DNA of 64,000 nucleotides from Propionibacteriaceae bacterium (lineage in GTDB: Bacteria > Actinomycetota > Actinomycetes > Propionibacteriales > Propionibacteriaceae): NCBI GenBank assembly GCA_031265875.1, contig JAISCA010000048.1:62001-126000 (forward strand). The letters run 5' to 3'. A model generated the notes under the pieces. The model saw only the letters and a program-made list of their open reading frames with translations. It had not been told where the DNA came from and did not search any database. The stretch's first letter is position 1; each line of letters begins with the position of its first letter. The position numbers and the translations under genes are program-made. Shown here in pieces: positions 1 to 64,000 of the stretch.

Positions 1-641
1 AGTTCGGCCACCTTGACCGGACCGATCTTGTCCAGCTTGTCGACGCAACGCAGGACCGCCGTCAGGTCGCTCAGGCCCAAACCGAGATAGAAGCCCTGGG
101 ACAGCTTGCGATTGTTGACCCGGACCTCGACCCGTCCGATCGGCAGCCCGGCCAGGGCTTCCGCCATCACCAGAGGCAGCTCGACCTCGTAGTGGAAAGG
201 CAGGGCGCCCAGGCCCACCACGTCGATGTCAGCTTGAGTGAATTCCCGGAAACGGCCGTCTTGAGGCCGTTCACCGCGCCAGACCTTCTGGATCTGGTAG
301 CGCTTGAAGGGGAAATCCAACTGGCCGGCGTGCTCCAAGACATAGCGGGCGAAGGGCACCGTCAAGTCGAAGTGCAAACCCAACTGACGCTCGTCCAACT
401 CGGCCAGGGAGGCCCGGCCAGCCGGATCGGAGTACTCCTGCAAGCGGCGCAGGACGTAGACCTCCTGCGAGGTCTCACCCTTGCGCAGCAACTCCCCCAG
501 CGGCTCGACCGCCCGGGTCTCGACCGAACTGAAACCATGCAACTCGAAGGTCCGCCGCAGCCGGTCCAACACGCCCTGCTCCAAGAGGCGGCCGGCCGGC
601 AACCACTCGGGGAAACCGGACAAGGCGGCGGGTCGGCTCAT
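1..641 (-). CDS. hisS: Histidyl-tRNA synthetase, N-terminal part (cut by window edge)
   Basis: Class II aminoacyl-tRNA synthetase that charges tRNA(His) with histidine in the cytoplasm. About 213 N-terminal residues lie in the window; the rest runs off the left edge. The reverse-strand translation shows the HisRS start region with GFPEWLP, then RRTFELHGF, the motif 2 region FDLTVPFARYV, and FPFKRYQIQKVWRGERPQDGR followed by FREFTQADIDVVG, the usual HisRS motif 2 loop. The ATG at 641 overlaps the stop of the upstream MBL-fold gene in an ATGA arrangement, so the two are probably translationally coupled. MBL hydrolase followed by hisS is a common actinobacterial order. Identity is secure; only the C-terminus is missing. 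Confidence 0.95.
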   Translation of the reverse strand, partial: MSRPAALSGFPEWLPAGRLLEQGVLDRLRRTFELHGFSSVETRAVEPLGELLRKGETSQEVYVLRRLQEYSDPAGRASLAELDERQLGLHFDLTVPFARYVLEHAGQLDFPFKRYQIQKVWRGERPQDGRFREFTQADIDVVGLGALPFHYEVELPLVMAEALAGLPIGRVEVRVNNRKLSQGFYLGLGLSDLTAVLRCVDKLDKIGPVKVAE

Positions 642-1366
642 GGGCTGTCCTCCAAGAATCGTCTATTCAAATACGGATTGTCGGCGCGCTCAGTCGCCAT
701 GGTGGTGGCGGGACCGTGGCCGGGCCAAACTCCCCAGTCGTCGTCCAGGGCTAAGACGACCTGGCGCAGACTACGCCTCATCTGTTCCATCGATCCGCCG
801 GGCAGATCGGTCCGTCCGATCGACCCGGCGAAGAGGACGTCGCCACTGAAGCAAAGCTTGGTCAGGTGGGACAGGCCGGGCAGCGGCCGGCCGGCCAGGT
901 CGCGCAAGGGCTGGTCCACCTCCCGCAGCAGATACAGCACCGAGCCCGGAGTGTGGCCAGGAGCGGAGACGACCTCGATCGCGCAACCGGCTAGCTCTAA
1001 GACCTGGCCGTGATCGACTGATTCGACCCGGCCGGGGGCCGGCCAGCGGTCCGAACCCAGCAACTGGCGCACCAGGACGGGTTCCAAGCCCAGCCCAGGC
1101 TGAGTCAGCAGGTCGCGGTCCCCGGCCTGGATGAAGACCGGAGCCTGGAAGCGGTCGGCCAACTCGGCCGCGTCCGCCACATGGTCGATATGGCCGTGGC
1201 TGCAGAGCACACCGGCCAAGCTCCAGGAATGACGCTCCAACAGCTCGGAGCAGGCCTCAGCCGCGCCCCAGCCCGGGTCGATGACCAAGGCTGGCCCAGC
1301 TAGCTGGCGGCTCAGGACGTAACAGTTCTCACCCCAAAGTCGGGTCACGATCCGCTCAAGGAACAC
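638..1366 (-). CDS. MBL-fold metal hydrolase (glyoxalase II-like)
   Basis: Predicted cytoplasmic metallo-beta-lactamase-fold hydrolase of the glyoxalase II-like group, whose substrates are usually thioesters such as S-lactoylglutathione analogues; the real substrate is unknown. The metal-binding motif HGHIDHVAD is present near residue 55, with a later HTPGS motif, SGDVLF and a C-terminal PGHGP. I chose the GTG at 1366, which gives VFLERIV and the family's usual distance to NCYVL. A -10-like TAGAGT (1379 to 1374 on the minus strand) ends 7 nt before it. The frame stays open to an ATG at 1399, but that codon would overlap the start of the divergent DUF349 gene. The stop overlaps hisS by 4 bp. 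Confidence 0.88.
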   Translation of the reverse strand: MFLERIVTRLWGENCYVLSRQLAGPALVIDPGWGAAEACSELLERHSWSLAGVLCSHGHIDHVADAAELADRFQAPVFIQAGDRDLLTQPGLGLEPVLVRQLLGSDRWPAPGRVESVDHGQVLELAGCAIEVVSAPGHTPGSVLYLLREVDQPLRDLAGRPLPGLSHLTKLCFSGDVLFAGSIGRTDLPGGSMEQMRRSLRQVVLALDDDWGVWPGHGPATTMATERADNPYLNRRFLEDSP

Positions 1367-1397
1367 AGCAGGCACTCTATCGGGCAAAATAGGGGCC

Positions 1398-2639
1398 ATG
1401 ACTGAGACTGCAAGGCCTGCCGCCTTCGGTCGTGTCGACGCGGACGGGACTGTCTACGTCATCACGCCTGAAGGTGAACGCATGGTCGGACAAATCCCTG
1501 ACAGCACCGCTGAGGAAGCTTTGGCTTTCTTCGAGCGCCGCTTCGAGGCCTTGCGTGTCGAAGCTGACTTGTTAGTGCAGAGAGTCAAAGCGGGGATCGC
1601 CAACCCGCAGGAGTCGCGTCGTTCCTTGAACTCCCTCAAGCGCAATATCTTGTCCGCCAACGCGGTCGGCGACCTGGCCGGCTTGGCCGCCGGCTTGGAC
1701 CAGCAGATCAGGCCCCTCATCGGCCAGGTCGAAAGCCAGATCAATGAGGAGCGGACCCGTCAGACGGAGGAGATCAAGGCCCGCAAAGAGGCCCTGACGG
1801 CGCAGGCCGAGGAGATCGCCGCCAGCGATGACTGGCGCCACGGCATAGCCCGCCTGCAGGAGATAGTGGACGAGTGGAAGGGGCTGCCCCACTTAGCCAG
1901 CGACGACGAGCTGTGGAGCCGCTTCGCCGCCGCCCGCGCCGCCTACAGCCGGCGGCGCAAGAGCCATATGGCTAGTCGGGCCAGCCAGTTCGAGACCGTC
2001 CGGCAGGTCAAGGAAGGGCTCCTGAAAGAGGCTGAGGCGCTGGCCGAGTCGAGCGATTGGCGCGACACCGCTCAGGCCTTCCGCGATCTGATGGACCGCT
2101 GGCGGGCCGCCGGCAGCGCCTCCAAGATCGTCAACGATGAACAGTGGTCCCGTTTCCGGGCCTACCAGGATCGTTTCTTCACTCGCCGGCGTGAGGTCTT
2201 CGCCGCCCACGACGCCGAGAACCAGGCCAATCTGGCGGCCAAGACCAGCCTGCTGGAGGAGGCTGAGGCGGCCATTCTGCCCGTCACCGACCTGGCCGCC
2301 TCCCGCGCCGCCTTCCGCCAATTCGTGGACCAGTTCAACCGCATCGGCCGGGTGCCCTGGGAGGACTCCAAGGTCATCGACGCCCGGGTGCAGGCCTTGG
2401 AAGCCGCCATCGACGAGGTGGCCCGCCGGGAATGGGCCCGGACCGACCCTCAGACCAGGCTGCGCGCCCAAGAGACGGTGTCCCTCTTCAGCGATCAGGT
2501 GGCCAAAGCCGAAGCCGCCCTGGCCAAAGCCGAGGCCAAGGGCGACCAATCCGCCATCGACCAAGCCAAAGCCTCCATCGCGACTTACCAATCCTGGCTC
2601 GACCAAGCCAACCAGACGCTGGATGAGATCACCCGCTGA
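1398..2639 (+). CDS. DUF349 domain-containing protein
   Basis: A 413-residue, highly charged, mostly alpha-helical protein without signal peptide or membrane segment. The N-terminus AFGRVDADGTVYV followed by GERMVGQIP is typical of actinobacterial DUF349 proteins. Repeated blocks of about 75 residues carry the DUF349 pattern: DWRHGIARLQEIVDEWK near residue 145, DWRDTAQAFRDLMDRWR near 220, and a third near 300. The tail is a coiled coil rich in Ala, Lys and Glu. The molecular function is not established; the genus-level neighbourhood with rel and the MBL hydrolase is common in this phylum. The ATG at 1398 matches the family start and leaves only 31 bp to the divergent gene, so two promoters must be packed there. 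Confidence 0.9.
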   Translation: MTETARPAAFGRVDADGTVYVITPEGERMVGQIPDSTAEEALAFFERRFEALRVEADLLVQRVKAGIANPQESRRSLNSLKRNILSANAVGDLAGLAAGLDQQIRPLIGQVESQINEERTRQTEEIKARKEALTAQAEEIAASDDWRHGIARLQEIVDEWKGLPHLASDDELWSRFAAARAAYSRRRKSHMASRASQFETVRQVKEGLLKEAEALAESSDWRDTAQAFRDLMDRWRAAGSASKIVNDEQWSRFRAYQDRFFTRRREVFAAHDAENQANLAAKTSLLEEAEAAILPVTDLAASRAAFRQFVDQFNRIGRVPWEDSKVIDARVQALEAAIDEVARREWARTDPQTRLRAQETVSLFSDQVAKAEAALAKAEAKGDQSAIDQAKASIATYQSWLDQANQTLDEITR

Positions 2640-2692
2640 GGACCTCCGGCCAGGGCCACTGCCGGCCTGGAGCGGACGGTCTCGAGCCGGAG

Positions 2693-2715
2693 GCCGGCTC
2701 AGGCTTTGAGCCGGC
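2693..2715. terminator. Hairpin between convergent DUF349 gene and rel
   Basis: A perfect 9-bp stem (GCCGGCTCA pairing with TGAGCCGGC) with a 5-nt GGCTT loop. It overlaps the last codons and stop of rel and lies about 50 bp past the DUF349 gene stop, so it could end transcription from both sides. There is no T-run, which is usual for GC-rich actinobacteria. A weaker stem (GAGCCG with CGGCTC) overlaps its left arm and could compete. Confidence 0.5.
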
Positions 2716-4996
2716 GCACCTCGGTCACTTCGCGCACCGAGCGCAGCCTTCTGAGAACGTGGTCGAGGAACTTGGGATCGGGGATCTCGAAACTGAGTTG
2801 AGCCCTCAGGGTGCGGCTACGGTCGGTCTTGACCGTGGCCGAGACGATCGAGACCCGGTCTTCGGCCAACGAGGTCGTGATGTCGGCCAGCATCCCGGTC
2901 CGGTCCAAGCCCTCGATCTGAACGCTGACCAGGAAATTGTTCTGGACCCGCTGATCCCAAGCCACCGGAACGATCCGCTCCGGCGTGGCCAAGAGGCCGG
3001 CGACGTTACGGCAGCTGCGCCGATGGACTGAGATGCCTTGGCTGTGGGTGACGAAGCCGATGATGTCGTCGCCCGGCACCGGCGTGCAGCAGCGGGCCAG
3101 TTTGACCCACATGTTGGTGTCGCCCTCGACCTTGATGCCCGGGTTGGAAGAGTTGGTCCGAGGCGACCGGACGGTGAAGACCGGCCGGTCTTCCAGGCTC
3201 TCCTCGGCCGCCTCCTCCGGGCCGCCCTCGACCGCGATCAGACGCTCCACGACGTGCTGGGCCCCGATCTTACCCTCGCCCAGGGCGGCGTAGAGGGAGG
3301 AGACGTCGTTGATGTCGAGGTCCTCGGCCACCGCCGTCAGATAGGGCAAGGTGAGCAGACGCTGCAAGGGCAGCCCGGAGCGGCGCAATTGCTTGGCCAG
3401 GGCCTCCTTGCCCTGCTCGATGTGCTCGTCCCGGCGCTCGCGACGGAAGAACTGACTGATCTTCTGCTTGGCCCTAGGCGACTTGACGAATTCGAGCCAG
3501 TCCCGCGACGGGCCGGCGTCCGGAGCCCGGCTGGTCAGGATCTCGCAGACGTCGCAATCCTCTAGCTTGCTGTCGAGCCGGACCAGTTTGCCGTTGACCC
3601 GGGCTCCGATGCAATGGTGGCCGACCTCGGTGTGGACGGCGTAAGCGAAGTCGACCGGAGTGGAGCCGACCGGCAGGAAGATCAACTCGCTCTTGGGCGT
3701 GAAGGCCATCACCTCCTTGCCCTTGAGATCGAAGATCAAGGAGTCCAAGAAGACCTCGGGGTCGGCCTCCTCGCTCTGCCACTGGGACAGCCGCCGGACC
3801 CAGGACAGATCCATCGGGTCGAGCCGGCTGGAACGGGTCGTGCCCTTCGTCTCCTGCTTGTACTTCCAGTGCGCCGCCACGCCGTATTCGGCGTTACGGT
3901 GCATCTCCTGAGTCCTGATCTGGAACTCGACCGGTTTGCCCTGGGGACCCACCACGGTGGTGTGGATCGACTCGTAGGTCGAGAACTTGGGGTTGGCGAT
4001 GTAGTCCTTGACCCGGCCCGGCACCGGCACCCAGGTCTCATGGATGGCGCCCATGGCGACATAGCAGTCGTCGTTGCTGTCGACCAGGACACGCACTCCG
4101 AGCAGGTCGTAGATGTCGGTGAAGTCGCGCCCCCGCACCATCATCTTCTGGTAGATCGAGTAATAGTGCTTGGGCCGGCCGTAGACGATGGCCTCGATGC
4201 CGCGCTGTTTGAGCGCCTCGGTGGCGATCTGGGTGACCTGGCTGAGGATGCGGGCGCGGGCCGGCTGCTCGGCCGCCACCTGTTGCACCAGTTGGTCGTA
4301 CAACTTGGGCTGCATGGTGGCGAAGGCCAGATCCTCTAGCTCCCACTTGATCGTGTTCATGCCCAGACGGTGGGCCAGGGGGGCGTAAATCTCCAAGGTC
4401 TCCTGCGAGATCCGGTTCTGCTTGTCCGGCCTGAGGGCGCCGATGGTGCGCATATTGTGCAGCCGGTCGGCCAACTTGATGACGACGACGCGGAAATCTT
4501 GCACCATGGCCTGGATCAACTTGCGGATGGTCTCGGCTTTGGCCACCTGGCCGTGGGTCTCACGATCCAGCTTGGTCACACCGTCGACCAATTTGGCCAC
4601 CTCAGGGCCGAAGTCGCCGGCCAACTGGGCCAAGGTGTAAGCAGTGTCCTCGACCGTGTCATGGAGCAGGGCCGCCACCAGGGTGGTCGCGGTCATGCCC
4701 AGTTCGGCCGCGATGGTGGCGACGGCCAGGGGGTGGGTGATGTAGGGGTCGCCGGACTTCCGGGCCTGGCCCCGGTGATAGAAGTCGGCCACCTGGAAGG
4801 CCCGCTCCAGCAGGGTCAGATCGGTCTCGGGATGGCTCTGCCGCACGACCGCGAAGAGAGGTTGCAGAACGGCGTCGTAAGTCGTCGTGACCTTGGGGGC
4901 GGTCAGACGGGCCAGCCGTTGGGACAGCTTCAACTTGGGCGGTTCCGACTGGGCGGGCAGCCCGGTGGTCGTGCTGTCGACGGTCTCAGTCGCCAT
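2699..4996 (-). CDS. rel: Bifunctional (p)ppGpp synthetase/hydrolase Rel
   Basis: Makes and degrades the stringent-response alarmone (p)ppGpp on ribosomes. At 765 residues it has the full long-RSH layout. The N-terminal HD hydrolase domain carries HDTVEDT and RLHNMRT (about 110-190). The synthetase domain carries DIYDLLGVRV and YESIHTTV (about 290-370). Its RVKD sits at the RXKD motif position typical of bifunctional Rel rather than the EXDD of RelA. A TGS domain follows (MAFTPKSELIFLPVGSTPVDFAYA), then a zinc-finger region (ARCCTPVPGDDIIGFVTHSQG) and a C-terminal ACT domain (IEGLDRTGMLADITT). The ATG at 4996 has a GGGAGG ribosome site 6 nt upstream. It is preceded by a 79-bp element shared with the YbaK-type gene. 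Confidence 0.97.
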   Translation of the reverse strand: MATETVDSTTTGLPAQSEPPKLKLSQRLARLTAPKVTTTYDAVLQPLFAVVRQSHPETDLTLLERAFQVADFYHRGQARKSGDPYITHPLAVATIAAELGMTATTLVAALLHDTVEDTAYTLAQLAGDFGPEVAKLVDGVTKLDRETHGQVAKAETIRKLIQAMVQDFRVVVIKLADRLHNMRTIGALRPDKQNRISQETLEIYAPLAHRLGMNTIKWELEDLAFATMQPKLYDQLVQQVAAEQPARARILSQVTQIATEALKQRGIEAIVYGRPKHYYSIYQKMMVRGRDFTDIYDLLGVRVLVDSNDDCYVAMGAIHETWVPVPGRVKDYIANPKFSTYESIHTTVVGPQGKPVEFQIRTQEMHRNAEYGVAAHWKYKQETKGTTRSSRLDPMDLSWVRRLSQWQSEEADPEVFLDSLIFDLKGKEVMAFTPKSELIFLPVGSTPVDFAYAVHTEVGHHCIGARVNGKLVRLDSKLEDCDVCEILTSRAPDAGPSRDWLEFVKSPRAKQKISQFFRRERRDEHIEQGKEALAKQLRRSGLPLQRLLTLPYLTAVAEDLDINDVSSLYAALGEGKIGAQHVVERLIAVEGGPEEAAEESLEDRPVFTVRSPRTNSSNPGIKVEGDTNMWVKLARCCTPVPGDDIIGFVTHSQGISVHRRSCRNVAGLLATPERIVPVAWDQRVQNNFLVSVQIEGLDRTGMLADITTSLAEDRVSIVSATVKTDRSRTLRAQLSFEIPDPKFLDHVLRRLRSVREVTEVRRLKA

Positions 4997-5028
4997 CTCA
5001 GCCTCCCGCCTGCGCCGCTGTGACGACT

Positions 5029-5034
5029 ATCCTA
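5029..5034 (-). promoter_or_regulatory. Putative rel -10 box
   Basis: TAGGAT on the minus strand, 32 bp before the rel ATG, at the downstream edge of the shared 79-bp element. No good TTGACA-like -35 lies at 17 bp. The nearest candidate, TTGAGA, is 14 bp upstream, and the same 14-bp spacing to TATCCT is seen in the second copy of the element. Confidence 0.4.
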
Positions 5035-5111
5035 TCGACTCTGGCGAGTCTCAAGACTTCAATCGGCTCACTCACAAGCGTGAACGCTCGACGTTCGCCT
5101 CAATCGTGTCT
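5033..5111 (-). promoter_or_regulatory. Duplicated 79-bp intergenic element, copy A (before rel)
   Basis: Read toward rel, these 79 bp align without gaps to 24868-24946 before the YbaK-type gene, at roughly 85 percent identity, with the first 27 bp identical. The element contains a 16-bp dyad (5075-5090, arms CGAGCGT and ACGCTTG around TC), a conserved GTGAGTGAGC block, then TTGAGACTC and GTCGATA running into the -10-like box. Distance from the element to the start codon is 36 bp here. It occupies about half of the secF-rel gap (4997-5136). Whether it acts as operator, promoter or RNA leader cannot be told from sequence alone. Confidence 0.7.
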
Positions 5112-5136
5112 GACCGCCCCGGCGACCTCAGGCCGG

Positions 5137-6360
5137 TCAGCGGGGACGCTTGCGTTCGGCCCGCGACTGGCGCTTGGGTTGCCGCCGCTCGGCGGTCGCA
5201 GCGGTCGCGACAGCGGCGGCGGGACGGCTGGCCGGCGCCGCGGCCGTCTGATCGTCTGAGTCGTCTGAGTCGTCTGAATCATCGGCATCGGTCGGTTCGA
5301 GTTGGCCTTGGACGACCTCGACCTGCTGCCAAGCCTCGGTCCGCTTGGCCTGACGGGCGCGGCGGCGTTCGACCCGCTCGGTCTGCTCCTTGACGGCCGG
5401 CTCCCGTTCCTTCAGCTGGGCCAGCAGGGGCGTGCCGATGAAGATGGAAGAGTAGGCGCCCACGATCATGCCCACGAAGAGGGCTAGGCCGATGTCCTCC
5501 AAGGGTCCAGAACCGAGCACGAAAGCGCCGGCGAAGAGGATGGCGGCCACCGGTAGGACACCGATCACGGTGGTGTTGATGGAGCGCACCAGGCACTGGT
5601 TGACGGCTAGGTTGGCGGCCTCGGAATAAGTCATCCGGGTCTGTTCCAGCACGGCCGCGTTCTCTCGCACCTTGTCGAACACCACCACCGTGTCGTATAA
5701 GGAATACCCCAGGATGGTCAGCACGCCGGTCAGGGTGGCCGGTGTGACCGAGAAGCCGACCAGGGCGTAGACCCCGACGGTGATGGTCAAGTCATGGACC
5801 AGACAGACGATGGCCGAGATGGCCATCTTGCCGTTGCGGAAATAGGCCCAGATCAAGATTGAGACGGCCAATAAGAAGATGACTAGGGCGATGCCGGCCT
5901 GGCGGGTGATCTGCTGGCCCCAAGAGGCGCCGATCTGCTGATAGGCCACCGCTTCGGAGTCGACGCCGGCGGCCTGGGCCAGAGCCGAGCGCAGCTTGAT
6001 CTGTTCTTCCAGATCGAGCGAGCGGGTCTGAACCTGGATCCGGTCCAAACCGATACTGGTGACGCTGGTGGCGTTGAGATCGGGCACCCCCGAAGTCAGA
6101 ACGGTCTGGCGATAAGACTCGACCATGTCGGCGTCGGCGTTGGCCACCGTGACTTGGAAGCTGGAACCACCTCTGAACTCGATGCCCAGCTCGAGACCAC
6201 GCAAGGTCAGGCTCAAGATCGAGATCAGCAGCAGAACCGCCGAGAGGACGTACCAAACGCGGCGTCGGCCGACGAACTCGTACGACACCTCGCCGGTCCA
6301 GAGCCGGTGGGCGAAGCTGGCCTTCTTCTTAGGCGGGAGGCCGGCCTGGATGGCGCTCAT
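5137..6360 (-). CDS. secF: Protein translocase subunit SecF
   Basis: Inner-membrane partner of SecD; the SecDF pair uses the proton gradient to help the SecYEG channel complete protein export. It is 407 residues long with six predicted membrane segments. The first follows FVGRRRVWYVLS; then comes the periplasm-side motif GIEFRGGSSFQV, and the conserved block FSVTPATLTGVLTILGYSLYDTVVVFDKVREN in the second half. The C-terminal tail of about 90 residues is charged and low complexity, with a DDSDDSDDSDD run followed by an Ala/Pro stretch and a basic end. The ATG overlaps the secD stop by 4 bp (ATGA). An apt gene, often found between secF and rel in this phylum, is absent. Confidence 0.96.
   Translation of the reverse strand: MSAIQAGLPPKKKASFAHRLWTGEVSYEFVGRRRVWYVLSAVLLLISILSLTLRGLELGIEFRGGSSFQVTVANADADMVESYRQTVLTSGVPDLNATSVTSIGLDRIQVQTRSLDLEEQIKLRSALAQAAGVDSEAVAYQQIGASWGQQITRQAGIALVIFLLAVSILIWAYFRNGKMAISAIVCLVHDLTITVGVYALVGFSVTPATLTGVLTILGYSLYDTVVVFDKVRENAAVLEQTRMTYSEAANLAVNQCLVRSINTTVIGVLPVAAILFAGAFVLGSGPLEDIGLALFVGMIVGAYSSIFIGTPLLAQLKEREPAVKEQTERVERRRARQAKRTEAWQQVEVVQGQLEPTDADDSDDSDDSDDQTAAAPASRPAAAVATAATAERRQPKRQSRAERKRPR
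5251..5277. repeat. Three 9-bp tandem repeats inside secF tail
   Basis: Three copies of the 9-mer RTCGTCTGA lie in frame in the secF 3' end and encode the Asp/Ser run of the cytoplasmic tail. Because the unit is a multiple of three, copy-number change would lengthen or shorten the acidic tail without a frameshift. Confidence 0.75.
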
Positions 6361-7988
6361 GCCTGCTCCTTCCCCGTCGTCGGCAGTCGTCGCGGCCGGG
6401 GCCGGCGAGTCGGGCTGACGCCCAAGTGATCGGCCTCCAGGCCAGAGCCCTTCTTGCCCTGGCCGAAGTAATCCGTGCGCACCAGCAAGGAGACCAGCGG
6501 TTTAGTGAAGAAGAAGATGATCAATAGGTCGACGATCGTGGTCAGACCGAGCGTGAAGGCGAAGCCCTTGACCGCCCCGATGGCCAAAATGAACAAGATG
6601 ATGGCCGACAGCAGGGAGACCGTGTCAGCCACGATGATGGTGCGCCGGGCCTTCTGCCAGCCGGTCTCGACCGCCGACCGGATGCTCCGCCCTTCGCGGG
6701 CGTCGTCGCGCACCCGTTCGAAGAAGATGACGAAGGAGTCGGCTGTGATGCCGATGGCGACGATCACACCGGCCAGGCCGGGCAAGCTGAGGGCCAAGCC
6801 GACCGACTCGCCCAAGAGCACGATCAAGAGGTAGGTCGTGGCCATGGCCACAGCCAAGGAGGCCACCACCACGACGCCCAGGCCACGGTAATAGAGGAAG
6901 CTGTAGAGGATGACCAAGAGCAAACCTATGCCACCGGCGATCAGACCGGCTTGGAGCTGGTCGGCCCCCAAGGTGGCGGAGACGGTGTCGACGTTGGACA
7001 GCTCGAAGGCCAAGGGCAAGGCGCCGTACTTCAAGACATTGGCCAGGTTGGTGGCGGTGGTCTGATTGAAGGAACCGGTGATCTCAGCCGAGCCGTCCGG
7101 GATGCGGGCGGAGACGCTGGGGGCGGAGATGACGTCGGAGTCCAAGACGATGGCGAACTGATTCATCGGCGAGCTCTGGAGGGCGAGATCGGCCGTGGCG
7201 TCGGCGAACAGCGTGCCGCCCAGACTGCTGAAGCTCAGTTGGACGGCCCAGGTCAAAGAGTCGCGCATGCCGGCTTGGGCCTGGTCCACCAGGTCGCCTT
7301 CGATCAAACGAGGACCGAGCAAGTACTTGACTTGGTATCCGCCTGACGCCACGTCGGCCCTCAGACAAGCGAAGAGGGGCTGGTCCCAGACGTCGGGCAC
7401 ATTGTCGCCACACTGGAAGTTAGAAAAATCTGAATTGTCCTGATCCGATGGCGTCCAAGCCAACTGCTCGGTCAGCAGGGTCTGGCGGGCGGCCACGTCT
7501 TCGGGCGCCGGCAGAGTCGTGGTCGGCTCGCTCGGACGGTTGGAGAAGTCGGCTGGCACGGAGGGCAGAGCGACGGCTTGGCCGGCCGGCGGATCGGCGG
7601 CGGCCTGCTGGACGGCGTAGACCTTGCGGAAGGCCAACTGGGCCGTCTGACCGACCATCTCGACCAATTCGTCCTGCTGCACGTTGGGGGCCGAGACCTG
7701 GATCTGGTTCGAGCCCGAGGTCGTGATCTCAGCCTCGCCCACGCCCAGACCGTCGACCCGTTGCTGGATGATGGTGCGGGCCTGCTCCAGACTGGCTGAA
7801 TCGACCGAGCCAGAACCAGACACGTTGGAGGCGGTCAGAATGATGGTGCTGCCTCCCCTCAGATCGAGGCCCAGCTTGGGCGTCCAAGTGCCCGATAAGA
7901 CCATGATGAGGGCGAGCAGGGCGATGACTGAGAAGAAGCCGATCAGCGGCACCCCAGGGTGCCGACGGCGAGGCGTCGGTGTGGCCAC
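6357..7988 (-). CDS. secD: Protein translocase subunit SecD
   Basis: Partner of SecF in proton-driven protein export. At 543 residues it has an N-terminal membrane segment (VPLIGFFSVIALLALIMVLSG), then the signature GLDLRGGSTIIL, a large extracytoplasmic domain of about 270 residues, and five C-terminal membrane segments beginning near GLIAGGIGLLLVILYSFLYYR. The conserved ALSLPGLAGVIVAIGITADS and FFERVRDDAREG motifs are present. The start is GTG at 7988. The stop overlaps secF in ATGA form, and yajC ends 20 bp upstream, so yajC, secD and secF form one unit. The extracytoplasmic domain contains an unusual Pro/Thr-rich insert near residues 150-170. Confidence 0.96.
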   Translation of the reverse strand: MATPTPRRRHPGVPLIGFFSVIALLALIMVLSGTWTPKLGLDLRGGSTIILTASNVSGSGSVDSASLEQARTIIQQRVDGLGVGEAEITTSGSNQIQVSAPNVQQDELVEMVGQTAQLAFRKVYAVQQAAADPPAGQAVALPSVPADFSNRPSEPTTTLPAPEDVAARQTLLTEQLAWTPSDQDNSDFSNFQCGDNVPDVWDQPLFACLRADVASGGYQVKYLLGPRLIEGDLVDQAQAGMRDSLTWAVQLSFSSLGGTLFADATADLALQSSPMNQFAIVLDSDVISAPSVSARIPDGSAEITGSFNQTTATNLANVLKYGALPLAFELSNVDTVSATLGADQLQAGLIAGGIGLLLVILYSFLYYRGLGVVVVASLAVAMATTYLLIVLLGESVGLALSLPGLAGVIVAIGITADSFVIFFERVRDDAREGRSIRSAVETGWQKARRTIIVADTVSLLSAIILFILAIGAVKGFAFTLGLTTIVDLLIIFFFTKPLVSLLVRTDYFGQGKKGSGLEADHLGVSPTRRPRPRRLPTTGKEQA

Positions 7989-8008
7989 GACGATCTATTC
8001 CCTAATTA

Positions 8009-8449
8009 CTAAGCTTGCTCAGGTTCAGTCGGGCTGTCCGGAGCGGTCGGTTGAGGGTCGCTCGGGACTTCGGGATCAGTCGGCTCGGCGGCGTCCGAGT
8101 CCAGCACCGGCCAGTCCTCCAGCTCCGAGGCCTCGACCGTGGCCGGGGCGTCCAGATCGGCGCTGTCGGCGTACTCGAAGTCTTCCTCCTCGCCTTGGAC
8201 CGTCTTGACGATGGCCCGACGCACCACCGTCAGGTCCACTCCAGGCGAGATCTCGATGATGGCCTGGCGGTCGCCCAGGTGGCGAATGGTGCCATAGACA
8301 CCCGAGTTCAGCATCACCCGATCCCCCACCGACAGTGAGTCCAGCAGGTTCTGCTGAGCTTGCTGCTGGCGCTTGGCCGGTCGGATCATCATGAAATAGA
8401 GGCCCACTATGAGCGCGCCAACCAGCAGCAGTGTTCCCCAGCCTTGCAT
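8009..8449 (-). CDS. yajC: Preprotein translocase subunit YajC
   Basis: Small accessory membrane protein of the SecDF complex. At 146 residues, it has one N-terminal membrane helix (GTLLLVGALIVGLYFMMIRP), then the family core QQQAQQNLLDSLSVGDRVM and SGVYGTIRHLGD. The last 60 residues are an acidic, Pro/Ser/Thr-rich tail typical of actinobacterial versions. The ATG at 8449 has a strong GGAGGT site about 6 nt upstream. It is the first gene of the yajC-secD-secF unit. A gap of 187 bp separates it from ruvB and holds the ruvB terminator and presumably the yajC promoter. Confidence 0.93.
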   Translation of the reverse strand: MQGWGTLLLVGALIVGLYFMMIRPAKRQQQAQQNLLDSLSVGDRVMLNSGVYGTIRHLGDRQAIIEISPGVDLTVVRRAIVKTVQGEEEDFEYADSADLDAPATVEASELEDWPVLDSDAAEPTDPEVPSDPQPTAPDSPTEPEQA

Positions 8450-8597
8450 TCCGTGACCTCCGTAGACCCGAGCCAGTGGCGGGTTGCCGCCGCTATAACC
8501 TGTGTCAGCTTAGTGGGCTGAACCGCCTTGTGCGGAATCTGCCACCGCGCGTCTCACTCCGAAGCCAACCTCAGCGCGCCGGATCCTTCCGTCCGGG

Positions 8598-8628
8598 CGC
8601 GGCCTGGAACCCGGCCGGGCCAGGCGCG
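8598..8628 (-). terminator. Hairpin after ruvB
   Basis: A 9-bp stem with one bulged base (CGCG and CCTGG pairing with CCAGG and CGCG) and a 12-nt loop containing the palindrome CCCGGCCGGG. It lies 8 bp beyond the ruvB stop and has no T-run. It probably ends the ruvCAB transcript before yajC. The remaining yajC upstream region (8450-8597) shows a TTATAG-like box but no convincing -35. Confidence 0.5.
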
Positions 8629-8636
8629 GAGCCGGG

Positions 8637-9665
8637 TCAAAGGCTGAAAAGACCGGCCGGAGCGGGCGCGGTCAAGCCGAGATGGGCGAAACCGGCCGCC
8701 GTCGCCGTCCGGCCCCGCGGAGTGCGCATGAGGAAACCGAGCCGGACCAGGAAGGGCTCCGCCACTTCGGCCACCGTCTCGGCCTCCTCCCCCACCGCGA
8801 TGGCCAAGGTGCCGAGTCCGACCGGGCCGCCGCCGAACTTGGCGCAGACCGCGCTCAGGACCGCGCGATCGAGCCGGTCCAAGCCCAAGCGGTCGACTTC
8901 GAACAGATCGAGGGCGGCTTCGGCCAAAGCGACCGAGACCTGGCCCGAGCCATGCACCTCGGCGTAGTCGCGCACCCGCCGCAGCAATCGGTTGGCGATC
9001 CGAGGGGTGCCGCGCGAACGGCTCGCGATCAGGTCGGCCGCCTCAGGGTCGACCGTCAAGGCCAGGAGTTCGGCCGAGCGGCGCACGATGGCAGTCAAAG
9101 CCTGGTCGGCGTAATAGTCGAGTTGAGCGGTGAAGCCGAAGCGGTCGCGCAATGGACTGGGCAACAGACCGGCCCGGGTGGTGGCGCCGACTAGGGTGAA
9201 GGCGGGCAATTCCAAAGGGATGGCGGTGGCGCCGGGGCCCTTGCCCACCACCACGTCGACCCGGAAATCCTCCATGGCCAGGTAGAGCATCTCCTCGGCT
9301 GGGCGTGACATGCGGTGGATCTCGTCCAAGAAGAAGACCTCGCCCGGGGCCAGCGAGCTGAGGATGGCGGCCAGGTCGCCGGCGTGTTGGATGGCCGGTC
9401 CGGAGGAGATCCTAAGCGGCGTCTCCAGCTCGGCCGCCATGATCATGGCCAGGGTGGTCTTACCCAGACCGGGCGGGCCGGACAGCAGGACGTGGTCGGG
9501 CGCGGCGCCCCGTCGCTTGGCCGCCGCCAGGACCAATCCGAGTTGGTCCACGACGCGGGCTTGGCCGGTGAAATCGGCCAAGCGGTTGGGCCTGAGAGCG
9601 GCTTCGGCGGCTTTCTCCTCCGCCTCCGGATAGGGATCGACGGGCGAACGGTAAGGCTGGGCCAT
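8637..9665 (-). CDS. ruvB: Holliday junction branch migration ATPase RuvB
   Basis: AAA+ motor that drives branch migration of Holliday junctions together with RuvA during recombinational repair. It is 342 residues long, normal for the family. The RuvB start [18 protein letters not shown] is followed by Walker [12 protein letters not shown] (near 65), Walker B FLDEIHRM (near 117), sensor 1 VGATTRAG, the arginine-finger region LRDRFGF, and the C-terminal winged-helix domain with [11 protein letters not shown] and [16 protein letters not shown]. The ATG at 9665 lies 18 bp after the ruvA stop, in the ruvC-ruvA-ruvB operon behind an SOS box. Confidence 0.97.
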
Positions 9666-9683
9666 GGCACAGAATCTACTGGT

Positions 9684-10283
9684 CTACTTGGCCAAGCGGC
9701 GCAAGGCCGCCCGCATCAGAGCGGCCACCGGGATCTCGGGGTCGGCCTCGACCAGTTCGGCCACGGCTGCAACGGCGGCCTCGGCGTCACGGCTGGAGTA
9801 GCCCAAACCGACCAGGCCGGAGCTGACCTGCTCCTGCCACAGTCCGCCCCCGGGCGACCCGGGGGCCGGGGCGACCTGGGCCAACCGGGCCAGCTTGTCC
9901 TTCAGCTCGATCACCAGCCGTTGGGCGACTTTACGGCCGACGCCGGGCACCCGGCAGAGCAGGGCCAGGTTCTCCTCCGCCACCGCCCGGGCCAGCTCGG
10001 ACGCGTCCAGGACCGAGAGGATGGCCAGCGCCAGCTTGGGGCCGACGCCGGAGGCGGTCTGGACCAAGACGAAGGCCTCCCGGTCGGCCGCCGTGTTGAA
10101 GCCGAACAAGGTGAGGGCGTCCTGGCGCACTATCAAATGGGTCTGCAGACGGGCCGGCTGACCCAGGCTCAACTGTTGGATGGTGGCCGGAGCGCACCAG
10201 ACCGTCAAACCGACCCCGCCCACCTCGATGGTGGCGGAGGTGGGCGACAGTTCGATCACCTCACCGGACAGACTGGCGATCAT
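9684..10283 (-). CDS. ruvA: Holliday junction DNA helicase subunit RuvA
   Basis: Tetrameric junction-binding protein that loads RuvB. It has 199 residues. The start [12 protein letters not shown] is canonical, so I set the ATG at 10283 although the frame is open 12 codons further upstream. The N-terminal OB fold is followed by two helix-hairpin-helix motifs ([13 protein letters not shown] near 78, and [19 protein letters not shown] near 113). The C-terminal domain III ([15 protein letters not shown]) contacts RuvB. The ATG overlaps the ruvC stop as ATGA, so the two are translationally coupled. Confidence 0.96.
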
Positions 10284-10864
10284 CGACTGGCCTCTCTGAG
10301 ACGGGCCAACTCGGCCCAACTACGGGGTGGACGACCCGGCCGGGTCGAAGCGGCGGCCCGGTTCAGACGGTCGCTGGCGGCCCCCCGCCAAGCGTGGCAG
10401 ATAGCCAGGGCGACGGCGTCGGCGGCGTCGGCCGGACGGGGCGGGGAGTCCAGGCCGAGCGAACGGGCCACCATGTGTCCGACCTGGGCCTTGTCGGCCC
10501 GGCCCGAGCCAGTGATGGCGGCCTTGACCTCGGAAGGGGTGTGGGTGGCGACCGGCAAAGCGTGCCGGGCGGCCACTAAGAGAGCCACCCCGGCCGCCTG
10601 GGCGGTGCCGACGACGGTCATCAGATTGTGCTGGGCGAAGACCCGCTCGACCGCCATGGCCTCCGGTCGCCAGCGTTCGACCCACTCCTCCAGCTCGATC
10701 TCGATCAGCCGCAGTCGCCGGCCGGTCTCCAAATCGGCTGGGGTCCGGACCACGCCAGCGGCCACGAACTCGGCCCGACCGGGTTGGCCGCGCACCAGGC
10801 CCAGACCGCACCGGGTCAGACCAGGGTCGACGCCGAGGACCAGCACGGCCACCTCGCTTTCCAC
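10280..10864 (-). CDS. ruvC: Crossover junction endodeoxyribonuclease RuvC
   Basis: Resolves Holliday junctions by paired nicks. It has 194 residues. The acidic catalytic set is visible: Asp in [11 protein letters not shown], Glu in AMAVERVFA, and the two Asp residues of [12 protein letters not shown] near residue 140. The GTG at 10864 is used as start; a second GTG at 10852 would give a start closer to VLGVDPG and is possible. A LexA-type operator lies 17 bp upstream of the GTG, so the operon is probably damage-inducible. The C-terminal 25 residues are Arg/Pro-rich. Confidence 0.95.
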
Positions 10865-10880
10865 CCCAGCCTGGGCGATT

Positions 10881-10896
10881 TAGAACAGGTGTTCGG
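10881..10896 (-). promoter_or_regulatory. LexA (SOS) box upstream of ruvCAB
   Basis: Minus-strand sequence CCGAACACCTGTTCTA matches the Gram-positive SOS consensus CGAAC-N4-GTTCG in nine of ten half-site positions. It lies 17 bp before the ruvC start and overlaps a -10-like CTAAAT, as expected for repression by LexA. In many actinobacteria ruvCAB belongs to the SOS regulon, so sequence and context agree. Confidence 0.8.
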
Positions 10897-11141
10897 ATCA
10901 TACTGGCCCGCCCCAGCCCCGACCGTCTCGCCACGCCGGTCCCAGCCTCGACCAGTCCAATCCATCGCCCGCCACGGCCCCGCCCCAGCCATCGACCCAC
11001 CGATCGAGGCCGCCATCCCCTGAAAGCCGACCTAGCGCCCAACTTGGTGGTCGTATCGCATCCCCTAGTGGATCAGTTGACGGTCTGACGTGATTTGTGA
11101 CAGCATGACCTCAAGACAACTTTGTCCGCCCCCGACCGGCC

Positions 11142-11183
11142 GATCTGGCCGGGTCGATCTCCCAGGGTCGACCCGGCCAGATC
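11142..11183. terminator. Long perfect hairpin ending the yebC transcript
   Basis: A perfect 16-bp stem (GATCTGGCCGGGTCGA with its complement) and a 10-nt loop, further extendable by a CCGGC/GCCGG pair outside. It lies about 65 bp past the small acidic ORF that follows yebC and about 280 bp before ruvC, all on the minus strand. No T-run follows. The stretch 10897-11141 between this hairpin and the SOS box holds no gene that I can support. Confidence 0.75.
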
Positions 11184-11247
11184 GCCGGACTGATCAGGCG
11201 TCAGAAGGCCAGACCGGCGGCGGTGAACGGGTGGACCGGTGCGGTCA

Positions 11248-11376
11248 CTAGTCCTCGTCCAGGAAGACGTCGATCTCCATCTGGGTGAAGTCACGCCCGA
11301 AGTCGATATTTGGCATCCCCGTCAACGGATCGACGGCGACGTTCGAAGGCTCTTCTTCCGACTCGAGGCTCCGCAT
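11248..11376 (-). CDS. Small acidic hypothetical protein downstream of yebC
   Basis: A 42-residue ORF starting 15 bp after the yebC stop. The sequence begins MRSLESEEEPSN, contains VDPLTGMPNIDFGRD and ends EIDVFLDED. It is strongly acidic (more than a quarter Asp plus Glu), with no membrane segment and no family that I recognise. Support for coding: G/C-rich third positions, the short distance behind yebC, and the long terminator hairpin directly after it. Against: the ATG has only a weak ribosome site and the frame is short. It could be a regulatory peptide or a chance ORF. Confidence 0.5.
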   Translation of the reverse strand: MRSLESEEEPSNVAVDPLTGMPNIDFGRDFTQMEIDVFLDED

Positions 11377-11390
11377 CAGCGACTCGGCGG

Positions 11391-12161
11391 TCAGCCCTCG
11401 TCCAGGGCGGCTGAGACCGCGTCGGGCACGTCGTCGTTCGAGTAGACCTCTTGGACGTCGTCCAGATCCTCCAGGGCGTCCAGGATCTTGAACAACTTGC
11501 GCGCGGCGTCGACCTCGGTCACCGGCGAGGTGAAGGAGGGCACGAAGGCGACCTCGGCCGAGTCATAGTCGATGCCGGCGGCTTGGACGGCTTGGCGCAA
11601 CTCGACCAACTGGGCCGGCTCGCCGATGATCTCGAAGACCTCGCCCTCGTCGTTGATGGCCTCGGGGTCGGCCTCCAAGGTGGCCTCCATCAGGTCCAAC
11701 TCGCTGATCTGACGGCCGTCTTGCCGCTTCGGCACCTCGATCACGCCCTTGCGTGAGAAGAGGCGCTGGACCGAACCGACGTCGGCCATGGTGCCACCGG
11801 AACGAGTCACGGCGATCCTGACGTCCGAGGCGGAACGGTTGCGATTGTCGGTCAGACACTCGATCAAAATGGCCACACCAGCCGGGCCGTAGGCCTCGTA
11901 GGTGATGTTCTGCCAGTCGGCGCCGCCGGACTCGGCCCCGGAGCCGCGCTTGACCGCCCGCTCGATGTTGTCCAATGGCACCGACGACTTACGGGCCTTC
12001 TGGATGGCGTCGTACAGAGTCGGGTTGCCACCGGGGTCTCCTCCGCCGGTGCGGGCCGCCACTTCGATGTTCTTGATCAGCTTGGCGAACAGCTTGCCGC
12101 GCTTGGCGTCGATGGCCGCCTTCTTATGCTTGGTCGTCGCCCACTTGGAGTGACCGCTCAT
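11391..12161 (-). CDS. yebC: YebC/PmpR (TACO1) family protein
   Basis: Conserved cytoplasmic protein of 256 residues. Members act as transcription regulators or as factors easing ribosome stalling on proline runs; which applies here is not visible. The start [23 protein letters not shown] is canonical, followed by [18 protein letters not shown], the [19 protein letters not shown] motif near 85 and [22 protein letters not shown] near the end. The ATG at 12161 has an AAAGGAC site 5 nt upstream. yebC just before ruvC is the usual actinobacterial order, here interrupted by a small ORF and a strong terminator, so ruvCAB has its own promoter. Confidence 0.95.
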
Positions 12162-12275
12162 CAGAGTCCTTTCGTCGGGGCGATGGCCCGTCTCCGGAGC
12201 CGTTCAGCCTGTACTTTACGGCCCCACCCGCCGCCGGGGGAAACGGCCACACCGCCCAGTGGCTCCCTCCCCGAT

Positions 12276-12302
12276 CGTCTGAACACTGGACCTGTTCAGA
12301 CG
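12276..12302. terminator. Hairpin between priA and yebC
   Basis: A perfect 10-bp inverted repeat (CGTCTGAACA with TGTTCAGACG) around a 7-nt CTGGACC loop, 68 bp past the priA stop and 115 bp before the yebC start. It most likely ends the histidine operon. The GAAC/GTTC cores resemble half of a LexA site, but the 9-bp spacing is wrong for LexA. Confidence 0.6.
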
Positions 12303-12369
12303 GGCCCGTGGGCGCCGCCAGAGGCCCCATCCGACCCAGCGCAGCGTCAGACATTTCCTTAACACGACA

Positions 12370-13101
12370 CTAGGGCTGGGCCCCAGCCGCCGCCAGGGCC
12401 TGAGCCAGCGTGAAAGAGCCGACGTACAAGGCCGTGCCGATGATGGCGGCGTCCAGGCCCCGGTCGGACAAGCCGGCCAGCCGTCTGAGATCGTCCAGGC
12501 GGGCGATGCCGCCGGAGGCGGTCACGCGGGCCTCGGTCAAATCGCAGACCGAGGCCAGCAGATCCAAGTTGGGGCCGGACAACATGCCGTCCGAAGCCAC
12601 GTCGGTCACGACGTAACGCCGGCAGCCGGCCTGGTCCAGCCGGGCCACGGTCTCCTCCACTGGGCCGCCCCAGCTGGTCCAGCCGCGCCCGGCCAAGCGG
12701 CCCTGTTTGACGTCCAGGCTGATGGCGACCTGGTCCGGCCACCCGGCGATGGCCTCGGCGCACCAGTCCGGATTCTCCAGCGCGGCCGTGCCCAGGTTGA
12801 CCCGACGGCAGCCGGTGGCCAGGGCCCGTTCCAAGGAGGCCTGGTCGCGGATGCCGCCGGACAACTCGACCTCAAGGTCGACCTCGGCCACGATCCGGGC
12901 CGTCACCCGGGCGTTGGAGCCGTGGCCGAAGGCGGCGTCCAAGTCGACCAGGTGCAACCATTCGGCCCCCTGGTCGCGCCAGGCCTGGGCCGCCGCCACC
13001 GGGTCGCCGAAGACCTTGGCCGAGCCGGCCAGGCCTTGGACCAGTTGGACGGCTTGGCCGGCTTGGATGTCGACCGCCGGCAGCACGGTCAGCCCGCTCA
13101 C
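12370..13101 (-). CDS. priA: PriA/HisA phosphoribosyl isomerase
   Basis: TIM-barrel Amadori isomerase of histidine synthesis (ProFAR to PRFAR); actinobacterial PriA usually also does the TrpF step of tryptophan synthesis. It has 243 residues. The catalytic Asp residues sit in LPAVDI (near 11) and [15 protein letters not shown]. The phosphate-binding motifs [21 protein letters not shown] and [11 protein letters not shown] are intact. Trp and Arg of GRGW, known to matter for dual specificity in the M. tuberculosis enzyme, are kept. However, the position equal to its Arg19 (AVRLVQG) is Gln here (AVQLVQG). The ATG overlaps the hisH stop by 4 bp. Confidence 0.93.
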
Positions 13102-13814
13102 GGCCGGACCGCCGGGGCCGTCGCGGTCTCCGCCTGGACCGTCTCCCCCGGACCAGCGGCCTCGGGTCCGGCCCCGCCAGTGGCCCCGGGCAGACCGCCG
13201 ACCCAGTTGCGCAGCAGCCGGGCGCCGGCCGAGCCGGACTTCTCAGGGTGGAATTGGGTGGCCTGGACCGGGCCCCACTCGACCGCCGCCATCAGCTCGA
13301 CCCCCTCGTGTTCGGTCCAGGCCGGCTGGGCCCCGGCCGGCAGACCGTCCGCCCGGCGGGCGGCGTAGGAGTGGACGAAATAGAACCGCTCCCGTTCGAC
13401 TCCGGCGAACAGGAGCGAGCCAGCCGGCGGACGGACCGAGTTCCAGCCCATGTGCGGCAGCCGACGGGTCGGCAAACGCTCGATCAGACCGGGGAAGAGG
13501 CCGACCCCGGCGGCCCCGTGGCCGTGCTCCAGACCCTGGGCGAACAGGATCTGGAAACCGACGCAGATGCCCAGCAGGGGCCGGCCGTCCGCCACCCGCT
13601 CCAGGATGACCTGATCGCCGCCGACCTGGCGCAGTTGCTCCATGCAGGCGGCGAAGGCCCCCACGCCCGGCACCACCAAGCCGTCCGCCGTCACCGCCCG
13701 CTCCCGATCGTTAGTCAATGTGACATTGACTCCAGTGGCGGCCAGGGCCCGACAGACGGAATGCAGGTTGCCGGAACCGTAGTCCAGCACGGCCACCTCG
13801 GGCCCAGCGCTCAC
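13098..13814 (-). CDS. hisH: Imidazole glycerol phosphate synthase, glutaminase subunit HisH
   Basis: Class I glutamine amidotransferase that supplies ammonia to HisF. It has 238 residues against about 200-210 usually. The Cys nucleophile is in LLGICVGFQ (near 84), and the His/Glu pair is in QFHPEKSG (near 190). [12 protein letters not shown] and [11 protein letters not shown] are typical. After the last conserved block RLLRNWVGG there are about 32 extra Gly/Ala/Pro/Thr residues, probably unstructured. The partner hisF is not in this window. The start and stop overlap hisB and priA by 4 bp each. Confidence 0.95.
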
Positions 13815-14419
13815 AGGACGCCCTTGGTCGAGGGCACGCCTTCGACCCTTGGATCCGGCTCGACGGCCTGGCGCAGGGCCCGGGCCAGGGCTTTGTACTG
13901 AGCCTCCACGATGTGGTGCGGGTCACGCCCGGCCAGCAGACTGAGGTGGACGCAGAGCCCGGCGTTGTGGGCCAAGGCTTCGACCACGTGGCGGGTCATC
14001 GAGCCCATGTAGGGCACGCCGCTGCCGCCGATGGCGACGTACTCCTGCCCGGCCGGCTCGCCCGAGCAGACGGCGTAGGCCCGGCCCGACAGGTCGACCA
14101 CACAGGTCGCCAGGGCCTCGTCCAGGGGCACCGTGGCCTGACCGAAACGCCCGATGCCACGCTTGTCGCCCAGAGCCTGGGCCAAGCCTTGGCCCAGCGC
14201 GATGGCGGTGTCCTCGACGCTGTGATGGCCGTCGATCCCGACGTCGCCGGTGGTTTGGACGATCAAGTCGATCAGAGAGTGCCGGCTGAGCGCCGTCAGC
14301 ATGTGGTCGTAGAAGCCGACCCCGGTGCTGATGTCGGACCGGCCGGAGCCGTCCAACTCCAACTCGATCAAGACGCTGGACTCCGAGGTGACTCGCTCGA
14401 TCCGGGCCTGACGTGCCAT
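13811..14419 (-). CDS. hisB: Imidazoleglycerol-phosphate dehydratase HisB
   Basis: Manganese enzyme removing water from imidazole glycerol phosphate. It is the monofunctional form of 202 residues, without the phosphatase domain of enterobacterial HisB. The metal-binding repeats are intact: [14 protein letters not shown] and [19 protein letters not shown] in the first half, [14 protein letters not shown] and [17 protein letters not shown] in the second. The ATG at 14419 shares one base with the hisC stop (TGATG), so I prefer it to the long upstream open frame, which only shadows hisC. The stop overlaps hisH as ATGA. Confidence 0.96.
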
Positions 14420-15540
14420 CACAGGCTCCCTTCGCTCTGCATCAGATGGGCCGCCCTCGACAGAACTTGTTCCAGGGCGGAATGGAAGAGGTCCATCTCC
14501 GGGGCCGAGCCGATCGAGACCCGCAGGTAGCCGGGCGGGCCGACCTCGCGCACCAGGACGCCTTGACCGAGCAGCTCCTGCCAGACCTTGTGCCGATTGA
14601 CGAAGCGGCCGAAGAGACAGAAATTGGCGTCCGAGTCGACCACCGCGCAGCCCAAGCGGCGCAGCCGGTCCAGGCACTGGTCCCGCCGCTGACGCAGCTC
14701 GTCGACCCGGGCCAACAACTCGTCGGCGTGGTCGAGGGCGACTTCGGCCACGGCTTGGCTGACGGCCGACAGATGGTACGGCAGGCGCACCAGGCGCAGG
14801 GCGTCGACGATGGCGGCGCTGGTCGCCACATAGCCCAAACGGCCGCCGGCCAGGGCGAAGGCCTTGGACATGGTGCGGCAGACGGCCAGATTGCCGTAGC
14901 GGTTGAGCAAACCGAGAGCGGTGTTGCCGGGTTGGCGGGAGAACTCCTGGTAGGCCTCGTCCACCACCACGATGCCCGGAGCCACCCGGAGCAGTTGCTC
15001 CAGCACCGCCAGAGGGGTCGAAGTGCCAGTCGGATTGTTCGGATTGGCGATCATGACGACATCGGGCCGCAGTTGATCGATGGCCTCCCAGGCGGCTGGC
15101 AGATCGATGCCGTAGTCGGGCCGCCGGGGCAGGCTGATCAGCTCCGAGCAGGTGTTACGGACGTACTCCGGGTACATCGAGTAGGTCGGCGTGAAGGTCA
15201 GCACGCGCCGGCCGGGACCGGCGAAGGCCTGCAACAGCTGGGTCATGACCTCGTTCGAGCCGTTGGCGGCCCAGACCTGGTCGAAGAGCAACCCGTGGCC
15301 CAGATAACGGGCCAGCTTGCTGCGCAGTGACTTGGCCTCCCGGTCCGGGTAACGGTTGAGCTGGCCTGCCGCCTGTCGCACCGCCTGGGCCATCTCCTGG
15401 GCCAGAGCCGGGCTGGGCGGGTAGGGGTTCTCGTTCACGTTGAGACGGGCCTGGGCCTCCAATTGGGGGGCCCCGTAAGGCTGCTGGCCGACCAGCTCGG
15501 GGCGCAGCGGCAATTCCGCCAAGGTCACATCCGGTCTCAC
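14419..15540 (-). CDS. hisC: Histidinol-phosphate aminotransferase HisC
   Basis: PLP-dependent class I/II aminotransferase that converts imidazole acetol phosphate to histidinol phosphate. It has 373 residues. Typical features are [14 protein letters not shown] at the N-terminus, [39 protein letters not shown] and the PLP lysine in [31 protein letters not shown] follows near the C-terminus. The start is the GTG at 15540, whose TGA overlap with the hisD stop (GTGA) matches the style of this operon. The frame is open far upstream only because it runs antisense-like through hisD. Confidence 0.96.
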
Positions 15541-16856
15541 CGGTCGCCTCCTCGCTCCGCCGCCAGCCGGACCGTCACGGCCCCGGCGTGGGCCGGCAGG
15601 TCCTCGGCTTGGGCGATCCGCTCGACGGCTGGCCCGACTTGGGCCAGAGCGGCGGCGTCGTAGTCGATGACATGGACGGTTCGCAAAAAGCTGTCCACCG
15701 TCAAACCGGAGGAATGACGGGCGGCGCCGCCGGTGGGCAGGACGTGGGTCGAGCCGGCCGCGTAGTCGCCCAAGGAGACCGGCGCCGAGGGGCCGATGAA
15801 GATGGCGCCGGCGTTGACCACGCCAGCCGCCACCCGATCGGCTTGGGCCGTCATGATCTCCAGGTGCTCGGCGGCGTAGGCGTTGACCACGGCCAGCCCC
15901 TGCTCCAGATCGCGCACTAACACGACGCCCGACTGGGGGCCGCTGAGAGCCTGTCGGACTCGCTCGTGGTGACGGGCGCTCTCGACCAGATCGGCCAGAG
16001 CCAGCTCGACCCGCTCCGCCAACTCGGGTCGATCGGTCACCAGCACGGCCCCGGCCATGGGATCGTGCTCGGCTTGGCTGAGCAAGTCGGCCGCCACCAG
16101 CTCGGGCCGGGCGGTGTGGTCGGCCAGGATGGCGATCTCGGTCGGACCGGCTTCGGCGTCGATGCCGACCCGTCCCCTCAGGGCGCGCTTGGCCGCCGCC
16201 ACGTAGACGTTGCCGGGACCGCAGACGAGGTCGACCCCCCGGCACAGACCGGGCACGCCCAGGGCCAGCATGGCGATGGCCTGGGCCCCGCCGACGGCGT
16301 AGATCTCGTCCACCCCCAGTAGATGGCAGGTGGCCAAGATGGTGGGGTGGGGCCAGCCGCCGTGGTCGGCCTGGGGCGGCGAGGCCAAGGCGATGGAGGC
16401 CACGCCGGCGGCTTGGGCCGGCACCACGTTCATGATCACGGAGCTGGCCAGCGGGGCTAGGCCGCCGGGCACGTAGAGTCCGACCCGGCCGACCGGCGCA
16501 TGGCGGATGGTGACCGTGGCCCCCGGGGCCAATTCGACCCGCCGGTCCGGCCGGTCGGCCTCGACCTGGGCCACCCGCCGGCGTCGGTCGATGGCCACTT
16601 CCAGGGCCTGGCGCAGATCGGGGGGCAAGTCTTGGGCGGCCTGTCGGGCCAGTGCGGGATCGACTCTCAGGCTGGGCGGGACGACTCCGTCGAAGCGCTG
16701 GCTGAAGCGGCGCAGAGCGGCCTCGCCCTCCTCGGCCACGGCCTGACAGATCGGTTCGACTTGGGCCAGGGCCTGACCGATGTCGAAATGTCCGCGCGGC
16801 AACAGGGCGGTGTAGTCGTCAGGGTCCTGGTCGCGGAGGTCGATCATCTGCAGCAC
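15537..16856 (-). CDS. hisD: Histidinol dehydrogenase HisD
   Basis: Zinc enzyme that oxidises histidinol to histidine in two NAD-dependent steps. It has 439 residues, normal for the family. Visible motifs are [67 protein letters not shown], the catalytic [17 protein letters not shown] and [14 protein letters not shown]. It is the first gene of hisD-C-B-H-priA. Two ATG codons lie close together (16856 and 16847); the first is used here. A TAGAAT -10 box lies only 6 bp upstream of that ATG, which gives a leader of at most a few bases, or a second TSS further down. Confidence 0.96.
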
Positions 16857-16862
16857 GCCCAG

Positions 16863-16868
16863 ATTCTA
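16863..16868 (-). promoter_or_regulatory. Putative -10 box of the his operon
   Basis: TAGAAT on the minus strand, a five-of-six match to TATAAT, ending 6 bp before the first hisD ATG (16856). This spacing would place +1 on the start codon (leaderless) or make the second ATG (16847) the start with a 9-nt leader. No clear -35 is visible. Confidence 0.5.
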
Positions 16869-17017
16869 TGCGATCCGTCAGTCCCAGCCGGGTCGACGGC
16901 CTGGGCCTGAGGCCCGGCTTGAGGTCCGGCCCCGGCCCGCCGGCCCCGCGAGCGCCCCGGGACTGGACCGGGAGACCTCGGCCAGAGCCCGACGACCCGT
17001 CCGGCCTCCTCTCAGTT

Positions 17018-17054
17018 TTGCTCATAAGTGCAACTATTGGGGCGCTAATAGCGC
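17018..17054 (+). promoter_or_regulatory. AT-rich palindromes upstream of the FGGY kinase
   Basis: Within the 315-bp gap between hisD and the kinase, this is the only A/T-rich part. It carries TTGC-N8-GCAA (17018-17033) followed by a perfect 13-bp palindrome GCGCTA-A-TAGCGC (17042-17054). The position, about 120 bp before the kinase ATG, and a SorC-family regulator gene in the same operon make these candidate operator half-sites. The rest of the gap (17055-17160) shows nothing I can name except the kinase ribosome site. Confidence 0.45.
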
Positions 17055-17171
17055 AGAAGCTGTTCACCCGCCTAACCTGGTCCTGTGCTTCCAAGCCCCT
17101 GGGCGAAGACCCACCGGCCCGATCCAGCCGGCTGGAGGCGCCCGGTCCCACCTGACCTCGAAGGAGAAGAC

Positions 17172-18728
17172 ATGTCCGGACCATTCGTCATGGGCATCGA
17201 CTTCGGCACTGAGTCCTGCCGAGTCGGGCTGTTCGATTTGAGCGGCCGGCCGGCCGCCACCGCCGCCAGCCCCTACCGCACCAACCATCCCCGCCCCGGC
17301 TGGGCCGAGCAGGACCCCTTCGACTGGTGGCAGGCCTTGGGCCAAGCCTCCCGTCAAGCCCTCGGGCTGGCCCGGGCCGAGCCGGACCAGGTGGTGGCGC
17401 TGGCGGCCGACGCCACCACCTTGACCCTGGTGGCGGCCGACCGCGCGGGCAATCCTCTGCGACCGGCCATCATGTGGATGGACGTGCGGGCGACCGAACA
17501 GGCCGAGCGAGCCTGGACCTCAGACTCATCGGCCCGGCGCTACAACGCCGGCGGCGCGGGCCCGGCCTCGGCCGAGTGGTACCCCTTCAAGGCCGCCTGG
17601 CTGAAGGAGAACGAACCTGAGACCTACCGGGCCGCCCACCGCCTGGTCGACGCCACCGACTGGGTGACCCACCGGCTGACCGGGCAGTGGACGGTCAACG
17701 TCAATTCGGCGGCGCACCGGATGTACCACAACCGCGAGCGGGGCGGCTGGCCGACCGACTTCTACCAGCACATCGGCGTCGGCGACGTCTTCGCCAAGCT
17801 GCCCCAGCGCCTGACCGCCTTGGGCGAACTGGTCGGCCCCCTGTCGCCGGCCGCCGCCGGGCACCTCGGTCTCAGAGCCGGGCTGCCGGTCGGGCAAGGC
17901 CCCTGCGACGCCTCGGCCGGCCAGATCGGGCTAGGCGTGGTCGAACCGGGCCAGTTGGCGCTGATCACCGGCTCCTCGCACGCCATTTTCGGCCAGTCCG
18001 AGCGCGCCATCTGCGGCCCCGGGTTCTGGGGCGGCTATTGCGACGGAGTGGCCCCGGGGCAACACACGGTCGAAGGCGGGCAGGTCTCGACCGGCTCGGT
18101 CATGAAATGGTTCAAGGACCAGTTCGCCCGTGATCTCAGGCCGGCCGCCGAGGGGCCGGGCCAGTCGGTCTACGACCAGCTCAACGCCGAAGCGGCCCAG
18201 GTCCCGATCGGCTCGCACGGTCTGATCGTGAATGAGTATTTCCAAGGCAACCGGACTCCGTACACCGACGCCAAGGCCCGGGGCCTGATCTGGGGACTGT
18301 CCTTGGCCCACAGCCGGGCCGAGGTCTACCACGCCATCCAGGAGGGCATCTGTTACGGCACGGCCCACAACCTCAGGGCCATGGCCGCCGCCGGCCTCAA
18401 ACCGGAACGGTTAGTCGTCTCGGGCGGCATGACCCGGTCGCGCGAACTGATCCAATTGCACGCCGACGTGACCGGATTGCCCATCGGGCTGACCGAGGTC
18501 CAAGACGGCCCCCTGCTGGGCTCCGCCATCTGCGCCGCCATCGGGGCGGGCGCCTTCGACCAGCTCCAGGACGCCGCCCAGGCCATGGTGCGCCCGACCG
18601 ATAGCCTGACCCCGGATCCGGAGCGCCACCAGGCCTATCAGTTCTACGTCGACCAGTACTGCGCCGGCTACCCCGCCCTGAGACCTGTCCTCCATCGCCT
18701 GGTCGACCACGAGGCGGCCCGGCCGTGA
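17172..18728 (+). CDS. FGGY-family carbohydrate kinase (likely polyol or ketose kinase)
   Basis: Cytoplasmic ATP-dependent sugar or sugar-alcohol kinase of 518 residues. The N-terminal phosphate loop GIDFGTESCRVGLFD and the ADATTLTLVAAD block belong to the actin-like FGGY fold. The second domain has GQGPCDASAGQIGLGVVEPG, LITGSSHAIFG and the C-terminal signature VVSGGMTRSRELIQLHADV with GPLLGSAICAAIGAG. It resembles ribulokinase- and erythritol-kinase-type members, but substrate cannot be read from sequence. The ATG at 17172 has AAGGAG 5 nt upstream; earlier in-frame codons lack this. GTGA overlap couples it to the SorC regulator. The third gene of the cassette is a GpsA-like dehydrogenase, which suggests phosphorylation followed by oxidation of an alditol phosphate. 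Confidence 0.9.
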   Translation: MSGPFVMGIDFGTESCRVGLFDLSGRPAATAASPYRTNHPRPGWAEQDPFDWWQALGQASRQALGLARAEPDQVVALAADATTLTLVAADRAGNPLRPAIMWMDVRATEQAERAWTSDSSARRYNAGGAGPASAEWYPFKAAWLKENEPETYRAAHRLVDATDWVTHRLTGQWTVNVNSAAHRMYHNRERGGWPTDFYQHIGVGDVFAKLPQRLTALGELVGPLSPAAAGHLGLRAGLPVGQGPCDASAGQIGLGVVEPGQLALITGSSHAIFGQSERAICGPGFWGGYCDGVAPGQHTVEGGQVSTGSVMKWFKDQFARDLRPAAEGPGQSVYDQLNAEAAQVPIGSHGLIVNEYFQGNRTPYTDAKARGLIWGLSLAHSRAEVYHAIQEGICYGTAHNLRAMAAAGLKPERLVVSGGMTRSRELIQLHADVTGLPIGLTEVQDGPLLGSAICAAIGAGAFDQLQDAAQAMVRPTDSLTPDPERHQAYQFYVDQYCAGYPALRPVLHRLVDHEAARP

Positions 18729-19714
18729 CCCGGCCCGGCCGCGAGCACGAGGACCTGATGCTGACGGCGGCGGAGCTGTACTACTACGAGGGCCAGACCC
18801 AGTCCGCGGTGGCGGCCCAGCTCGGCACCACCCGCTGGACGGTCGGACGTCTGCTGGAGGACGCCCGCACGGCTGGCATCGTGCGGGTCGTGATCGACCA
18901 CCCCCGGGCCCGTCGGCATGAGCTGGAACTGCGTCTGAGAGCCGCCTTCGGACTGCGCGAGGTGGTCGTGGTGTCGGCCCAGCCCAGCCCAGCCGCCACT
19001 TTGACGGCGGTGGCTCAAGCGGCCGCCCGTCACCTGACCTCGCTCCGGCCGGCCCCGGTCCGGATGGCGGTCAGTTGGGGCCGGACGGTGGCGGCGGTGG
19101 CGGACCAGTTGCCCCAGGGCTGGGCCCAAGGCTTGGAAGTGGTCCAGACCAACGGCGGACCGACCCTGGCCCGCGGCAACCCGGTGGGCGACTCTCTGTA
19201 CGCCCTGGCCCAGAAAGGCGGCGGCGCCGTCCGGGGCCTGCCCGCTCCCACCATCTTGGAGAACGCCGACCTGGCCGCCCTGTTGCGCCAAGACGCCGCC
19301 GTGGCCTCGACCCTGCGGGCGGCCGAAGCCTGTCGCTTGATGTTGTACTCCCCCGGCACGGCCGAACCGGACTCGGTCTTGGTCGAGTCCGGTTACGTCA
19401 GCCCCGCCCGGATGGACCAGTTGCGCCGGGCCGGCGCGGTGGGCGACATCATGAGCCACTTCATCGCCGACGACGGCACCGCGGTCGACCCCGAGCTGGA
19501 CGCCCGGACCCTGTCCGTCAAGCTCGATCTGGTGCGTCGTTGCCCCGCCGTCCTAGCGGTGGCCAGTGGTCCGGCCAAGCAAGCCGCCACCGTGGCGGCG
19601 GTCCGATCCGGGCTCTGCACCAGTTTGATCACCGACTCCGCCATCGCCGCCGCCCTCTGGGCGGCCCGTCCCGCCACCGACCACTCCGGAACCGACGGCG
19701 CCGACCCAGCCTGA
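18725..19714 (+). CDS. SorC/DeoR-type sugar-binding transcriptional regulator
   Basis: DNA-binding regulator of 329 residues. The N-terminal helix-turn-helix (AAELYYYEGQTQSAVAAQLGTTRWTVGRLLEDAR) is followed by the SorC sugar-phosphate-binding domain with VRMAVSWGRTVAAVADQL, NPVGDSLYALAQ, a stretch like LPAPTILEN, and a C-terminal VAVASGPAKQAATVAAVRSGLCTSLITDSAIA. This layout is shared with EryD and SorC, which sense phosphorylated sugars or polyols. The GTG at 18725 overlaps the kinase stop as GTGA. It likely controls its own cassette through the palindromes near 17018-17054. The inducer is unknown. Confidence 0.9.
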   Translation: MTRPGREHEDLMLTAAELYYYEGQTQSAVAAQLGTTRWTVGRLLEDARTAGIVRVVIDHPRARRHELELRLRAAFGLREVVVVSAQPSPAATLTAVAQAAARHLTSLRPAPVRMAVSWGRTVAAVADQLPQGWAQGLEVVQTNGGPTLARGNPVGDSLYALAQKGGGAVRGLPAPTILENADLAALLRQDAAVASTLRAAEACRLMLYSPGTAEPDSVLVESGYVSPARMDQLRRAGAVGDIMSHFIADDGTAVDPELDARTLSVKLDLVRRCPAVLAVASGPAKQAATVAAVRSGLCTSLITDSAIAAALWAARPATDHSGTDGADPA

Positions 19715-19781
19715 CCGCCCGATCCGACCGTTCCCCTTTCGACCCATCAGACCCGACCATCGCCGCCCTAGGAAGGACACC

Positions 19782-20846
19782 ATGTCAACCATCGCAGTCT
19801 TCGGGGCCGGGGTCATGGCTTCGGCCCTGACCAACCCGGTCCGCGACAACGGCCATCAGGTACGCCTGATCGGCACCCATCTAGACGATGACATCATCGC
19901 CTCAGTCAAGGCCGGCCGGCCGCACCCCGGCCTCCAGGTCCGCTTGGACCCCGGCGTCGAACCCTACTTCTTCGCTCAGGCCGAGGCCGGCTTGGCCGGA
20001 GCCGATGTCGTCATGGTCGGAGTCAACTCCTTCGGCGTCGACTGGATGGGAGGCCAATTGAGCCGACTGCTACGACCGGGCCAGAAGGTCCTGATCGTGA
20101 CCAAGGGACTCCAGGCCGACCCCGACGGCAGTCTCAAGATCTTGCCCCAGGTGTTGCGCCAGGCGGTCGGCGACCTAGCCGACCAAGTCACTTGGTCCGC
20201 CATCGTCGGTCCTTGCATCGCGGGCGAATTGGCCTGCCGACGGCCTAGTTGTGTCGTTTTCGCCGGAGAGGACCAGACCAGCCTGGACTACCTGTCCGAC
20301 CTCTACCGGACCGACTACTACCACGTTTGGACTTCGACCGATTTCATCGGCCACGAGGTCGGGGCCGCCACCAAGAACATCTTCGCCTTCGCCCAAGGCT
20401 TCGCCCAGGGTCTGCTGCGGACCCAGGGGCTGGAGGCCGGGCCGCACCTGATGCACAACTACTCGGCCGCCCTGTTCGCCCAGGGCTCGCGCGAGATCCA
20501 TGACTTCATCGCCTGGCTGGGGGGCGATCCGGCCAGCGCCGACGGCCTGGCCGGGGTGGGCGACATGTACGTCACCTCGGTGGGCGGACGCAACGTCAGA
20601 GCCGGCGCCCTGGTCGGGGCCGGAGTCCCCTTCTCCGAGGTCCGGGACCAGCGCATGCGCGGCGTCACCCTGGAAGGGGTGGCGGCCATCACCGTGGTGG
20701 GCCAGGCGCTGCGGCGTTTGACGGCGGCTGGCCGCTTGCCGGCGGCGGCCTTCCCGCTGACCCGTTTCCTACATCGGGTGGTGACCCAGGACGCCCCCCT
20801 CGAGGTGCCCTGGTCCAGCTTCTTCGGCGGCGATGGCCTGAAGTAG
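19782..20846 (+). CDS. GpsA-like NAD(P)-dependent polyol-phosphate dehydrogenase
   Basis: A 354-residue relative of glycerol-3-phosphate dehydrogenase (GpsA). The N-terminal Rossmann motif is IAVFGAGVMASALTNPV; the substrate domain contains GPCIAGELACRRPSCVVFAG, the catalytic-lysine region VGAATKNIFAFAQGFAQGL and GVGDMYVTSVGGRNVRAG, with VTLEGVAAITVVG near the end. Divergence from true GpsA (for example LACRRPS where GpsA has a GPSFA-like segment) and its place behind an FGGY kinase suggest a polyol-phosphate substrate rather than glycerol 3-phosphate for lipids. AGGAAGG lies 6 nt before the ATG. The last 78 bp overlap the 3' end of the convergent hrpA. Confidence 0.85.
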   Translation: MSTIAVFGAGVMASALTNPVRDNGHQVRLIGTHLDDDIIASVKAGRPHPGLQVRLDPGVEPYFFAQAEAGLAGADVVMVGVNSFGVDWMGGQLSRLLRPGQKVLIVTKGLQADPDGSLKILPQVLRQAVGDLADQVTWSAIVGPCIAGELACRRPSCVVFAGEDQTSLDYLSDLYRTDYYHVWTSTDFIGHEVGAATKNIFAFAQGFAQGLLRTQGLEAGPHLMHNYSAALFAQGSREIHDFIAWLGGDPASADGLAGVGDMYVTSVGGRNVRAGALVGAGVPFSEVRDQRMRGVTLEGVAAITVVGQALRRLTAAGRLPAAAFPLTRFLHRVVTQDAPLEVPWSSFFGGDGLK

Positions 20847-23800
20847 ACGTTTGACCGAGACCGGCTGCCAGGTCTTGATCGGTTGAGCGAACAATTGCAG
20901 ACGCAATTCCTCGATCAGATAGCCGATCCGGCGCAACTCCGCCGAACCGGCCGGCCGGGCCCGCCAGCGCTCGGCGTAAGCGGCTAGGACCGGTTCGAGT
21001 TGGTCCAGTCGTTCCAAGTCGCGGGCCGGGGACACGGCGATCTGCTCCAAGCGGCGCTCGATCCCGCGCAGATAGGTCGGCAGGCGGTCGAACCAAGGTT
21101 GGGGGATGACCCGGATGAAGCCGGGGAAGATCAGGTCGTCCAATTGGGCCTGGACGTCTAGGCCGGACCGGGTCTGGGCCAGCGCCTCCAAGGACGCGGC
21201 CAGTCCGGCCCGGCGGCGCAAGGCCTCGGCCGTCACCTTGACCAGTTGGCCCAGCCGTCCCGGCGCCTCCGGTCGTAGACGGTCGACCAGGGCGGCGAAA
21301 GCGGCCTGATCCCGGATCGACCAAGCCGGAGCTATCTGGTCGAGCCGCTGCAGCAGACTGGCCCGGCGGGCCTCGGCCAGGAGAGCGGCCAATGAGTCAT
21401 ACGGGGCGCTGGCCAGGGCTAACTTGTCCGCTTCGGTCAGATGGGCGACGGTCCAGCGGGTGGGATCGGGCAGAGCTTCCCAGAGCAGGCGGCCCAGACC
21501 CAGCCGGTGCAGCCGACGGGCCTCGGCCAGGGTCAGGCTGAGCACCTGGCTGACCGTGGACCCGTCGTCGCGCAAGCCGGGGTAGGCGACGGTCTCGACC
21601 CCGTCCAGCTCCAGGTCGACCCGCTCGTCGATCGGACCGAAGACCCAGCTCAAGCCCTGGGCGACCGGCCCGCGGTCGAGCCGGGCCAAACGACGTCGCA
21701 GGCGGGGGGCGGCGGCGGCTTGCAAGCCGGCCAAGTCGGAGCTCCAGACCGTCTGGTCCTCGGCGCCGGCCTGGTCGCCGGCCGGCCCGCCGCCAGACTG
21801 ACCCGCCGGACGCCCTGCGGCTGGTTTCGCCCCAGCTCGATCAGGCTGAGCGGGTGAGGCGGGCTCGACTAGGAAGGCCACTTTGAGACGTTCCGGCACC
21901 GGTCGCCAATCCCAGGGGCCGGTCTCGACGCCGGTCAAGGCCTTCAAGGCTCGGCTCAGCTCCTGGGTGAAAGGCAGGGACTGGTCGTAGCCTCGCCGGC
22001 CCAACCAGTCCAGGGCCCGCTCGGCCATCTCCCCGGCTGGCGTCAATCGGGTCCTGACTGGCTTGGGCAGGCCTCGGATCAGCGCGCTGGCCAGTTCCCG
22101 CCGCCAAGCCGGCACTCCCCAGCTGAAGGGAGCGGCCTTAAGACCGGCCAAAGTGGCGGCCGGCACCCGTACGGCCACGCCGTCGCGCTGCCCGCCCGGA
22201 TCGAAGCGATAGACCAAGGCCAGGTCCAGGCCGCCCACCTGCCAGCGGTCCGGATAGAGGGCGGGGTCGACCACGGCTGACTCGCTCCACATCAGATCGG
22301 CCAGGCTGGCTCTCAGACGGTCGCCGGCGGCGGGCTCCTGCCGCAGCCAACGGTCCAGACTGGGGCCGGAGGTGACCGATTCAGGCAGACGCTGGTCGAA
22401 GAAGTCGGCCTGGGTCTGATCGTCCACCAGCAGGTCGAGCCGACGGACCTTGTCCTGCCAGGCCGCGATCTCAGCTTTGACGGCCAGATTGTGCGCCCTG
22501 ACGGCGGCGTACGGGGCGCGCTCCGGCGGTCGCCAGCGATCTTCGACCAGGCCGGCCTGGATGAAGATGGCCCGGGCCTCAGCCGGAGCCACCCGGCCGT
22601 AGTCGACCCGGCGCTCCAGCAAGGGCAGGCCCAGCAGCCAGACCCGCTCATCGGCTCGGACGACGCCCTGGACGGCGTCCAAGGCGATCTCGTGGTAAGT
22701 CCGCCGCAGCAGGTGGCCGGCCACCTGTTCGACCTGCTCCGGGGTGACGGGGGCGGCTTGGTGGGCCCACAGCCGAGTGGTCTCGACCAGTTCGACCGCC
22801 ACCACCAGGGGCGGCGGCCGCCGGGCCAACAGCGAATCGGGAGCCAAAGCGAAGCGGACACCCCTCGGGCCGACGTACTGCGGGACCGGACGCCGGACCC
22901 GCCGCTGGCCCAAGCGGGCCGCCGGCGCCGGCTCCAACCGGCCGACGTGGCCCAGCCAGCCGGCCAGGCAGCTAGTCACGATGTCATCGACCGGGGCCGG
23001 TAAGCGGTTGCGGGGCAGCTTCAAATCCTTGGTCGCTTGACGCAATTGCTGGACTAGGTCGGACCACTCGCGCACCCGGAGATAGTGGATGAACTCGTCC
23101 CGGCAGAGCCGTTTGAACTGGTTGCCGGACAACTCCCGCCGACGCCGCTCCAGGTAGCACCAGAGCCTCCAGCGGGCCAAGAGGTCGCCGCCGGGGCCGA
23201 CTGATCGATCCCCGCTGGCGCGGGTCGGGCCAGGCCCAGGACGCCCCGGGACCGCCTTGCGCTCGGCCGCCGGGCGGGCCGGGTCCACCTCAACCGAGGG
23301 GTCGACCGGATCGAGGATGGCGTCCGAGGCGAAACGAGCGTGCAGGGTGTCGGCCCGAGGACGCTGTTCCAGGGGCCGCTCCCGGACGTCGTTGACGGTC
23401 AGCCCGGCCACGATCACGCTGGCCTCGCGCAAACAGTCGCGCCGGGCGGCCTCGACCAGGATCCGGCCCAGGCTGGGGTCGAGCGGCAGAGCGGCCATTT
23501 GGCGGCCGATCCGGCTCAGCCGTAACTCGGGTTCGGTCTGAGCCAAGGCCCCGAGATCGTCCAGCAGGCGCAGCCCGTCGTTGATCTGGCTCCGGTCCGG
23601 GGCCTCCACGAAGGGGAAACTGGCGATGTCGCCCAGCCGGGCGTCGGCCATGCGCAAGATGACGGAGGCTAAGGAGGTGCGCAGGATCTCGGGCTCGGTG
23701 AAGGGGGGCCGCTCGGCGTAATCCTGCTCGGAGTAGAGCCGGACACAGATGCCCGGGCCGATCCGTCCGCAACGGCCGGCCCGCTGGTCGGCGCTGGCCT

Positions 23801-24737
23801 GGGAGATCGGCTCGATGGGCAAGCGTTGGACCTTGCTGCGGGTCGAGTAACGCGAGATCCGGGCCCAACCGGTGTCGATCACGGCCGTGACGCCGGGCAC
23901 GGTCAAAGAGGTCTCGGCCACATTGGTGGCCAGGACCAGGCGGCGCCGCTGGCCCCGGGCGAAGACCCGGCTCTGCTCGGCCGCCGACAGCCGGGCGAAC
24001 AGCGGCACCACCTCGATGTCGCCCAGCTCGGCTTGGGCCAAGGCGGCGGTCTCTTTGATCTCGCGCTCGCCGGAGAAGAAAGCCAGGATGTCACCGGGGG
24101 TCTCCCGCCACAGTTCGGTCGCCTGGCCCACCACGGCCTCGGCTTGGTCCTGGTCCGGGTCCAGCGGACGGTGGCGCAATTCGATCGGGTAGGTCCGGCC
24201 CGGGACCTCGATGACCGGCGCGTCGTCGAAGTGGGCGGCGAAGCGGGCCGTGTCGATGGTGGCGGAGGTGACGATGACCTTGAGATCGCGCCGCCGGGCC
24301 GTCAACTGCTTGAGATAGCCCAGCAGGAAGTCGATGTTGAGGCTGCGCTCATGGGCCTCATCCACAATGATGGTGTCGTAGCGTCTGAGGTCGCGGTCAT
24401 GGGCGATCTCGGCCAATAGGATGCCGTCGGTCATGACCTTGAGAGCGGTGCCTAGGTGACTGGCTTTGTCGAAACGGACCTGGTAGCCGACCTGGTCGCC
24501 CAGCGGCTGACCCAGTTCTTGAGCGATCCGAGCGGCCACGCTGCGGGCGGCGATCCGACGGGGCTGGGTGTGGGCGATCCGGCGCCGGCCCAGCCCCAGG
24601 CAGATCTTGGGCAATTGGGTGGTCTTGCCCGAACCGGTCTCACCGGCCAACACCACCACCGGATGACACCGGATCAGATCGGCCACCTGGTCGGCCACGC
24701 TCGCGATGGGCAGACCCGGATCGATCGACCACTCCAC
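20769..24737 (-). CDS. hrpA: ATP-dependent RNA helicase HrpA (DEAH box)
   Basis: Large DEAH-box helicase of 1322 residues, about the usual 1300. Motif I is AGETGSGKTTQLPK, motif Ia TQPRRIAARSVA, motif II DEAHERSLN, motif III TSATIDTARFAAHF, motif V NVAETSLTVPGVTAVIDTG, motif VI QRAGRCGRIGPG. The long C-terminal DUF3418 region with GRRGYDQSLPFTQELSRAL follows. The start is GTG at 24737 (VEWSIDPG) with AAGGAG 7 nt upstream; the frame is open much further upstream, but that part runs through the intergenic element and lacks helicase homology. A Gln/Ala/Gly-rich linker lies near 960-985. The final 26 codons overlap the GpsA-like gene tail to tail. Confidence 0.95.
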   Translation of the reverse strand: MEWSIDPGLPIASVADQVADLIRCHPVVVLAGETGSGKTTQLPKICLGLGRRRIAHTQPRRIAARSVAARIAQELGQPLGDQVGYQVRFDKASHLGTALKVMTDGILLAEIAHDRDLRRYDTIIVDEAHERSLNIDFLLGYLKQLTARRRDLKVIVTSATIDTARFAAHFDDAPVIEVPGRTYPIELRHRPLDPDQDQAEAVVGQATELWRETPGDILAFFSGEREIKETAALAQAELGDIEVVPLFARLSAAEQSRVFARGQRRRLVLATNVAETSLTVPGVTAVIDTGWARISRYSTRSKVQRLPIEPISQASADQRAGRCGRIGPGICVRLYSEQDYAERPPFTEPEILRTSLASVILRMADARLGDIASFPFVEAPDRSQINDGLRLLDDLGALAQTEPELRLSRIGRQMAALPLDPSLGRILVEAARRDCLREASVIVAGLTVNDVRERPLEQRPRADTLHARFASDAILDPVDPSVEVDPARPAAERKAVPGRPGPGPTRASGDRSVGPGGDLLARWRLWCYLERRRRELSGNQFKRLCRDEFIHYLRVREWSDLVQQLRQATKDLKLPRNRLPAPVDDIVTSCLAGWLGHVGRLEPAPAARLGQRRVRRPVPQYVGPRGVRFALAPDSLLARRPPPLVVAVELVETTRLWAHQAAPVTPEQVEQVAGHLLRRTYHEIALDAVQGVVRADERVWLLGLPLLERRVDYGRVAPAEARAIFIQAGLVEDRWRPPERAPYAAVRAHNLAVKAEIAAWQDKVRRLDLLVDDQTQADFFDQRLPESVTSGPSLDRWLRQEPAAGDRLRASLADLMWSESAVVDPALYPDRWQVGGLDLALVYRFDPGGQRDGVAVRVPAATLAGLKAAPFSWGVPAWRRELASALIRGLPKPVRTRLTPAGEMAERALDWLGRRGYDQSLPFTQELSRALKALTGVETGPWDWRPVPERLKVAFLVEPASPAQPDRAGAKPAAGRPAGQSGGGPAGDQAGAEDQTVWSSDLAGLQAAAAPRLRRRLARLDRGPVAQGLSWVFGPIDERVDLELDGVETVAYPGLRDDGSTVSQVLSLTLAEARRLHRLGLGRLLWEALPDPTRWTVAHLTEADKLALASAPYDSLAALLAEARRASLLQRLDQIAPAWSIRDQAAFAALVDRLRPEAPGRLGQLVKVTAEALRRRAGLAASLEALAQTRSGLDVQAQLDDLIFPGFIRVIPQPWFDRLPTYLRGIERRLEQIAVSPARDLERLDQLEPVLAAYAERWRARPAGSAELRRIGYLIEELRLQLFAQPIKTWQPVSVKRLLQAIAAEEAGPGHLEGGVLGHHPM

Positions 24738-24867
24738 CAGGGCGCTCCTTCGAATCTCGGTCCTACAGACTACTGGGCCAGCCCGGCCGGCCCGAACCGT
24801 CCGGAACTGGCGCCCTGGGGCCGGTCCGCCCACCAGTCGCCGGCCGGGCTCAGGCGACCGACTGACT

Positions 24868-24946
24868 AGACACGATTGAGGCGAACGTCGAGCGCTCGCG
24901 CTCGTGAGTGAGCTGATTGAGTGTTTGAGACTCACAAGGGTCGATA
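24868..24946 (+). promoter_or_regulatory. Duplicated 79-bp intergenic element, copy B (before YbaK-type gene)
   Basis: The same 79-bp element as 5033-5111, here reading toward the deacylase gene. It lies between the divergent hrpA and deacylase starts (24738-24972), a 235-bp gap. The dyad CGAGCGCTCGCGCTCG (24889-24904) has two arms of 7 bp around TC; compared with copy A, substitutions in opposite arms keep every pair. The stretch ATTGAGT-N7-ACTCACA (24916-24936) resembles the HspR HAIR sequence CTTGAGT-N7-ACTCAAG, but copy A keeps this poorly. The rest of the gap toward hrpA (24738-24867) holds a possible TAGTCT -10 for hrpA at 24767-24772 and nothing else clear. Confidence 0.7.
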
Positions 24947-24970
24947 TCCTGCCCTGTCGATATCCTGCCC
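24940..24970 (+). repeat. 16-bp tandem repeat carrying two -10 boxes
   Basis: The unit GTCGATATCCTGCCC occurs twice with a 16-bp period directly before the deacylase ATG. Each copy carries TATCCT. The second TATCCT (24961-24966) is followed by exactly 6 nt and then the ATG at 24973, the spacing expected when transcription starts at the A of ATG. No Shine-Dalgarno sequence is present, so this mRNA is probably leaderless. The first unit overlaps the end of the 79-bp element. Confidence 0.7.
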
Positions 24971-24972
24971 CC

Positions 24973-25494
24973 ATGGCCAAGAAGACCACGGCCGGCACCC
25001 CCGGCCTGCTCGCCCTGACCCGGGCCGGCGTCGAGCACCGGGTGCACGAGTACGACCACGACCCCAAAGCCACCAACTTCGGGGCCGAGAGCGTGGCCCT
25101 GTTAGGTCTCGATCCCAAGCGGGTCTTCAAGACCCTCCTGGCCACCGTCGAACGCCCCGGCCGCGACGAGTTAGTGGTGGCGGTGGTGCCAGTGGCCGGC
25201 CAACTCGACCTCAAGGCCTTAGCCGGCGCCGTCGAGTCCAAACGGGCCGCCATGGCCGAGCCGGCGGCGGCCGAACGGGCCACCGGCTACGTGGTGGGCG
25301 GCATCTCCCCCTTCGGCCAGCGACAGCGCCATACGACCGTGCTGGACCGGTCCGCTTTGGACTATGAGACCGTCTTCGTCTCGGCCGGCCGTCGGGGCGC
25401 CCAAGTCGAACTGGCGCCGACGGCTTTGGTGGCTCTGACCCAAGCCCGGCTGGCCGACATCGCCCGCCCCGACCGGCCCAGCCGACCGTCCTGA
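24973..25494 (+). CDS. ybaK: YbaK/EbsC-type Cys-tRNA(Pro) deacylase
   Basis: Trans-editing protein that hydrolyses Cys mischarged on tRNA(Pro), protecting against proline-to-cysteine errors. It has 173 residues. Family marks are TPGLLALTRAGVEHRVHEYDHDP at the N-terminus, VFKTLLA, VAVVPVAGQLDLKALA, the lysine-containing ESKRAAMAEP, GYVVGGISPFGQRQ and VFVSAGRRGAQVELAP. The ATG at 24973 matches the family start and sits exactly at leaderless spacing from TATCCT. It is a single gene, divergent from hrpA and followed by a bidirectional hairpin. It shares its 79-bp upstream element with rel, linking amino-acid starvation response and tRNA quality control by inference. Confidence 0.93.
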   Translation: MAKKTTAGTPGLLALTRAGVEHRVHEYDHDPKATNFGAESVALLGLDPKRVFKTLLATVERPGRDELVVAVVPVAGQLDLKALAGAVESKRAAMAEPAAAERATGYVVGGISPFGQRQRHTTVLDRSALDYETVFVSAGRRGAQVELAPTALVALTQARLADIARPDRPSRPS

Positions 25495-25509
25495 ACCGGC
25501 CTGGGACGA

Positions 25510-25535
25510 TCCGTCTCCGCCCAGGGCGGAGCGGA
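25510..25535. terminator. Bidirectional hairpin between convergent genes
   Basis: CTCCGCC-CAG-GGCGGAG, extended by TCCG/CGGA across one bulged T, giving an 11-bp stem with a 3-nt loop. It sits in the 46-bp gap between the deacylase stop and the stop of the minus-strand membrane protein gene, so it can serve both. Confidence 0.65.
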
Positions 25536-25540
25536 CCGCC

Positions 25541-26101
25541 TCAAGTGGTCGGGCTCTGCTGGATCCAACGCTCGCGGCCGGCGTCCGAGGCCCAGGCCGA
25601 GCCCAACAGCACCGGCAAGACGGCCAGGGCGATCCAAACCGCCAGATAGACCGAGGAGTGACTGGCGAACTCGATCACGACCTGGTCGCCCGGCTGGGCG
25701 TTGCTCAGCCGGGTGGCGAAATCGCCCGGGCCCAGGATGCTGCCGACCTGGTTGGTGACCAGACCGGCGATGGCGCCAGCCCCGGCCGCGATGACGACCG
25801 AGGGCCAGCCCAAGCGGCCGAACCAGTGCCAGGCCAACCAGCCCAGGACTGGCCCCACCAGCAAACCGAGACCGGCCAGCCAAGCGTCGGCGGCGAAGAT
25901 TTGGGCCCGACCGCGTTCGGACAAGTGAGCGTAGAAGTCATCCCCCAAGTTGTAGGCCGGCAGATCGACCAGGCCGTACCAGATCGCGCCGGCCACCGTG
26001 CCCGCGATCAGACAGATCAAGATGTAAGCCCCCAGCCAAGGCCCATTGGCGGCCAGATCGAGGCGGCGGGTTAGGGCCCGCAAGGGCCGGCGCCAAGTCA
26101 T
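25541..26101 (-). CDS. Four-helix integral membrane protein of unknown function
   Basis: A 186-residue protein I cannot assign with confidence; layout resembles actinobacterial DUF2567-type proteins. Predicted membrane helices: about 23-43 (LGAYILICLIAGTVAGAIWY), 73-93 (LAGLGLLVGPVLGWLAWHWF), 98-118 (WPSVVIAAGAGAIAGLVTNQV) and 150-170 (YLAVWIALAVLPVLLGSAW). Between the first two lies a short extracytoplasmic segment with LGDDFYAHLSERGRAQIFAAD. There is no signal peptide cleavage site or known catalytic motif. The ATG overlaps the dnaE stop (ATGA), so it is co-translated with the replicative polymerase, which is likely incidental. Confidence 0.75.
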   Translation of the reverse strand: MTWRRPLRALTRRLDLAANGPWLGAYILICLIAGTVAGAIWYGLVDLPAYNLGDDFYAHLSERGRAQIFAADAWLAGLGLLVGPVLGWLAWHWFGRLGWPSVVIAAGAGAIAGLVTNQVGSILGPGDFATRLSNAQPGDQVVIEFASHSSVYLAVWIALAVLPVLLGSAWASDAGRERWIQQSPTT

Positions 26102-29100
26102 CGCGGCGCCCCTAGATCGACGCAGCTGGGGCCCAGCAGAGCCTTCAAATCCGCCATCAAGGCCCCCGAGGCGGACACCTTACGGCCCAGGATGTAGGTC
26201 TTGGTCTGGAAGGGCTCGACCAAGCGGAACCAGACGTCGCTGGCCCCCGGGTGATGTCCCAGAACCCGCTTGACCGACTCGAACAAGTCGAGGTTGACCC
26301 GGTTGACCGGCACCGACAGGGTCAGGCAGACCTGATCCGGCCGCGAGATGTCCAGCCCGACCACCTGCGAGACGATGAAGTCCGTGCCCTTCTCCCGGGC
26401 ACTGGGGCGACAGCGCAACTGGACCACGCTGTCGGCGATCAAGGCTGCCCCGTACTGGGCGTAGGCCTTGGGAAAGACCATGCAGTTGAGCGAGGCGCCA
26501 GTGTCCTCCAAGGTGACCTGGGCCCAGGGCTCGCCCTTCTTGTTCTGCCGTCTGGTCACCTCCGTGATCAAGCCGGCCAAGGCCACCTCGGAGCCGTTGG
26601 GTTCGAAGCTGCGGGCTTGGTCCAAAGACAGGTCCCGGTTGGCCTCGAGCACCCCCTCGACCCCGTTGAGGGGATGGTCGGAGACGTACAACCCCAACAT
26701 CTCGCGCTCGAAGGCCAGCTTGATCGGCTTGTCCCACTCCTCGATCTCAGGCGGCGCCTCGAAGGTCAGGCCACCGGCCTGACCGGGTTGGCTGGCCCCG
26801 AAGAGATCGTCCTGGCCGATGGCCTGGTTGCGCTTGAGATCGACCACCTGGTCGACCGCCGCCTCATGGATCTCCAGCAGGGCCCGGCGGGGATGGCCCA
26901 TCGAGTCGAAGGCTCCGGCCTTGATCAAAGACTCGACCACCCGTTTGTTGCAGGCCACCAGCGGCACGGCCTGCAGGAAGTCGAAGAAATCGCTGAAGCG
27001 GCCGTGTTCGGCCCGGGCCTGTACGATGCCGTCGACCACGCCTTGCCCGACGTTGCGGATGGCGGTCAGACCGAAGCGGACTGAGGCCCCGATCGGGGTG
27101 AACATGGCCTCGGACTCGTTCACGTCCGGCGGCAGGATACGCACCCCCATGCGGCGGCACTCGGCCAGATAGACGGCTGACTTGTCCTTGTCGTCCTTGA
27201 CCGACTGCAGCAGGGCGGCCATGTACTCGGCCGGATAAGTCGCTTTGAGGTAGGCCGTCCAATAACTGACCAGCCCGTAGCCGGCGGTGTGGGATTTGTT
27301 GAAGCCGTAACCGGCGAAGGGGGCCATGACGTCCCACAGGGCCTGGGTGGCGGCGGCCGAGAAACCGTGGGCGGCCATGCCGGAGCTGAAGCGGTCGAAC
27401 TCCTGGTCGATGGCTTCCTTCTTCTTCTTGCCGATGGCCCGGCGCAGCAGGTCGGCCCCGCCCAAGGTGTACCCGGCCAGCTCCCGGGCCACCGCCAACA
27501 ACTGCTCCTGGTACACGATCAGGTGATAGGTGTTGCCCAAGATCGGCTCCAGGGCCTGCTCCAGCTCGGGGTGGATGGGCCGGATGGGCTGACGCCCGGT
27601 CTTGCGCTCGGCGTAGTTGATGTGGGCGTTGGCCGCCATCGGTCCGGGCCGGTAGAGAGCGAGGACGGCGGCGATGTCCTCGAAGCGGGTCGGGGCCATC
27701 AATTTGAGCAGGGACCGAATCGGCCCGCCGTCGAGTTGGAAGACGCCCAGGGTGTCGCCCCGGGCCAGCAGGGCGTAGGTGGCCGGGTCGTCCAGCGGCA
27801 GCTCCAAGGGATCGATCTCGACCTGTTGGTTGGCCTTGATCAAGGCCAGGGCGTGATCGATGATGCCGAGGTTGCGCAACCCCAGCACGTCCATCTTCAT
27901 CAGACCCATGTCCTCGCACTGAGGGAAGGAGAAGCCGGTGATACGGACCCCGTCGTCGCGTTGGTGCAACGGGATGAGGTCGAGCAGGGGCTGGTTGGAC
28001 AAGATGACGGCGGCGGCGTGGACGCCGGTGCCCCGGGTCAGGCCCTCCAGGCCCCGGCCGGTCTCGACCACCCGGCGGACGTCCGGGTCGGACTCGTAGA
28101 GGGTGCGGAACTCGGCCGCCTCGCCGTAACGTTCGTCGGCCGGATCGAATAGACCGCCCAGCGACATCGTCTTGCCCTGGACGTCCGGCGGCATGGCCTT
28201 GACGATGCGCTCGCCCATGGCGAAGGGGTAACCCAGGATGCGGGAGGAGTCCTTGACAGCGGCTTTGGCCTTGATGGTGTTGAAGGTGTTGACCTGGGCG
28301 GTGTACTCGGCGCCGTAGGTCTGGGAGATGTACGCCACCACCTGGTCGCGGAAACGGTCGTCGATGTCGAGGTCGACGTCCGGCGGCGTCACCCGCTCGG
28401 GGTTGAGGAAGCGCTCGAAGATCAGACTGTGCTCGATCGGGTCCAATTCGGTGATGCGGGTCAGGTAGGCCACCATCGAACCGGTGGCCGAGCCCCGGCC
28501 CGGCCCCACCCGGATGCCTGAGTCGCGGGCGAAGCGGCAGATGTCGGCGACGATCAGGAAGTAGGCGGCGAAGCCGAGCGGCTCGATCACCCGCAACTCG
28601 GTCTCGACCCGTTCCAGCACCTGGGCCGGCGGGTTGGCGCCGTAACGCAGCGTCAAACCTTCGGCGATCTTGGCCCTCAGCCAGGACTCTTGGGTCTGTC
28701 CGTCAGGCACGGCGAACTGGGGCATGCGGTCGACCTGGGCGAAGACCTCGTCATAGGGGCCGACCCGGCTGGCGATCTCCAGACTGGCGTCGCAAGCCTC
28801 GGGCAATTCGGCGAAGATGGACCTCATCTGCTCGGCCGAGCGCAGGAAATAGCCCGACCCGGAGAAGCGGAAGCGCTTCTCGTCGGCTTTGTTACGACCG
28901 ACGCCGACGCAGAGCAAGGAGTCGTGGGCGTCGGCCTCGTCCTCTTTGACGTAGTGCGAGTCATTGGTGGCGAGCAGGGGCAGGTCCAGGTCCCGGGCCA
29001 GCTTGAGCAGATCGGACCGGACCTGGCGTTCGATCTCGACGCCGTGGTCCATCAACTCGACGAAGTAGTTGTCCGGTCCGAAGATGTCGCGGTAGGCCGC

Positions 29101-29646
29101 CGCCTGTTCCAGGGCCAGACGGTACTGTCCCAGACGCAAGCGGGTCTGGACCGCGCCGGAGGGGCAGCCGGTGGTGCCGATGAGGCCCTGGCCGTACTGA
29201 GCGATCAGTTCCTGGTCCATCCTGGGCTTCATGTAATAGCCCTCGATGCTGGCCAAGCTGGACAGCCGGAAGAGGTTGCGCAGACCGACCGCGTCGCGGG
29301 CCAACAGCGTCATGTGGGTGTACCGGCCGCCACCGGCCACGTCCTTGCCGCCCTCGACGTCGAGGTCGGCCGCCTCGCGCCGGCCACCGGCCCAGAACTC
29401 AGGCTGGCGCGAGTGCCGGCTGGAGGGGGCGACGTAGGCCTCGATGCCGATGATGGGTTTGACCGCGTGCCCCTGGGCGACGTGGAAGAAGTCCCAAGCC
29501 CCGAACATGTTGCCGTGATCGGTCATGGCCACGGCCGGCATCCCCAACCGCTCCGCCTCCGCGAACAGCGCCTTGTTCTTGGCCGCGCCGTCCAGCATGG
29601 AGTACTCGGTGTGGCAGTGCAGATGGACGAAGCTGGCCGTCGACAA
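26098..29646 (-). CDS. dnaE: DNA polymerase III alpha subunit DnaE
   Basis: Replicative DNA polymerase. It has 1182 residues, normal for DnaE1. The N-terminal PHP domain starts SFVHLHCHTEYSMLDGA and keeps its His/Asp metal ligands (MTDHGNMFG, NDSHYV), so the intrinsic proofreading site may be active. The palm has GPGRGSATGSMVAYL and the catalytic aspartates in PPDVDLDIDD, where most relatives have PDIDIDF. Then come the tau-binding and fingers region with KKKKEAIDQEF, a HhH region, and an OB fold (VALAGLITEVTRRQNKKG). I set the start at TTG 29646, giving LSTASFVHL with AGAGG 6 nt upstream; another TTG at 29697 is in frame. It is followed by the membrane protein gene (ATGA). Confidence 0.96.
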   Translation of the reverse strand: MSTASFVHLHCHTEYSMLDGAAKNKALFAEAERLGMPAVAMTDHGNMFGAWDFFHVAQGHAVKPIIGIEAYVAPSSRHSRQPEFWAGGRREAADLDVEGGKDVAGGGRYTHMTLLARDAVGLRNLFRLSSLASIEGYYMKPRMDQELIAQYGQGLIGTTGCPSGAVQTRLRLGQYRLALEQAAAYRDIFGPDNYFVELMDHGVEIERQVRSDLLKLARDLDLPLLATNDSHYVKEDEADAHDSLLCVGVGRNKADEKRFRFSGSGYFLRSAEQMRSIFAELPEACDASLEIASRVGPYDEVFAQVDRMPQFAVPDGQTQESWLRAKIAEGLTLRYGANPPAQVLERVETELRVIEPLGFAAYFLIVADICRFARDSGIRVGPGRGSATGSMVAYLTRITELDPIEHSLIFERFLNPERVTPPDVDLDIDDRFRDQVVAYISQTYGAEYTAQVNTFNTIKAKAAVKDSSRILGYPFAMGERIVKAMPPDVQGKTMSLGGLFDPADERYGEAAEFRTLYESDPDVRRVVETGRGLEGLTRGTGVHAAAVILSNQPLLDLIPLHQRDDGVRITGFSFPQCEDMGLMKMDVLGLRNLGIIDHALALIKANQQVEIDPLELPLDDPATYALLARGDTLGVFQLDGGPIRSLLKLMAPTRFEDIAAVLALYRPGPMAANAHINYAERKTGRQPIRPIHPELEQALEPILGNTYHLIVYQEQLLAVARELAGYTLGGADLLRRAIGKKKKEAIDQEFDRFSSGMAAHGFSAAATQALWDVMAPFAGYGFNKSHTAGYGLVSYWTAYLKATYPAEYMAALLQSVKDDKDKSAVYLAECRRMGVRILPPDVNESEAMFTPIGASVRFGLTAIRNVGQGVVDGIVQARAEHGRFSDFFDFLQAVPLVACNKRVVESLIKAGAFDSMGHPRRALLEIHEAAVDQVVDLKRNQAIGQDDLFGASQPGQAGGLTFEAPPEIEEWDKPIKLAFEREMLGLYVSDHPLNGVEGVLEANRDLSLDQARSFEPNGSEVALAGLITEVTRRQNKKGEPWAQVTLEDTGASLNCMVFPKAYAQYGAALIADSVVQLRCRPSAREKGTDFIVSQVVGLDISRPDQVCLTLSVPVNRVNLDLFESVKRVLGHHPGASDVWFRLVEPFQTKTYILGRKVSASGALMADLKALLGPSCVDLGAPR

Positions 29647-29802
29647 AACTAACCTCTCTAGCGTGGCGGCGCCCGGTGGGGAAAGCGGGCGGATCAATCA
29701 ATCAGTCAGCCTAGTGGCGCCTCCCTGGATCGGGTGGCGGATGGGGCCGTGTCGGGCGGGATGCCGGGCCTGACGGGTGGTGGATCGTCCGACCGGTCAC
29801 AG

Positions 29803-29832
29803 CCTGGGCCCCGGACCGCCACCTGGCCCAGG
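29803..29832. terminator. Hairpin after gltD
   Basis: A perfect 8-bp stem (CCTGGGCC with GGCCCAGG) around a 14-nt loop, 10 bp past the gltD stop on the minus strand. It lies within the 196-bp gap to dnaE (29647-29842) and probably ends the gltBD transcript. The dnaE upstream part contains ATCA tandem tetramers (29693-29704) but no clear promoter. Confidence 0.55.
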
Positions 29833-29842
29833 AGCGGACCGC

Positions 29843-31309
29843 TCAGACGGCCAAGGGGCGCTCCGTCGGACTGATCGGACGAGGCAAGCGCGAGGCTGCG
29901 CCGGTCAGGTAGGCGTCCACGCTGTGGGCCGCCGAACGGCCCTCGGCGATGGCCCAGACGATCAAAGACTGGCCCCGGCCGGCGTCGCCGCAGACGAAGA
30001 CGCCCTCGACGTTGGTCTGGTAATTCTCGTCCCGGGCGATGTTGCCGCGTTGATCGGTCTGGAGCCCCAACGCCTCGACCACCTCCCGCTCCGGACCGGT
30101 GAAACCCATCGCCAACAGCACCAACTGAGCCGGCAGCTGGCGTTCGGAGCCGGGAACCGGCTCGAAACGACCCTCCCGCCAGGCCACCTCGACCAATTCC
30201 AGAGCTTCGACCCGGCCGGCCCGGTCGGCCCGGAAACGGGTGGTCGAGACCGCGTAGAGCCTGACCCCACCCTCCTCGTGGGCCGAGGCCAGCCGGAACA
30301 GAGCCGGGTAGGTCGGCCAGGGTTGATGGTCCGGGCGGACCTCGGGCGGGGCCGGCATGATCTCCAGCTGAGTGACGCTGCGAGCCCCCTGGCGCAGGGC
30401 GGTGCCCAGACAATCGGCCCCGGTGTCGCCGCCGCCGATGATGACGACGTCCAGGTCGGTGGCCAGGATCTGATCCGGCACCGTCTGGCCCAAGGCGGCC
30501 CGGTTGGCCTGAGGCAGGTATTCCATGGCTTGGTGGACACCGGCCGACTGACGCCCGGGCAGGTCGAGATCGCGCGGGCGACGCGAGCCGATGGCGATCA
30601 GGACCGCTTCGTAACGGTCGCGCAACTCCACCCAACTGAGGTCGACGCCGATCTCGGTGTTGGGCCGAAAGACCGTCCCCTCCAGAGCCATCTGCTTGAG
30701 CCTACGGTCCAAGACGGCCTTCTCCAGTTTGAACTCGGGGATGCCGTAACGCAGCAGTCCGCCGATGGCGTCGGCCCGCTCATAGACCGCCACCGTGTGG
30801 CCGACCCGGGTCAACTGCTGGGCGGCGGCCAGCCCGGACGGCCCGGAACCGACGATGGCGACCGTCTTGAGCGAATGCCAAGCCGGTTGGTCCGGCAAGA
30901 CCCTGAGATCGTCCCAGGCCCGGTCGATGATCGAGACCTCGACGTTCTTGATCGTGACCGGCTGGCCGTTGATCCCCACCACGCAAGCCGCCTCGCAGGG
31001 GGCCGGGCAGAGCCGTCCGGTCAGTTCCGGAAAGTTGTTGGTGGCGTGCAAGCGCTCCAGGGCGCCGCGCCAGTCGCCCCGCCAGACCAGGTCGTTCCAT
31101 TCCGGCATCAAATTGCCCAAGGGGCAAGCTCGATGGCAAAATGGCACGCCGCAATCCATGCAGCGGCTGGCCTGGTCCTGGATCAGGGGGCTCAAGCTGC
31201 GGCCCAAACTGTCGGGGTAGACCTCGTGCCAGTCCGTCAAACGCTCAGCCGGCGGTCGCCGCGGCGCCACTCGACGGGGCTGGGTCATGAAACCACGCGG
31301 ATCAGCCAT
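29843..31309 (-). CDS. gltD: Glutamate synthase small subunit GltD
   Basis: NADPH-oxidising beta subunit of glutamate synthase; passes electrons from NADPH through FAD and [4Fe-4S] clusters to GltB. It has 488 residues. Cluster cysteines are in [17 protein letters not shown] (near 52) and [13 protein letters not shown] (near 100). The FAD motif is [14 protein letters not shown] (near 155), the NADPH motif [12 protein letters not shown] (near 290), and the second FAD motif [22 protein letters not shown] lies near the end. The ATG at 31309 overlaps the last codons of gltB by 8 bp, so the pair is coupled. AIAEGR and the C-terminal helix are intact. Confidence 0.96.
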
Positions 31310-34300
31310 GCGAAGCCTCCATCATCCTCTGCGTGATCCCGGCTTCGTCCAAACCGTCCGCCAGGGCCAGGTCGCGGGCCTTCAAGACCCGGGCGTAATC
31401 ACGCGGCAGCAAGCCGGTGAAGCGCTCGGCCAAGGCCTGGTCGGACAGCTCCAGCAGCCGGGCCGCCACCGCCGATCCGGTCTGGGATCGGTGCTGACTC
31501 AAGATCTGACGCAAACGCTCGACCTGTTCGGGTTCGACCGGCCAGGGATCGACCAGCTCCGAGTTGAGCTTGGACCGGTCCAAGTCCAGCACCCAAGCCC
31601 GCCCGCCCGACATGCCGGCCGCCAGGTTGCGGCCGGTCGGGCCGATGATGACCGCCTCGCCGCCGGTCATGTATTCCAGGGCGTGGTCCCCCACCCCTTC
31701 GACCACGGCCAGGGCGCCGGAGTTACGGACGCAGAAGCGCTCGCCGACCTGGCCCCGGATGTACAACTGGCCCGAGGTGGCGCCGTAAGCGATGACATTG
31801 CCGGCGATGATCTCCTGCTCGGCCACGAAGGTGGACTCGGGCGGCGGGGCCAGCGTGACGATGCCGCCGGACAGGCCCTTGGCCAGATAGTCGTTGGCGT
31901 CGCCCAGCAAGCGCAGGGTCAAACCGGCCGGAATGAAGGCGCCGAAGCTCTGCCCGGCCGTGCCCCGGAAGGTCAAGTCGATGGTGTCGTCGGGCAAGCC
32001 GACTCCGGCCGTGGCCACCGTCAGGGCGTGGCCCAAGACGGTGCCGACGGTGCGGTCGGTGTTACGGATCGGCAGTTCGGCTTTGACCGGTTGGCCCCGG
32101 CTCAGGGCCGGCTCCGCCAATTCGACCAGCTCGACGTCATAACGCGCGGTCAGCTCGTGGTCCTGGGCCCGGGTGCAACGCAGGGGCGAGTCGGTCTCGA
32201 TCCGGTGCAGGACCGGCGACAGATCCAAACCGGCCTGCTTCCAGTGGCGGACGGCCCGGGAGACGTCGAGGGCCTCGACGTGACCGACGGCTTGAGCGAT
32301 GGAACGGAAGCCGAGCTGGGCCAGCCACTGACGCACCTCCTCGGCCACGAACTCGAAGTAAGCCATGATGTGCTCCGGGCGCCCGGCGTAATTGGCCCGC
32401 AGCAGCGGGTTCTGAGTGGCCACGCCGACCGGACAGGTGTCGAGGTGGCAGGCCCGCATCATGACGCAGCCGGAGGCCACCAGCGGAGCGGTGGCGAAAC
32501 CGAACTCCTCCGCCCCCAAGAGACAGGCGATCATGACGTCGCGGCCGGTCTTGAGCTGGCCGTCGGTTTGCACCACGATACGGTCGCGCAGCCCGTTCAA
32601 GAGCAGGGTCTGCTGGGTCTCGGCCAGACCCAGCTCCCAGGGGCCGCCGGCGTGTTTGACGCTAGTCAAGGGGGCCGCCCCGGTGCCGCCGTCGTGGCCG
32701 GAGATCAAGACCACGTCGGCCTTGGCCTTGGCCACCCCGGCCGCCACCGTGCCGACGCCGACCTCGGCCACCAGTTTGACGTGGACCCGGGCGGTCGGGT
32801 TGGCGCACTTGAGATCGTGGATGAGCTGCTTGAGATCTTCGATCGAATAGATGTCATGGTGGGGCGGCGGCGAGATCAAGCCCACGCCCGGCGTCGAGTG
32901 ACGGGTCCGGGCCACCCAGGGGTAGACCTTGGGACCGGGCAACTGACCGCCCTCCCCCGGCTTGGCCCCCTGGGCCATCTTGATCTGGATGTCGGTGGCG
33001 CAGGCCAGGTAGTCGCTGGTGACGCCGAAACGGCCGGAGGCGACTTGTTTGACGGCCGAACGCCGCTCCGGGTCGTGCAGTCGCTCAGAGTCCTCCCCGC
33101 CCTCGCCGGTGTTGGACTTCGCCCCCAAGCGGTTCATGGCGATGGCCAAGGTCTCGTGGGCCTCCTGGCTGATCGAACCGTACGACATCGCGCCGGTCGA
33201 GAAACGGCGCACGATCTGGCTGACCGGTTCGACCTCGGCCAGGGGCAGGGGCGGGCGGTCGGAGGCGAACTCGAGCAGACTGCGCAGGGTCATGTTGCGC
33301 CGGGAGCTGTCGTCGACCCGCTGGCTGTAGTCCCTGAAAAGGTCCGCCCGGCCGGTCCTGGTGGCGTGCTGGAGCCGGAAGATGGTGTCGGGGTCGAACA
33401 GGTGCTCCGGGCCGCCCCGGCGCCATTTGTACTCGCCGCCGTCGTCGAGCTGCCGTCCGCTGGAAGAGGTCACCTGGGTCGGGTAGGCCTGGTCGTGGCG
33501 GGCCTGGACGTCACGGAAGACCTCGTCCAGACCGATGCCGCCGATCCGCGAGCAGGTGCCGGTGAAATAGCGCTCCACGAACTCGGCGCTCAGCCCGATG
33601 GCCTCGAAGATCTGAGCCCCCCGGTAGGAGGCGATGGTCGACACGCCCATCTTGCTCATGACCTTGAGCAGTCCCTTGCCCAGGGCCCGGCGGACATTGG
33701 CGATGGCCTGGTCCGGCGAGACCGAGACGTACAACTCGTGCCGGGCCAGATCCTCGGCCGACTCGAAGACCAGGTAGGGGTTGACGGCGGCCGCCCCGTA
33801 ACCGACTAGGAGCGCGACGTGGTGGACCTCGCGCACGTCGCCGGCCTCCACGATCAGTCCGACGCGGGTGCGGTTGTGGGTCCGGACCAGGTGGTGGTGG
33901 ACGGTCGCGGTCAACAGCAGAGACGGGATCGGAGCCCAGTCGAAGTTGGAGTGGCGGTCGGATAGGACGATGAACTGGGCCCCGTCGGCGATGGCCTGGT
34001 CGACCTGGGCGCAGACCCGTTCCAGAGCCTCCGCCAGCCCTTGGGGACCGGCTTCGATCTCGTGCAGACCGCGCACGATCTCGGTCCGATAGCCCGAGGC
34101 CCCGCCGTCGTGGTGGATGCGCACGATCTTGGCCAACTGGTCGGAGTCCAAGATGGGGAAGGGGATGACGATCTGGCGGCAGGACTCCGGCGTCGGTTGG
34201 AGCAGATTGCCCTCCGGCCCGATGGCGCTGGACAAACTGGTGACCAGCTCCTCCCGGATGGCGTCCAGCGGCGGATTGGTGACTTGGGCGAACAACTGGG

Positions 34301-35825
34301 TGAAGTAGTCGAAGAGCAGACGGGGCCGATTGGACAAAGCCGCCAGGGGCGCGTCGTGGCCCATCGAACCGATCGGCTCGGCTGCGCTATTGGCCATCGG
34401 GGCCACCAGCAGCCGGAGCTCCTCGGTGGTGTAGCCGAAGACCTGCTGGCGGCGAGTGACCGAGGCGTGGGAATGGACGATGTGCTGGCGCTCCGGCAGC
34501 TCGTCCAAGTTGATGGTGTTGCGTTCGACCCAGTCGGCGTAGGGCTGGGCCAGCGCCAGGGAGCGCTTGACCTGGGCGTCGTCCAGGATGCGGTGCTGCT
34601 CCAGATCGACCAGGAACATGCGCCCGGGCTGGAGCCGGCCCTTGGACTCGATCTGGTCCGCTGGAATGTCCAAGACACCGGCCTCGGAGGCGAAGACGAC
34701 CAAACCGTCGCGGGTCACCCAGTAGCGGGCCGGGCGCAGTCCGTTGCGGTCCAAGGTGGCGCCGATCTGGCTGCCGTCGGTGAAGGCGACCGCCGCCGGG
34801 CCGTCCCAGGGCTCCATCAAACAGGCGTGGTACTGGTAGAAGGCGGCCAACGCCGGATCCAGCCCAGCGTCTCCCTGCCAGGCCTGCGGAATCATCATCA
34901 GCATGGCGTGGGCCAGGCTGCGCCCAGACAGATGGAGCAATTCCAAGGCCTCGTCGAAACTGGCCGAGTCCGACCCGCCCGGGGTGCAGACCGGGAAGAG
35001 ACGGGCGATGTCGCCGGGGATCAGGTGGCTGGCCAAACGGGCCTGGCGGGCCCGCATCCAGTTACGGTTGCCGGTCACCGTGTTGATCTCACCGTTATGG
35101 GCGATCAGGCGGTAGGGATGGGCCAGCCGCCAACTGGGGAAGGTGTTGGTCGAGAAGCGGGAGTGGACCAGTCCCAGGGCGCTGGTGAAGTCGGACTCGT
35201 GCAGGTCGGGGAAGAAGGTCTCCAGTTGGCTGGTCGTCAACATGCCTTTGTAGACCAGGGTGCGGGCGGACAGAGAGGGGAAGTAGATGTCGAGGTCGAG
35301 CTCGGCCTGCCGCCGCAGGGGGTAGACCATGCGGTCGAGGTCGAGGCCGGACTGGCCGCCGTAGGCCGACAGGAAGACCTGCTCGAAGCTGGGCATGACA
35401 GCCAGGGAGATCGGGCTCAGGGTCGAAGGGTTGATCGGCACCAGCCGCCAGCCGATGACATGCAGACCTTCAGCGGCGGCCAAGCGGGTGAACTCGGCCT
35501 TGGCCCGGTCGCGGGCCGGCGGATCGGTCGGCAGGAAGGCCAAACCGACCGCGTACTGCCCGGCCGGAGGCAGATCGAAGGGGCAGCTCCGGCGCAGGAA
35601 GGCGTCTGGCAACTGGACTAGGAGGCCGGCGCCGTCGCCGGCCTGAGGATCGGCTCCCGTGGCGCCGCGATGGTCCAGATTGGCCAACACGGTCAAGGCC
35701 TGTTCGACGATCTGATGAGTCTTGGCCCCGTCCAAGCGGGTCACGAAACCCACCCCGCAGGCCTCATGCTCGTACTGGGGAGAATACAAACCCTGGGCTG
35801 TGATCGTCTGACCAGACTCGACCAT
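31302..35825 (-). CDS. gltB: Glutamate synthase large subunit GltB
   Basis: Makes two glutamates from glutamine and 2-oxoglutarate, the main ammonium assimilation route with glutamine synthetase. It has 1507 residues. The N-terminal class II amidotransferase has Cys in [15 protein letters not shown] (residue 23); family members are processed so that this Cys becomes residue 1. The central domain is followed by the FMN synthase domain with [29 protein letters not shown] and [13 protein letters not shown], the 3Fe-4S motif [15 protein letters not shown], and the GXGXG repeats at the C-terminus ([35 protein letters not shown]). The ATG at 35825 has AGGAG 6 nt upstream and is preferred over an in-frame extension of 20 codons. 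Confidence 0.96.
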
Positions 35826-35953
35826 ACGGCTCCTGCCTTTCTCTCGCCCGACCCTCGGACCAGTCCGCGGCCCTGATCCTGGCAAGTTACCTGGGTACTC
35901 TAGCTGACCGCTGTGTCGCCGCCCTGACAGCGAGACGAGCGGCCCAACCGGGC

Positions 35954-36940
35954 CTAAGTCGCTTCGCTCAGGTCGATCTTCGGCTCTGACAGCACCGGTT
36001 TTGACTCGACCGGCTCTGGCCCCGTGTCCGGTGCGACCGGCTCAGCCACCGGTCCGACCGGCTCCCGGTCGGCCTCAGTCACGGCGGCGGACTCGGCGTC
36101 CGGGCCGGGCCGGCTGGCGGCCGAACCGGGGCCATCGCCACCCGGGCGGTGACGGATCAGCCAGACCAACCAGATCAGGCCGACCAGACCGACGCCGAGG
36201 GCGGCCCAACTATTGACTCTGAGGCCGGCCACCACTTCGACCGGGTCGATCCGGAAGGACTCCACGATGGAGCGGCCGACGGCGTAACCGATCAGATAGG
36301 TGGCGAAAAGCTTGCCTTGGCCCCAGCGGCCGTGGCGGTGGAGGACCCAGAGCAGGCCGGCCAGGGCGAAGTCCCAGATCAACTCGTACAAGAAGGTGGG
36401 GTGGAAGGTGCTGTACTGCTGATAGCCGGCCACCCGGTGGGCCGGGTCGATGACCAGGCCCCAGGGCAGATCGGTGGGCCGGCCGTAGAGCTCTTGGTTC
36501 CACCAGTTGCCGAGCCGGCCGATGCCCTGCGCGATCGGCAGCATCAAGGCCACACAATCGGCCAGGACCAGGAAATTGAAGCGATAGCGCCGGCACATGG
36601 CCCAGGCCGCCAGCGCCCCCAGCCCGACCCCGCCCATGATGCCGAGGCCGCCCTGCCAGACGTAGAAGACGTGGTACCAGACCCCGTTCGGTCCGAAGTA
36701 ACGCGGCCATTCGATGATGATGAAGTAGATCCTGGCCCCGACCATGCCGCCCACCACCGTGACCAGGAGCAGGTTCTCCAGCTTCACGGTGTCGCCGCCC
36801 CAGGCCCGCCAGCGCCGCCACACTCCCCAACAAGCCACCAGGATGCCGGTCAGGACGCAGATGGCGTAGGCCCTGATCGGCAGTGGGCCCAGATGCCAGA
36901 CGCCCTGGGGCGGACTGGGAATGCTCCAGAGCGGGGTCAC
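35954..36940 (-). CDS. lgt: Prolipoprotein diacylglyceryl transferase Lgt
   Basis: Membrane enzyme attaching diacylglycerol to the lipobox cysteine of exported lipoproteins, such as the solute-binding protein encoded at 46.0-47.3 kb. It has 328 residues with seven predicted membrane helices. The signature [15 protein letters not shown] (near 143-157) and [11 protein letters not shown] are present, and [11 protein letters not shown] carries the conserved Arg. The last 70 residues are a cytoplasmic tail rich in Pro, Glu and Ala, common in actinobacterial Lgt. The GTG at 36940 overlaps the hisI stop as GTGA; the open frame upstream belongs to hisI territory. gltB follows after 128 bp. Confidence 0.96.
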
Positions 36941-37284
36941 CGGGCCACCGCCGGCTCGGCCGCCTCGTCCCACAGGGGCGGATGCAGATCGAAACAGGTC
37001 TCGGCTCCGCTGTGGCAGGCCGGGCCGGTTTGGTCGACCGTCAGCAATACGGTGTCACCGTCACAGTCCAGCCGGACCTGACGCACCGTCTGGCCGTGCC
37101 CGGAGGTCTCGCCTTTGACCCAGTAGGTCTGACGCGAGCGCGACCAATAGGTCGCCCGGCGCGTGGCCAAGGTGCGTCGCAGCGCCTCGGCGTCCATCCA
37201 AGCCAGCATCAGGACCTGACCCGAGCTGGCTTCCTGCACCACCACCGGCACCAGTCCTTGGGCGTTGTAGTTCGGTTCGAGCAC
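36937..37284 (-). CDS. hisI: Phosphoribosyl-AMP cyclohydrolase HisI
   Basis: Zinc enzyme opening the purine ring of PR-AMP in histidine synthesis. It has 115 residues, the usual size. Metal and substrate motifs are [61 protein letters not shown] and the C-terminal CHSGAETCF. The start is GTG at 37284, giving VLEPNYN as in the family; upstream in-frame codons add no homology. It lies 20 kb from hisD-C-B-H-priA. In many actinobacteria hisI is followed by trp genes before lgt; here lgt overlaps hisI directly. Confidence 0.94.
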
Positions 37285-37310
37285 TCCCTCATTCTTCCAC
37301 GCTCCCGAGC

Positions 37311-37316
37311 TATGCT
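37311..37316 (+). promoter_or_regulatory. Putative -10 box of the short ArgA-like gene
   Basis: TATGCT ends 8 nt before the GTG at 37325 in a 40-bp gap between the divergent hisI and acetyltransferase starts. Transcription would start about 2 nt before the start codon, so the mRNA would be nearly leaderless. Confidence 0.45.
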
Positions 37317-37324
37317 GACTGGCC

Positions 37325-37825
37325 GTGAGCCCAGCCGTCATCCGCCCCGCCCTGACCGCTGACGTGGCGGCCATCCGGCGCATCACGGCCCCTTACATCG
37401 ACCGCCGCGTCTTGGTGGCCAAACCGCCGGTGGCCTATTTCGAGGCTCTGCAGCAATTCATCGTGGCCGAGACGTCCGGCCAAGTCCAAGGCTGCGGCGC
37501 TCTGCATGTCTTCTGGGAGGACCTGGCCGAGATCCGCACCCTGGCGGTGGCCCGCTCCGCCCGCGGGCAAGGTTTGGGCCGGGCCATCGTCGAGCGCTTG
37601 ATCGAACAGGCCCGTCGGCTCGGTTTGAGCCGCGTCTTCTGCCTGACCTTCGAGACCGCTTTCTTCGCCCGTCTCGGCTTCGTGCCGATCCAAGGCGCCC
37701 CGGTCACACCGACCGTCTTCGCCGAGTTGTTGCGGTCCTACGACGAGGGCACCGCCGAATTGCTCGACCTGGACCGGGTCAAGCCCAACACCTTGGGCAA
37801 CACGCGCATGCTGCTGACGCTGTGA
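37325..37825 (+). CDS. argA: Short-form amino-acid N-acetyltransferase (ArgA-like, GNAT)
   Basis: GNAT enzyme of 166 residues resembling the short N-acetylglutamate synthase of actinobacteria (Rv2747 type), which uses acetyl-CoA to acetylate glutamate at the start of arginine synthesis. The start [15 protein letters not shown] is typical; the acetyl-CoA loop is [22 protein letters not shown] (near 77-98); [19 protein letters not shown] and [13 protein letters not shown] near the end fit ArgA-type proteins. It lacks the kinase-like domain of classical ArgA. The start is GTG with a -10 box 8 nt upstream. It converges on gatB with a 15-bp gap. The assignment to glutamate as substrate is by family. 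Confidence 0.82.
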
Positions 37826-37840
37826 TCCGGCCGCCGCGGA

Positions 37841-39337
37841 CTAAGTCAGTTCGTCAAGAATAAGTTGACGAACTGTGGCGGCGTCGGCTTGCCCTCTCAG
37901 GTCCTTCATGACTTGGCCGATCAAAGCGCCGACGGCTTGGACCTTGCCTTGACGGATGCTCTGGGCCGCTTCCGGTTGGGCGGCGATGGCGCGCTGGACG
38001 GCTTGGCTGAGGGCGGCGCCGTCCGACACCACGGCCAGGCCCAAGGACCGCACCACCTCGTCCGGGGCGCCTTGGCCGGCCAGCACCGCCTCGAAGACCC
38101 GCCGGGCCAGCTTGTCGTTGATGACGCCGCGGTCGATCAGGGCCTGGACCTCGGCCACCTGATCCGGCGTCATGGGCACGTCGTCCAACTCGACGCCGGC
38201 CTGATTGGCCCAGCGGGCCAACTCTGTCGTCCACCACTTGCGGGCGGCCGTCGGAGTGGCTCCGGCCGCCACCGTCTGGGCCACCCGATCGAGGGCTCCG
38301 CCACCGGTCACATCACGCATCTCGGCTTCGCTGAAACCCCATTCCAGGCGCAGCCGGGCCACCCGCTGGTCCGGCGCCTCGGGCAGGTCGCGCCGCAGCC
38401 GCTCGACCCACTCCGGGCTGGGCGCTATCGGCGCCAGATCGGGCTCGGGGAAATAGCGATAGTCCTCGGCTTGTTCCTTGCTCCGGCCCGGGCTGGTCAG
38501 TCCGACGTCCTCGTGCCAGTGCCGGGTCTCCTGCTTGACCCGCCCGCCATCGACCAGAACGGCCGCCTGACGGCGGATCTCGTAACGCAAGGCCCGCTCG
38601 ATCGAGCGCAACGAGTTGACGTTCTTGGTCTCGGTCCGAGTGCCCAGCTGTGACGCGCCCTTCGGCATCAATGAGACATTGGCGTCGCAGCGCAGCGAGC
38701 CCTGCTCCATGCGCACGTCGGACACCCCCAGCCCCCGCAGCAGATCGCGTAGATAGGCGACGTAGGCCCGCGCCACCTGGGGGGCCTGGGCGCCAGTGCC
38801 GGTGACCGGCTTGGTCACGATCTCGATCAGTGGCACGCCGGCCCGGTTGTAGTCCAGCAAGGAGTGGTCGGCCCCTTGGATACGGCCAGTCACCCCGACA
38901 TGGACTAATTTGCCGGCGTCCTCCTCCATGTGGGCGCGCTCGATCTCGATCAGGTAGGGCTGTCCTGAGACCTCGACCGTGACTTGGCCGCCCTGACAGA
39001 TCGGCTCGTCGTATTGGGAGGTCTGGAAGTCCTTGGGCATGTCGGGATAGAAATAGTTCTTACGCGCGAAGCGGCACCACTGGGCGATCGAGCAGTTCAA
39101 AGCCAGGCCGATTCTGACGGCCGACTCGACCGCGCGCCGGTTCAACACCGGCAGCGAACCGGGCAAGCCGAGGCAGACCGGACAGGTCTGAGAGTTGGGC
39201 TCGGCCCCGAAGGCGGTCGAACAGCCGCAGAACATCTTCGAGCGGGTGTTCAACTCGACGTGGACCTCCAGCCCCAGGACCGGATCGAACAGGGCCATGG
39301 CCTGATCGAAGTCCAACAGCCGCTCAGCCGGGCTCAT
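37841..39337 (-). CDS. gatB: Asp/Glu-tRNA amidotransferase subunit B
   Basis: tRNA-binding kinase subunit of GatCAB, which turns Glu-tRNA(Gln) and Asp-tRNA(Asn) into Gln- and Asn-tRNA. It has 498 residues. The core begins [23 protein letters not shown]; zinc cysteines are in FCGCS and CPVCLG. Other marks are [73 protein letters not shown] and the C-terminal GatB/YqeY tail [12 protein letters not shown] use the ATG at 39337, which overlaps the gatA stop as ATGA; the much longer open frame upstream only shadows gatA. Confidence 0.96.
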
Positions 39338-40839
39338 CGGCTCTCCTCCCGCCGGACCAGCTCGGCCCAGAGCGGTCCCGACCACTGCTGTCGCAGAGCC
39401 AGCTCCAAGGCCGCGCCGACCCGGTAGAGCCGGTCGTCGGCCAAGGGCGGGGCCATCACCTGCAAGCCGACCGGCATACCGTCCTCCGGCGACAGGCCGA
39501 CCGGGAAGGAGGCGGCCGCGTTGCCGGCCAGGTTGCTGGGGATGGTGCAGAGATCGGCTTTGTACATGGCCAGGGGGTCCCCCGCCCGCTCCCCCAGCTT
39601 GAAGGCCGTAGTCGGCGTGGCGGGCGAGATCAGCACGTCGACCCGCTCGAAGGCGGCGGCGAAATCCTCGATGATGAGGGTGCGGACCTTCTGGGCCGAA
39701 CCGTAATAGGCGTCGTAGTAGCCGCTGGAGAGAGCGTAGGTGCCGAGGATGATGCGCCGCTTGGCCTCGTCTCCGAAACCGGCCCCCCGGCTGCGCCGCA
39801 TGACCTGTTCGACCGAATGACGTCCGTCGTCGTTCACCCGCCAGCCGTAACGGACGGCGTCGAAGCGGGCCAGATTGCTCGACACCTCGCTCGGCATGAT
39901 CAGGTAATAGGCTCCCAGGGCGAGGGGGAAATGGGGGCAGGAGACCTCGCTCAGCTGGGCCCCAGCGGCTTCCAACAGCCCCACCGCCTCGGTGAAGCGC
40001 CGCTCGACGCCGGCGGCGTAGCCTTCGCCGCCCAGCTCTTTGACCACGCCGATCCTGAGCCCGGTCAGATCCGTTTGGCCGGCCGCCTGGACGACGTCGG
40101 GGACCGGGGCGTCGATCGAGGTCGAGTCCTTCGGATCCCAACCGGCGATGACCCGATGCAGGAGGGCGGCGTCCAACACACCGCGGGCGCAGGGCCCGGG
40201 CTGGTCCAAGGACGAGGCCATCGCCACCAGGCCGTAACGCGAGCTGCCGCCGTAGGTCGGTTTGACGCCGATCGTGCCGGTCACCGCCGCCGGTTGACGG
40301 ATCGAGCCGCCGGTGTCGGAGCCGATGGCCAAGGGCGTCTCGAAGGCCACCAGGCTGGCGGCCGAACCGCCGCCGGAGCCGCCCGGCACCCGTTCCAGAT
40401 CCCAGGGATTGTGGGTCGGGCCGAAAGCCGAGTTCTCGGTCGAAGAGCCCATGGCGAACTCGTCCAGATTGGTCTTGCCCAAGATGACCAGGCCGGCGTC
40501 CAACAGCCGTTGGGTGACGGTGGCGTTGTAGGGCGGGATCCAATCGCGCAGGATCAGAGAGCCGCAGGTGGTGGGGGCGCCGGCGTAAGCGAAGGAGTCC
40601 TTCAAGGCCACCGGCACTCCGGCCAACGGCCCCAAGGCCTGGCCGGCCGCCCGCTGGCGGTCGATCCGCTGGGCCTGGGCCAGGGCCCGCTCGGCGTCGA
40701 CGTGGAGGAAGGCGGCCACGGCCGACTCGACCTGGGCGATCCGGTCCAGGCAGGCCTGGGTGATCTCTTGGCTGGAGACCTGACCGTCCGCCATCAGCTG
40801 GGACAGTTCGGCGGCCCCCTTCAGAATCAATTCGTTCAC
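39334..40839 (-). CDS. gatA: Asp/Glu-tRNA amidotransferase subunit A
   Basis: Amidase subunit of GatCAB that releases ammonia from glutamine. It has 501 residues. The Ser-cisSer-Lys triad is visible: Lys in [11 protein letters not shown] (near 82), the Ser residues in [13 protein letters not shown] (near 175) after the Gly/Ser-rich [13 protein letters not shown]. The substrate loop [26 protein letters not shown] is typical. The C-terminal [15 protein letters not shown] fits. The start is GTG at 40839, overlapping the gatC stop as GTGA. Gene order is gatC-gatA-gatB, all coupled. Confidence 0.97.
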
Positions 40840-41132
40840 GCCGACTCCCCCAGAATCCGGGGCACCCGGAAGCGCCCCTCCTCGACCGCCGGGGCCATGG
40901 CTAAGACGGCCTCGGGCGGCAGCGACTCAGTCACCTCGTCCTCGCGCATGACATTGACCAAGGCCAAGGCATGGGAGGTCGGCGCCACCTCGGCCGCGGC
41001 GGCCTGGCTGACGCTGGCGACCGAGGCCAAGATCAGATCGAGTTGACCGACTAGGCGTTCCAACTCCGCTTCCGTCAATTCCAAGCGGGCCAAATCTGCC
41101 AATTTGGCCACGTCGTCTCGGCTCAGGGCCAC
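40836..41132 (-). CDS. gatC: Asp/Glu-tRNA amidotransferase subunit C
   Basis: Small stabilising subunit of GatCAB. It has 98 residues with the family pattern [20 protein letters not shown], then a hydrophobic Ala-rich segment, [11 protein letters not shown] and the terminal [12 protein letters not shown]. The start is GTG at 41132. A TAGGAT box lies 32 bp upstream. It is the first gene of the gatCAB unit and is divergent from the ACT-domain gene, an order also known around M. tuberculosis Rv3012c-Rv3013. Confidence 0.95.
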
Positions 41133-41164
41133 CGCACACTCCCAACCAGGTCGATCACGTCCTC

Positions 41165-41170
41165 ATCCTA
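41165..41170 (-). promoter_or_regulatory. Putative -10 box of gatCAB
   Basis: TAGGAT on the minus strand, 32 bp before the gatC GTG, identical to the proposed rel and 42.2-kb boxes. No -35 match is visible at 16-18 bp. Expected leader length is about 26 nt. Confidence 0.45.
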
Positions 41171-41243
41171 ACCGGGCCAGCGCCGCCCACCGGCCGGACG
41201 GGCCTGGTGGCTCTGAGCCGGGAAGTGCGACAGACTTGAGGCC

Positions 41244-41867
41244 ATGTTCCTATTGCGAGTGCAACTGCCGGAGAGCCCTGGCGCCCTCGGCCGGGTGGCC
41301 GGCGCCGTCGGTCTGATCGGGGCCAACATCCACTCGCTCGAGATCATCGACCACGGTCCGGGCTACGCCATCGACGACTTCATGGTCGAGTTGCCGGCCG
41401 GCGTCCTGCCCGACACCTTGGTCAGCGCCTGCCAAGAGGTGCCCGGGGTGCGCATCCTGTGGGTCTCCCGGCACCACTCCGACTGGAGCGTCGAGTCCGA
41501 CATCTCCGTCTTGAACCGGATGTCCGAGGCCCCGGCCCAAGCCGGTCAGATCCTGACCCAAGAGGCCCCCGTCGTCTTCCATTCGACTTGGGCCGCCTTG
41601 CTGCTGCGGACGAACCCGGTCAAGGTCCTGCAAGCCACCGACCTGGCGCCCGACTTCGCCGCCGACGGCGTGGCCGCCCTGGGCGATCTGACCCAAGCCA
41701 GGGCCTTCGAGTTGCCGGCCGAATGGCTGCCGCAATGGGGGGAGACTCTGATCGCCCTGGCCCCTCTGTCCGGTCGGCGCACCATCGTGATCGGCCGCCA
41801 AGGCGGCCCGGCCTATCTGAACTCGGAGTTGACTAGGTTGCAGCATCTGGCCGCCTTGGCCGGATAG
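41244..41867 (+). CDS. ACT-domain protein next to gatCAB
   Basis: A 207-residue soluble protein of unknown role, similar in context to M. tuberculosis Rv3013. The N-terminal ACT domain (residues 1-75) reads FLLRVQLPESPGALGRVAGAV and GANIHSLEII, the pattern that binds amino acids in regulatory proteins; a second region of about 110 residues (HSTWAALLLRTNPVKVLQATDLAP, GRRTIVIGRQGGPAYLNSEL) resembles a GAF-like or sensory fold with no catalytic motif. The ATG at 41244 matches the ACT start. CAGACT ends 7 nt upstream, so it may be leaderless. The 128 bp after it (41868-41995) hold no gene I can support. Confidence 0.82.
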   Translation: MFLLRVQLPESPGALGRVAGAVGLIGANIHSLEIIDHGPGYAIDDFMVELPAGVLPDTLVSACQEVPGVRILWVSRHHSDWSVESDISVLNRMSEAPAQAGQILTQEAPVVFHSTWAALLLRTNPVKVLQATDLAPDFAADGVAALGDLTQARAFELPAEWLPQWGETLIALAPLSGRRTIVIGRQGGPAYLNSELTRLQHLAALAG

Positions 41868-41995
41868 TCGAAGGGCAGCGCCGGAGGGACCGCAGGGCTG
41901 GACCCAGATCGCCGCCGGGCCCGAGCTAGCCCAGGCCTTGGGCTTGGCGCCGCCGGGGCCAGCCGTCCTGCGTCATCGAGCGGTCGGGAACCGGC

Positions 41996-42205
41996 TCAAG
42001 CGCCCATCAGGAGCGAGTAGATCAAGCGACCGACTGTGAACAGAGCGGCCGCCGCCGCCAGCGCCACGATCACCGTCAACCAGCGCCAGCGCCGCTTGGC
42101 CCGGGTGGTGACGACTCTGAGCGGCCCCCATTCGCCGACCTCGGGCTGGGCCCGCACCGGCGTCCGGTCGTGCAAGCTGAGGTCAGTCCAAATCCGGGGT
42201 CGCAC
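41996..42205 (-). CDS. Small single-pass membrane protein
   Basis: A 69-residue protein, MRPRIWTDLSLHDRTP at the start, followed by a short soluble part, a basic stretch RAKRRWRW and one C-terminal membrane helix (LTVIVALAAAAALFTVGRLIY). Orientation by the positive-inside rule: N-terminus in the cytoplasm. I do not recognise the family. Coding is supported by a TAGGAT -10 box (42217 to 42212) ending exactly 7 nt before the GTG at 42205, a leaderless arrangement. It begins 80 bp from the divergent lacI-type gene. Confidence 0.6.
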   Translation of the reverse strand: MRPRIWTDLSLHDRTPVRAQPEVGEWGPLRVVTTRAKRRWRWLTVIVALAAAAALFTVGRLIYSLLMGA

Positions 42206-42211
42206 CCCCTC

Positions 42212-42217
42212 ATCCTA
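42212..42217 (-). promoter_or_regulatory. -10 box giving a leaderless start for the small membrane protein
   Basis: TAGGAT with exactly 6 bases between its last T and the GTG at 42205, so the predicted +1 is the G of the start codon. No convincing -35 is present. Confidence 0.5.
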
Positions 42218-42284
42218 CCGCCGCACCGCCCAGCGCCGCCGTATCGTTCCTCCGGCCGGTGAGGGCCTGTGACAAACTGACCGA

Positions 42285-43325
42285 GTGAGATCAAGGGCCG
42301 CAGACGGAGCTAAGCCGGCCACCCGCCAGGACGTGGCCGACCTGGCGGGCGTCAGCACAGCCGTCGTCAGCTATGTGGTCAACGCCGGTCCGAGGCCGGT
42401 CTCGAACACGACCAGAGAGCGGGTCTTAGCGGCCATCGAGGCCTTGGACTACCACCCCAACGCCGTCGCTCGGGCGCTCCGGCTCCAGCGCACGAAGACA
42501 GTCGGCCTGCTCGTGCCCGACATCGGCGTCCCTTTCTACGGCGAGTTCGCCCGGGCCATCTTGGACACTGCCTCCGAGACCGGCTACTCCGTCCTCATTC
42601 TCGACGCCCACCACGAGCCCGCTCTCGAACTCCAGCCGGTCCAAGCCCAAGTGGCCTCCCAAGTCGACGGCGTCCTCGCCATCGGCGAAGTCTCCGAGAC
42701 CGACCTGACCGTCTTCCAGACGGCCGGGACGCCGTTCGTCACACTCGGCCGGCCCGACGACGACCCGACCATGCCCACGGTCGCCATCGACGAGTACCGG
42801 GCGGCGCGGGCCGGGGTCGACCATCTGATGGACCACGGCCATCGCGGCATCGCTCTCTTGGGCGGGCCGGAGGCCGAGACCGTCGCCACCCGGCGACGGC
42901 AGGCCTGGCTCGACGCCACCGGCTTCGGCCCGCGCCAGGCGGCCCTCCACTCGGTCGCCGCCGCCTTCTCCCGCCGGGGCGGATACGAGGGCTGCCGCGC
43001 CCTCCTGAGCCGGGGCGCCCGTTTCGACGCCTTGTTCGTCGCCTCGGACATCCAAGCCATGGGCGCGCTGCGCGCCTTGGCCGAGGCCGGTCTGAGGACG
43101 CCGCAGGACCTGGCCGTGGTCTCGTTCGACGGCACGGAGGAGTCCGCCTATTCCCATCCCCCTCTGACGGTCATCCGGCAGCCCATCGCCCTGATGGCGA
43201 CGCTGGCCTTCGACCTGCTCCTGCGGAAGGAGTCCAGGGAGGCTGGGATCCACCGGATCGTCCCCCACGAGTTAGTCCTACGCGAGTCCTGTGGCCACAG
43301 CTCGGCCGACCGGTCAGGCCCGTAG
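42285..43325 (+). CDS. LacI-family transcriptional regulator
   Basis: A 346-residue repressor. The N-terminal helix-turn-helix (TRQDVADLAGVSTAVVSYVVNAGPRPVSNTTRERV) and hinge helix (PNAVARALRLQRT) precede a periplasmic-binding-like ligand domain with GLLVPDIGVPFYGEFARAIL, VDGVLAIGEV and DLAVVSFDGTEES. Its start is GTG at 42285, where CAAACT ends 6 nt upstream (leaderless possible). It converges on the ABC transporter and nucleoside hydrolase operon, overlapping its last gene by 12 bp. A near-perfect CG-centred palindrome of LacI type lies on the promoter of that operon (47309-47324), so it is the probable regulator. Confidence 0.92.
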   Translation: MRSRAADGAKPATRQDVADLAGVSTAVVSYVVNAGPRPVSNTTRERVLAAIEALDYHPNAVARALRLQRTKTVGLLVPDIGVPFYGEFARAILDTASETGYSVLILDAHHEPALELQPVQAQVASQVDGVLAIGEVSETDLTVFQTAGTPFVTLGRPDDDPTMPTVAIDEYRAARAGVDHLMDHGHRGIALLGGPEAETVATRRRQAWLDATGFGPRQAALHSVAAAFSRRGGYEGCRALLSRGARFDALFVASDIQAMGALRALAEAGLRTPQDLAVVSFDGTEESAYSHPPLTVIRQPIALMATLAFDLLLRKESREAGIHRIVPHELVLRESCGHSSADRSGP

Positions 43326-44204
43326 CCGGACCGATCGACCGGCCGCCCGCACGATCCGATCGACCATCTCCGTCTGGGCCCGATCCACCATCACGTCAGT
43401 CACGATGGCGGTCCGGCGCGTCGGCGGCCGATCGCCGGCCACGCCATCGTCGGACAGATCCAAGTCGCGGTCCGCCAAGCGGAAGAGGGCTGGCACGAGG
43501 GCGACCAGGGCGGTCAGCGCGTCGTGGGGCTGGTTGCGGTCGCGGCCGTCGAAGGCCCAGTACTGCCTGACCTCGTTCGCCGTGGCCCGGCCGAAGGGTC
43601 CGGCGGCGTCGATCCGGGCCAATTGGTCTGGGCCCAAGACGACCCGCATGGTTTGATCGAGGCCACAGACGGTGAGCGGCAACTGAGACTCCAAGACCGC
43701 TCGCGCCGCCGTCAGGTCACAAACGAAGTTGTGCTCGGGGACCCGCCCGGGGCCGAAGTCACCACCCATCACGACCACCCGCTTGACCTGGCCGGCGAAA
43801 GCCGGGTAGCGGCCGAGGGCTAAGGCGACATTGGTCAAGGGACCGATGGCGAGGACCGTGACCTGGCCCGGCTGGGCCGCCGCCGTGGCCGCCAGGAAGC
43901 CGGGCGCGTCGAGTTCGTCGTCGACGCTCTCTAGGCCGAGATCGGGGAAGAGGGCGCCTTCATGCCCCGGCCACCAGACCGGTCGGCCGCTCAGGGGCTG
44001 ACCGGCCCCGGGAATGAAGGGACAGGCGATGTCGGGCCGGGCCAGCCGGGCCAAGCGCCGGGCCAAGCGAGCCCGCAGAACCGTGTCTCCGTAGACCGTC
44101 GTCAGGCCAAGCAACGTCACTTCCGGTGATCCGAGCAGGACGCCGAGGGCCAGGACGTCGTCGACGTCGGAGCCGATATCGGTGTCGAGGATGATCTTCT
44201 CCAT
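43314..44204 (-). CDS. Nucleoside hydrolase (IunH-like)
   Basis: Calcium-dependent N-ribohydrolase that splits nucleosides into base and ribose. It has 296 residues. The N-terminal calcium motif is IILDTDIGSDVDDVLAL; the middle has VLAIGPLTNVALAL, VVVMGGDFGPGRVPEHNFVCD (matching the EFN-D region) and QPHDALTALVALVPALF with the third Asp ligand. Preference for purine or pyrimidine nucleosides cannot be predicted. The ATG is 1 bp from the stop of the second permease gene. It is the last gene of the operon and overlaps the convergent lacI by 12 bp. Its presence suggests the transporter imports a nucleoside or other N-riboside. Confidence 0.9.
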   Translation of the reverse strand: MEKIILDTDIGSDVDDVLALGVLLGSPEVTLLGLTTVYGDTVLRARLARRLARLARPDIACPFIPGAGQPLSGRPVWWPGHEGALFPDLGLESVDDELDAPGFLAATAAAQPGQVTVLAIGPLTNVALALGRYPAFAGQVKRVVVMGGDFGPGRVPEHNFVCDLTAARAVLESQLPLTVCGLDQTMRVVLGPDQLARIDAAGPFGRATANEVRQYWAFDGRDRNQPHDALTALVALVPALFRLADRDLDLSDDGVAGDRPPTRRTAIVTDVMVDRAQTEMVDRIVRAAGRSVRLRA

Positions 44205-44205
44205 G

Positions 44206-45060
44206 TCAGCCTTTGCTTCCGGTGGTGGTCAAGGAGGCCGTGAAATAGCGCTGGAAGAACAGCAATAACACCATCGGCACGGCCGTCAGCAGGACGGAAC
44301 CGGCGAAGATGGCGCCGAACTCGACCTTGTACTGGCCGTTGAAGGCGGTCAGAGCGATCGGACCCAGGACCATCGATGGGTCGGTGGCGATCAGCAGCGG
44401 CCAGAGGTACGAGTCCCACTCGAACAAGAAGATCGTGAACCCCGCGCCGATCAGCGCCGGCCGTGACAGGGGCAGGTGAATGCGCCAGAAGACGCCCCAC
44501 CAGCCCAAGCCGTCCAACCGGGCCGCCTCGGTCAGCTCGTAGGGGATGGCGGCGAAGAACTGACGCAGAATGAAGATGGCGAAACCACTGGCCAAGCCAG
44601 GCAAGATCAGACCGCTGTAGGTGTTGGCCAAGCCCCAGCTACGGAAGAGATTCGACAATGGGACGGCGACGGCGTCGAAGGGGATGAGGAAACCCAGCAC
44701 GACCACGGAGAAGACGAAGCTGGCTCCCCGGAAGCGGAGGACGGCCAGAGCGTAAGCGGCCAGCGCTGAGATGAAGAGCCCGACCACGATCGCGATGACC
44801 GTGACCAGGAGGCTGTTGAGCACGGAGCGGCCGAATTGACCGGTTAGGACCAGCTCGTAGTTGGCCCAGGTGGCGGGCTGGGGCAGGAAAGAACGCCAGG
44901 ACAAGGGGTAGGTCGAAGTGAAGATCTGGTCGTTGCGACGCAGTGAGTTGATCAGGATCCACAGCAGAGGAGCGGCGAAGGCTAGGCCGACCGCCCAAGT
45001 GGCGACGGCCACGACCAGACGGCGGGGCCCACTGGAGCCGATGCGATTGGGCAGTCTCAT
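44206..45060 (-). CDS. ABC transporter permease, MalG/CUT1 type
   Basis: Inner-membrane permease of 284 residues with six membrane helices, from WAVGLAFAAPLLWILINSLR to VLLTAVPMVLLLFFQRYF. The EAA loop contacting the ATPase is YELTEAARLDGLGWWGVFWRIHLPLSRPAL. It belongs to the carbohydrate uptake transporter family 1. The ATG at 45060 overlaps the stop of the first permease (ATGA). No ATPase gene is present in the operon, so it probably relies on a shared MsiK-like ATPase encoded elsewhere, as is usual in actinobacteria. Confidence 0.93.
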   Translation of the reverse strand: MRLPNRIGSSGPRRLVVAVATWAVGLAFAAPLLWILINSLRRNDQIFTSTYPLSWRSFLPQPATWANYELVLTGQFGRSVLNSLLVTVIAIVVGLFISALAAYALAVLRFRGASFVFSVVVLGFLIPFDAVAVPLSNLFRSWGLANTYSGLILPGLASGFAIFILRQFFAAIPYELTEAARLDGLGWWGVFWRIHLPLSRPALIGAGFTIFLFEWDSYLWPLLIATDPSMVLGPIALTAFNGQYKVEFGAIFAGSVLLTAVPMVLLLFFQRYFTASLTTTGSKG

Positions 45061-46004
45061 GCCTCGCCCCGGCTGAGCAGACGGAACTGGACGGCCACGA
45101 CACCGATCAGGCAGATCAGCAGCAGGACGACTTCGGCCTGTCCCAAGCTGGTGTCTCCGAGGGCGAAGGAACGGTTGTAAAGGTCGTACATGATGAGCCG
45201 GGTGCTGCCGGACGGCCCGCCCTGGGTGAGAGCCTGGACCGGCACGAACGACAGCACGCTCGAGACCGTGTCCGCCACCACCACGAAGGCCAGAGTCTTG
45301 CGCAGATTGGGCAATGTGATCCGACGGAAGCAAGCCCACCAGCCGGCGCCGTCGATGGCCGCGGCCTCGTACAGCTCCAGTGGGATGTCCTGGAGGCCGG
45401 CCACCAAGAACATCGTCCAATAACCGATGCCGGTCCAACTCATGATGACGATGATGGCGAGCAGGGCCTGGTCGGACGATGACAGGAACGGCTGGTCAGG
45501 GAGGCCGAGCCAGCCCAAGACGGCGTTGATGACGCCCTTGGGCTGATAGGCCACGCCCCAAGTCAAGGCGGCCACGGCGGCCGGGGCGGCCACGGGCAAG
45601 AAGACCATGGTCCGGACCGCGCCGATCCCAGGCGTCCGTTCGGCTAAGAGGGTGGCGACCAAGAGGGCCAGCCCGACCTGGACCGGGACGATGATGACGA
45701 GGAAGAGTGCCGTGACGGCGAGCACCTGCCGGAACTCGGGGCTGGACAATAGGTAGATGTAGTTACCCAGCCCCTCCCAGCGGCGGCTTTGGGTCGACAG
45801 TGAGTAGTGGAATAGCGAATCGCCGACCGCCCCCGCCATCGGCGCCAGACGGAGGACGACCATGAGCAAGAGAGCGGGCGCCAGGAAGGCCAAGGCCTGA
45901 GGCGCCGGGGATCGTCTGAGGTTTCGTCGCAGCCGGCTGAACGACCCGGTCCGGGGGCGTTCCGGCGCTGGAACGCCCCCGGACCGGGTTGGTCCTGCGG
46001 TCAC
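45057..46004 (-). CDS. ABC transporter permease, MalF/CUT1 type
   Basis: Second permease, 315 residues, with a basic cytoplasmic N-terminus (RLRRNLRRSPAPQ) and six helices beginning at ALAFLAPALLLMVVLRLAP. The EAA loop is LELYEAAAIDGAGWWACFRRITLPNLRKTL, and QALTQGGPSGSTRLIMYDLYN is typical for MalF-like permeases. The start is GTG at 46004, overlapping the stop of the solute-binding gene as GTGA. It pairs with the MalG-type permease to form the channel. Confidence 0.93.
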   Translation of the reverse strand: MTAGPTRSGGVPAPERPRTGSFSRLRRNLRRSPAPQALAFLAPALLLMVVLRLAPMAGAVGDSLFHYSLSTQSRRWEGLGNYIYLLSSPEFRQVLAVTALFLVIIVPVQVGLALLVATLLAERTPGIGAVRTMVFLPVAAPAAVAALTWGVAYQPKGVINAVLGWLGLPDQPFLSSSDQALLAIIVIMSWTGIGYWTMFLVAGLQDIPLELYEAAAIDGAGWWACFRRITLPNLRKTLAFVVVADTVSSVLSFVPVQALTQGGPSGSTRLIMYDLYNRSFALGDTSLGQAEVVLLLICLIGVVAVQFRLLSRGEA

Positions 46005-47290
46005 AGACGATCCCAGAGCGACTGCAATTCGGCCTGGGCCCGGCGCAGAGTCGGCTCCACCGCCGAGCCGTTACGGATGTCAGAGCTGGCCCGGCCCACC
46101 ACGTCGGTCAGTTGGGTGAAACCGACCGTGTTGGGCCGGTTGACGGCCGCCTGGCGCAGTTCGCTCAGCGTCAGCTCCCCCATCCCGGCCGTGTGGGGCG
46201 CGTCGGCCTGGTCGATCCGGGCGATGAAGTCGTCGAAGGCCGCCTGATTAGTCGGCGGAATGATGATACGCGCCACCGAGGCCGCGTTGCCCGGCGTCGT
46301 CAGCGAGGCGAAACGGACGAAGGCGTGGGCCGCCTCGGCGGCGTCGCTGGACGAACTCACCGCGATGGACCAGGAGCCCGTCGCCATGGCCGGACTGCCG
46401 CCTTTGAAATAGGGATTGGCCGCCACCGTGTAATCGATGGGGCGCTCGGGCTCGGTCAGCGTGTAGATCGCCCAGGGGCCGCCGATGAAAAAGGCGGCCT
46501 GTCCGGCGGCGAAGAGGTTGGCCGTTTGGTTGGCGTCGACCCCGCGCGGCGAGACGCCGTCAGCGAACAACTGACCGTACCACTCCAGGGCTTCGATCCA
46601 ACCCGGGTTGGCCAGATCCGCCGTCAACAGATCAGCCCCCTTGGCCCCCGAACCGCCGCCGGCCGACTCGACCAGAGGCTGCATCTGATAGTAAAGATCG
46701 ACCTGCTCGAACAGCAGCCCGTACTCCGCGCCGGCGGCTTGGGCCCGCCCAGCGGCGTCGACGACCTCTTCCCAGGTCCAACGTTCGCCCGCGGCGGTGG
46801 GTGGCTCGAGTCCCGCCGCCTCGACCAGGTCCTTATTAGTGAACAAGTAGGTGGCCGAGGTCCAGAAAGGCAGGGCCCAGAGTTTGTCCTGCCACCAGCT
46901 TTGCTCGACCGCCGCCGGAATCGAGCTGGCCTGAGCCTCGGCCAGGTCGTCCGTCAGGTCGACGATCAAGCCCCGGCTGGCGTAGGCGGCGGCCGCCCCG
47001 GCGTCGACCAGCAGGACGTCGATGCCAGCGTCCCCGCCGCCGACCCGCTGCTGAATGACGTTGTCGTATTGATCGAACGGGATGTTCTCGTAATTCACGG
47101 CGATGTCTTCACGCTCGGCCATGAAAGCCTCCAGCAGAGGCGCCAAGTCCTCCGCCGGGTCGGTCCCGACGAACGTGATCTCGACTTTCCCGCCCGTGGG
47201 CGGGGTCGGGTCTCCGTCGGAGGCGGCGCAGCCGGTCAAAGTCAAGGCGCCGGCCAGCGCGAGGCCGGCCCCGATGCGGTGTCGTGTCAT
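46001..47290 (-). CDS. ABC transporter solute-binding lipoprotein (family 1)
   Basis: Extracytoplasmic binding protein of 429 residues. A signal peptide (MTRHRIGAGLALAGALTL) ends in the lipobox LTGC, with Cys21 as the lipid-modified residue, a substrate for the Lgt encoded at 36 kb. The mature part has two lobes: VEITFVGTDPAEDLAPLLEAF, NIPFDQYDNVIQQRV, ALPFWTSATYLFTNKDLVEAAG, GQAAFFIGGPWAIY and the C-terminal RRAQAELQSLWDRL. It is the first gene of an operon with two permeases and a nucleoside hydrolase. A GAAGG site lies about 8 nt before the ATG. The promoter and LacI-type operator are directly upstream. Confidence 0.93.
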   Translation of the reverse strand: MTRHRIGAGLALAGALTLTGCAASDGDPTPPTGGKVEITFVGTDPAEDLAPLLEAFMAEREDIAVNYENIPFDQYDNVIQQRVGGGDAGIDVLLVDAGAAAAYASRGLIVDLTDDLAEAQASSIPAAVEQSWWQDKLWALPFWTSATYLFTNKDLVEAAGLEPPTAAGERWTWEEVVDAAGRAQAAGAEYGLLFEQVDLYYQMQPLVESAGGGSGAKGADLLTADLANPGWIEALEWYGQLFADGVSPRGVDANQTANLFAAGQAAFFIGGPWAIYTLTEPERPIDYTVAANPYFKGGSPAMATGSWSIAVSSSSDAAEAAHAFVRFASLTTPGNAASVARIIIPPTNQAAFDDFIARIDQADAPHTAGMGELTLSELRQAAVNRPNTVGFTQLTDVVGRASSDIRNGSAVEPTLRRAQAELQSLWDRL

Positions 47291-47308
47291 GTGTGAGCCC
47301 TTCGCCTT

Positions 47309-47324
47309 ATCTACTCGTGTAGAT
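47309..47324. promoter_or_regulatory. LacI-type operator of the ABC/nucleoside hydrolase operon
   Basis: ATCTACTCGTGTAGAT, a 16-bp palindrome with seven of eight paired positions matching and the central CG typical of LacI-family sites. It lies at +1 to +16 of the predicted transcript and 18 bp before the solute-binding ATG, an arrangement expected for repression. The likely regulator is encoded at the far end of the operon (42285-43325). Confidence 0.78.
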
Positions 47325-47330
47325 TACGCG

Positions 47331-47359
47331 AATGTACCCCGCCCCAGCGCCGCCGTCAA
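47331..47359 (-). promoter_or_regulatory. Sigma-70-type promoter of the ABC/nucleoside hydrolase operon
   Basis: TTGACG (47354-47359) and TACATT (47331-47336), read on the minus strand, separated by exactly 17 bp. Predicted +1 is at 47324, the first base of the palindromic operator. It is the best consensus promoter in the window. Confidence 0.75.
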
Positions 47360-47516
47360 CCCCCGGCCACCCGCTGTCCCGCCACTGCTCGATCACGAGC
47401 GTCACCGCCACAGAGCACTTCATCACTACGACACGCTGGAGACCATGGCTGGAACCGCACTGTGAGCGCGATGGCACCCGGCCGGGCGGCCGAGCGGAAC
47501 AGGCTTGGGGCGGGGG

Positions 47517-47619
47517 CTGTCTCGGCCGCGAGCCCGGACGGGCGTATTGGGGCGCCGCCGGCTAGGGCCGCCAGGCCGGCTCCGACTGGCGTCGGCGCCT
47601 GGGCTCGCGGCCGAGACAG
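47517..47619. repeat. 19-bp perfect inverted repeat enclosing 65 bp
   Basis: Arms at 47517-47535 and 47601-47619 (beginning CTGTCTCGGCCGCG) are perfectly complementary over 19 bp. The 65-bp interior is GC-rich with further small self-complementary parts (GCCGGC, GGCGCC). It sits in the 408-bp gap between the divergently placed ABC operon promoter and the 3' end of the oxidase gene (47291-47698); no ORF in it is convincing. It could be a structured RNA, a small non-autonomous element with inverted ends, or part of a terminator array with the hairpin at 47647-47689. The stretch 47360-47516 shows nothing I can name. Confidence 0.6.
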
Positions 47620-47646
47620 GTTTCCCACAGTGAACGTCTTGACTTA

Positions 47647-47689
47647 GACCGGAGCCGCCTGGATGAACCCCGCCCAGGCGGCTCCGGTC
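47647..47689. terminator. Strong hairpin after the lactate oxidase gene
   Basis: A perfect 16-bp stem (GACCGGAGCCGCCTGG and its complement) with an 11-nt loop, 9 bp past the stop of the minus-strand oxidase gene. No T-run. It almost certainly ends the lctP-oxidase transcript. Confidence 0.8.
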
Positions 47690-47698
47690 CGACCTGGC

Positions 47699-50518
47699 CT
47701 ATCCCCCCGCCGCCACCTGCTCGGCCAAGAGCTCCAGGACGTGCCGGTAAGGCCGTCCGGTCGCTCTGGTCAGACCCAATTCACAGGTCCGGTTGCAGGA
47801 GGCGTGGGCCGAGGCGTCGAGGCGGGCCACCTCGGCCGCCTCGGCCCGCGTCGCCGCCTGGGTTAGCTCAGGGTGGAGCAGACCGCGGTCGCCCGCGAAG
47901 GCACAGCAACCGTTGTCCAATGGCACGTTGACTCGATCAGCCACCGCCTCGGCCACTCGCCGTAGCGTCGGATTGAGTCCCATCTGGGTCGAGGAACAGG
48001 TCTGATGCAAGGTCAGCGACTCCAACTTGGGATAGCTACCCAACAGCGGCAGAACATATTCGGCCGTGAAGGCCACGGCGTCGATCACCTCGATCTGGTT
48101 GTCCGGGTCCGCCTCGATCAGGTGGGCGAATCCTTCCGAACAGCTGGAGGCGTCACAGACCAGTGGCAGACGGCCGCCCTGAGTGGCCCGTTCGACCACT
48201 GGCAGGACCTGCTGACGCATGGCCTGGTAGCCCGGCTTGATGCTCTTGGAGGACCAGACCGTGCCGCAGCAGAGCGACTCGATCTCAGGCGGCACCAACA
48301 AGGTCACCCCGACGCGGGCGCAGAGCTGTTCGAAGGCGGCTTGGACGCCGGCGCCTGGGACCGCCGGGCCGAACATCCGGTTGACGCAGGCCGGCAGATA
48401 GACCGCCGTCGGCTCCCCGCTCGGAGCCGGCCGCCGCCGCCGCGGGCCGCCGCCGGGCAGTTCCCGCGACAACAGGGGCAAGGCGTCCTTCGACAGCAGC
48501 GCCCGCCCCAACCGATTGACCGCCCTGACCGGCGGGCCCAGCGGTTTGACGGTCTTGACCGCGCTGAGCGCCCAGGAGGCCAGACTGGTCGTGCCTTTCC
48601 AGTGGTTGGCGGTGATCGACCAGAACCCGGCCACCGGGCCGGGAACCATGGCCTGGCGGTACTGCTTCATGTACAGAGCCGTATTGATCTTCATCGGACA
48701 AGCCGTGCCACAGAGCCCGTCCACGGCGCAGGTGTGGACCGCCGCGTAAGGGTAGGCCCGCTCCAACTGATCGGCCGTGGCCTGGTCGCCGGCCTGTCGG
48801 GCGGCGACGATCTCCCGGCTCAAGACGATGCGCTGCCGAGGCGTCAAGGTCAGATGCCGGGCCGGACAGACCGGCTCGCAGTAGCCGCACTCGACGCAGC
48901 GGTCGACCATCGGATCGACCGCCACCGGCGGCTTGATGTGCTTCATATGCAGATCGGGGTCGTCGGTCACGATGACGTTGTCGTTGAGCAGCCCGGCCGG
49001 GTCGAACAGGCGCTTGGTCTCGACCATGACCTCGTACAGCTCCCGGCCCCACTGTCTCTCCACGAAGGGGGCCATGACCCGGCCGGTGCCATGCTCGGCC
49101 TTGAGCGAACCGGCGTGGGCCAATACCACCTCGACCATGGCCTCGGTGAAGTCGCGGTAACGGCGCAGCGGTCGCTCGCCTTCGAAGCGATCCGTGATCA
49201 TGAAGTGGATATTGCCGTCCTTGGCGTGCCCGAAGATGACCGAGTCGGCGTACTCGTACTGGTCGAACAGCTGGGCCAGCTCGACGCAGGTGTCGGCCAG
49301 GGCCGGCACCGGCACCACCACGTCCTCCAACAGCGCGGTCGTGCCCGGTTTACGGGCCCCGGCCACCGAGGTGTAAAGCCCATTGCGCAAGGCCCACAGG
49401 CTGGTGCGCAGATCGGGGTCGTCGGCCAAGGGCACCGGTTGATCGACCGGCAGCCCGGCCAGGACCGGAGCGGCGGCGGCGGTCAACTGGGCCAAGTCGT
49501 CCGGGTCGGTGGCTTGGTACTCGACCAACAGAGCGGCCTGCTCGGTCACCTGGAGGCGCTTGATCAGGTCCGGCGTGTCGGCGAAGGCCTGGCCCACCCT
49601 GAGCGAGGTCTTGTCCATCAACTCCAAGGTGGCCGCCCCCGAGGCGACCAGGGCCGGCAAGGCCGAATTGGCTTGGAAGAGATCCTCGAACACGACCAGG
49701 GCGGTGCGCACGAACTGACGCACCGGCACCGTCTTGAAGGTGGCCGAGGCGATGAAGCCGAGGGTGCCCTCGGAGCCGATCAGCAGATGCTCCAGAATCT
49801 CGACCGGGGTCGAGAAGTCGACGTACGAGTTGATCCCGTAACCCATCGTGTTCTTCATCGAGAACTGCTGGGCGATCTTGGCCAGCGAGGCCGGGTCGCC
49901 CACCACCCGCCGGCGCAGCTTGAGCAGACCCTCGTACAACTCCGGCTGGCTCAGACGCAGCTGGTCGTCGGCGTCGGGCGCGGCGGTGTCGACGATGACG
50001 CCCGAAGGCAGCACCACGACCAAGGACTCCAACGTGCGGTAGGTGTTCTCGACCGTGCCGCAAGCCATGCCGGAGGAGTTATTGGCCACCACGCCACCGA
50101 TCGTGCAGGCCCGGGCGCTAGCTGGGTCAGGCCCCAGTTTGCGCCCGTAGGGGGCCAGGTGGGCGTTGACCTGCTGCACCGTCACACCCGGCTGCACCCG
50201 CACTCTCAGACCCTGGTCCAACACCGCGACGTCATTGAAATGACGCCGCACGTCGACCAGCAGCCGCTCGCCGCTGGCTTGCCCGGACAGACTGGTGCCG
50301 CCGGACCGGAAGGTCAGGCCGACCCCGGACTGGGCGGCCGCCCGGAGCAACCGGGCGACCCCCTCAGCGTCCTTCGGGGCCACCACGGCGGCCGGATAGA
50401 GCAGGAAGTGCGAGGCGTCGTGGGCCATCGCCCTGATCGTCGGCTGGTCGCAGCGGACCTGATCGGCTTGGCCCAGTTGGCGGGTCAAAGCCTCGATCGG
50501 CTGAGCCAATTGGCTCAT
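47699..50518 (-). CDS. FAD-binding and Fe-S-binding oxidoreductase (D-lactate or glycolate dehydrogenase type)
   Basis: Membrane-associated respiratory 2-hydroxyacid dehydrogenase of 939 residues. The N-terminal half has the PCMH-type FAD domain (GLTFRSGGTSLSGQASGE near 54, CTIGGVVANNSSGMACGT near 137) and the FAD-oxidase C domain with HAKDGNIHFMI and EHGTGRVMAPFVE. The C-terminal half has two 4Fe-4S motifs (CVECGYCEPVCPA near 538, CAVDGLCGTACPMK near 590) and cysteine-rich CCG domains (LCCGTVWSSKS, CCAFAGDRG). This fused form is typical for D-lactate dehydrogenases feeding quinones or other carriers. The ATG overlaps the lctP stop (ATGA), supporting lactate as substrate. Confidence 0.88.
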   Translation of the reverse strand: MSQLAQPIEALTRQLGQADQVRCDQPTIRAMAHDASHFLLYPAAVVAPKDAEGVARLLRAAAQSGVGLTFRSGGTSLSGQASGERLLVDVRRHFNDVAVLDQGLRVRVQPGVTVQQVNAHLAPYGRKLGPDPASARACTIGGVVANNSSGMACGTVENTYRTLESLVVVLPSGVIVDTAAPDADDQLRLSQPELYEGLLKLRRRVVGDPASLAKIAQQFSMKNTMGYGINSYVDFSTPVEILEHLLIGSEGTLGFIASATFKTVPVRQFVRTALVVFEDLFQANSALPALVASGAATLELMDKTSLRVGQAFADTPDLIKRLQVTEQAALLVEYQATDPDDLAQLTAAAAPVLAGLPVDQPVPLADDPDLRTSLWALRNGLYTSVAGARKPGTTALLEDVVVPVPALADTCVELAQLFDQYEYADSVIFGHAKDGNIHFMITDRFEGERPLRRYRDFTEAMVEVVLAHAGSLKAEHGTGRVMAPFVERQWGRELYEVMVETKRLFDPAGLLNDNVIVTDDPDLHMKHIKPPVAVDPMVDRCVECGYCEPVCPARHLTLTPRQRIVLSREIVAARQAGDQATADQLERAYPYAAVHTCAVDGLCGTACPMKINTALYMKQYRQAMVPGPVAGFWSITANHWKGTTSLASWALSAVKTVKPLGPPVRAVNRLGRALLSKDALPLLSRELPGGGPRRRRPAPSGEPTAVYLPACVNRMFGPAVPGAGVQAAFEQLCARVGVTLLVPPEIESLCCGTVWSSKSIKPGYQAMRQQVLPVVERATQGGRLPLVCDASSCSEGFAHLIEADPDNQIEVIDAVAFTAEYVLPLLGSYPKLESLTLHQTCSSTQMGLNPTLRRVAEAVADRVNVPLDNGCCAFAGDRGLLHPELTQAATRAEAAEVARLDASAHASCNRTCELGLTRATGRPYRHVLELLAEQVAAGG

Positions 50519-52272
50519 GGCACCGGCACCATACCGGTCAGAACGGTGGCTTGCAGAGTGACCAAGACGGCGAAGATGATCAGTAAGACCAGCGACCAGC
50601 CGACCACCTTGCGGAAGATCTCACCCTCCTGGTTGAGCATGCCGGAGGCGGCCGCCGCCACCGACAAGGACTGGGGCGAGATCATCTTGCCCATGCAACC
50701 ACCGGTCGAGTTGGAGGTCGCCATCAGCACCTGATGGGCGATCGAATCGGGCCAGACGGCCTGGGCCGCCGCCACCTGCATGCCGCCGAAGAGGGCGTTG
50801 GACGAGGTGTCGGAGCCGGTGATGCCGACGCCCAGCCAGCCCAGGACGGGCGACAGGAAGGCGAAGGCCGCGCCCACCCCGGCCACGGCGGTGCCCAGGG
50901 AGACGGTCATGCCGGAGCCGTTCATGACATAGGCCACGGCCAAGACGCAGGCGATCGTGATGATGGTGTAGATCAGGGTCTTGATGGTCTTGCCGAAGAC
51001 GGCGGCGGCGGTCTTGGCGCTCATGCGGTAGACCAGCGCGGTGATGACGCCGCCGATGAACAAGATCGTGCCGGTCGAGATGACGGAGTAGAGGCTGACC
51101 TGGCCGATGGTGCAAGACGTCACCGTTCCGGCGCTGGCCTGACCGGCCGTCGTGATGCCGCAGAAGCCCAGCTCTTGCGGGATGACCTTGCCGGCCCCGT
51201 CCTTGGGGAAGAGACCCTGTTGCAGACCAGGCCAGGCGAAGTTGACAGTCAGAGTCGTGCTCAGCCAGGTCTTGATGGCCGGCACTTGGCTGATCGAGAA
51301 CAGCACCACCACGATGGCGTACGGCGCCAACGCGCCCCAGACCCGGAAAGCGCCGGTGGTACGCATGGCGGCGGTGACCTCTTCGTCGGCCGTGGCGGTC
51401 TCAGCCAAGACCGGGTGAGCCGGCTTGAACACCCGCACCAACACCAGGATGGCCAGGATGCAGGCCACCGAGGCGATCACGTCGGTGATCTGGTAGCCGA
51501 CGAAGTTCGAAGACAGGAACTGGAAGACGGCGAAGACGACGCCGGCCGACAGGGCGATGTGCCAGGTGTCTTTGAGACCGCGCAAGCCGTCCACCAGAAC
51601 GACCAGGAAGAGGGGCACGATCATGGCCATGAAGGGCGACTGCCGCCCGGCCATCATGCCGAAGAAGTTAGCCAGCTCGGCGGCGGGGATCGAGCCGTCG
51701 CCGAAGCCGGCCGCGGCGGTGTTGCCCAGGGTCGTGATCGGGGCGCCCATGGCGCCGAAGGCGACCGGGGCGGTGTTGGCCAGCATGCAGACCACGGCCG
51801 ATTTGAGCGGTTTCATGCCAGCCGCCACCAACATGGCGGCGGTGATGGCGACGGGGGTGCCGAAGCCGGCCAGGGCCTCCAGCAGGGCGCCGAAGCAGAA
51901 GGCGATCAGAATGGCCAGGACCCGAAGGTCGTCGGTGATGCCGCGCAGCAGGTCGCGTAAGACCTTGTCCCAGCCCATCTTGACCGTCAGGTTGTACATC
52001 CAGACCGCCGCGATCAAGATCCACATGATCTGACAGGCCCCGAAGAAGACCCCTTCCGAGGTCGCGCTCAGAGCCGTGCCGATCGGCATCTGCCAGCCGA
52101 TCACGGCGATGATGGCGGTCAGCGCCACGGTCACCAGGGCGGCCACCCAGGCGGGCACTTTGAAGACGCCCAGCAGCACAAAAAGGACCACTAGGGGGAT
52201 GGCGGCGACCAGGGCGGACAGAGTCAGACTGTCGCCGATTGGACTCAAGATTTGAGTGAATCCTTCGAACAC
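50515..52272 (-). CDS. lctP: L-lactate permease LctP/LldP
   Basis: Lactate importer of the LctP family, 585 residues with about 13-14 membrane helices. Family features are the N-terminal LSALVAAIPLVVLFVLLG, FGALLEALAGFGTPVAITAAML with the conserved GFGTPVAI, ANTAPVAFGAMGAPI, GVGITGSDTSSNALFGGMQ and TSNSTGGCMGKMISPQSLSVA. The start is GTG at 52272 with GGAGG 5 nt upstream, giving VFEGFTQIL. It is the first gene of a two-gene lactate operon, divergent from a GntR-type regulator across a 164-bp gap. Confidence 0.95.
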   Translation of the reverse strand: MFEGFTQILSPIGDSLTLSALVAAIPLVVLFVLLGVFKVPAWVAALVTVALTAIIAVIGWQMPIGTALSATSEGVFFGACQIMWILIAAVWMYNLTVKMGWDKVLRDLLRGITDDLRVLAILIAFCFGALLEALAGFGTPVAITAAMLVAAGMKPLKSAVVCMLANTAPVAFGAMGAPITTLGNTAAAGFGDGSIPAAELANFFGMMAGRQSPFMAMIVPLFLVVLVDGLRGLKDTWHIALSAGVVFAVFQFLSSNFVGYQITDVIASVACILAILVLVRVFKPAHPVLAETATADEEVTAAMRTTGAFRVWGALAPYAIVVVLFSISQVPAIKTWLSTTLTVNFAWPGLQQGLFPKDGAGKVIPQELGFCGITTAGQASAGTVTSCTIGQVSLYSVISTGTILFIGGVITALVYRMSAKTAAAVFGKTIKTLIYTIITIACVLAVAYVMNGSGMTVSLGTAVAGVGAAFAFLSPVLGWLGVGITGSDTSSNALFGGMQVAAAQAVWPDSIAHQVLMATSNSTGGCMGKMISPQSLSVAAAASGMLNQEGEIFRKVVGWSLVLLIIFAVLVTLQATVLTGMVPVP

Positions 52273-52408
52273 ATCGACCTCCTCGTAGAGATGTTCGGTG
52301 GGGCCTATTGTTGAGCAAGTTGACGAACAGGGCAAGTGCTCCGGCTGAACTAGTCTCCAAAAAAACGCTCGCTCTCCCATCACCGTCCGGTCACTCGGGC
52401 CTGGGCCG

Positions 52409-52414
52409 TACAAT
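52409..52414 (+). promoter_or_regulatory. Putative -10 box of the GntR regulator gene
   Basis: TACAAT, five of six to consensus, 22 bp before the regulator ATG. The divergent gap also holds a seven-base A run (52359-52367 region), rare in this GC-rich DNA, and TTGTTGAGCAA near 52312, but no clear GntR operator palindrome could be fixed. Confidence 0.5.
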
Positions 52415-52436
52415 CTGCTCGGGAGAATGGAGCAGA

Positions 52437-53144
52437 ATGGTCAGGAATATCTCCGTGACGTCCGTTGTCGATGCCGTGGTGGAGGACTTCAAATCCTTGG
52501 TGCTGGCCCGCGAAGTGGCCCCAGACGCCTCCGTCACAGAGACGGACATGGCAGAGCGCTACGACATCGCCCGCGCCACCGCCAAGGCCGCGATCGAGCG
52601 CTTGGTCTACGACAAGGTCCTGAGCCGCCGCAACCACAAGACCGCCCAGGTCGTGTCGCTGGGGCCTGAGGACGTGCGCGACATCTACAACGCCCGTCTC
52701 TACCTGGAGTCCGAGGTCCTCCGCCGCTTGGCCAAGACCGAACGCGACTGGTCCGAGAGCCGGCAGGCCAACGACGAGATCCGATCGCTCTGGTCGGAGG
52801 GGGTCTGGGACATCACCCTGCCCGACATGCGTTTCCACACCTCGCTGGTGGCTTCCCTGGACAGCCCTCGGCTGGTCTCGATCTACGCCTCGTTGGCTTT
52901 CGAGGTCCGGCTCTGCATGTCCCAATTGCAGGGCACCCAGCGCCTCAGCCCTCAGATCATCGTGGCCGAGCACGACAAGCTGCTCGACCTGATCGAGCAG
53001 GGCGACGGCGAGGGCGCCGCCACTTTGTTGGACGAGCACCTGAGCCGGGCCCGGGAACTATTGGCCGGCAGCCTGGGCGGCGTCTCCGGGCCGGAGGCCT
53101 TCGTGCCCTCGACGGCTTTGGCCGAACTGACTCAATTGTCTTGA
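52437..53144 (+). CDS. GntR-family regulator with FCD domain
   Basis: A 235-residue transcription factor. N-terminal winged helix-turn-helix: VVEDFKSLVLAREVAPDASVTETDMAERYDIARATAKAAIERL. C-terminal all-helical FCD domain: VRDIYNARLYLESEVLRRLA, LPDMRFHTSLVASLDSPRLV and a metal-ligand pattern with His in FHTSL and AEHDKLLDLIEQGDGEGAATLLDEHL. FCD regulators of this kind (LldR, PdhR) sense lactate, pyruvate or similar acids. It is divergent from lctP and probably controls it. The ATG at 52437 has GGGAGAATGGAG upstream; an ATG at 52427 is in another frame. Confidence 0.9.
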   Translation: MVRNISVTSVVDAVVEDFKSLVLAREVAPDASVTETDMAERYDIARATAKAAIERLVYDKVLSRRNHKTAQVVSLGPEDVRDIYNARLYLESEVLRRLAKTERDWSESRQANDEIRSLWSEGVWDITLPDMRFHTSLVASLDSPRLVSIYASLAFEVRLCMSQLQGTQRLSPQIIVAEHDKLLDLIEQGDGEGAATLLDEHLSRARELLAGSLGGVSGPEAFVPSTALAELTQLS

Positions 53145-53185
53145 GCGGCCCGACCGCCTGAGCCGATCCGGCCGGCCGGGCCGGT

Positions 53186-55375
<2,190 letters not shown>

Positions 55376-56365
55376 TCAGTCCGCCTGAGCCTCGTCCACG
55401 GCTTGGGCCAAGCGAGCCAGCAGCCGGGCCGTGGCCAGGGCCTCCGGGAGCGTGAACCCAGCCAGACCGCAGGCCGGGGTGAGCCAGAGCCGGCCCTGGG
55501 CCGGGTCGATCCCGAGCCGGTCGAGCCGGGTCAAGACGGTCGGCAGGACCTGATCCAAAGAGACCCGGCGCTGGGGCTGGTCGGTCGGCACGGCGCCCAG
55601 CCAGAGACCGCCGCCGGCCTCGTAGAACTGGGCTAGGTCGTCGTCGTCCCCGCCCAGATTGGCCAGGTCGCAGCTGACGGCGCTGAAGCCGGCCCGGCCC
55701 AGCTCACGGCAGTCCAGACCGGGCGCGCAGCAGTGCAGCACGGTTTGGGCCAGACCCGCCCGCTCGGCCCAGTCCGGCAACCCGGCGTAGCCCTCGACCA
55801 GACGGTCCGGGGAGATCGACCGGTGACGTCTCAGCCCGGAAGCCGTGCCGACGGCCCCAGCCGCCACCATCGGCAGCATCGGCTCGTCCACTTGCAGGCT
55901 GAGCCGGACTCCGGGGATCAAGCGCTGGACCTGGTCGCACCAGCCGGCCACCGCCTCCAGCCAAGCTTGGGCCAGGTCCCGGCAGGCCCCGGCGTCGGCC
56001 AATAGAAGCTCGCCCGAGCCGCGCCCGACCAGAGCGGACAGCGTCCAGGGGCCAGTCAAACTGACATGCCAGTCCCCCTTATGACCTTCCAATCGCTCAG
56101 CCGCCAACTCCAGGTCGTCGCGCAAGCGGGCCCGGGCCCAGCGCTGCTCGCGGCTGGGGTGGGCGGCCGTGGTCCAGCCGAAGGGACCGCTCTCGAAACC
56201 GAGCTGGTCGATCAGGCCGAGCGCCCGGGAGACCATGTCCGTGCCCGGCCCGCGAGCCGGCAGCTCGGGCAGGAAGGGAGCCTCCGGAAAAGCTTGGCCG
56301 ACCTGGTCGACCGCCGGGACCAACTCCGTGCCCGGCCAGGAGCCCAAACCAGTCACACCAGTCAT
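55376..56365 (-). CDS. Cobalamin-independent methionine synthase-like protein (MetE C-terminal fold)
   Basis: A 329-residue TIM-barrel protein related to the C-terminal half of MetE, like M. tuberculosis Rv3015c, which also lies beside ligA. It begins TGVTGLGSWPGTEL; LTGPWTLSALVGRGSGE, LSLQVDEPMLPMV (with Asp/Glu typical of the fold), VLHCCAPGLDC (zinc-site-like Cys pattern), FSAVSCDLANLGG and WLTPACGLAGFTLPEA are visible. The usual MetE zinc set HxC-E-C seems present in part (LHCC and TPACGL). The full MetE N-terminal half is absent, so the methyl donor and reaction are uncertain. ATG at 56365 fits the family start. Confidence 0.82.
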   Translation of the reverse strand: MTGVTGLGSWPGTELVPAVDQVGQAFPEAPFLPELPARGPGTDMVSRALGLIDQLGFESGPFGWTTAAHPSREQRWARARLRDDLELAAERLEGHKGDWHVSLTGPWTLSALVGRGSGELLLADAGACRDLAQAWLEAVAGWCDQVQRLIPGVRLSLQVDEPMLPMVAAGAVGTASGLRRHRSISPDRLVEGYAGLPDWAERAGLAQTVLHCCAPGLDCRELGRAGFSAVSCDLANLGGDDDDLAQFYEAGGGLWLGAVPTDQPQRRVSLDQVLPTVLTRLDRLGIDPAQGRLWLTPACGLAGFTLPEALATARLLARLAQAVDEAQAD

Positions 56366-56501
56366 AGGGCCCACCCTAGCCCGGCCGACCTGACCGACCC
56401 GCCCACGCCCGCCTCGACCCGCCCGCGGCCTTGGCCCCAAGGGGTAGGCTGCTGGGCGGTGTCAGGCCGCTCCTAACGCGACCTCGGCCCCCGATCCCTC
56501 C

Positions 56502-56539
56502 CGGACGGTCAACCTCGGCTGAGCCAGGCCGACCGTCCG
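56502..56539 (+). promoter_or_regulatory. Inverted repeat in the glgX leader
   Basis: Perfect 9-bp arms CGGACGGTC and GACCGTCCG separated by 20 bp, ending 33 bp before the glgX ATG. A TAGGCT box at 56445-56450 could be the -10, placing the repeat inside a leader of about 115 nt. It may be an operator or an RNA hairpin. The remainder of the 207-bp gap to the divergent MetE-like gene shows nothing else I can name. Confidence 0.45.
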
Positions 56540-56572
56540 GACCGACACCCGGACCGATCCGACGAGGAAGGC

Positions 56573-58711
56573 ATGACCCAGCCTGAACTGCCCGCCCCGC
56601 CGGACGACGCCCGCCTGGGCGTGGAATCGACCCCGGCCGGGGCCCGTTTCGCCATCTGGGCGCCGCGAGCCAGCCGCGTCGAGTTGGCCCTGCTGTCACG
56701 CGACCGCCATCAGACCAACCTCGATCTGAGCGTGGCCGCCGGCGGCGTCTGGAGCGTCGTAGTCCCCGACGTCGAGCCGGGTCAGTTGTACGGCTACCGC
56801 GTGCACGGGCGCTGGCACCCGCGCTCCGGGCAGCGCTTCAATCCGGCCCGGCTGCTGCTCGACCCCTACGCCCGCGCCATCACCTCCGGCGTCGACTACG
56901 CCGGCCCGATCCAGGACCACACCTCGGAGTCGAATTACCTGCCCGACCCGACCGACTCCTCGGCGGCGGTGCCGTTGTCCGTGGTGGTGGCGCAGACGCC
57001 GCCACCGACTCCCCTGGCCACCCCGCCCGAGCCCGGCCGTCGGGTCATCTTGGAGACCCATCTGCGCGGCTACACCTGGCACCATCCGCTGGTGCCGGAA
57101 CACCTGCGCGGCACCTACACCGGCTTGAGCTACCCGGCCCTGATCGACCACTTCAAGAGCATCGGCGTCACCACGGTCGAATTGCTGCCGATCCACCACT
57201 TCGTGTCCGAGCCCTTCCTGGTCCGGGCCGGCCTGACCAACTACTGGGGCTACAACTCTCTGGGTTACTTCGCCCCCCACGCCGCTTACGCCGCCGCCGG
57301 CACCCTGGGCGAGCAGGTCGACGAGTTCAAGACCATGGTGTCCCAATTCCACCAGGCGGGGCTCGAAGTCTTTTTGGACGTGGTCTACAACCACACCGGC
57401 GAGGGCAACCACGAGGGACCCACCTTGTCCTTCCGGGGCATCGACCACGCCGGCTACTACCGCCTGACCGACGACCTGCACAACGATTACGACGTCACCG
57501 GCTGCGGCAACTCGGTCGACACCTCGCAGCCGGGCGTCCTCCGCCTGGTGCTGGACTCGCTGCGCTACTGGACCGCCGAGATGGGCGTGGACGGCTTCCG
57601 CTTCGACCTGGCCCCGACCTTGATCCGCGACCGCCAGCACGCCATCGACCAAGACCACCCTTTCAAGCGAGCCTTGCGCCAGGACCCAGTCTTGCGTCGA
57701 GTCCCCGTCATCGCCGAGCCCTGGGACATCGGCCCCGACGGCTATCAGCTAGGAGCCTGGGGCGAGGGCTGGAGCGAGTGGAACGACCGCTTCCGCGACT
57801 GCTTGCGCGACTACTGGCGCGGGGCCTCGGGCGGCGTCCAGGACCTGGCCACCCGCTTGTCCGGATCGCCCGACCTCTTCGATCAGAACCACCGTCCGAC
57901 CACCGCCTCGATCAATCTGGTCACCGCCCACGACGGTTTCACCCTGCGCGACCTGGTGTCGTACAACACCAAACACAATCAAGCCAACCGGGAGTCGAAC
58001 CGGGACGGCTCGAATGACAACCGTTCCTGGAACTGTGGCGTCGAGGGCGAGACCGACGACCCGGCCGTCAGCGCCGCGCGTCAGCGCCAGGCCCGTAACC
58101 TGCTGGCCAGTCTGATCCTGTCCCACGGCACCCCCATGTTGACGGCCGGCGACGAGATGGGCCGCACCCAGGGCGGCAACAATAACGCCTACTGCCAAGA
58201 CAGCCCGATCTCCTGGGTGTCCTGGGACGCGGAGCTGACCTGGCCCGAATTGATCGATTTCACCGGTGATCTGACCAGCCTGCGGGACGCCCACCCGGCG
58301 CTGCGCCCGGAGGCCTTCCTGCACCACGACGAGGTGCTGGACGCTCAGGGCCAGGGCCTGGGCCGGCCCGATCTGGCCTGGCTGAACGGTTACGACGGCG
58401 AGATGAAGACCTCGGATTGGCATGATCCGGGCCGCCGGCTGCTGGGCATGTATTGCTCGACCGCCAGCGAGGCCTTCGTGGTCTGGTTCCACTCCGGACC
58501 CGAACCGATCGACCTCACCTTGCCCGGGCCGCCTTGGGGCCAGTCCTACCACGTCCTCTTGCACACCGGCGAGGATGATGAACTGCCCCAGCCCGGACTC
58601 AGCCTGCGACCGGGTCAGAGGCTGTCCCTGCCCGGCCGGACCGTCGTGGTGATGCGGGCCGAGGCGGCCCAGAGCGCGACCCCGGCGCCATCCGACGCAC
58701 CTACCGCCTGA
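56573..58711 (+). CDS. glgX: Glycogen debranching enzyme GlgX
   Basis: GH13 isoamylase-type enzyme that cleaves alpha-1,6 branches of glycogen. It has 712 residues. An N-terminal CBM48 domain (GARFAIWAPRASRVELALL) is followed by the barrel with ILETHLRGYTWHHP, LTNYWGYNSLGYFAP, DVVYNHTGEGN, the nucleophile Asp in VDGFRFDLAPTL (near 342), the acid Glu in VIAEPWDIGPDGYQLGAW (near 384), and VTAHDGFTLRDLVSYN. The ATG at 56573 has GAGGAAGG 2-4 nt upstream. It is the first of three glycogen genes, glgX-glgE-glgB. Confidence 0.95.
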   Translation: MTQPELPAPPDDARLGVESTPAGARFAIWAPRASRVELALLSRDRHQTNLDLSVAAGGVWSVVVPDVEPGQLYGYRVHGRWHPRSGQRFNPARLLLDPYARAITSGVDYAGPIQDHTSESNYLPDPTDSSAAVPLSVVVAQTPPPTPLATPPEPGRRVILETHLRGYTWHHPLVPEHLRGTYTGLSYPALIDHFKSIGVTTVELLPIHHFVSEPFLVRAGLTNYWGYNSLGYFAPHAAYAAAGTLGEQVDEFKTMVSQFHQAGLEVFLDVVYNHTGEGNHEGPTLSFRGIDHAGYYRLTDDLHNDYDVTGCGNSVDTSQPGVLRLVLDSLRYWTAEMGVDGFRFDLAPTLIRDRQHAIDQDHPFKRALRQDPVLRRVPVIAEPWDIGPDGYQLGAWGEGWSEWNDRFRDCLRDYWRGASGGVQDLATRLSGSPDLFDQNHRPTTASINLVTAHDGFTLRDLVSYNTKHNQANRESNRDGSNDNRSWNCGVEGETDDPAVSAARQRQARNLLASLILSHGTPMLTAGDEMGRTQGGNNNAYCQDSPISWVSWDAELTWPELIDFTGDLTSLRDAHPALRPEAFLHHDEVLDAQGQGLGRPDLAWLNGYDGEMKTSDWHDPGRRLLGMYCSTASEAFVVWFHSGPEPIDLTLPGPPWGQSYHVLLHTGEDDELPQPGLSLRPGQRLSLPGRTVVVMRAEAAQSATPAPSDAPTA

Positions 58712-58731
58712 ATCTCCTGCGCCAGTCGGTG

Positions 58732-58760
58732 CTGGCAAGTCGGGACCGGATCGGTAAGTT
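58732..58760 (+). promoter_or_regulatory. Promoter giving a leaderless glgE start
   Basis: CTGGCA (58732-58737), a 17-bp spacer and TAAGTT (58755-58760), followed by 6 nt and then the GTG at 58767. The +1 would be the first base of the start codon. No Shine-Dalgarno is visible, which supports this far-upstream GTG as the true glgE start. Confidence 0.6.
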
Positions 58761-58766
58761 TGTTCC

Positions 58767-61700
58767 GTGACCACCTCCCGACCGGATGCCTCCGCGCCGC
58801 CACCGGAGCGCGCGCACGATCCCCGGTGGCCTGAGCCGGGCGGCCGTCCGGCCCCGCCCGGCCCCACTCTGTCGTCCGCCCTGGAGGCGCGGGCGGCCGC
58901 CGCCCAAGGCCTGCCTCTGACCGGAGCCGAGCCGCTGTACGGCCCCCCGGCCCGCCTGGCCCGCCTGATCGGCCAGGACGCCGAGGGCCGCGCCCAATTC
59001 GCCTGGACCGACGCCACCAACCTGACCGGCGACCCCGCCGCCAACCTGGCCGCCACCGTCCATATCCCCAGCCCCGCCACCACCTTGGCCCGCATCATGG
59101 ACACACTCTCGGCCGAGGCCATGATCATGGACACGCTCTCGGCCGAGGCCCTGGCGGCCGGCCCGCCCCCGGCCCTGGCCGCCCCGCCCGACCCGGTCCC
59201 AACGTCCGACCGGCCCGGCCCGGGATCGGACCGGGCCGGCCCCAGCGCGGCCGGCCCGGCCGGCGACGACCCAGCCAGCGGAGACGGCGCCATCGTGATC
59301 GACCCGGCCGACTGGCCCCAGGTCCCCGTCGCCCCACCAGCGCTGGCGACCCCGAGTCCGCCGCCTCTCCCCCGCACCGCCCAACCGACGGCTTGGGCGG
59401 TCTGGCCGGATCCGACCGGCCATTCCCTGCCGGCTGTCTTCGCCTCCCAAGCCGGCGACGTGGCCAGCCTGTTGCCACCGGAGAGACCCGGCCCCGTGGC
59501 CGACGACCCAGCGGCGCCCCGCACCGAAGCGGCCGAGGCGGTTCAGCTAGACCCGGCGGCCCATTCGCTGGCGGCCTGGCTGTCCAGTCTGGCTCCGGAG
59601 CCGGAGGCTGGATCCGAGCCCCGGTTCCAGCCTCAGACCGAGCCGGACGACGACGCCCCGCCCTTCTCGTACCCCCCATCGGCCCCCGTACCCGCCCCGA
59701 CCAGCACCGTTGAGGAGACCCCAGTGACCACAGCCGACCCCGAGCCGGCCACCCCCGACCAGGCCGCCGCGGCGCCCGGGACCGACTGGCTCCCCTCGCC
59801 CGTCCCGGCCCCAGCCATCGAACCGATCGACTGGACTCCCCCCAGCCCACCGACCGCCCCGGCCGACTGGACCGCCCCAGCCGATCAGTCCGCTCTAAGC
59901 GAACCGGACGATCGACCCGATCTGACCATTCCGACCGCCCCCATCGCTCCGCCCATCCCGGCGGCGGTGACCGATCCAGCCCCGCCGACCGAATCGGTTC
60001 CCCCGACCGATCAGACCCCGTCGGCCGACTGGCCGCTCTGGCTCGAAACGACCGCACCGGCCGAATCGAACGAGCCGACTGAATCGATTGAGCAGACTGA
60101 TGGGACTGAATCGAACGAGCCGATCAGTCCAATCGCCCCCGTCGCCCCGGCCTCGCCCGACCCGGACCCGCCGACCGATCTGGCCCGGCTGTCCGAATTG
60201 GTCGATCAAGCCGGACTCGGCCTGGCTCCGACTCCCCTGGCCCCGGCTCCGTCCCTGACCGAATCAGCCCTTAGACCCAGCCACCGACTCGTGCGCGGCG
60301 TCGGGCGTATCCCCGTGGTCAAGGTCGAGCCAGTCATAGAAGGCGGGGCCTACGCCGCCAAGGCCGTCGTCAACGAATCCTTCCCGATCCGGGCGCGCGT
60401 CTTCCGTGAGGGCCACGACCAGGTCAACGCCTCGGTCGTTCTAACCGATCCGCAGGGCGTCGACAGCCGTTGGGAGATGGCCCAGATCTGGCCGGAGGGC
60501 TTGGACATCTGGGAGACCTGGGTCAGTTGCGACCACCTGGGCGATTGGACCTTCCGGGTCGAGGGCTGGTCCGACCCCTGGGCCACCTGGCGCCAGACGG
60601 CCGCGATCAAGCTAGCGGCCGGCCTCGACGTCGACCTGGTCTACCGCCAAGGCCATCGCCTGCTGCTGCGCTCGCGCGACCTGGCCGAGGCGGCCGGTCA
60701 ACGCAACGTGGCCGACAAATTGGCCGGCTGGGCCCAATTGCTGACCATCGCGGCCGACCCGGCGGTGGTGCTGCAGATCCTGGACGAGCCGGAGCTGGTC
60801 GAGACCATGAAGACTTGGCGGGTGCGTGAGTTCGTCTCGCCGACGGCCGACTTCCCCCTGGTGGTGGACCGTCGCCTGGCCCTGACCTCGTCCTGGTACG
60901 AGTTCTTCCCCCGTTCCCAGGGCGCTCTACGTTTGGCCGACGGCCGCTGGGTGTCGGGCAATCTCGACTCCTCCCACGAACGCTTGGAGGCGGTCGCCGC
61001 GATGGGTTTCGACGTGGTCTACCTGCCCCCCATCCACCCCATCGGCCAGCAGTTCCGCAAGGGGCCCGACAACAGCCTCGAAGCCGGCCCGAACGATCCC
61101 GGCTCGCCCTGGGCGATCGGCTCTGAAGCGGGCGGACACGACGCCATCCACCCCGACCTGGGCGACTTCGCCGCTTTCGACCGCTTCGTGGCCAAGGCCC
61201 GCGCCCTCGGGCTGGAGGTCGCCCTCGACTTCGCCCTCCAAACCTCGCCCGACCACCCCTGGGTCGATCAGCACCCGGCATGGTTCACCACCCGGCCGGA
61301 CGGCAGCATCGCCTACGCCGAGAACCCGCCCAAGAAATACCAGGACATCTACCCGCTCAACTTCGACAACGACCCGGAGGGGCTCTATCGCGAGTGCGAG
61401 CGCCTGCTGGAGTTCTGGATCGCCCGGGGCGTGACCATCTTCCGGGTCGACAATCCGCACACCAAGCCACTCCAGTTCTGGGCCTGGCTGACCCGCCAGA
61501 TCCGCCGCCGCCACCCCGAGGTGTTGTTCCTAGCCGAGGCCTTCACCCGGCCGGAGATGATGCAAGCCCTAGGCCAGGTCGGCTTCCACCAGTCGTACAC
61601 CTACTTCACCTGGCGCAACACCAAGTGGGAGCTGGAGGAGTTCCTGACCGAGTTGAGCGGCCAGTGGGCCCCCTTCTACCGGCCCAACTTCTTCGTCAAC

Positions 61701-62249
61701 ACGCCCGACATCAACCCCGCCTTCCTGCATAGCGGCCAGCCCGCCGCCTTCGCCATCCGGGCCATCCTGGCCGCCACCCTGTCTCCCAGCTGGGGGGTCT
61801 ACTCCGGCTTCGAGTTGCTGGAGCACGAGCCCCTCAAAGCGGACGGCGAGGAGTACCTGCACTCGGAGAAGTACGAGTACCGCCCGCGCGATTTCAACGC
61901 CCCCGGCAACCTCAACCTGCTGCTGACCACCCTCAACCTGGTCCGCAAGGCCCACCCGGCCCTACAGCAGCTGCGCCGGATCGACTTCCACCGCAGCGAC
62001 GACGACCAGGTCGTCGTCTTCAGCAAGCGCGATGGGTCCGACCGCGTCATCGTGGTCTGCAGCCTCGATCCGACCAGCGTGCGCCAAGCCGAGATCGACC
62101 TCGACTTCGATCGCCTGGGCTTGGCCGGACAGGACCAGATCAGCGTCCACGATCAGTTGACGGGAGCCCACTGGACCTGGCGGCCGCACAACTGGGTCCT
62201 GCTCACGCCGGATCAGCCGGCCCACATCTTGTCGGTCCGGACCGACTGA
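58767..62249 (+). CDS. glgE: Maltosyltransferase GlgE with long N-terminal extension
   Basis: GH13 enzyme that adds maltose from maltose 1-phosphate to alpha-glucan. It has 1160 residues against roughly 650-700 in known GlgE. The conserved part starts near residue 514 (RIPVVKVEPVIEGG) and contains FPIRARVFREGHDQ, YLPPIHPIGQQFRKG, the nucleophile Asp in IFRVDNPHTKPLQFW, the Glu in VLFLAEAFTRPEMM and NTPDINPAFLH. Residues 1-510 are rich in Pro, Ala, Asp, Thr and Glu, with no recognised domain, and likely disordered; they include a duplicated MDTLSAEA and repeated ESNEP motifs. The reading frame keeps G/C-rich third positions throughout, and the GTG lies at leaderless distance from TAAGTT, so the extension looks real. 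Confidence 0.9.
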   Translation: MTTSRPDASAPPPERAHDPRWPEPGGRPAPPGPTLSSALEARAAAAQGLPLTGAEPLYGPPARLARLIGQDAEGRAQFAWTDATNLTGDPAANLAATVHIPSPATTLARIMDTLSAEAMIMDTLSAEALAAGPPPALAAPPDPVPTSDRPGPGSDRAGPSAAGPAGDDPASGDGAIVIDPADWPQVPVAPPALATPSPPPLPRTAQPTAWAVWPDPTGHSLPAVFASQAGDVASLLPPERPGPVADDPAAPRTEAAEAVQLDPAAHSLAAWLSSLAPEPEAGSEPRFQPQTEPDDDAPPFSYPPSAPVPAPTSTVEETPVTTADPEPATPDQAAAAPGTDWLPSPVPAPAIEPIDWTPPSPPTAPADWTAPADQSALSEPDDRPDLTIPTAPIAPPIPAAVTDPAPPTESVPPTDQTPSADWPLWLETTAPAESNEPTESIEQTDGTESNEPISPIAPVAPASPDPDPPTDLARLSELVDQAGLGLAPTPLAPAPSLTESALRPSHRLVRGVGRIPVVKVEPVIEGGAYAAKAVVNESFPIRARVFREGHDQVNASVVLTDPQGVDSRWEMAQIWPEGLDIWETWVSCDHLGDWTFRVEGWSDPWATWRQTAAIKLAAGLDVDLVYRQGHRLLLRSRDLAEAAGQRNVADKLAGWAQLLTIAADPAVVLQILDEPELVETMKTWRVREFVSPTADFPLVVDRRLALTSSWYEFFPRSQGALRLADGRWVSGNLDSSHERLEAVAAMGFDVVYLPPIHPIGQQFRKGPDNSLEAGPNDPGSPWAIGSEAGGHDAIHPDLGDFAAFDRFVAKARALGLEVALDFALQTSPDHPWVDQHPAWFTTRPDGSIAYAENPPKKYQDIYPLNFDNDPEGLYRECERLLEFWIARGVTIFRVDNPHTKPLQFWAWLTRQIRRRHPEVLFLAEAFTRPEMMQALGQVGFHQSYTYFTWRNTKWELEEFLTELSGQWAPFYRPNFFVNTPDINPAFLHSGQPAAFAIRAILAATLSPSWGVYSGFELLEHEPLKADGEEYLHSEKYEYRPRDFNAPGNLNLLLTTLNLVRKAHPALQQLRRIDFHRSDDDQVVVFSKRDGSDRVIVVCSLDPTSVRQAEIDLDFDRLGLAGQDQISVHDQLTGAHWTWRPHNWVLLTPDQPAHILSVRTD
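59094..59153 (+). repeat. 30-bp tandem duplication within the glgE extension
   Basis: Two consecutive 30-bp units encode IMDTLSAEAM and IMDTLSAEAL. The first 27 bases differ at one position only, so the duplication is recent. It lies in frame in the low-complexity part of the glgE 5' region. Confidence 0.85.
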
Positions 62250-62287
62250 CCCCCAACCCACCAGATCTGTTCAGAGAGGCGGCCGAC

Positions 62288-64000
62288 ATGGCCCGATACG
62301 ACTTGGCCGGCGAATTGCGCGGCGTCGATTTGGAAGGCTTCCACGCCGGAGCCGACACCGAGTGCTGGCGGCGCCTGGGAGCCCATGTCAGCCAGGTCTT
62401 GGACCAGGAGTCGGGCCAGATGATCCCCGGCGTCCGTTTCTCGGTCTGGGCCCCCAACGCCCAACGCGTCCAGGTGGCCGGCGACTTCAATCACTGGGGC
62501 GGCGACGACATGGTCAAACTGCCCGGCAGCGGTGTCTGGTCCCGTTTCATCGAGAGCCGCGGCGCCGGCACGATGTACAAATTCAAGGTCCTGGGGGCGG
62601 ACGGGGTCTGGCGCGAGAAGGCCGACCCGATGGCGCGTTGGTCCGAGACCGACGGCAAGTCGGGCTCGATCGTGCACGAGTCGCACCACGTCTGGGGCGA
62701 TCAGGCCTGGATGGAGCGACGGGCGACCTGGCCGGCCCACGCCAGTCCCCTGAGCGTCTACGAGGTCCATCTGGGCGGCTGGCGCCACGGCCAGTCGTAC
62801 CGCCAGCTAGCCGACCAATTGGTCGAATACGTCGGCTGGCAGGGCTACACCCACGTCGAACTGATGCCCTTGCACGAGCACCCCTACGCCCCCAGCTGGG
62901 GCTACCAGGTGACTGGCTACTTCGCTCCCACCTCGCGCTACGGCAACCCGGACGATCTGCGCTACCTGATCGACCGCCTGCATCGAGCCGGCATCGGCGT
63001 CATCATGGACTGGGTGCCAGGCCACTTCGCCACCGACGAGTGGTCCCTGGTCAAATTCGACGGCACCAGCCTGTACGAGCACGCCGATCCCAAACAGGGC
63101 TTCCATCCCGACTGGGGCACCTACATCTTCAATTTCGGCCGTAACGAGGTCAAGAGCTTCCTGGTCTCGAACGCCCTCTACTGGTGTCAGGAGTTCCACA
63201 TCGACGGACTGCGGGTCGACGCCGTGGCCTCCATGCTCTACCTCGACTACTCGCGCCAACCGGACCAATGGGTGCCCAACGTCTACGGCGGCAACGAGAA
63301 CCTGGAGGCCATCGACCTGCTCAAGTACGTCAACAGCCACCTCTACCAACGCTGCCCCGGCGTGATCATGATCGCGGAGGAGTCGACCTCCTTCGCCGGC
63401 GTCACCCGGCGGGTCGACCAGGGCGGCCTGGGTTTCGGCTTCAAGTGGAACATGGGCTGGATGAACGACACCCTGCGCTACCTGGAACTGGATCCGATCC
63501 ACCGCCAGTGGCACCACCACTTGATCACCTTCGCCATGGTCTACGCCTACTCCGAGAATTTCATCCTGCCCATCAGCCATGACGAGGTGGTGCACGGCAA
63601 GGGCTCGATGATCGAGAAGGTACCGCAGGACGATTGGCGCAAGTTCGCCACTCTGAGGGCCTACCACAGCTTCCAGTGGTCCTTCCCGGGCAAGCAGTTG
63701 ATCTTCATGGGCTGCGAGTTCGCTCAGCGCAAGGAGTTCACCGAGTCGGAGTCCTTGGAGTGGTGGGTGTCCGACCTCTGGGGCCACCACGGCTTGCAAC
63801 TGCTCATCCGCGATTTGAACTCGCTCTACCGGGACCACCCGGCCCTTTGGCGCTTGGACAACGACCCGGCCGGCTTCGGCTGGCTCAAGGCCGACGACCA
63901 GGCGGCCAACGTCTTCGCCTGGCGCCGCTCGGACGGCCAAGGCCACCAGGTGGTCTGTCTGACCAATTTCTCCGCCACGCCGCACCAGCGCTACCGGGTC
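62288..64000 (+). CDS. glgB: 1,4-alpha-glucan branching enzyme GlgB (cut by window end)
   Basis: Forms alpha-1,6 branches in glycogen. The frame runs 571 codons to the last base of the window without a stop; some 60 or more C-terminal residues are missing. The N-terminal CBM48 domain (RFSVWAPNAQRVQVAGDFNHWGG) is followed by YEVHLGGWRHGQSYRQL, WGYQVTGYFAPTSRYG, the nucleophile Asp in GLRVDAVASMLYLDYSR (near 315), the Glu in IMIAEESTSFAG (near 365), GFKWNMGWMNDTL and ISHDEVVHGKGSM. The ATG at 62288 has AGAGAGG upstream and lies 38 bp after the glgE stop. With glgX and glgE it forms a unit for alpha-glucan synthesis and trimming. Confidence 0.95.
   Translation, partial: MARYDLAGELRGVDLEGFHAGADTECWRRLGAHVSQVLDQESGQMIPGVRFSVWAPNAQRVQVAGDFNHWGGDDMVKLPGSGVWSRFIESRGAGTMYKFKVLGADGVWREKADPMARWSETDGKSGSIVHESHHVWGDQAWMERRATWPAHASPLSVYEVHLGGWRHGQSYRQLADQLVEYVGWQGYTHVELMPLHEHPYAPSWGYQVTGYFAPTSRYGNPDDLRYLIDRLHRAGIGVIMDWVPGHFATDEWSLVKFDGTSLYEHADPKQGFHPDWGTYIFNFGRNEVKSFLVSNALYWCQEFHIDGLRVDAVASMLYLDYSRQPDQWVPNVYGGNENLEAIDLLKYVNSHLYQRCPGVIMIAEESTSFAGVTRRVDQGGLGFGFKWNMGWMNDTLRYLELDPIHRQWHHHLITFAMVYAYSENFILPISHDEVVHGKGSMIEKVPQDDWRKFATLRAYHSFQWSFPGKQLIFMGCEFAQRKEFTESESLEWWVSDLWGHHGLQLLIRDLNSLYRDHPALWRLDNDPAGFGWLKADDQAANVFAWRRSDGQGHQVVCLTNFSATPHQRYRV

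Follow-up and report, generated by a model that had tools for sequence, protein, structure and literature searches.

The window considered here, a contiguous stretch of 64,000 nucleotides from the genome of a member of the Propionibacteriaceae, contains two copies of a short repeat. As to the prediction that neither copy sits in a transposon, the ORFs on either side look like secF-type, rel, helicase-type and ybaK-type genes. The rel gene (2699–4996, minus strand) shows the Pfam domain RelA_SpoT and the ybaK-type gene (24973–25494, plus strand) the domain tRNA_edit, in agreement with the original prediction, which took the two downstream genes to code for a stringent-response enzyme and a tRNA editing enzyme. 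The copies at 5033–5111 (minus) and 24868–24946 (plus) form a gapless alignment of 79 nt with 86% identity, much like the predicted pair of about 85%, while the remaining repeat pairs of at least 40 nt in the window are, among the matches listed, only 64–76% alike. The unit of the family spans 80 nt when the dinucleotide at each end, usually TA, is included, so that the copies are delimited as 5033–5112 (minus; copy 1, with left end CA and right end TA) and 24867–24946 (plus; copy 2, with TA at both ends). Both read toward their downstream gene, as had been proposed: copy 1 stops 36 nt short of the ATG of rel (4996, minus strand), and 26 nt separate copy 2 from that of the ybaK-type gene (24973). 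A stretch of 15–16 bp that includes the end of copy 2 (TGTCGATATCCTGCCC) is tandemly repeated ahead of the latter ATG (24939–24972).

By sequence and the consensus fold described below, each copy features two GATTGA loop strands (5100–5105 and 5059–5064, minus, in copy 1; 24874–24879 and 24915–24920, plus, in copy 2). These are accompanied by a second hairpin, P4, at 5037–5050 (minus; GACTC GCCA GAGTC) and 24929–24942 (plus; GACTC ACAA GGGTC), respectively. The -10-like box expected beside both copies is present as TAGGAT (5029–5034, minus) and TATCCT (24945–24950, plus), and in each case the TA of the box is the right end of the copy. The same boxes occur without the element in G006, the closest relative that we saw (its Rel shares 92% identity across the 273 residues compared, where the others reach at most 71%). 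A promoter-like pair was found upstream of rel, made up of TTGAGA, which lies within the element, and GATAGT, which lies past its end; none was found in the upstream region of the ybaK-type gene.

We then searched the genome to which the window belongs (3.12 Mb in 70 contigs). Copy 2, used as a DNA query, matched 50 times, and a covariance model built from 23 of this genome's copies gave 71 (E ≤ 1), from which six matches, all below 30 bits, and then two more (21 bits, adjoining tandem copies) were dropped, leaving 63 at 30 bits or more. These 63 copies form 55 loci, of which 53 are intergenic by a crude gene caller (an ad hoc hexamer script rather than a standard gene finder), in surroundings whose coding share ranges from 84% (fetched stretches) to 94% (window). 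Direct head-to-tail arrays of two to four copies account for five of the 55 loci, and at six loci the element provides the TAG stop of the preceding gene. The repeat is short, non-coding, multicopy and intergenic in the manner of a MITE, and the view that the pair in the window is no chance repeat is upheld. A genome-wide profile search of the kind that had been proposed did recover many more copies, and the downstream genes scanned are of mixed function. The original prediction further held that many copies scattered without regard to gene starts, or flanked by target duplications, would point to a plain mobile repeat; this is largely what we observe, the target duplication being a possible one, except that the copies respect genes.

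Setting aside the two loci inside a predicted gene and one with no downstream gene, the element lies on the same strand as the downstream gene in 40 of 52 loci (p = 1.3e-4), with 20 of these ending within 47 nt of its start, whereas the upstream gene is on the same strand in 27 of 53 (p = 1.0). The orientation claimed for the window's pair thus extends to the genome at large, and holds in gaps between co-directional genes, where 24 of 33 loci read with the genes (24 vs 9, p = 0.014); divergent gaps outnumber convergent ones 16 to 3. This bias counts against the mobile-element reading favored below, in that plain random insertion alone offers no explanation for it. A TANNNT motif is found at the right end of 12 of the 19 copies that lie within 60 nt of a start but in only 2 of 24 others (Fisher p = 2e-4), in a set of 43 that leaves out copies below 50 bits, six copies ending in CCAAC and those preceding a tandem unit. 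However, among TAs taken as controls from the last 60 nt ahead of starts, 57 of 156 are themselves part of TANNNT, reducing the excess for the element to a one-sided p of 0.024; -10 boxes are thus plausible, if unproven, landing sites.

The 20 downstream genes scanned with Pfam, out of 38 listed, are functionally mixed, including transketolase, serine hydroxymethyltransferase, a gene of the lipoamide dehydrogenase type, UvrD helicase and DNA methylase, along with dCTP deaminase, a sigma factor, transporters, rel and tRNA_edit. The proposal of common regulation, perhaps by amino-acid supply, finds no support in the copy number (63 copies at 55 loci), these mixed genes and the absence of the element from both equivalent sites in G006, and we set an amino-acid regulon aside on these grounds. 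Effects of single copies on single genes are quite possible.

Comparison with G006 showed both sites of the window in their empty state: copy 1 is missing upstream of rel, where one TA is followed by GGATGGTCG, and copy 2 is missing upstream of the ybaK-type gene, where one TA is followed by TCCTGCCC. A third case comes from a second dispersed repeat of the window's own genome, in which the same TA is filled in L004 and empty in contig C44, defining a 78-bp insertion at TA. This second repeat (with GATTGAACAG...GGTGCTCTGT; L004:1313–1640 and the C44 stretch L027:1231–1463) is partly tandem and receives insertions of the element; the six element copies ending in CCAAC sit at one place within it. 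The fourth is found in G004, where a palindromic repeat carries the element between its two flanks in three instances (L087, L098, L101) and is empty in one (L102). This dispersed repeat (CATTCTGCGCGAAGTCGCAGAATCC), present in L102 and at other loci, is split by the element at one position, and the insertions lie after an A that belongs to CA rather than TA. With the four empty sites in its support, the mobility of the family is almost certain.

The ends of the element are less distinctive. Among the own-genome copies of 60 bits or more, 28 of 52 have TA at both ends and six end in CCAAC. At the ybaK-type locus and the L004/C44 site the empty state has one TA and the filled state two, but the left and right dinucleotides do not clearly covary, so that a true target-site duplication is unproven; the data fit either a duplicated target or an end TA that is part of the unit. 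As terminal inverted repeats, the ends (TAGACAC and TATCGAC) agree at only 4 of 7 bases.

The predicted fold proceeds from a stem P1 through a symmetrical GATTGA/GATTGA loop, a P2 of two to three pairs, a GA/GA loop and a variable P3 stem-loop to the second hairpin P4 and a short tail. The consensus has a predicted energy of -30 kcal/mol (z -3.15) on the strand that reads toward the rel- or ybaK-type gene, compared to -18.2 kcal/mol (z -1.40) on the complement. Two-sided changes were seen at 6 of 23 pairs among 23 own-genome copies (19 cells vs 5.2 in shuffled controls), at 21 of 23 among 41 sequences from eight genomes (203 vs 62.3) and at all 23 among 50 further sequences outside model building (245 vs 72.5), with the caveat that A3 and A4, two alignments made with a model of this structure, lean toward it. 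The covariation score for the 50 further sequences is 0.543, against 0.160 when shuffled and at most 0.080 in slid controls. G-U outnumbers A-C at paired positions (64 to 18 and 47 to 21), which favors the strand reading toward rel and ybaK as the folding one. The fold is therefore very probably real, whereas its being needed for movement is an even question. The folded form would be a single strand, either RNA or single-stranded DNA, and by analogy with known RNA motifs the GATTGA and GA loops may be runs of sheared G-A pairs.

The sequence itself has a narrow distribution: the DNA consensus matched only the own genome among 57. The covariance model (E ≤ 0.1) reached 8 of the 57, all from the same genus, with 67 matches in the own genome, 13 in G004 and one to three in each of the six others; the copies outside the own genome differ in sequence while retaining the architecture. 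The element of the own genome is thus one branch, specific to this genome, of a broader family with a common fold. A pattern for this family, GATTGAG-N(16-46)-GAG-N(1-2)-GATTGA, was found in 26 of 293 genomes (8 of 37 genera) of the order, with one reversed-control match among the matches listed, and in 24 of 394 genomes of the class, some of the matches in both sets appearing by eye to be chance. Outside the order, six genomes belonging to four families (G384, G354, G369, G416, G580, G628) yielded copies with a paired P1. An exact 21-base search of genome contigs returned two single matches.

We found no Rfam 15 family reaching its gathering score in the window, and at 18 element loci (6 + 12) searched to E 1 no listed match fell on the element beyond the tRNA edge; a known riboswitch or other Rfam family is rejected for want of a score at family threshold. 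Phage cargo was likewise dismissed, one query of a phage collection giving no match. A plasmid origin is not supported by the six matching records (from Nocardia, Mycolicibacterium, Nonomuraea and Curtobacterium), which match only the tRNA part of the query; these hosts would fit an actinobacterial class. At least 120 stretches of viral contigs fit the pattern, and six of these 120 have the strict core, none being element-like by eye. The literature on structured RNA, tRNA-adjacent repeats and the GAUUGA loop yielded no account of such a family, within a search that mostly left subscription papers, and preprints, outside its scope.

We next turn to an association with tRNA genes. P1 starts where a same-strand tRNA or tmRNA gene ends in 19 of 67 copies (66 from other genomes and one from the own genome), with GATTGA lying 2 or 4 bases past the 3' end called by ARAGORN. 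The abutted genes are Leu(TAA) (5), Leu(TAG) (3), Leu(CAG) (1), Val(CAC) (2), Val(TAC) (2), Ile(GAT) (2), Met(CAT) (2), Glu(CTC) (1) and tmRNA (1). The 67 are those that the pattern and the model listed first per genome, once repeated contexts and cores in which P1 had under 4 of its 6 pairs were removed (one retained row, L272, looks like chance), and 19/67 is hence not an unbiased rate. A figure nearer to one comes from G271, where the model alone gave 16 copies, 4 of them linked in this way: one each lies directly against Leu(TAG), Leu(TAA) and Glu(CTC), and the fourth, a weak hit (E 0.04) with no intact GATTGA, against tmRNA.

In the window's own genome 59 loci were scanned for tRNAs, and at a single one of these the element abuts a tRNA, namely Leu(TAA) (L080); this site is common to G006 (L085). 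Here the tRNA and the element are predicted to fold as adjacent domains, with P1 beginning at the very next base past the acceptor stem, and between the two genomes P3 and P4 differ yet remain paired; such compensation suits a resident function as well as movement. In two further cases, L086 (G015) and L104 (G004), the element is preceded by a T-arm-like tRNA 3' remnant, of the kind that integrated islands leave, and in L086 the element also lies about 190 nt past a tmRNA gene.

The search for a mobilizing enzyme provided no good candidate. The RAYT transposase domain Y1_Tnp was detected in 2 of 33 genomes, neither being the own genome or G004, and RAYT mobilization is rejected on this account. 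The IS110 domain Transposase_20 was detected in 6 of 15 genomes including the own one, with some matches weak, and in none of G628, G009, G012 and G180. When the covariance model was run on five IS110 stretches, it found only the tmRNA-linked copy near one of the insertion sequences and one weak hit (E 0.07). The IS110 ends seen in G271 (the right end of one insertion sequence and both ends of another) are unlike those of the element, and with almost no model hits in these stretches IS110 mobilization is rejected as well. In G271 (L306), an IS110-type insertion (1033–3201) lies about 0.3 kb from the tmRNA-linked element (652–731). Reverse transcriptase (RVT_1) was found in 7 of 15 genomes, none of them the own genome, G271 or G628, and an enzyme available to a SINE-like retro-element is to that extent lacking. 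Hairpin 3' ends were no more frequent ahead of 40 non-tRNA copies than at 2740 control sites, and we reject them as the general target.

We therefore favor, with a probability of roughly 0.7, the reading that one and the same small element, mobile but non-autonomous and with a folded strand that is important to it, was inserted upstream of both rel and ybaK. Under this reading, the element would have multiplied to dozens of copies in the own genome, with one strand, as RNA or single-stranded DNA, folding into two hairpins with the GATTGA/GATTGA and GA/GA loops. A putative protein would recognize this fold and join the unit to a target A. Insertion at tRNA 3' ends would do no harm to the mature tRNA, which could account for their frequency as sites, perhaps together with recognition of these ends. 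In the own lineage the target would be TA, and in a GC-rich genome such a preference would lead copies to accumulate at gene ends (TAG) and -10 boxes (TANNNT). For rel and ybaK the likely consequence would be the replacement of the -35 region, with no signal shared between them. Our verdict is that these are two ordinary insertions of an unusual element; the lesson from rel and ybaK is that a regulon does not necessarily follow from the similarity of two upstream sequences.

The bias toward downstream genes, the 20 copies ending within 47 nt of a start, the TANNNT at right ends and the promoter-like pair at rel would all suit a cis-regulatory element shared by rel, ybaK and other genes, acting as a portable promoter half or a leader RNA. 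We nevertheless hold this to be improbable, given the mixed downstream genes, the absence of the element from both sites in G006, the frequency of TANNNT at control TAs and the lack of a promoter-like pair at ybaK. A second alternative is a MITE of the classical TA-specific kind, mobilized by a transposase of the IS630/Tc1 type, its fold being incidental or a leftover: TA at both ends and the 78-bp insertion at TA agree with this, as does the TA at the ends of RUP, ERIC and similar small repeats in what part of one review describes (PMC2229807). This we regard as rather unlikely, since the ends are barely inverted, the relatives in G004 insert after CA, and neither a fold conserved across the class nor exact tRNA ends would be expected of such an element.

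The tRNA association opens two other readings. A resident RNA could work at tRNA 3' ends, in processing, in stability or as a small RNA released with the tRNA, with the other copies as spill-over; the same-strand abutment to many kinds of tRNA and tmRNA genes and the paired differences at Leu(TAA) between the own genome and G006 would be in keeping with this. It is, however, doubtful in view of the patchy distribution of the pattern in the order and the class, part of it due to chance, and of the single abutting locus among the 59 scanned in the own genome. Alternatively, movement might proceed through RNA in a SINE-like manner, with the folded RNA joined to the 3' ends of tRNAs or other RNAs and copied back into DNA. 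The exact abutment in many isoacceptors, always on the same strand in the 19 cases, the coincidence of the folding strand with the one reading toward rel and ybaK, and the head-to-tail tandems speak for this; without RVT_1 in the own genome, G271 or G628, and with no enrichment of hairpin 3' ends at non-tRNA copies, we consider it highly unlikely. In a fuller version, to which we give little credence, an RNA of about 80 nt would derive from tRNA-linked copies, be freed by tRNA 3' processing, be joined to the 3' A of tRNAs, tmRNA or other RNAs and be rewritten into DNA. If true, this would explain the exact abutment, the shared strand, the tandems and the selection of a fold without inverted ends.

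The usual explanation for small repeats in bacteria is that they are stunted insertion sequences, with inverted ends. The element departs from this in that its ends are unremarkable, yet its internal fold is kept by paired changes across the class and tRNA 3' ends of various kinds are hit exactly. If the fold is what is recognized, the route of movement would be one that acts on a folded strand. Like REP and REPIN sequences, it is a short folded repeat without a gene of its own, but it differs from those moved by RAYT in the scarcity of Y1_Tnp noted above. The MIRU of mycobacteria are intergenic units of similar length in direct tandem; by description, the likeness being one of arrangement rather than of compared sequences, the element resembles them in its tandem units and in the six copies supplying the TAG stop of the preceding gene. 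With the structured RNA families of Rfam 15 it shares the defining kind of compensatory changes, although no family there matches it at gathering score in the window and no listed match falls on it at the 18 loci. As described in parts of two reviews, ERIC, RUP, Correia/NEMIS and CIR are repeats of less than 200 bp, non-coding, mostly intergenic, present in many copies and ending in TA, and some of this type fold as RNA or carry promoters (PMC2229807, PMC10969869). So far as those parts go, the element agrees with them in length, coding status, location, copy number and TA ends, but differs in its lack of clear inverted ends, its multi-loop fold kept across the class and its exact tRNA 3'-end sites. 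Neither review uses the word tRNA in its main text (PMC2229807, PMC10969869).

A few of the copies in the window's own genome are hybrid or broken: one on a 3.8-kb contig has a changed right end (L074:145–235), and in two others (L072, L073) the left end is swapped for another hairpin.
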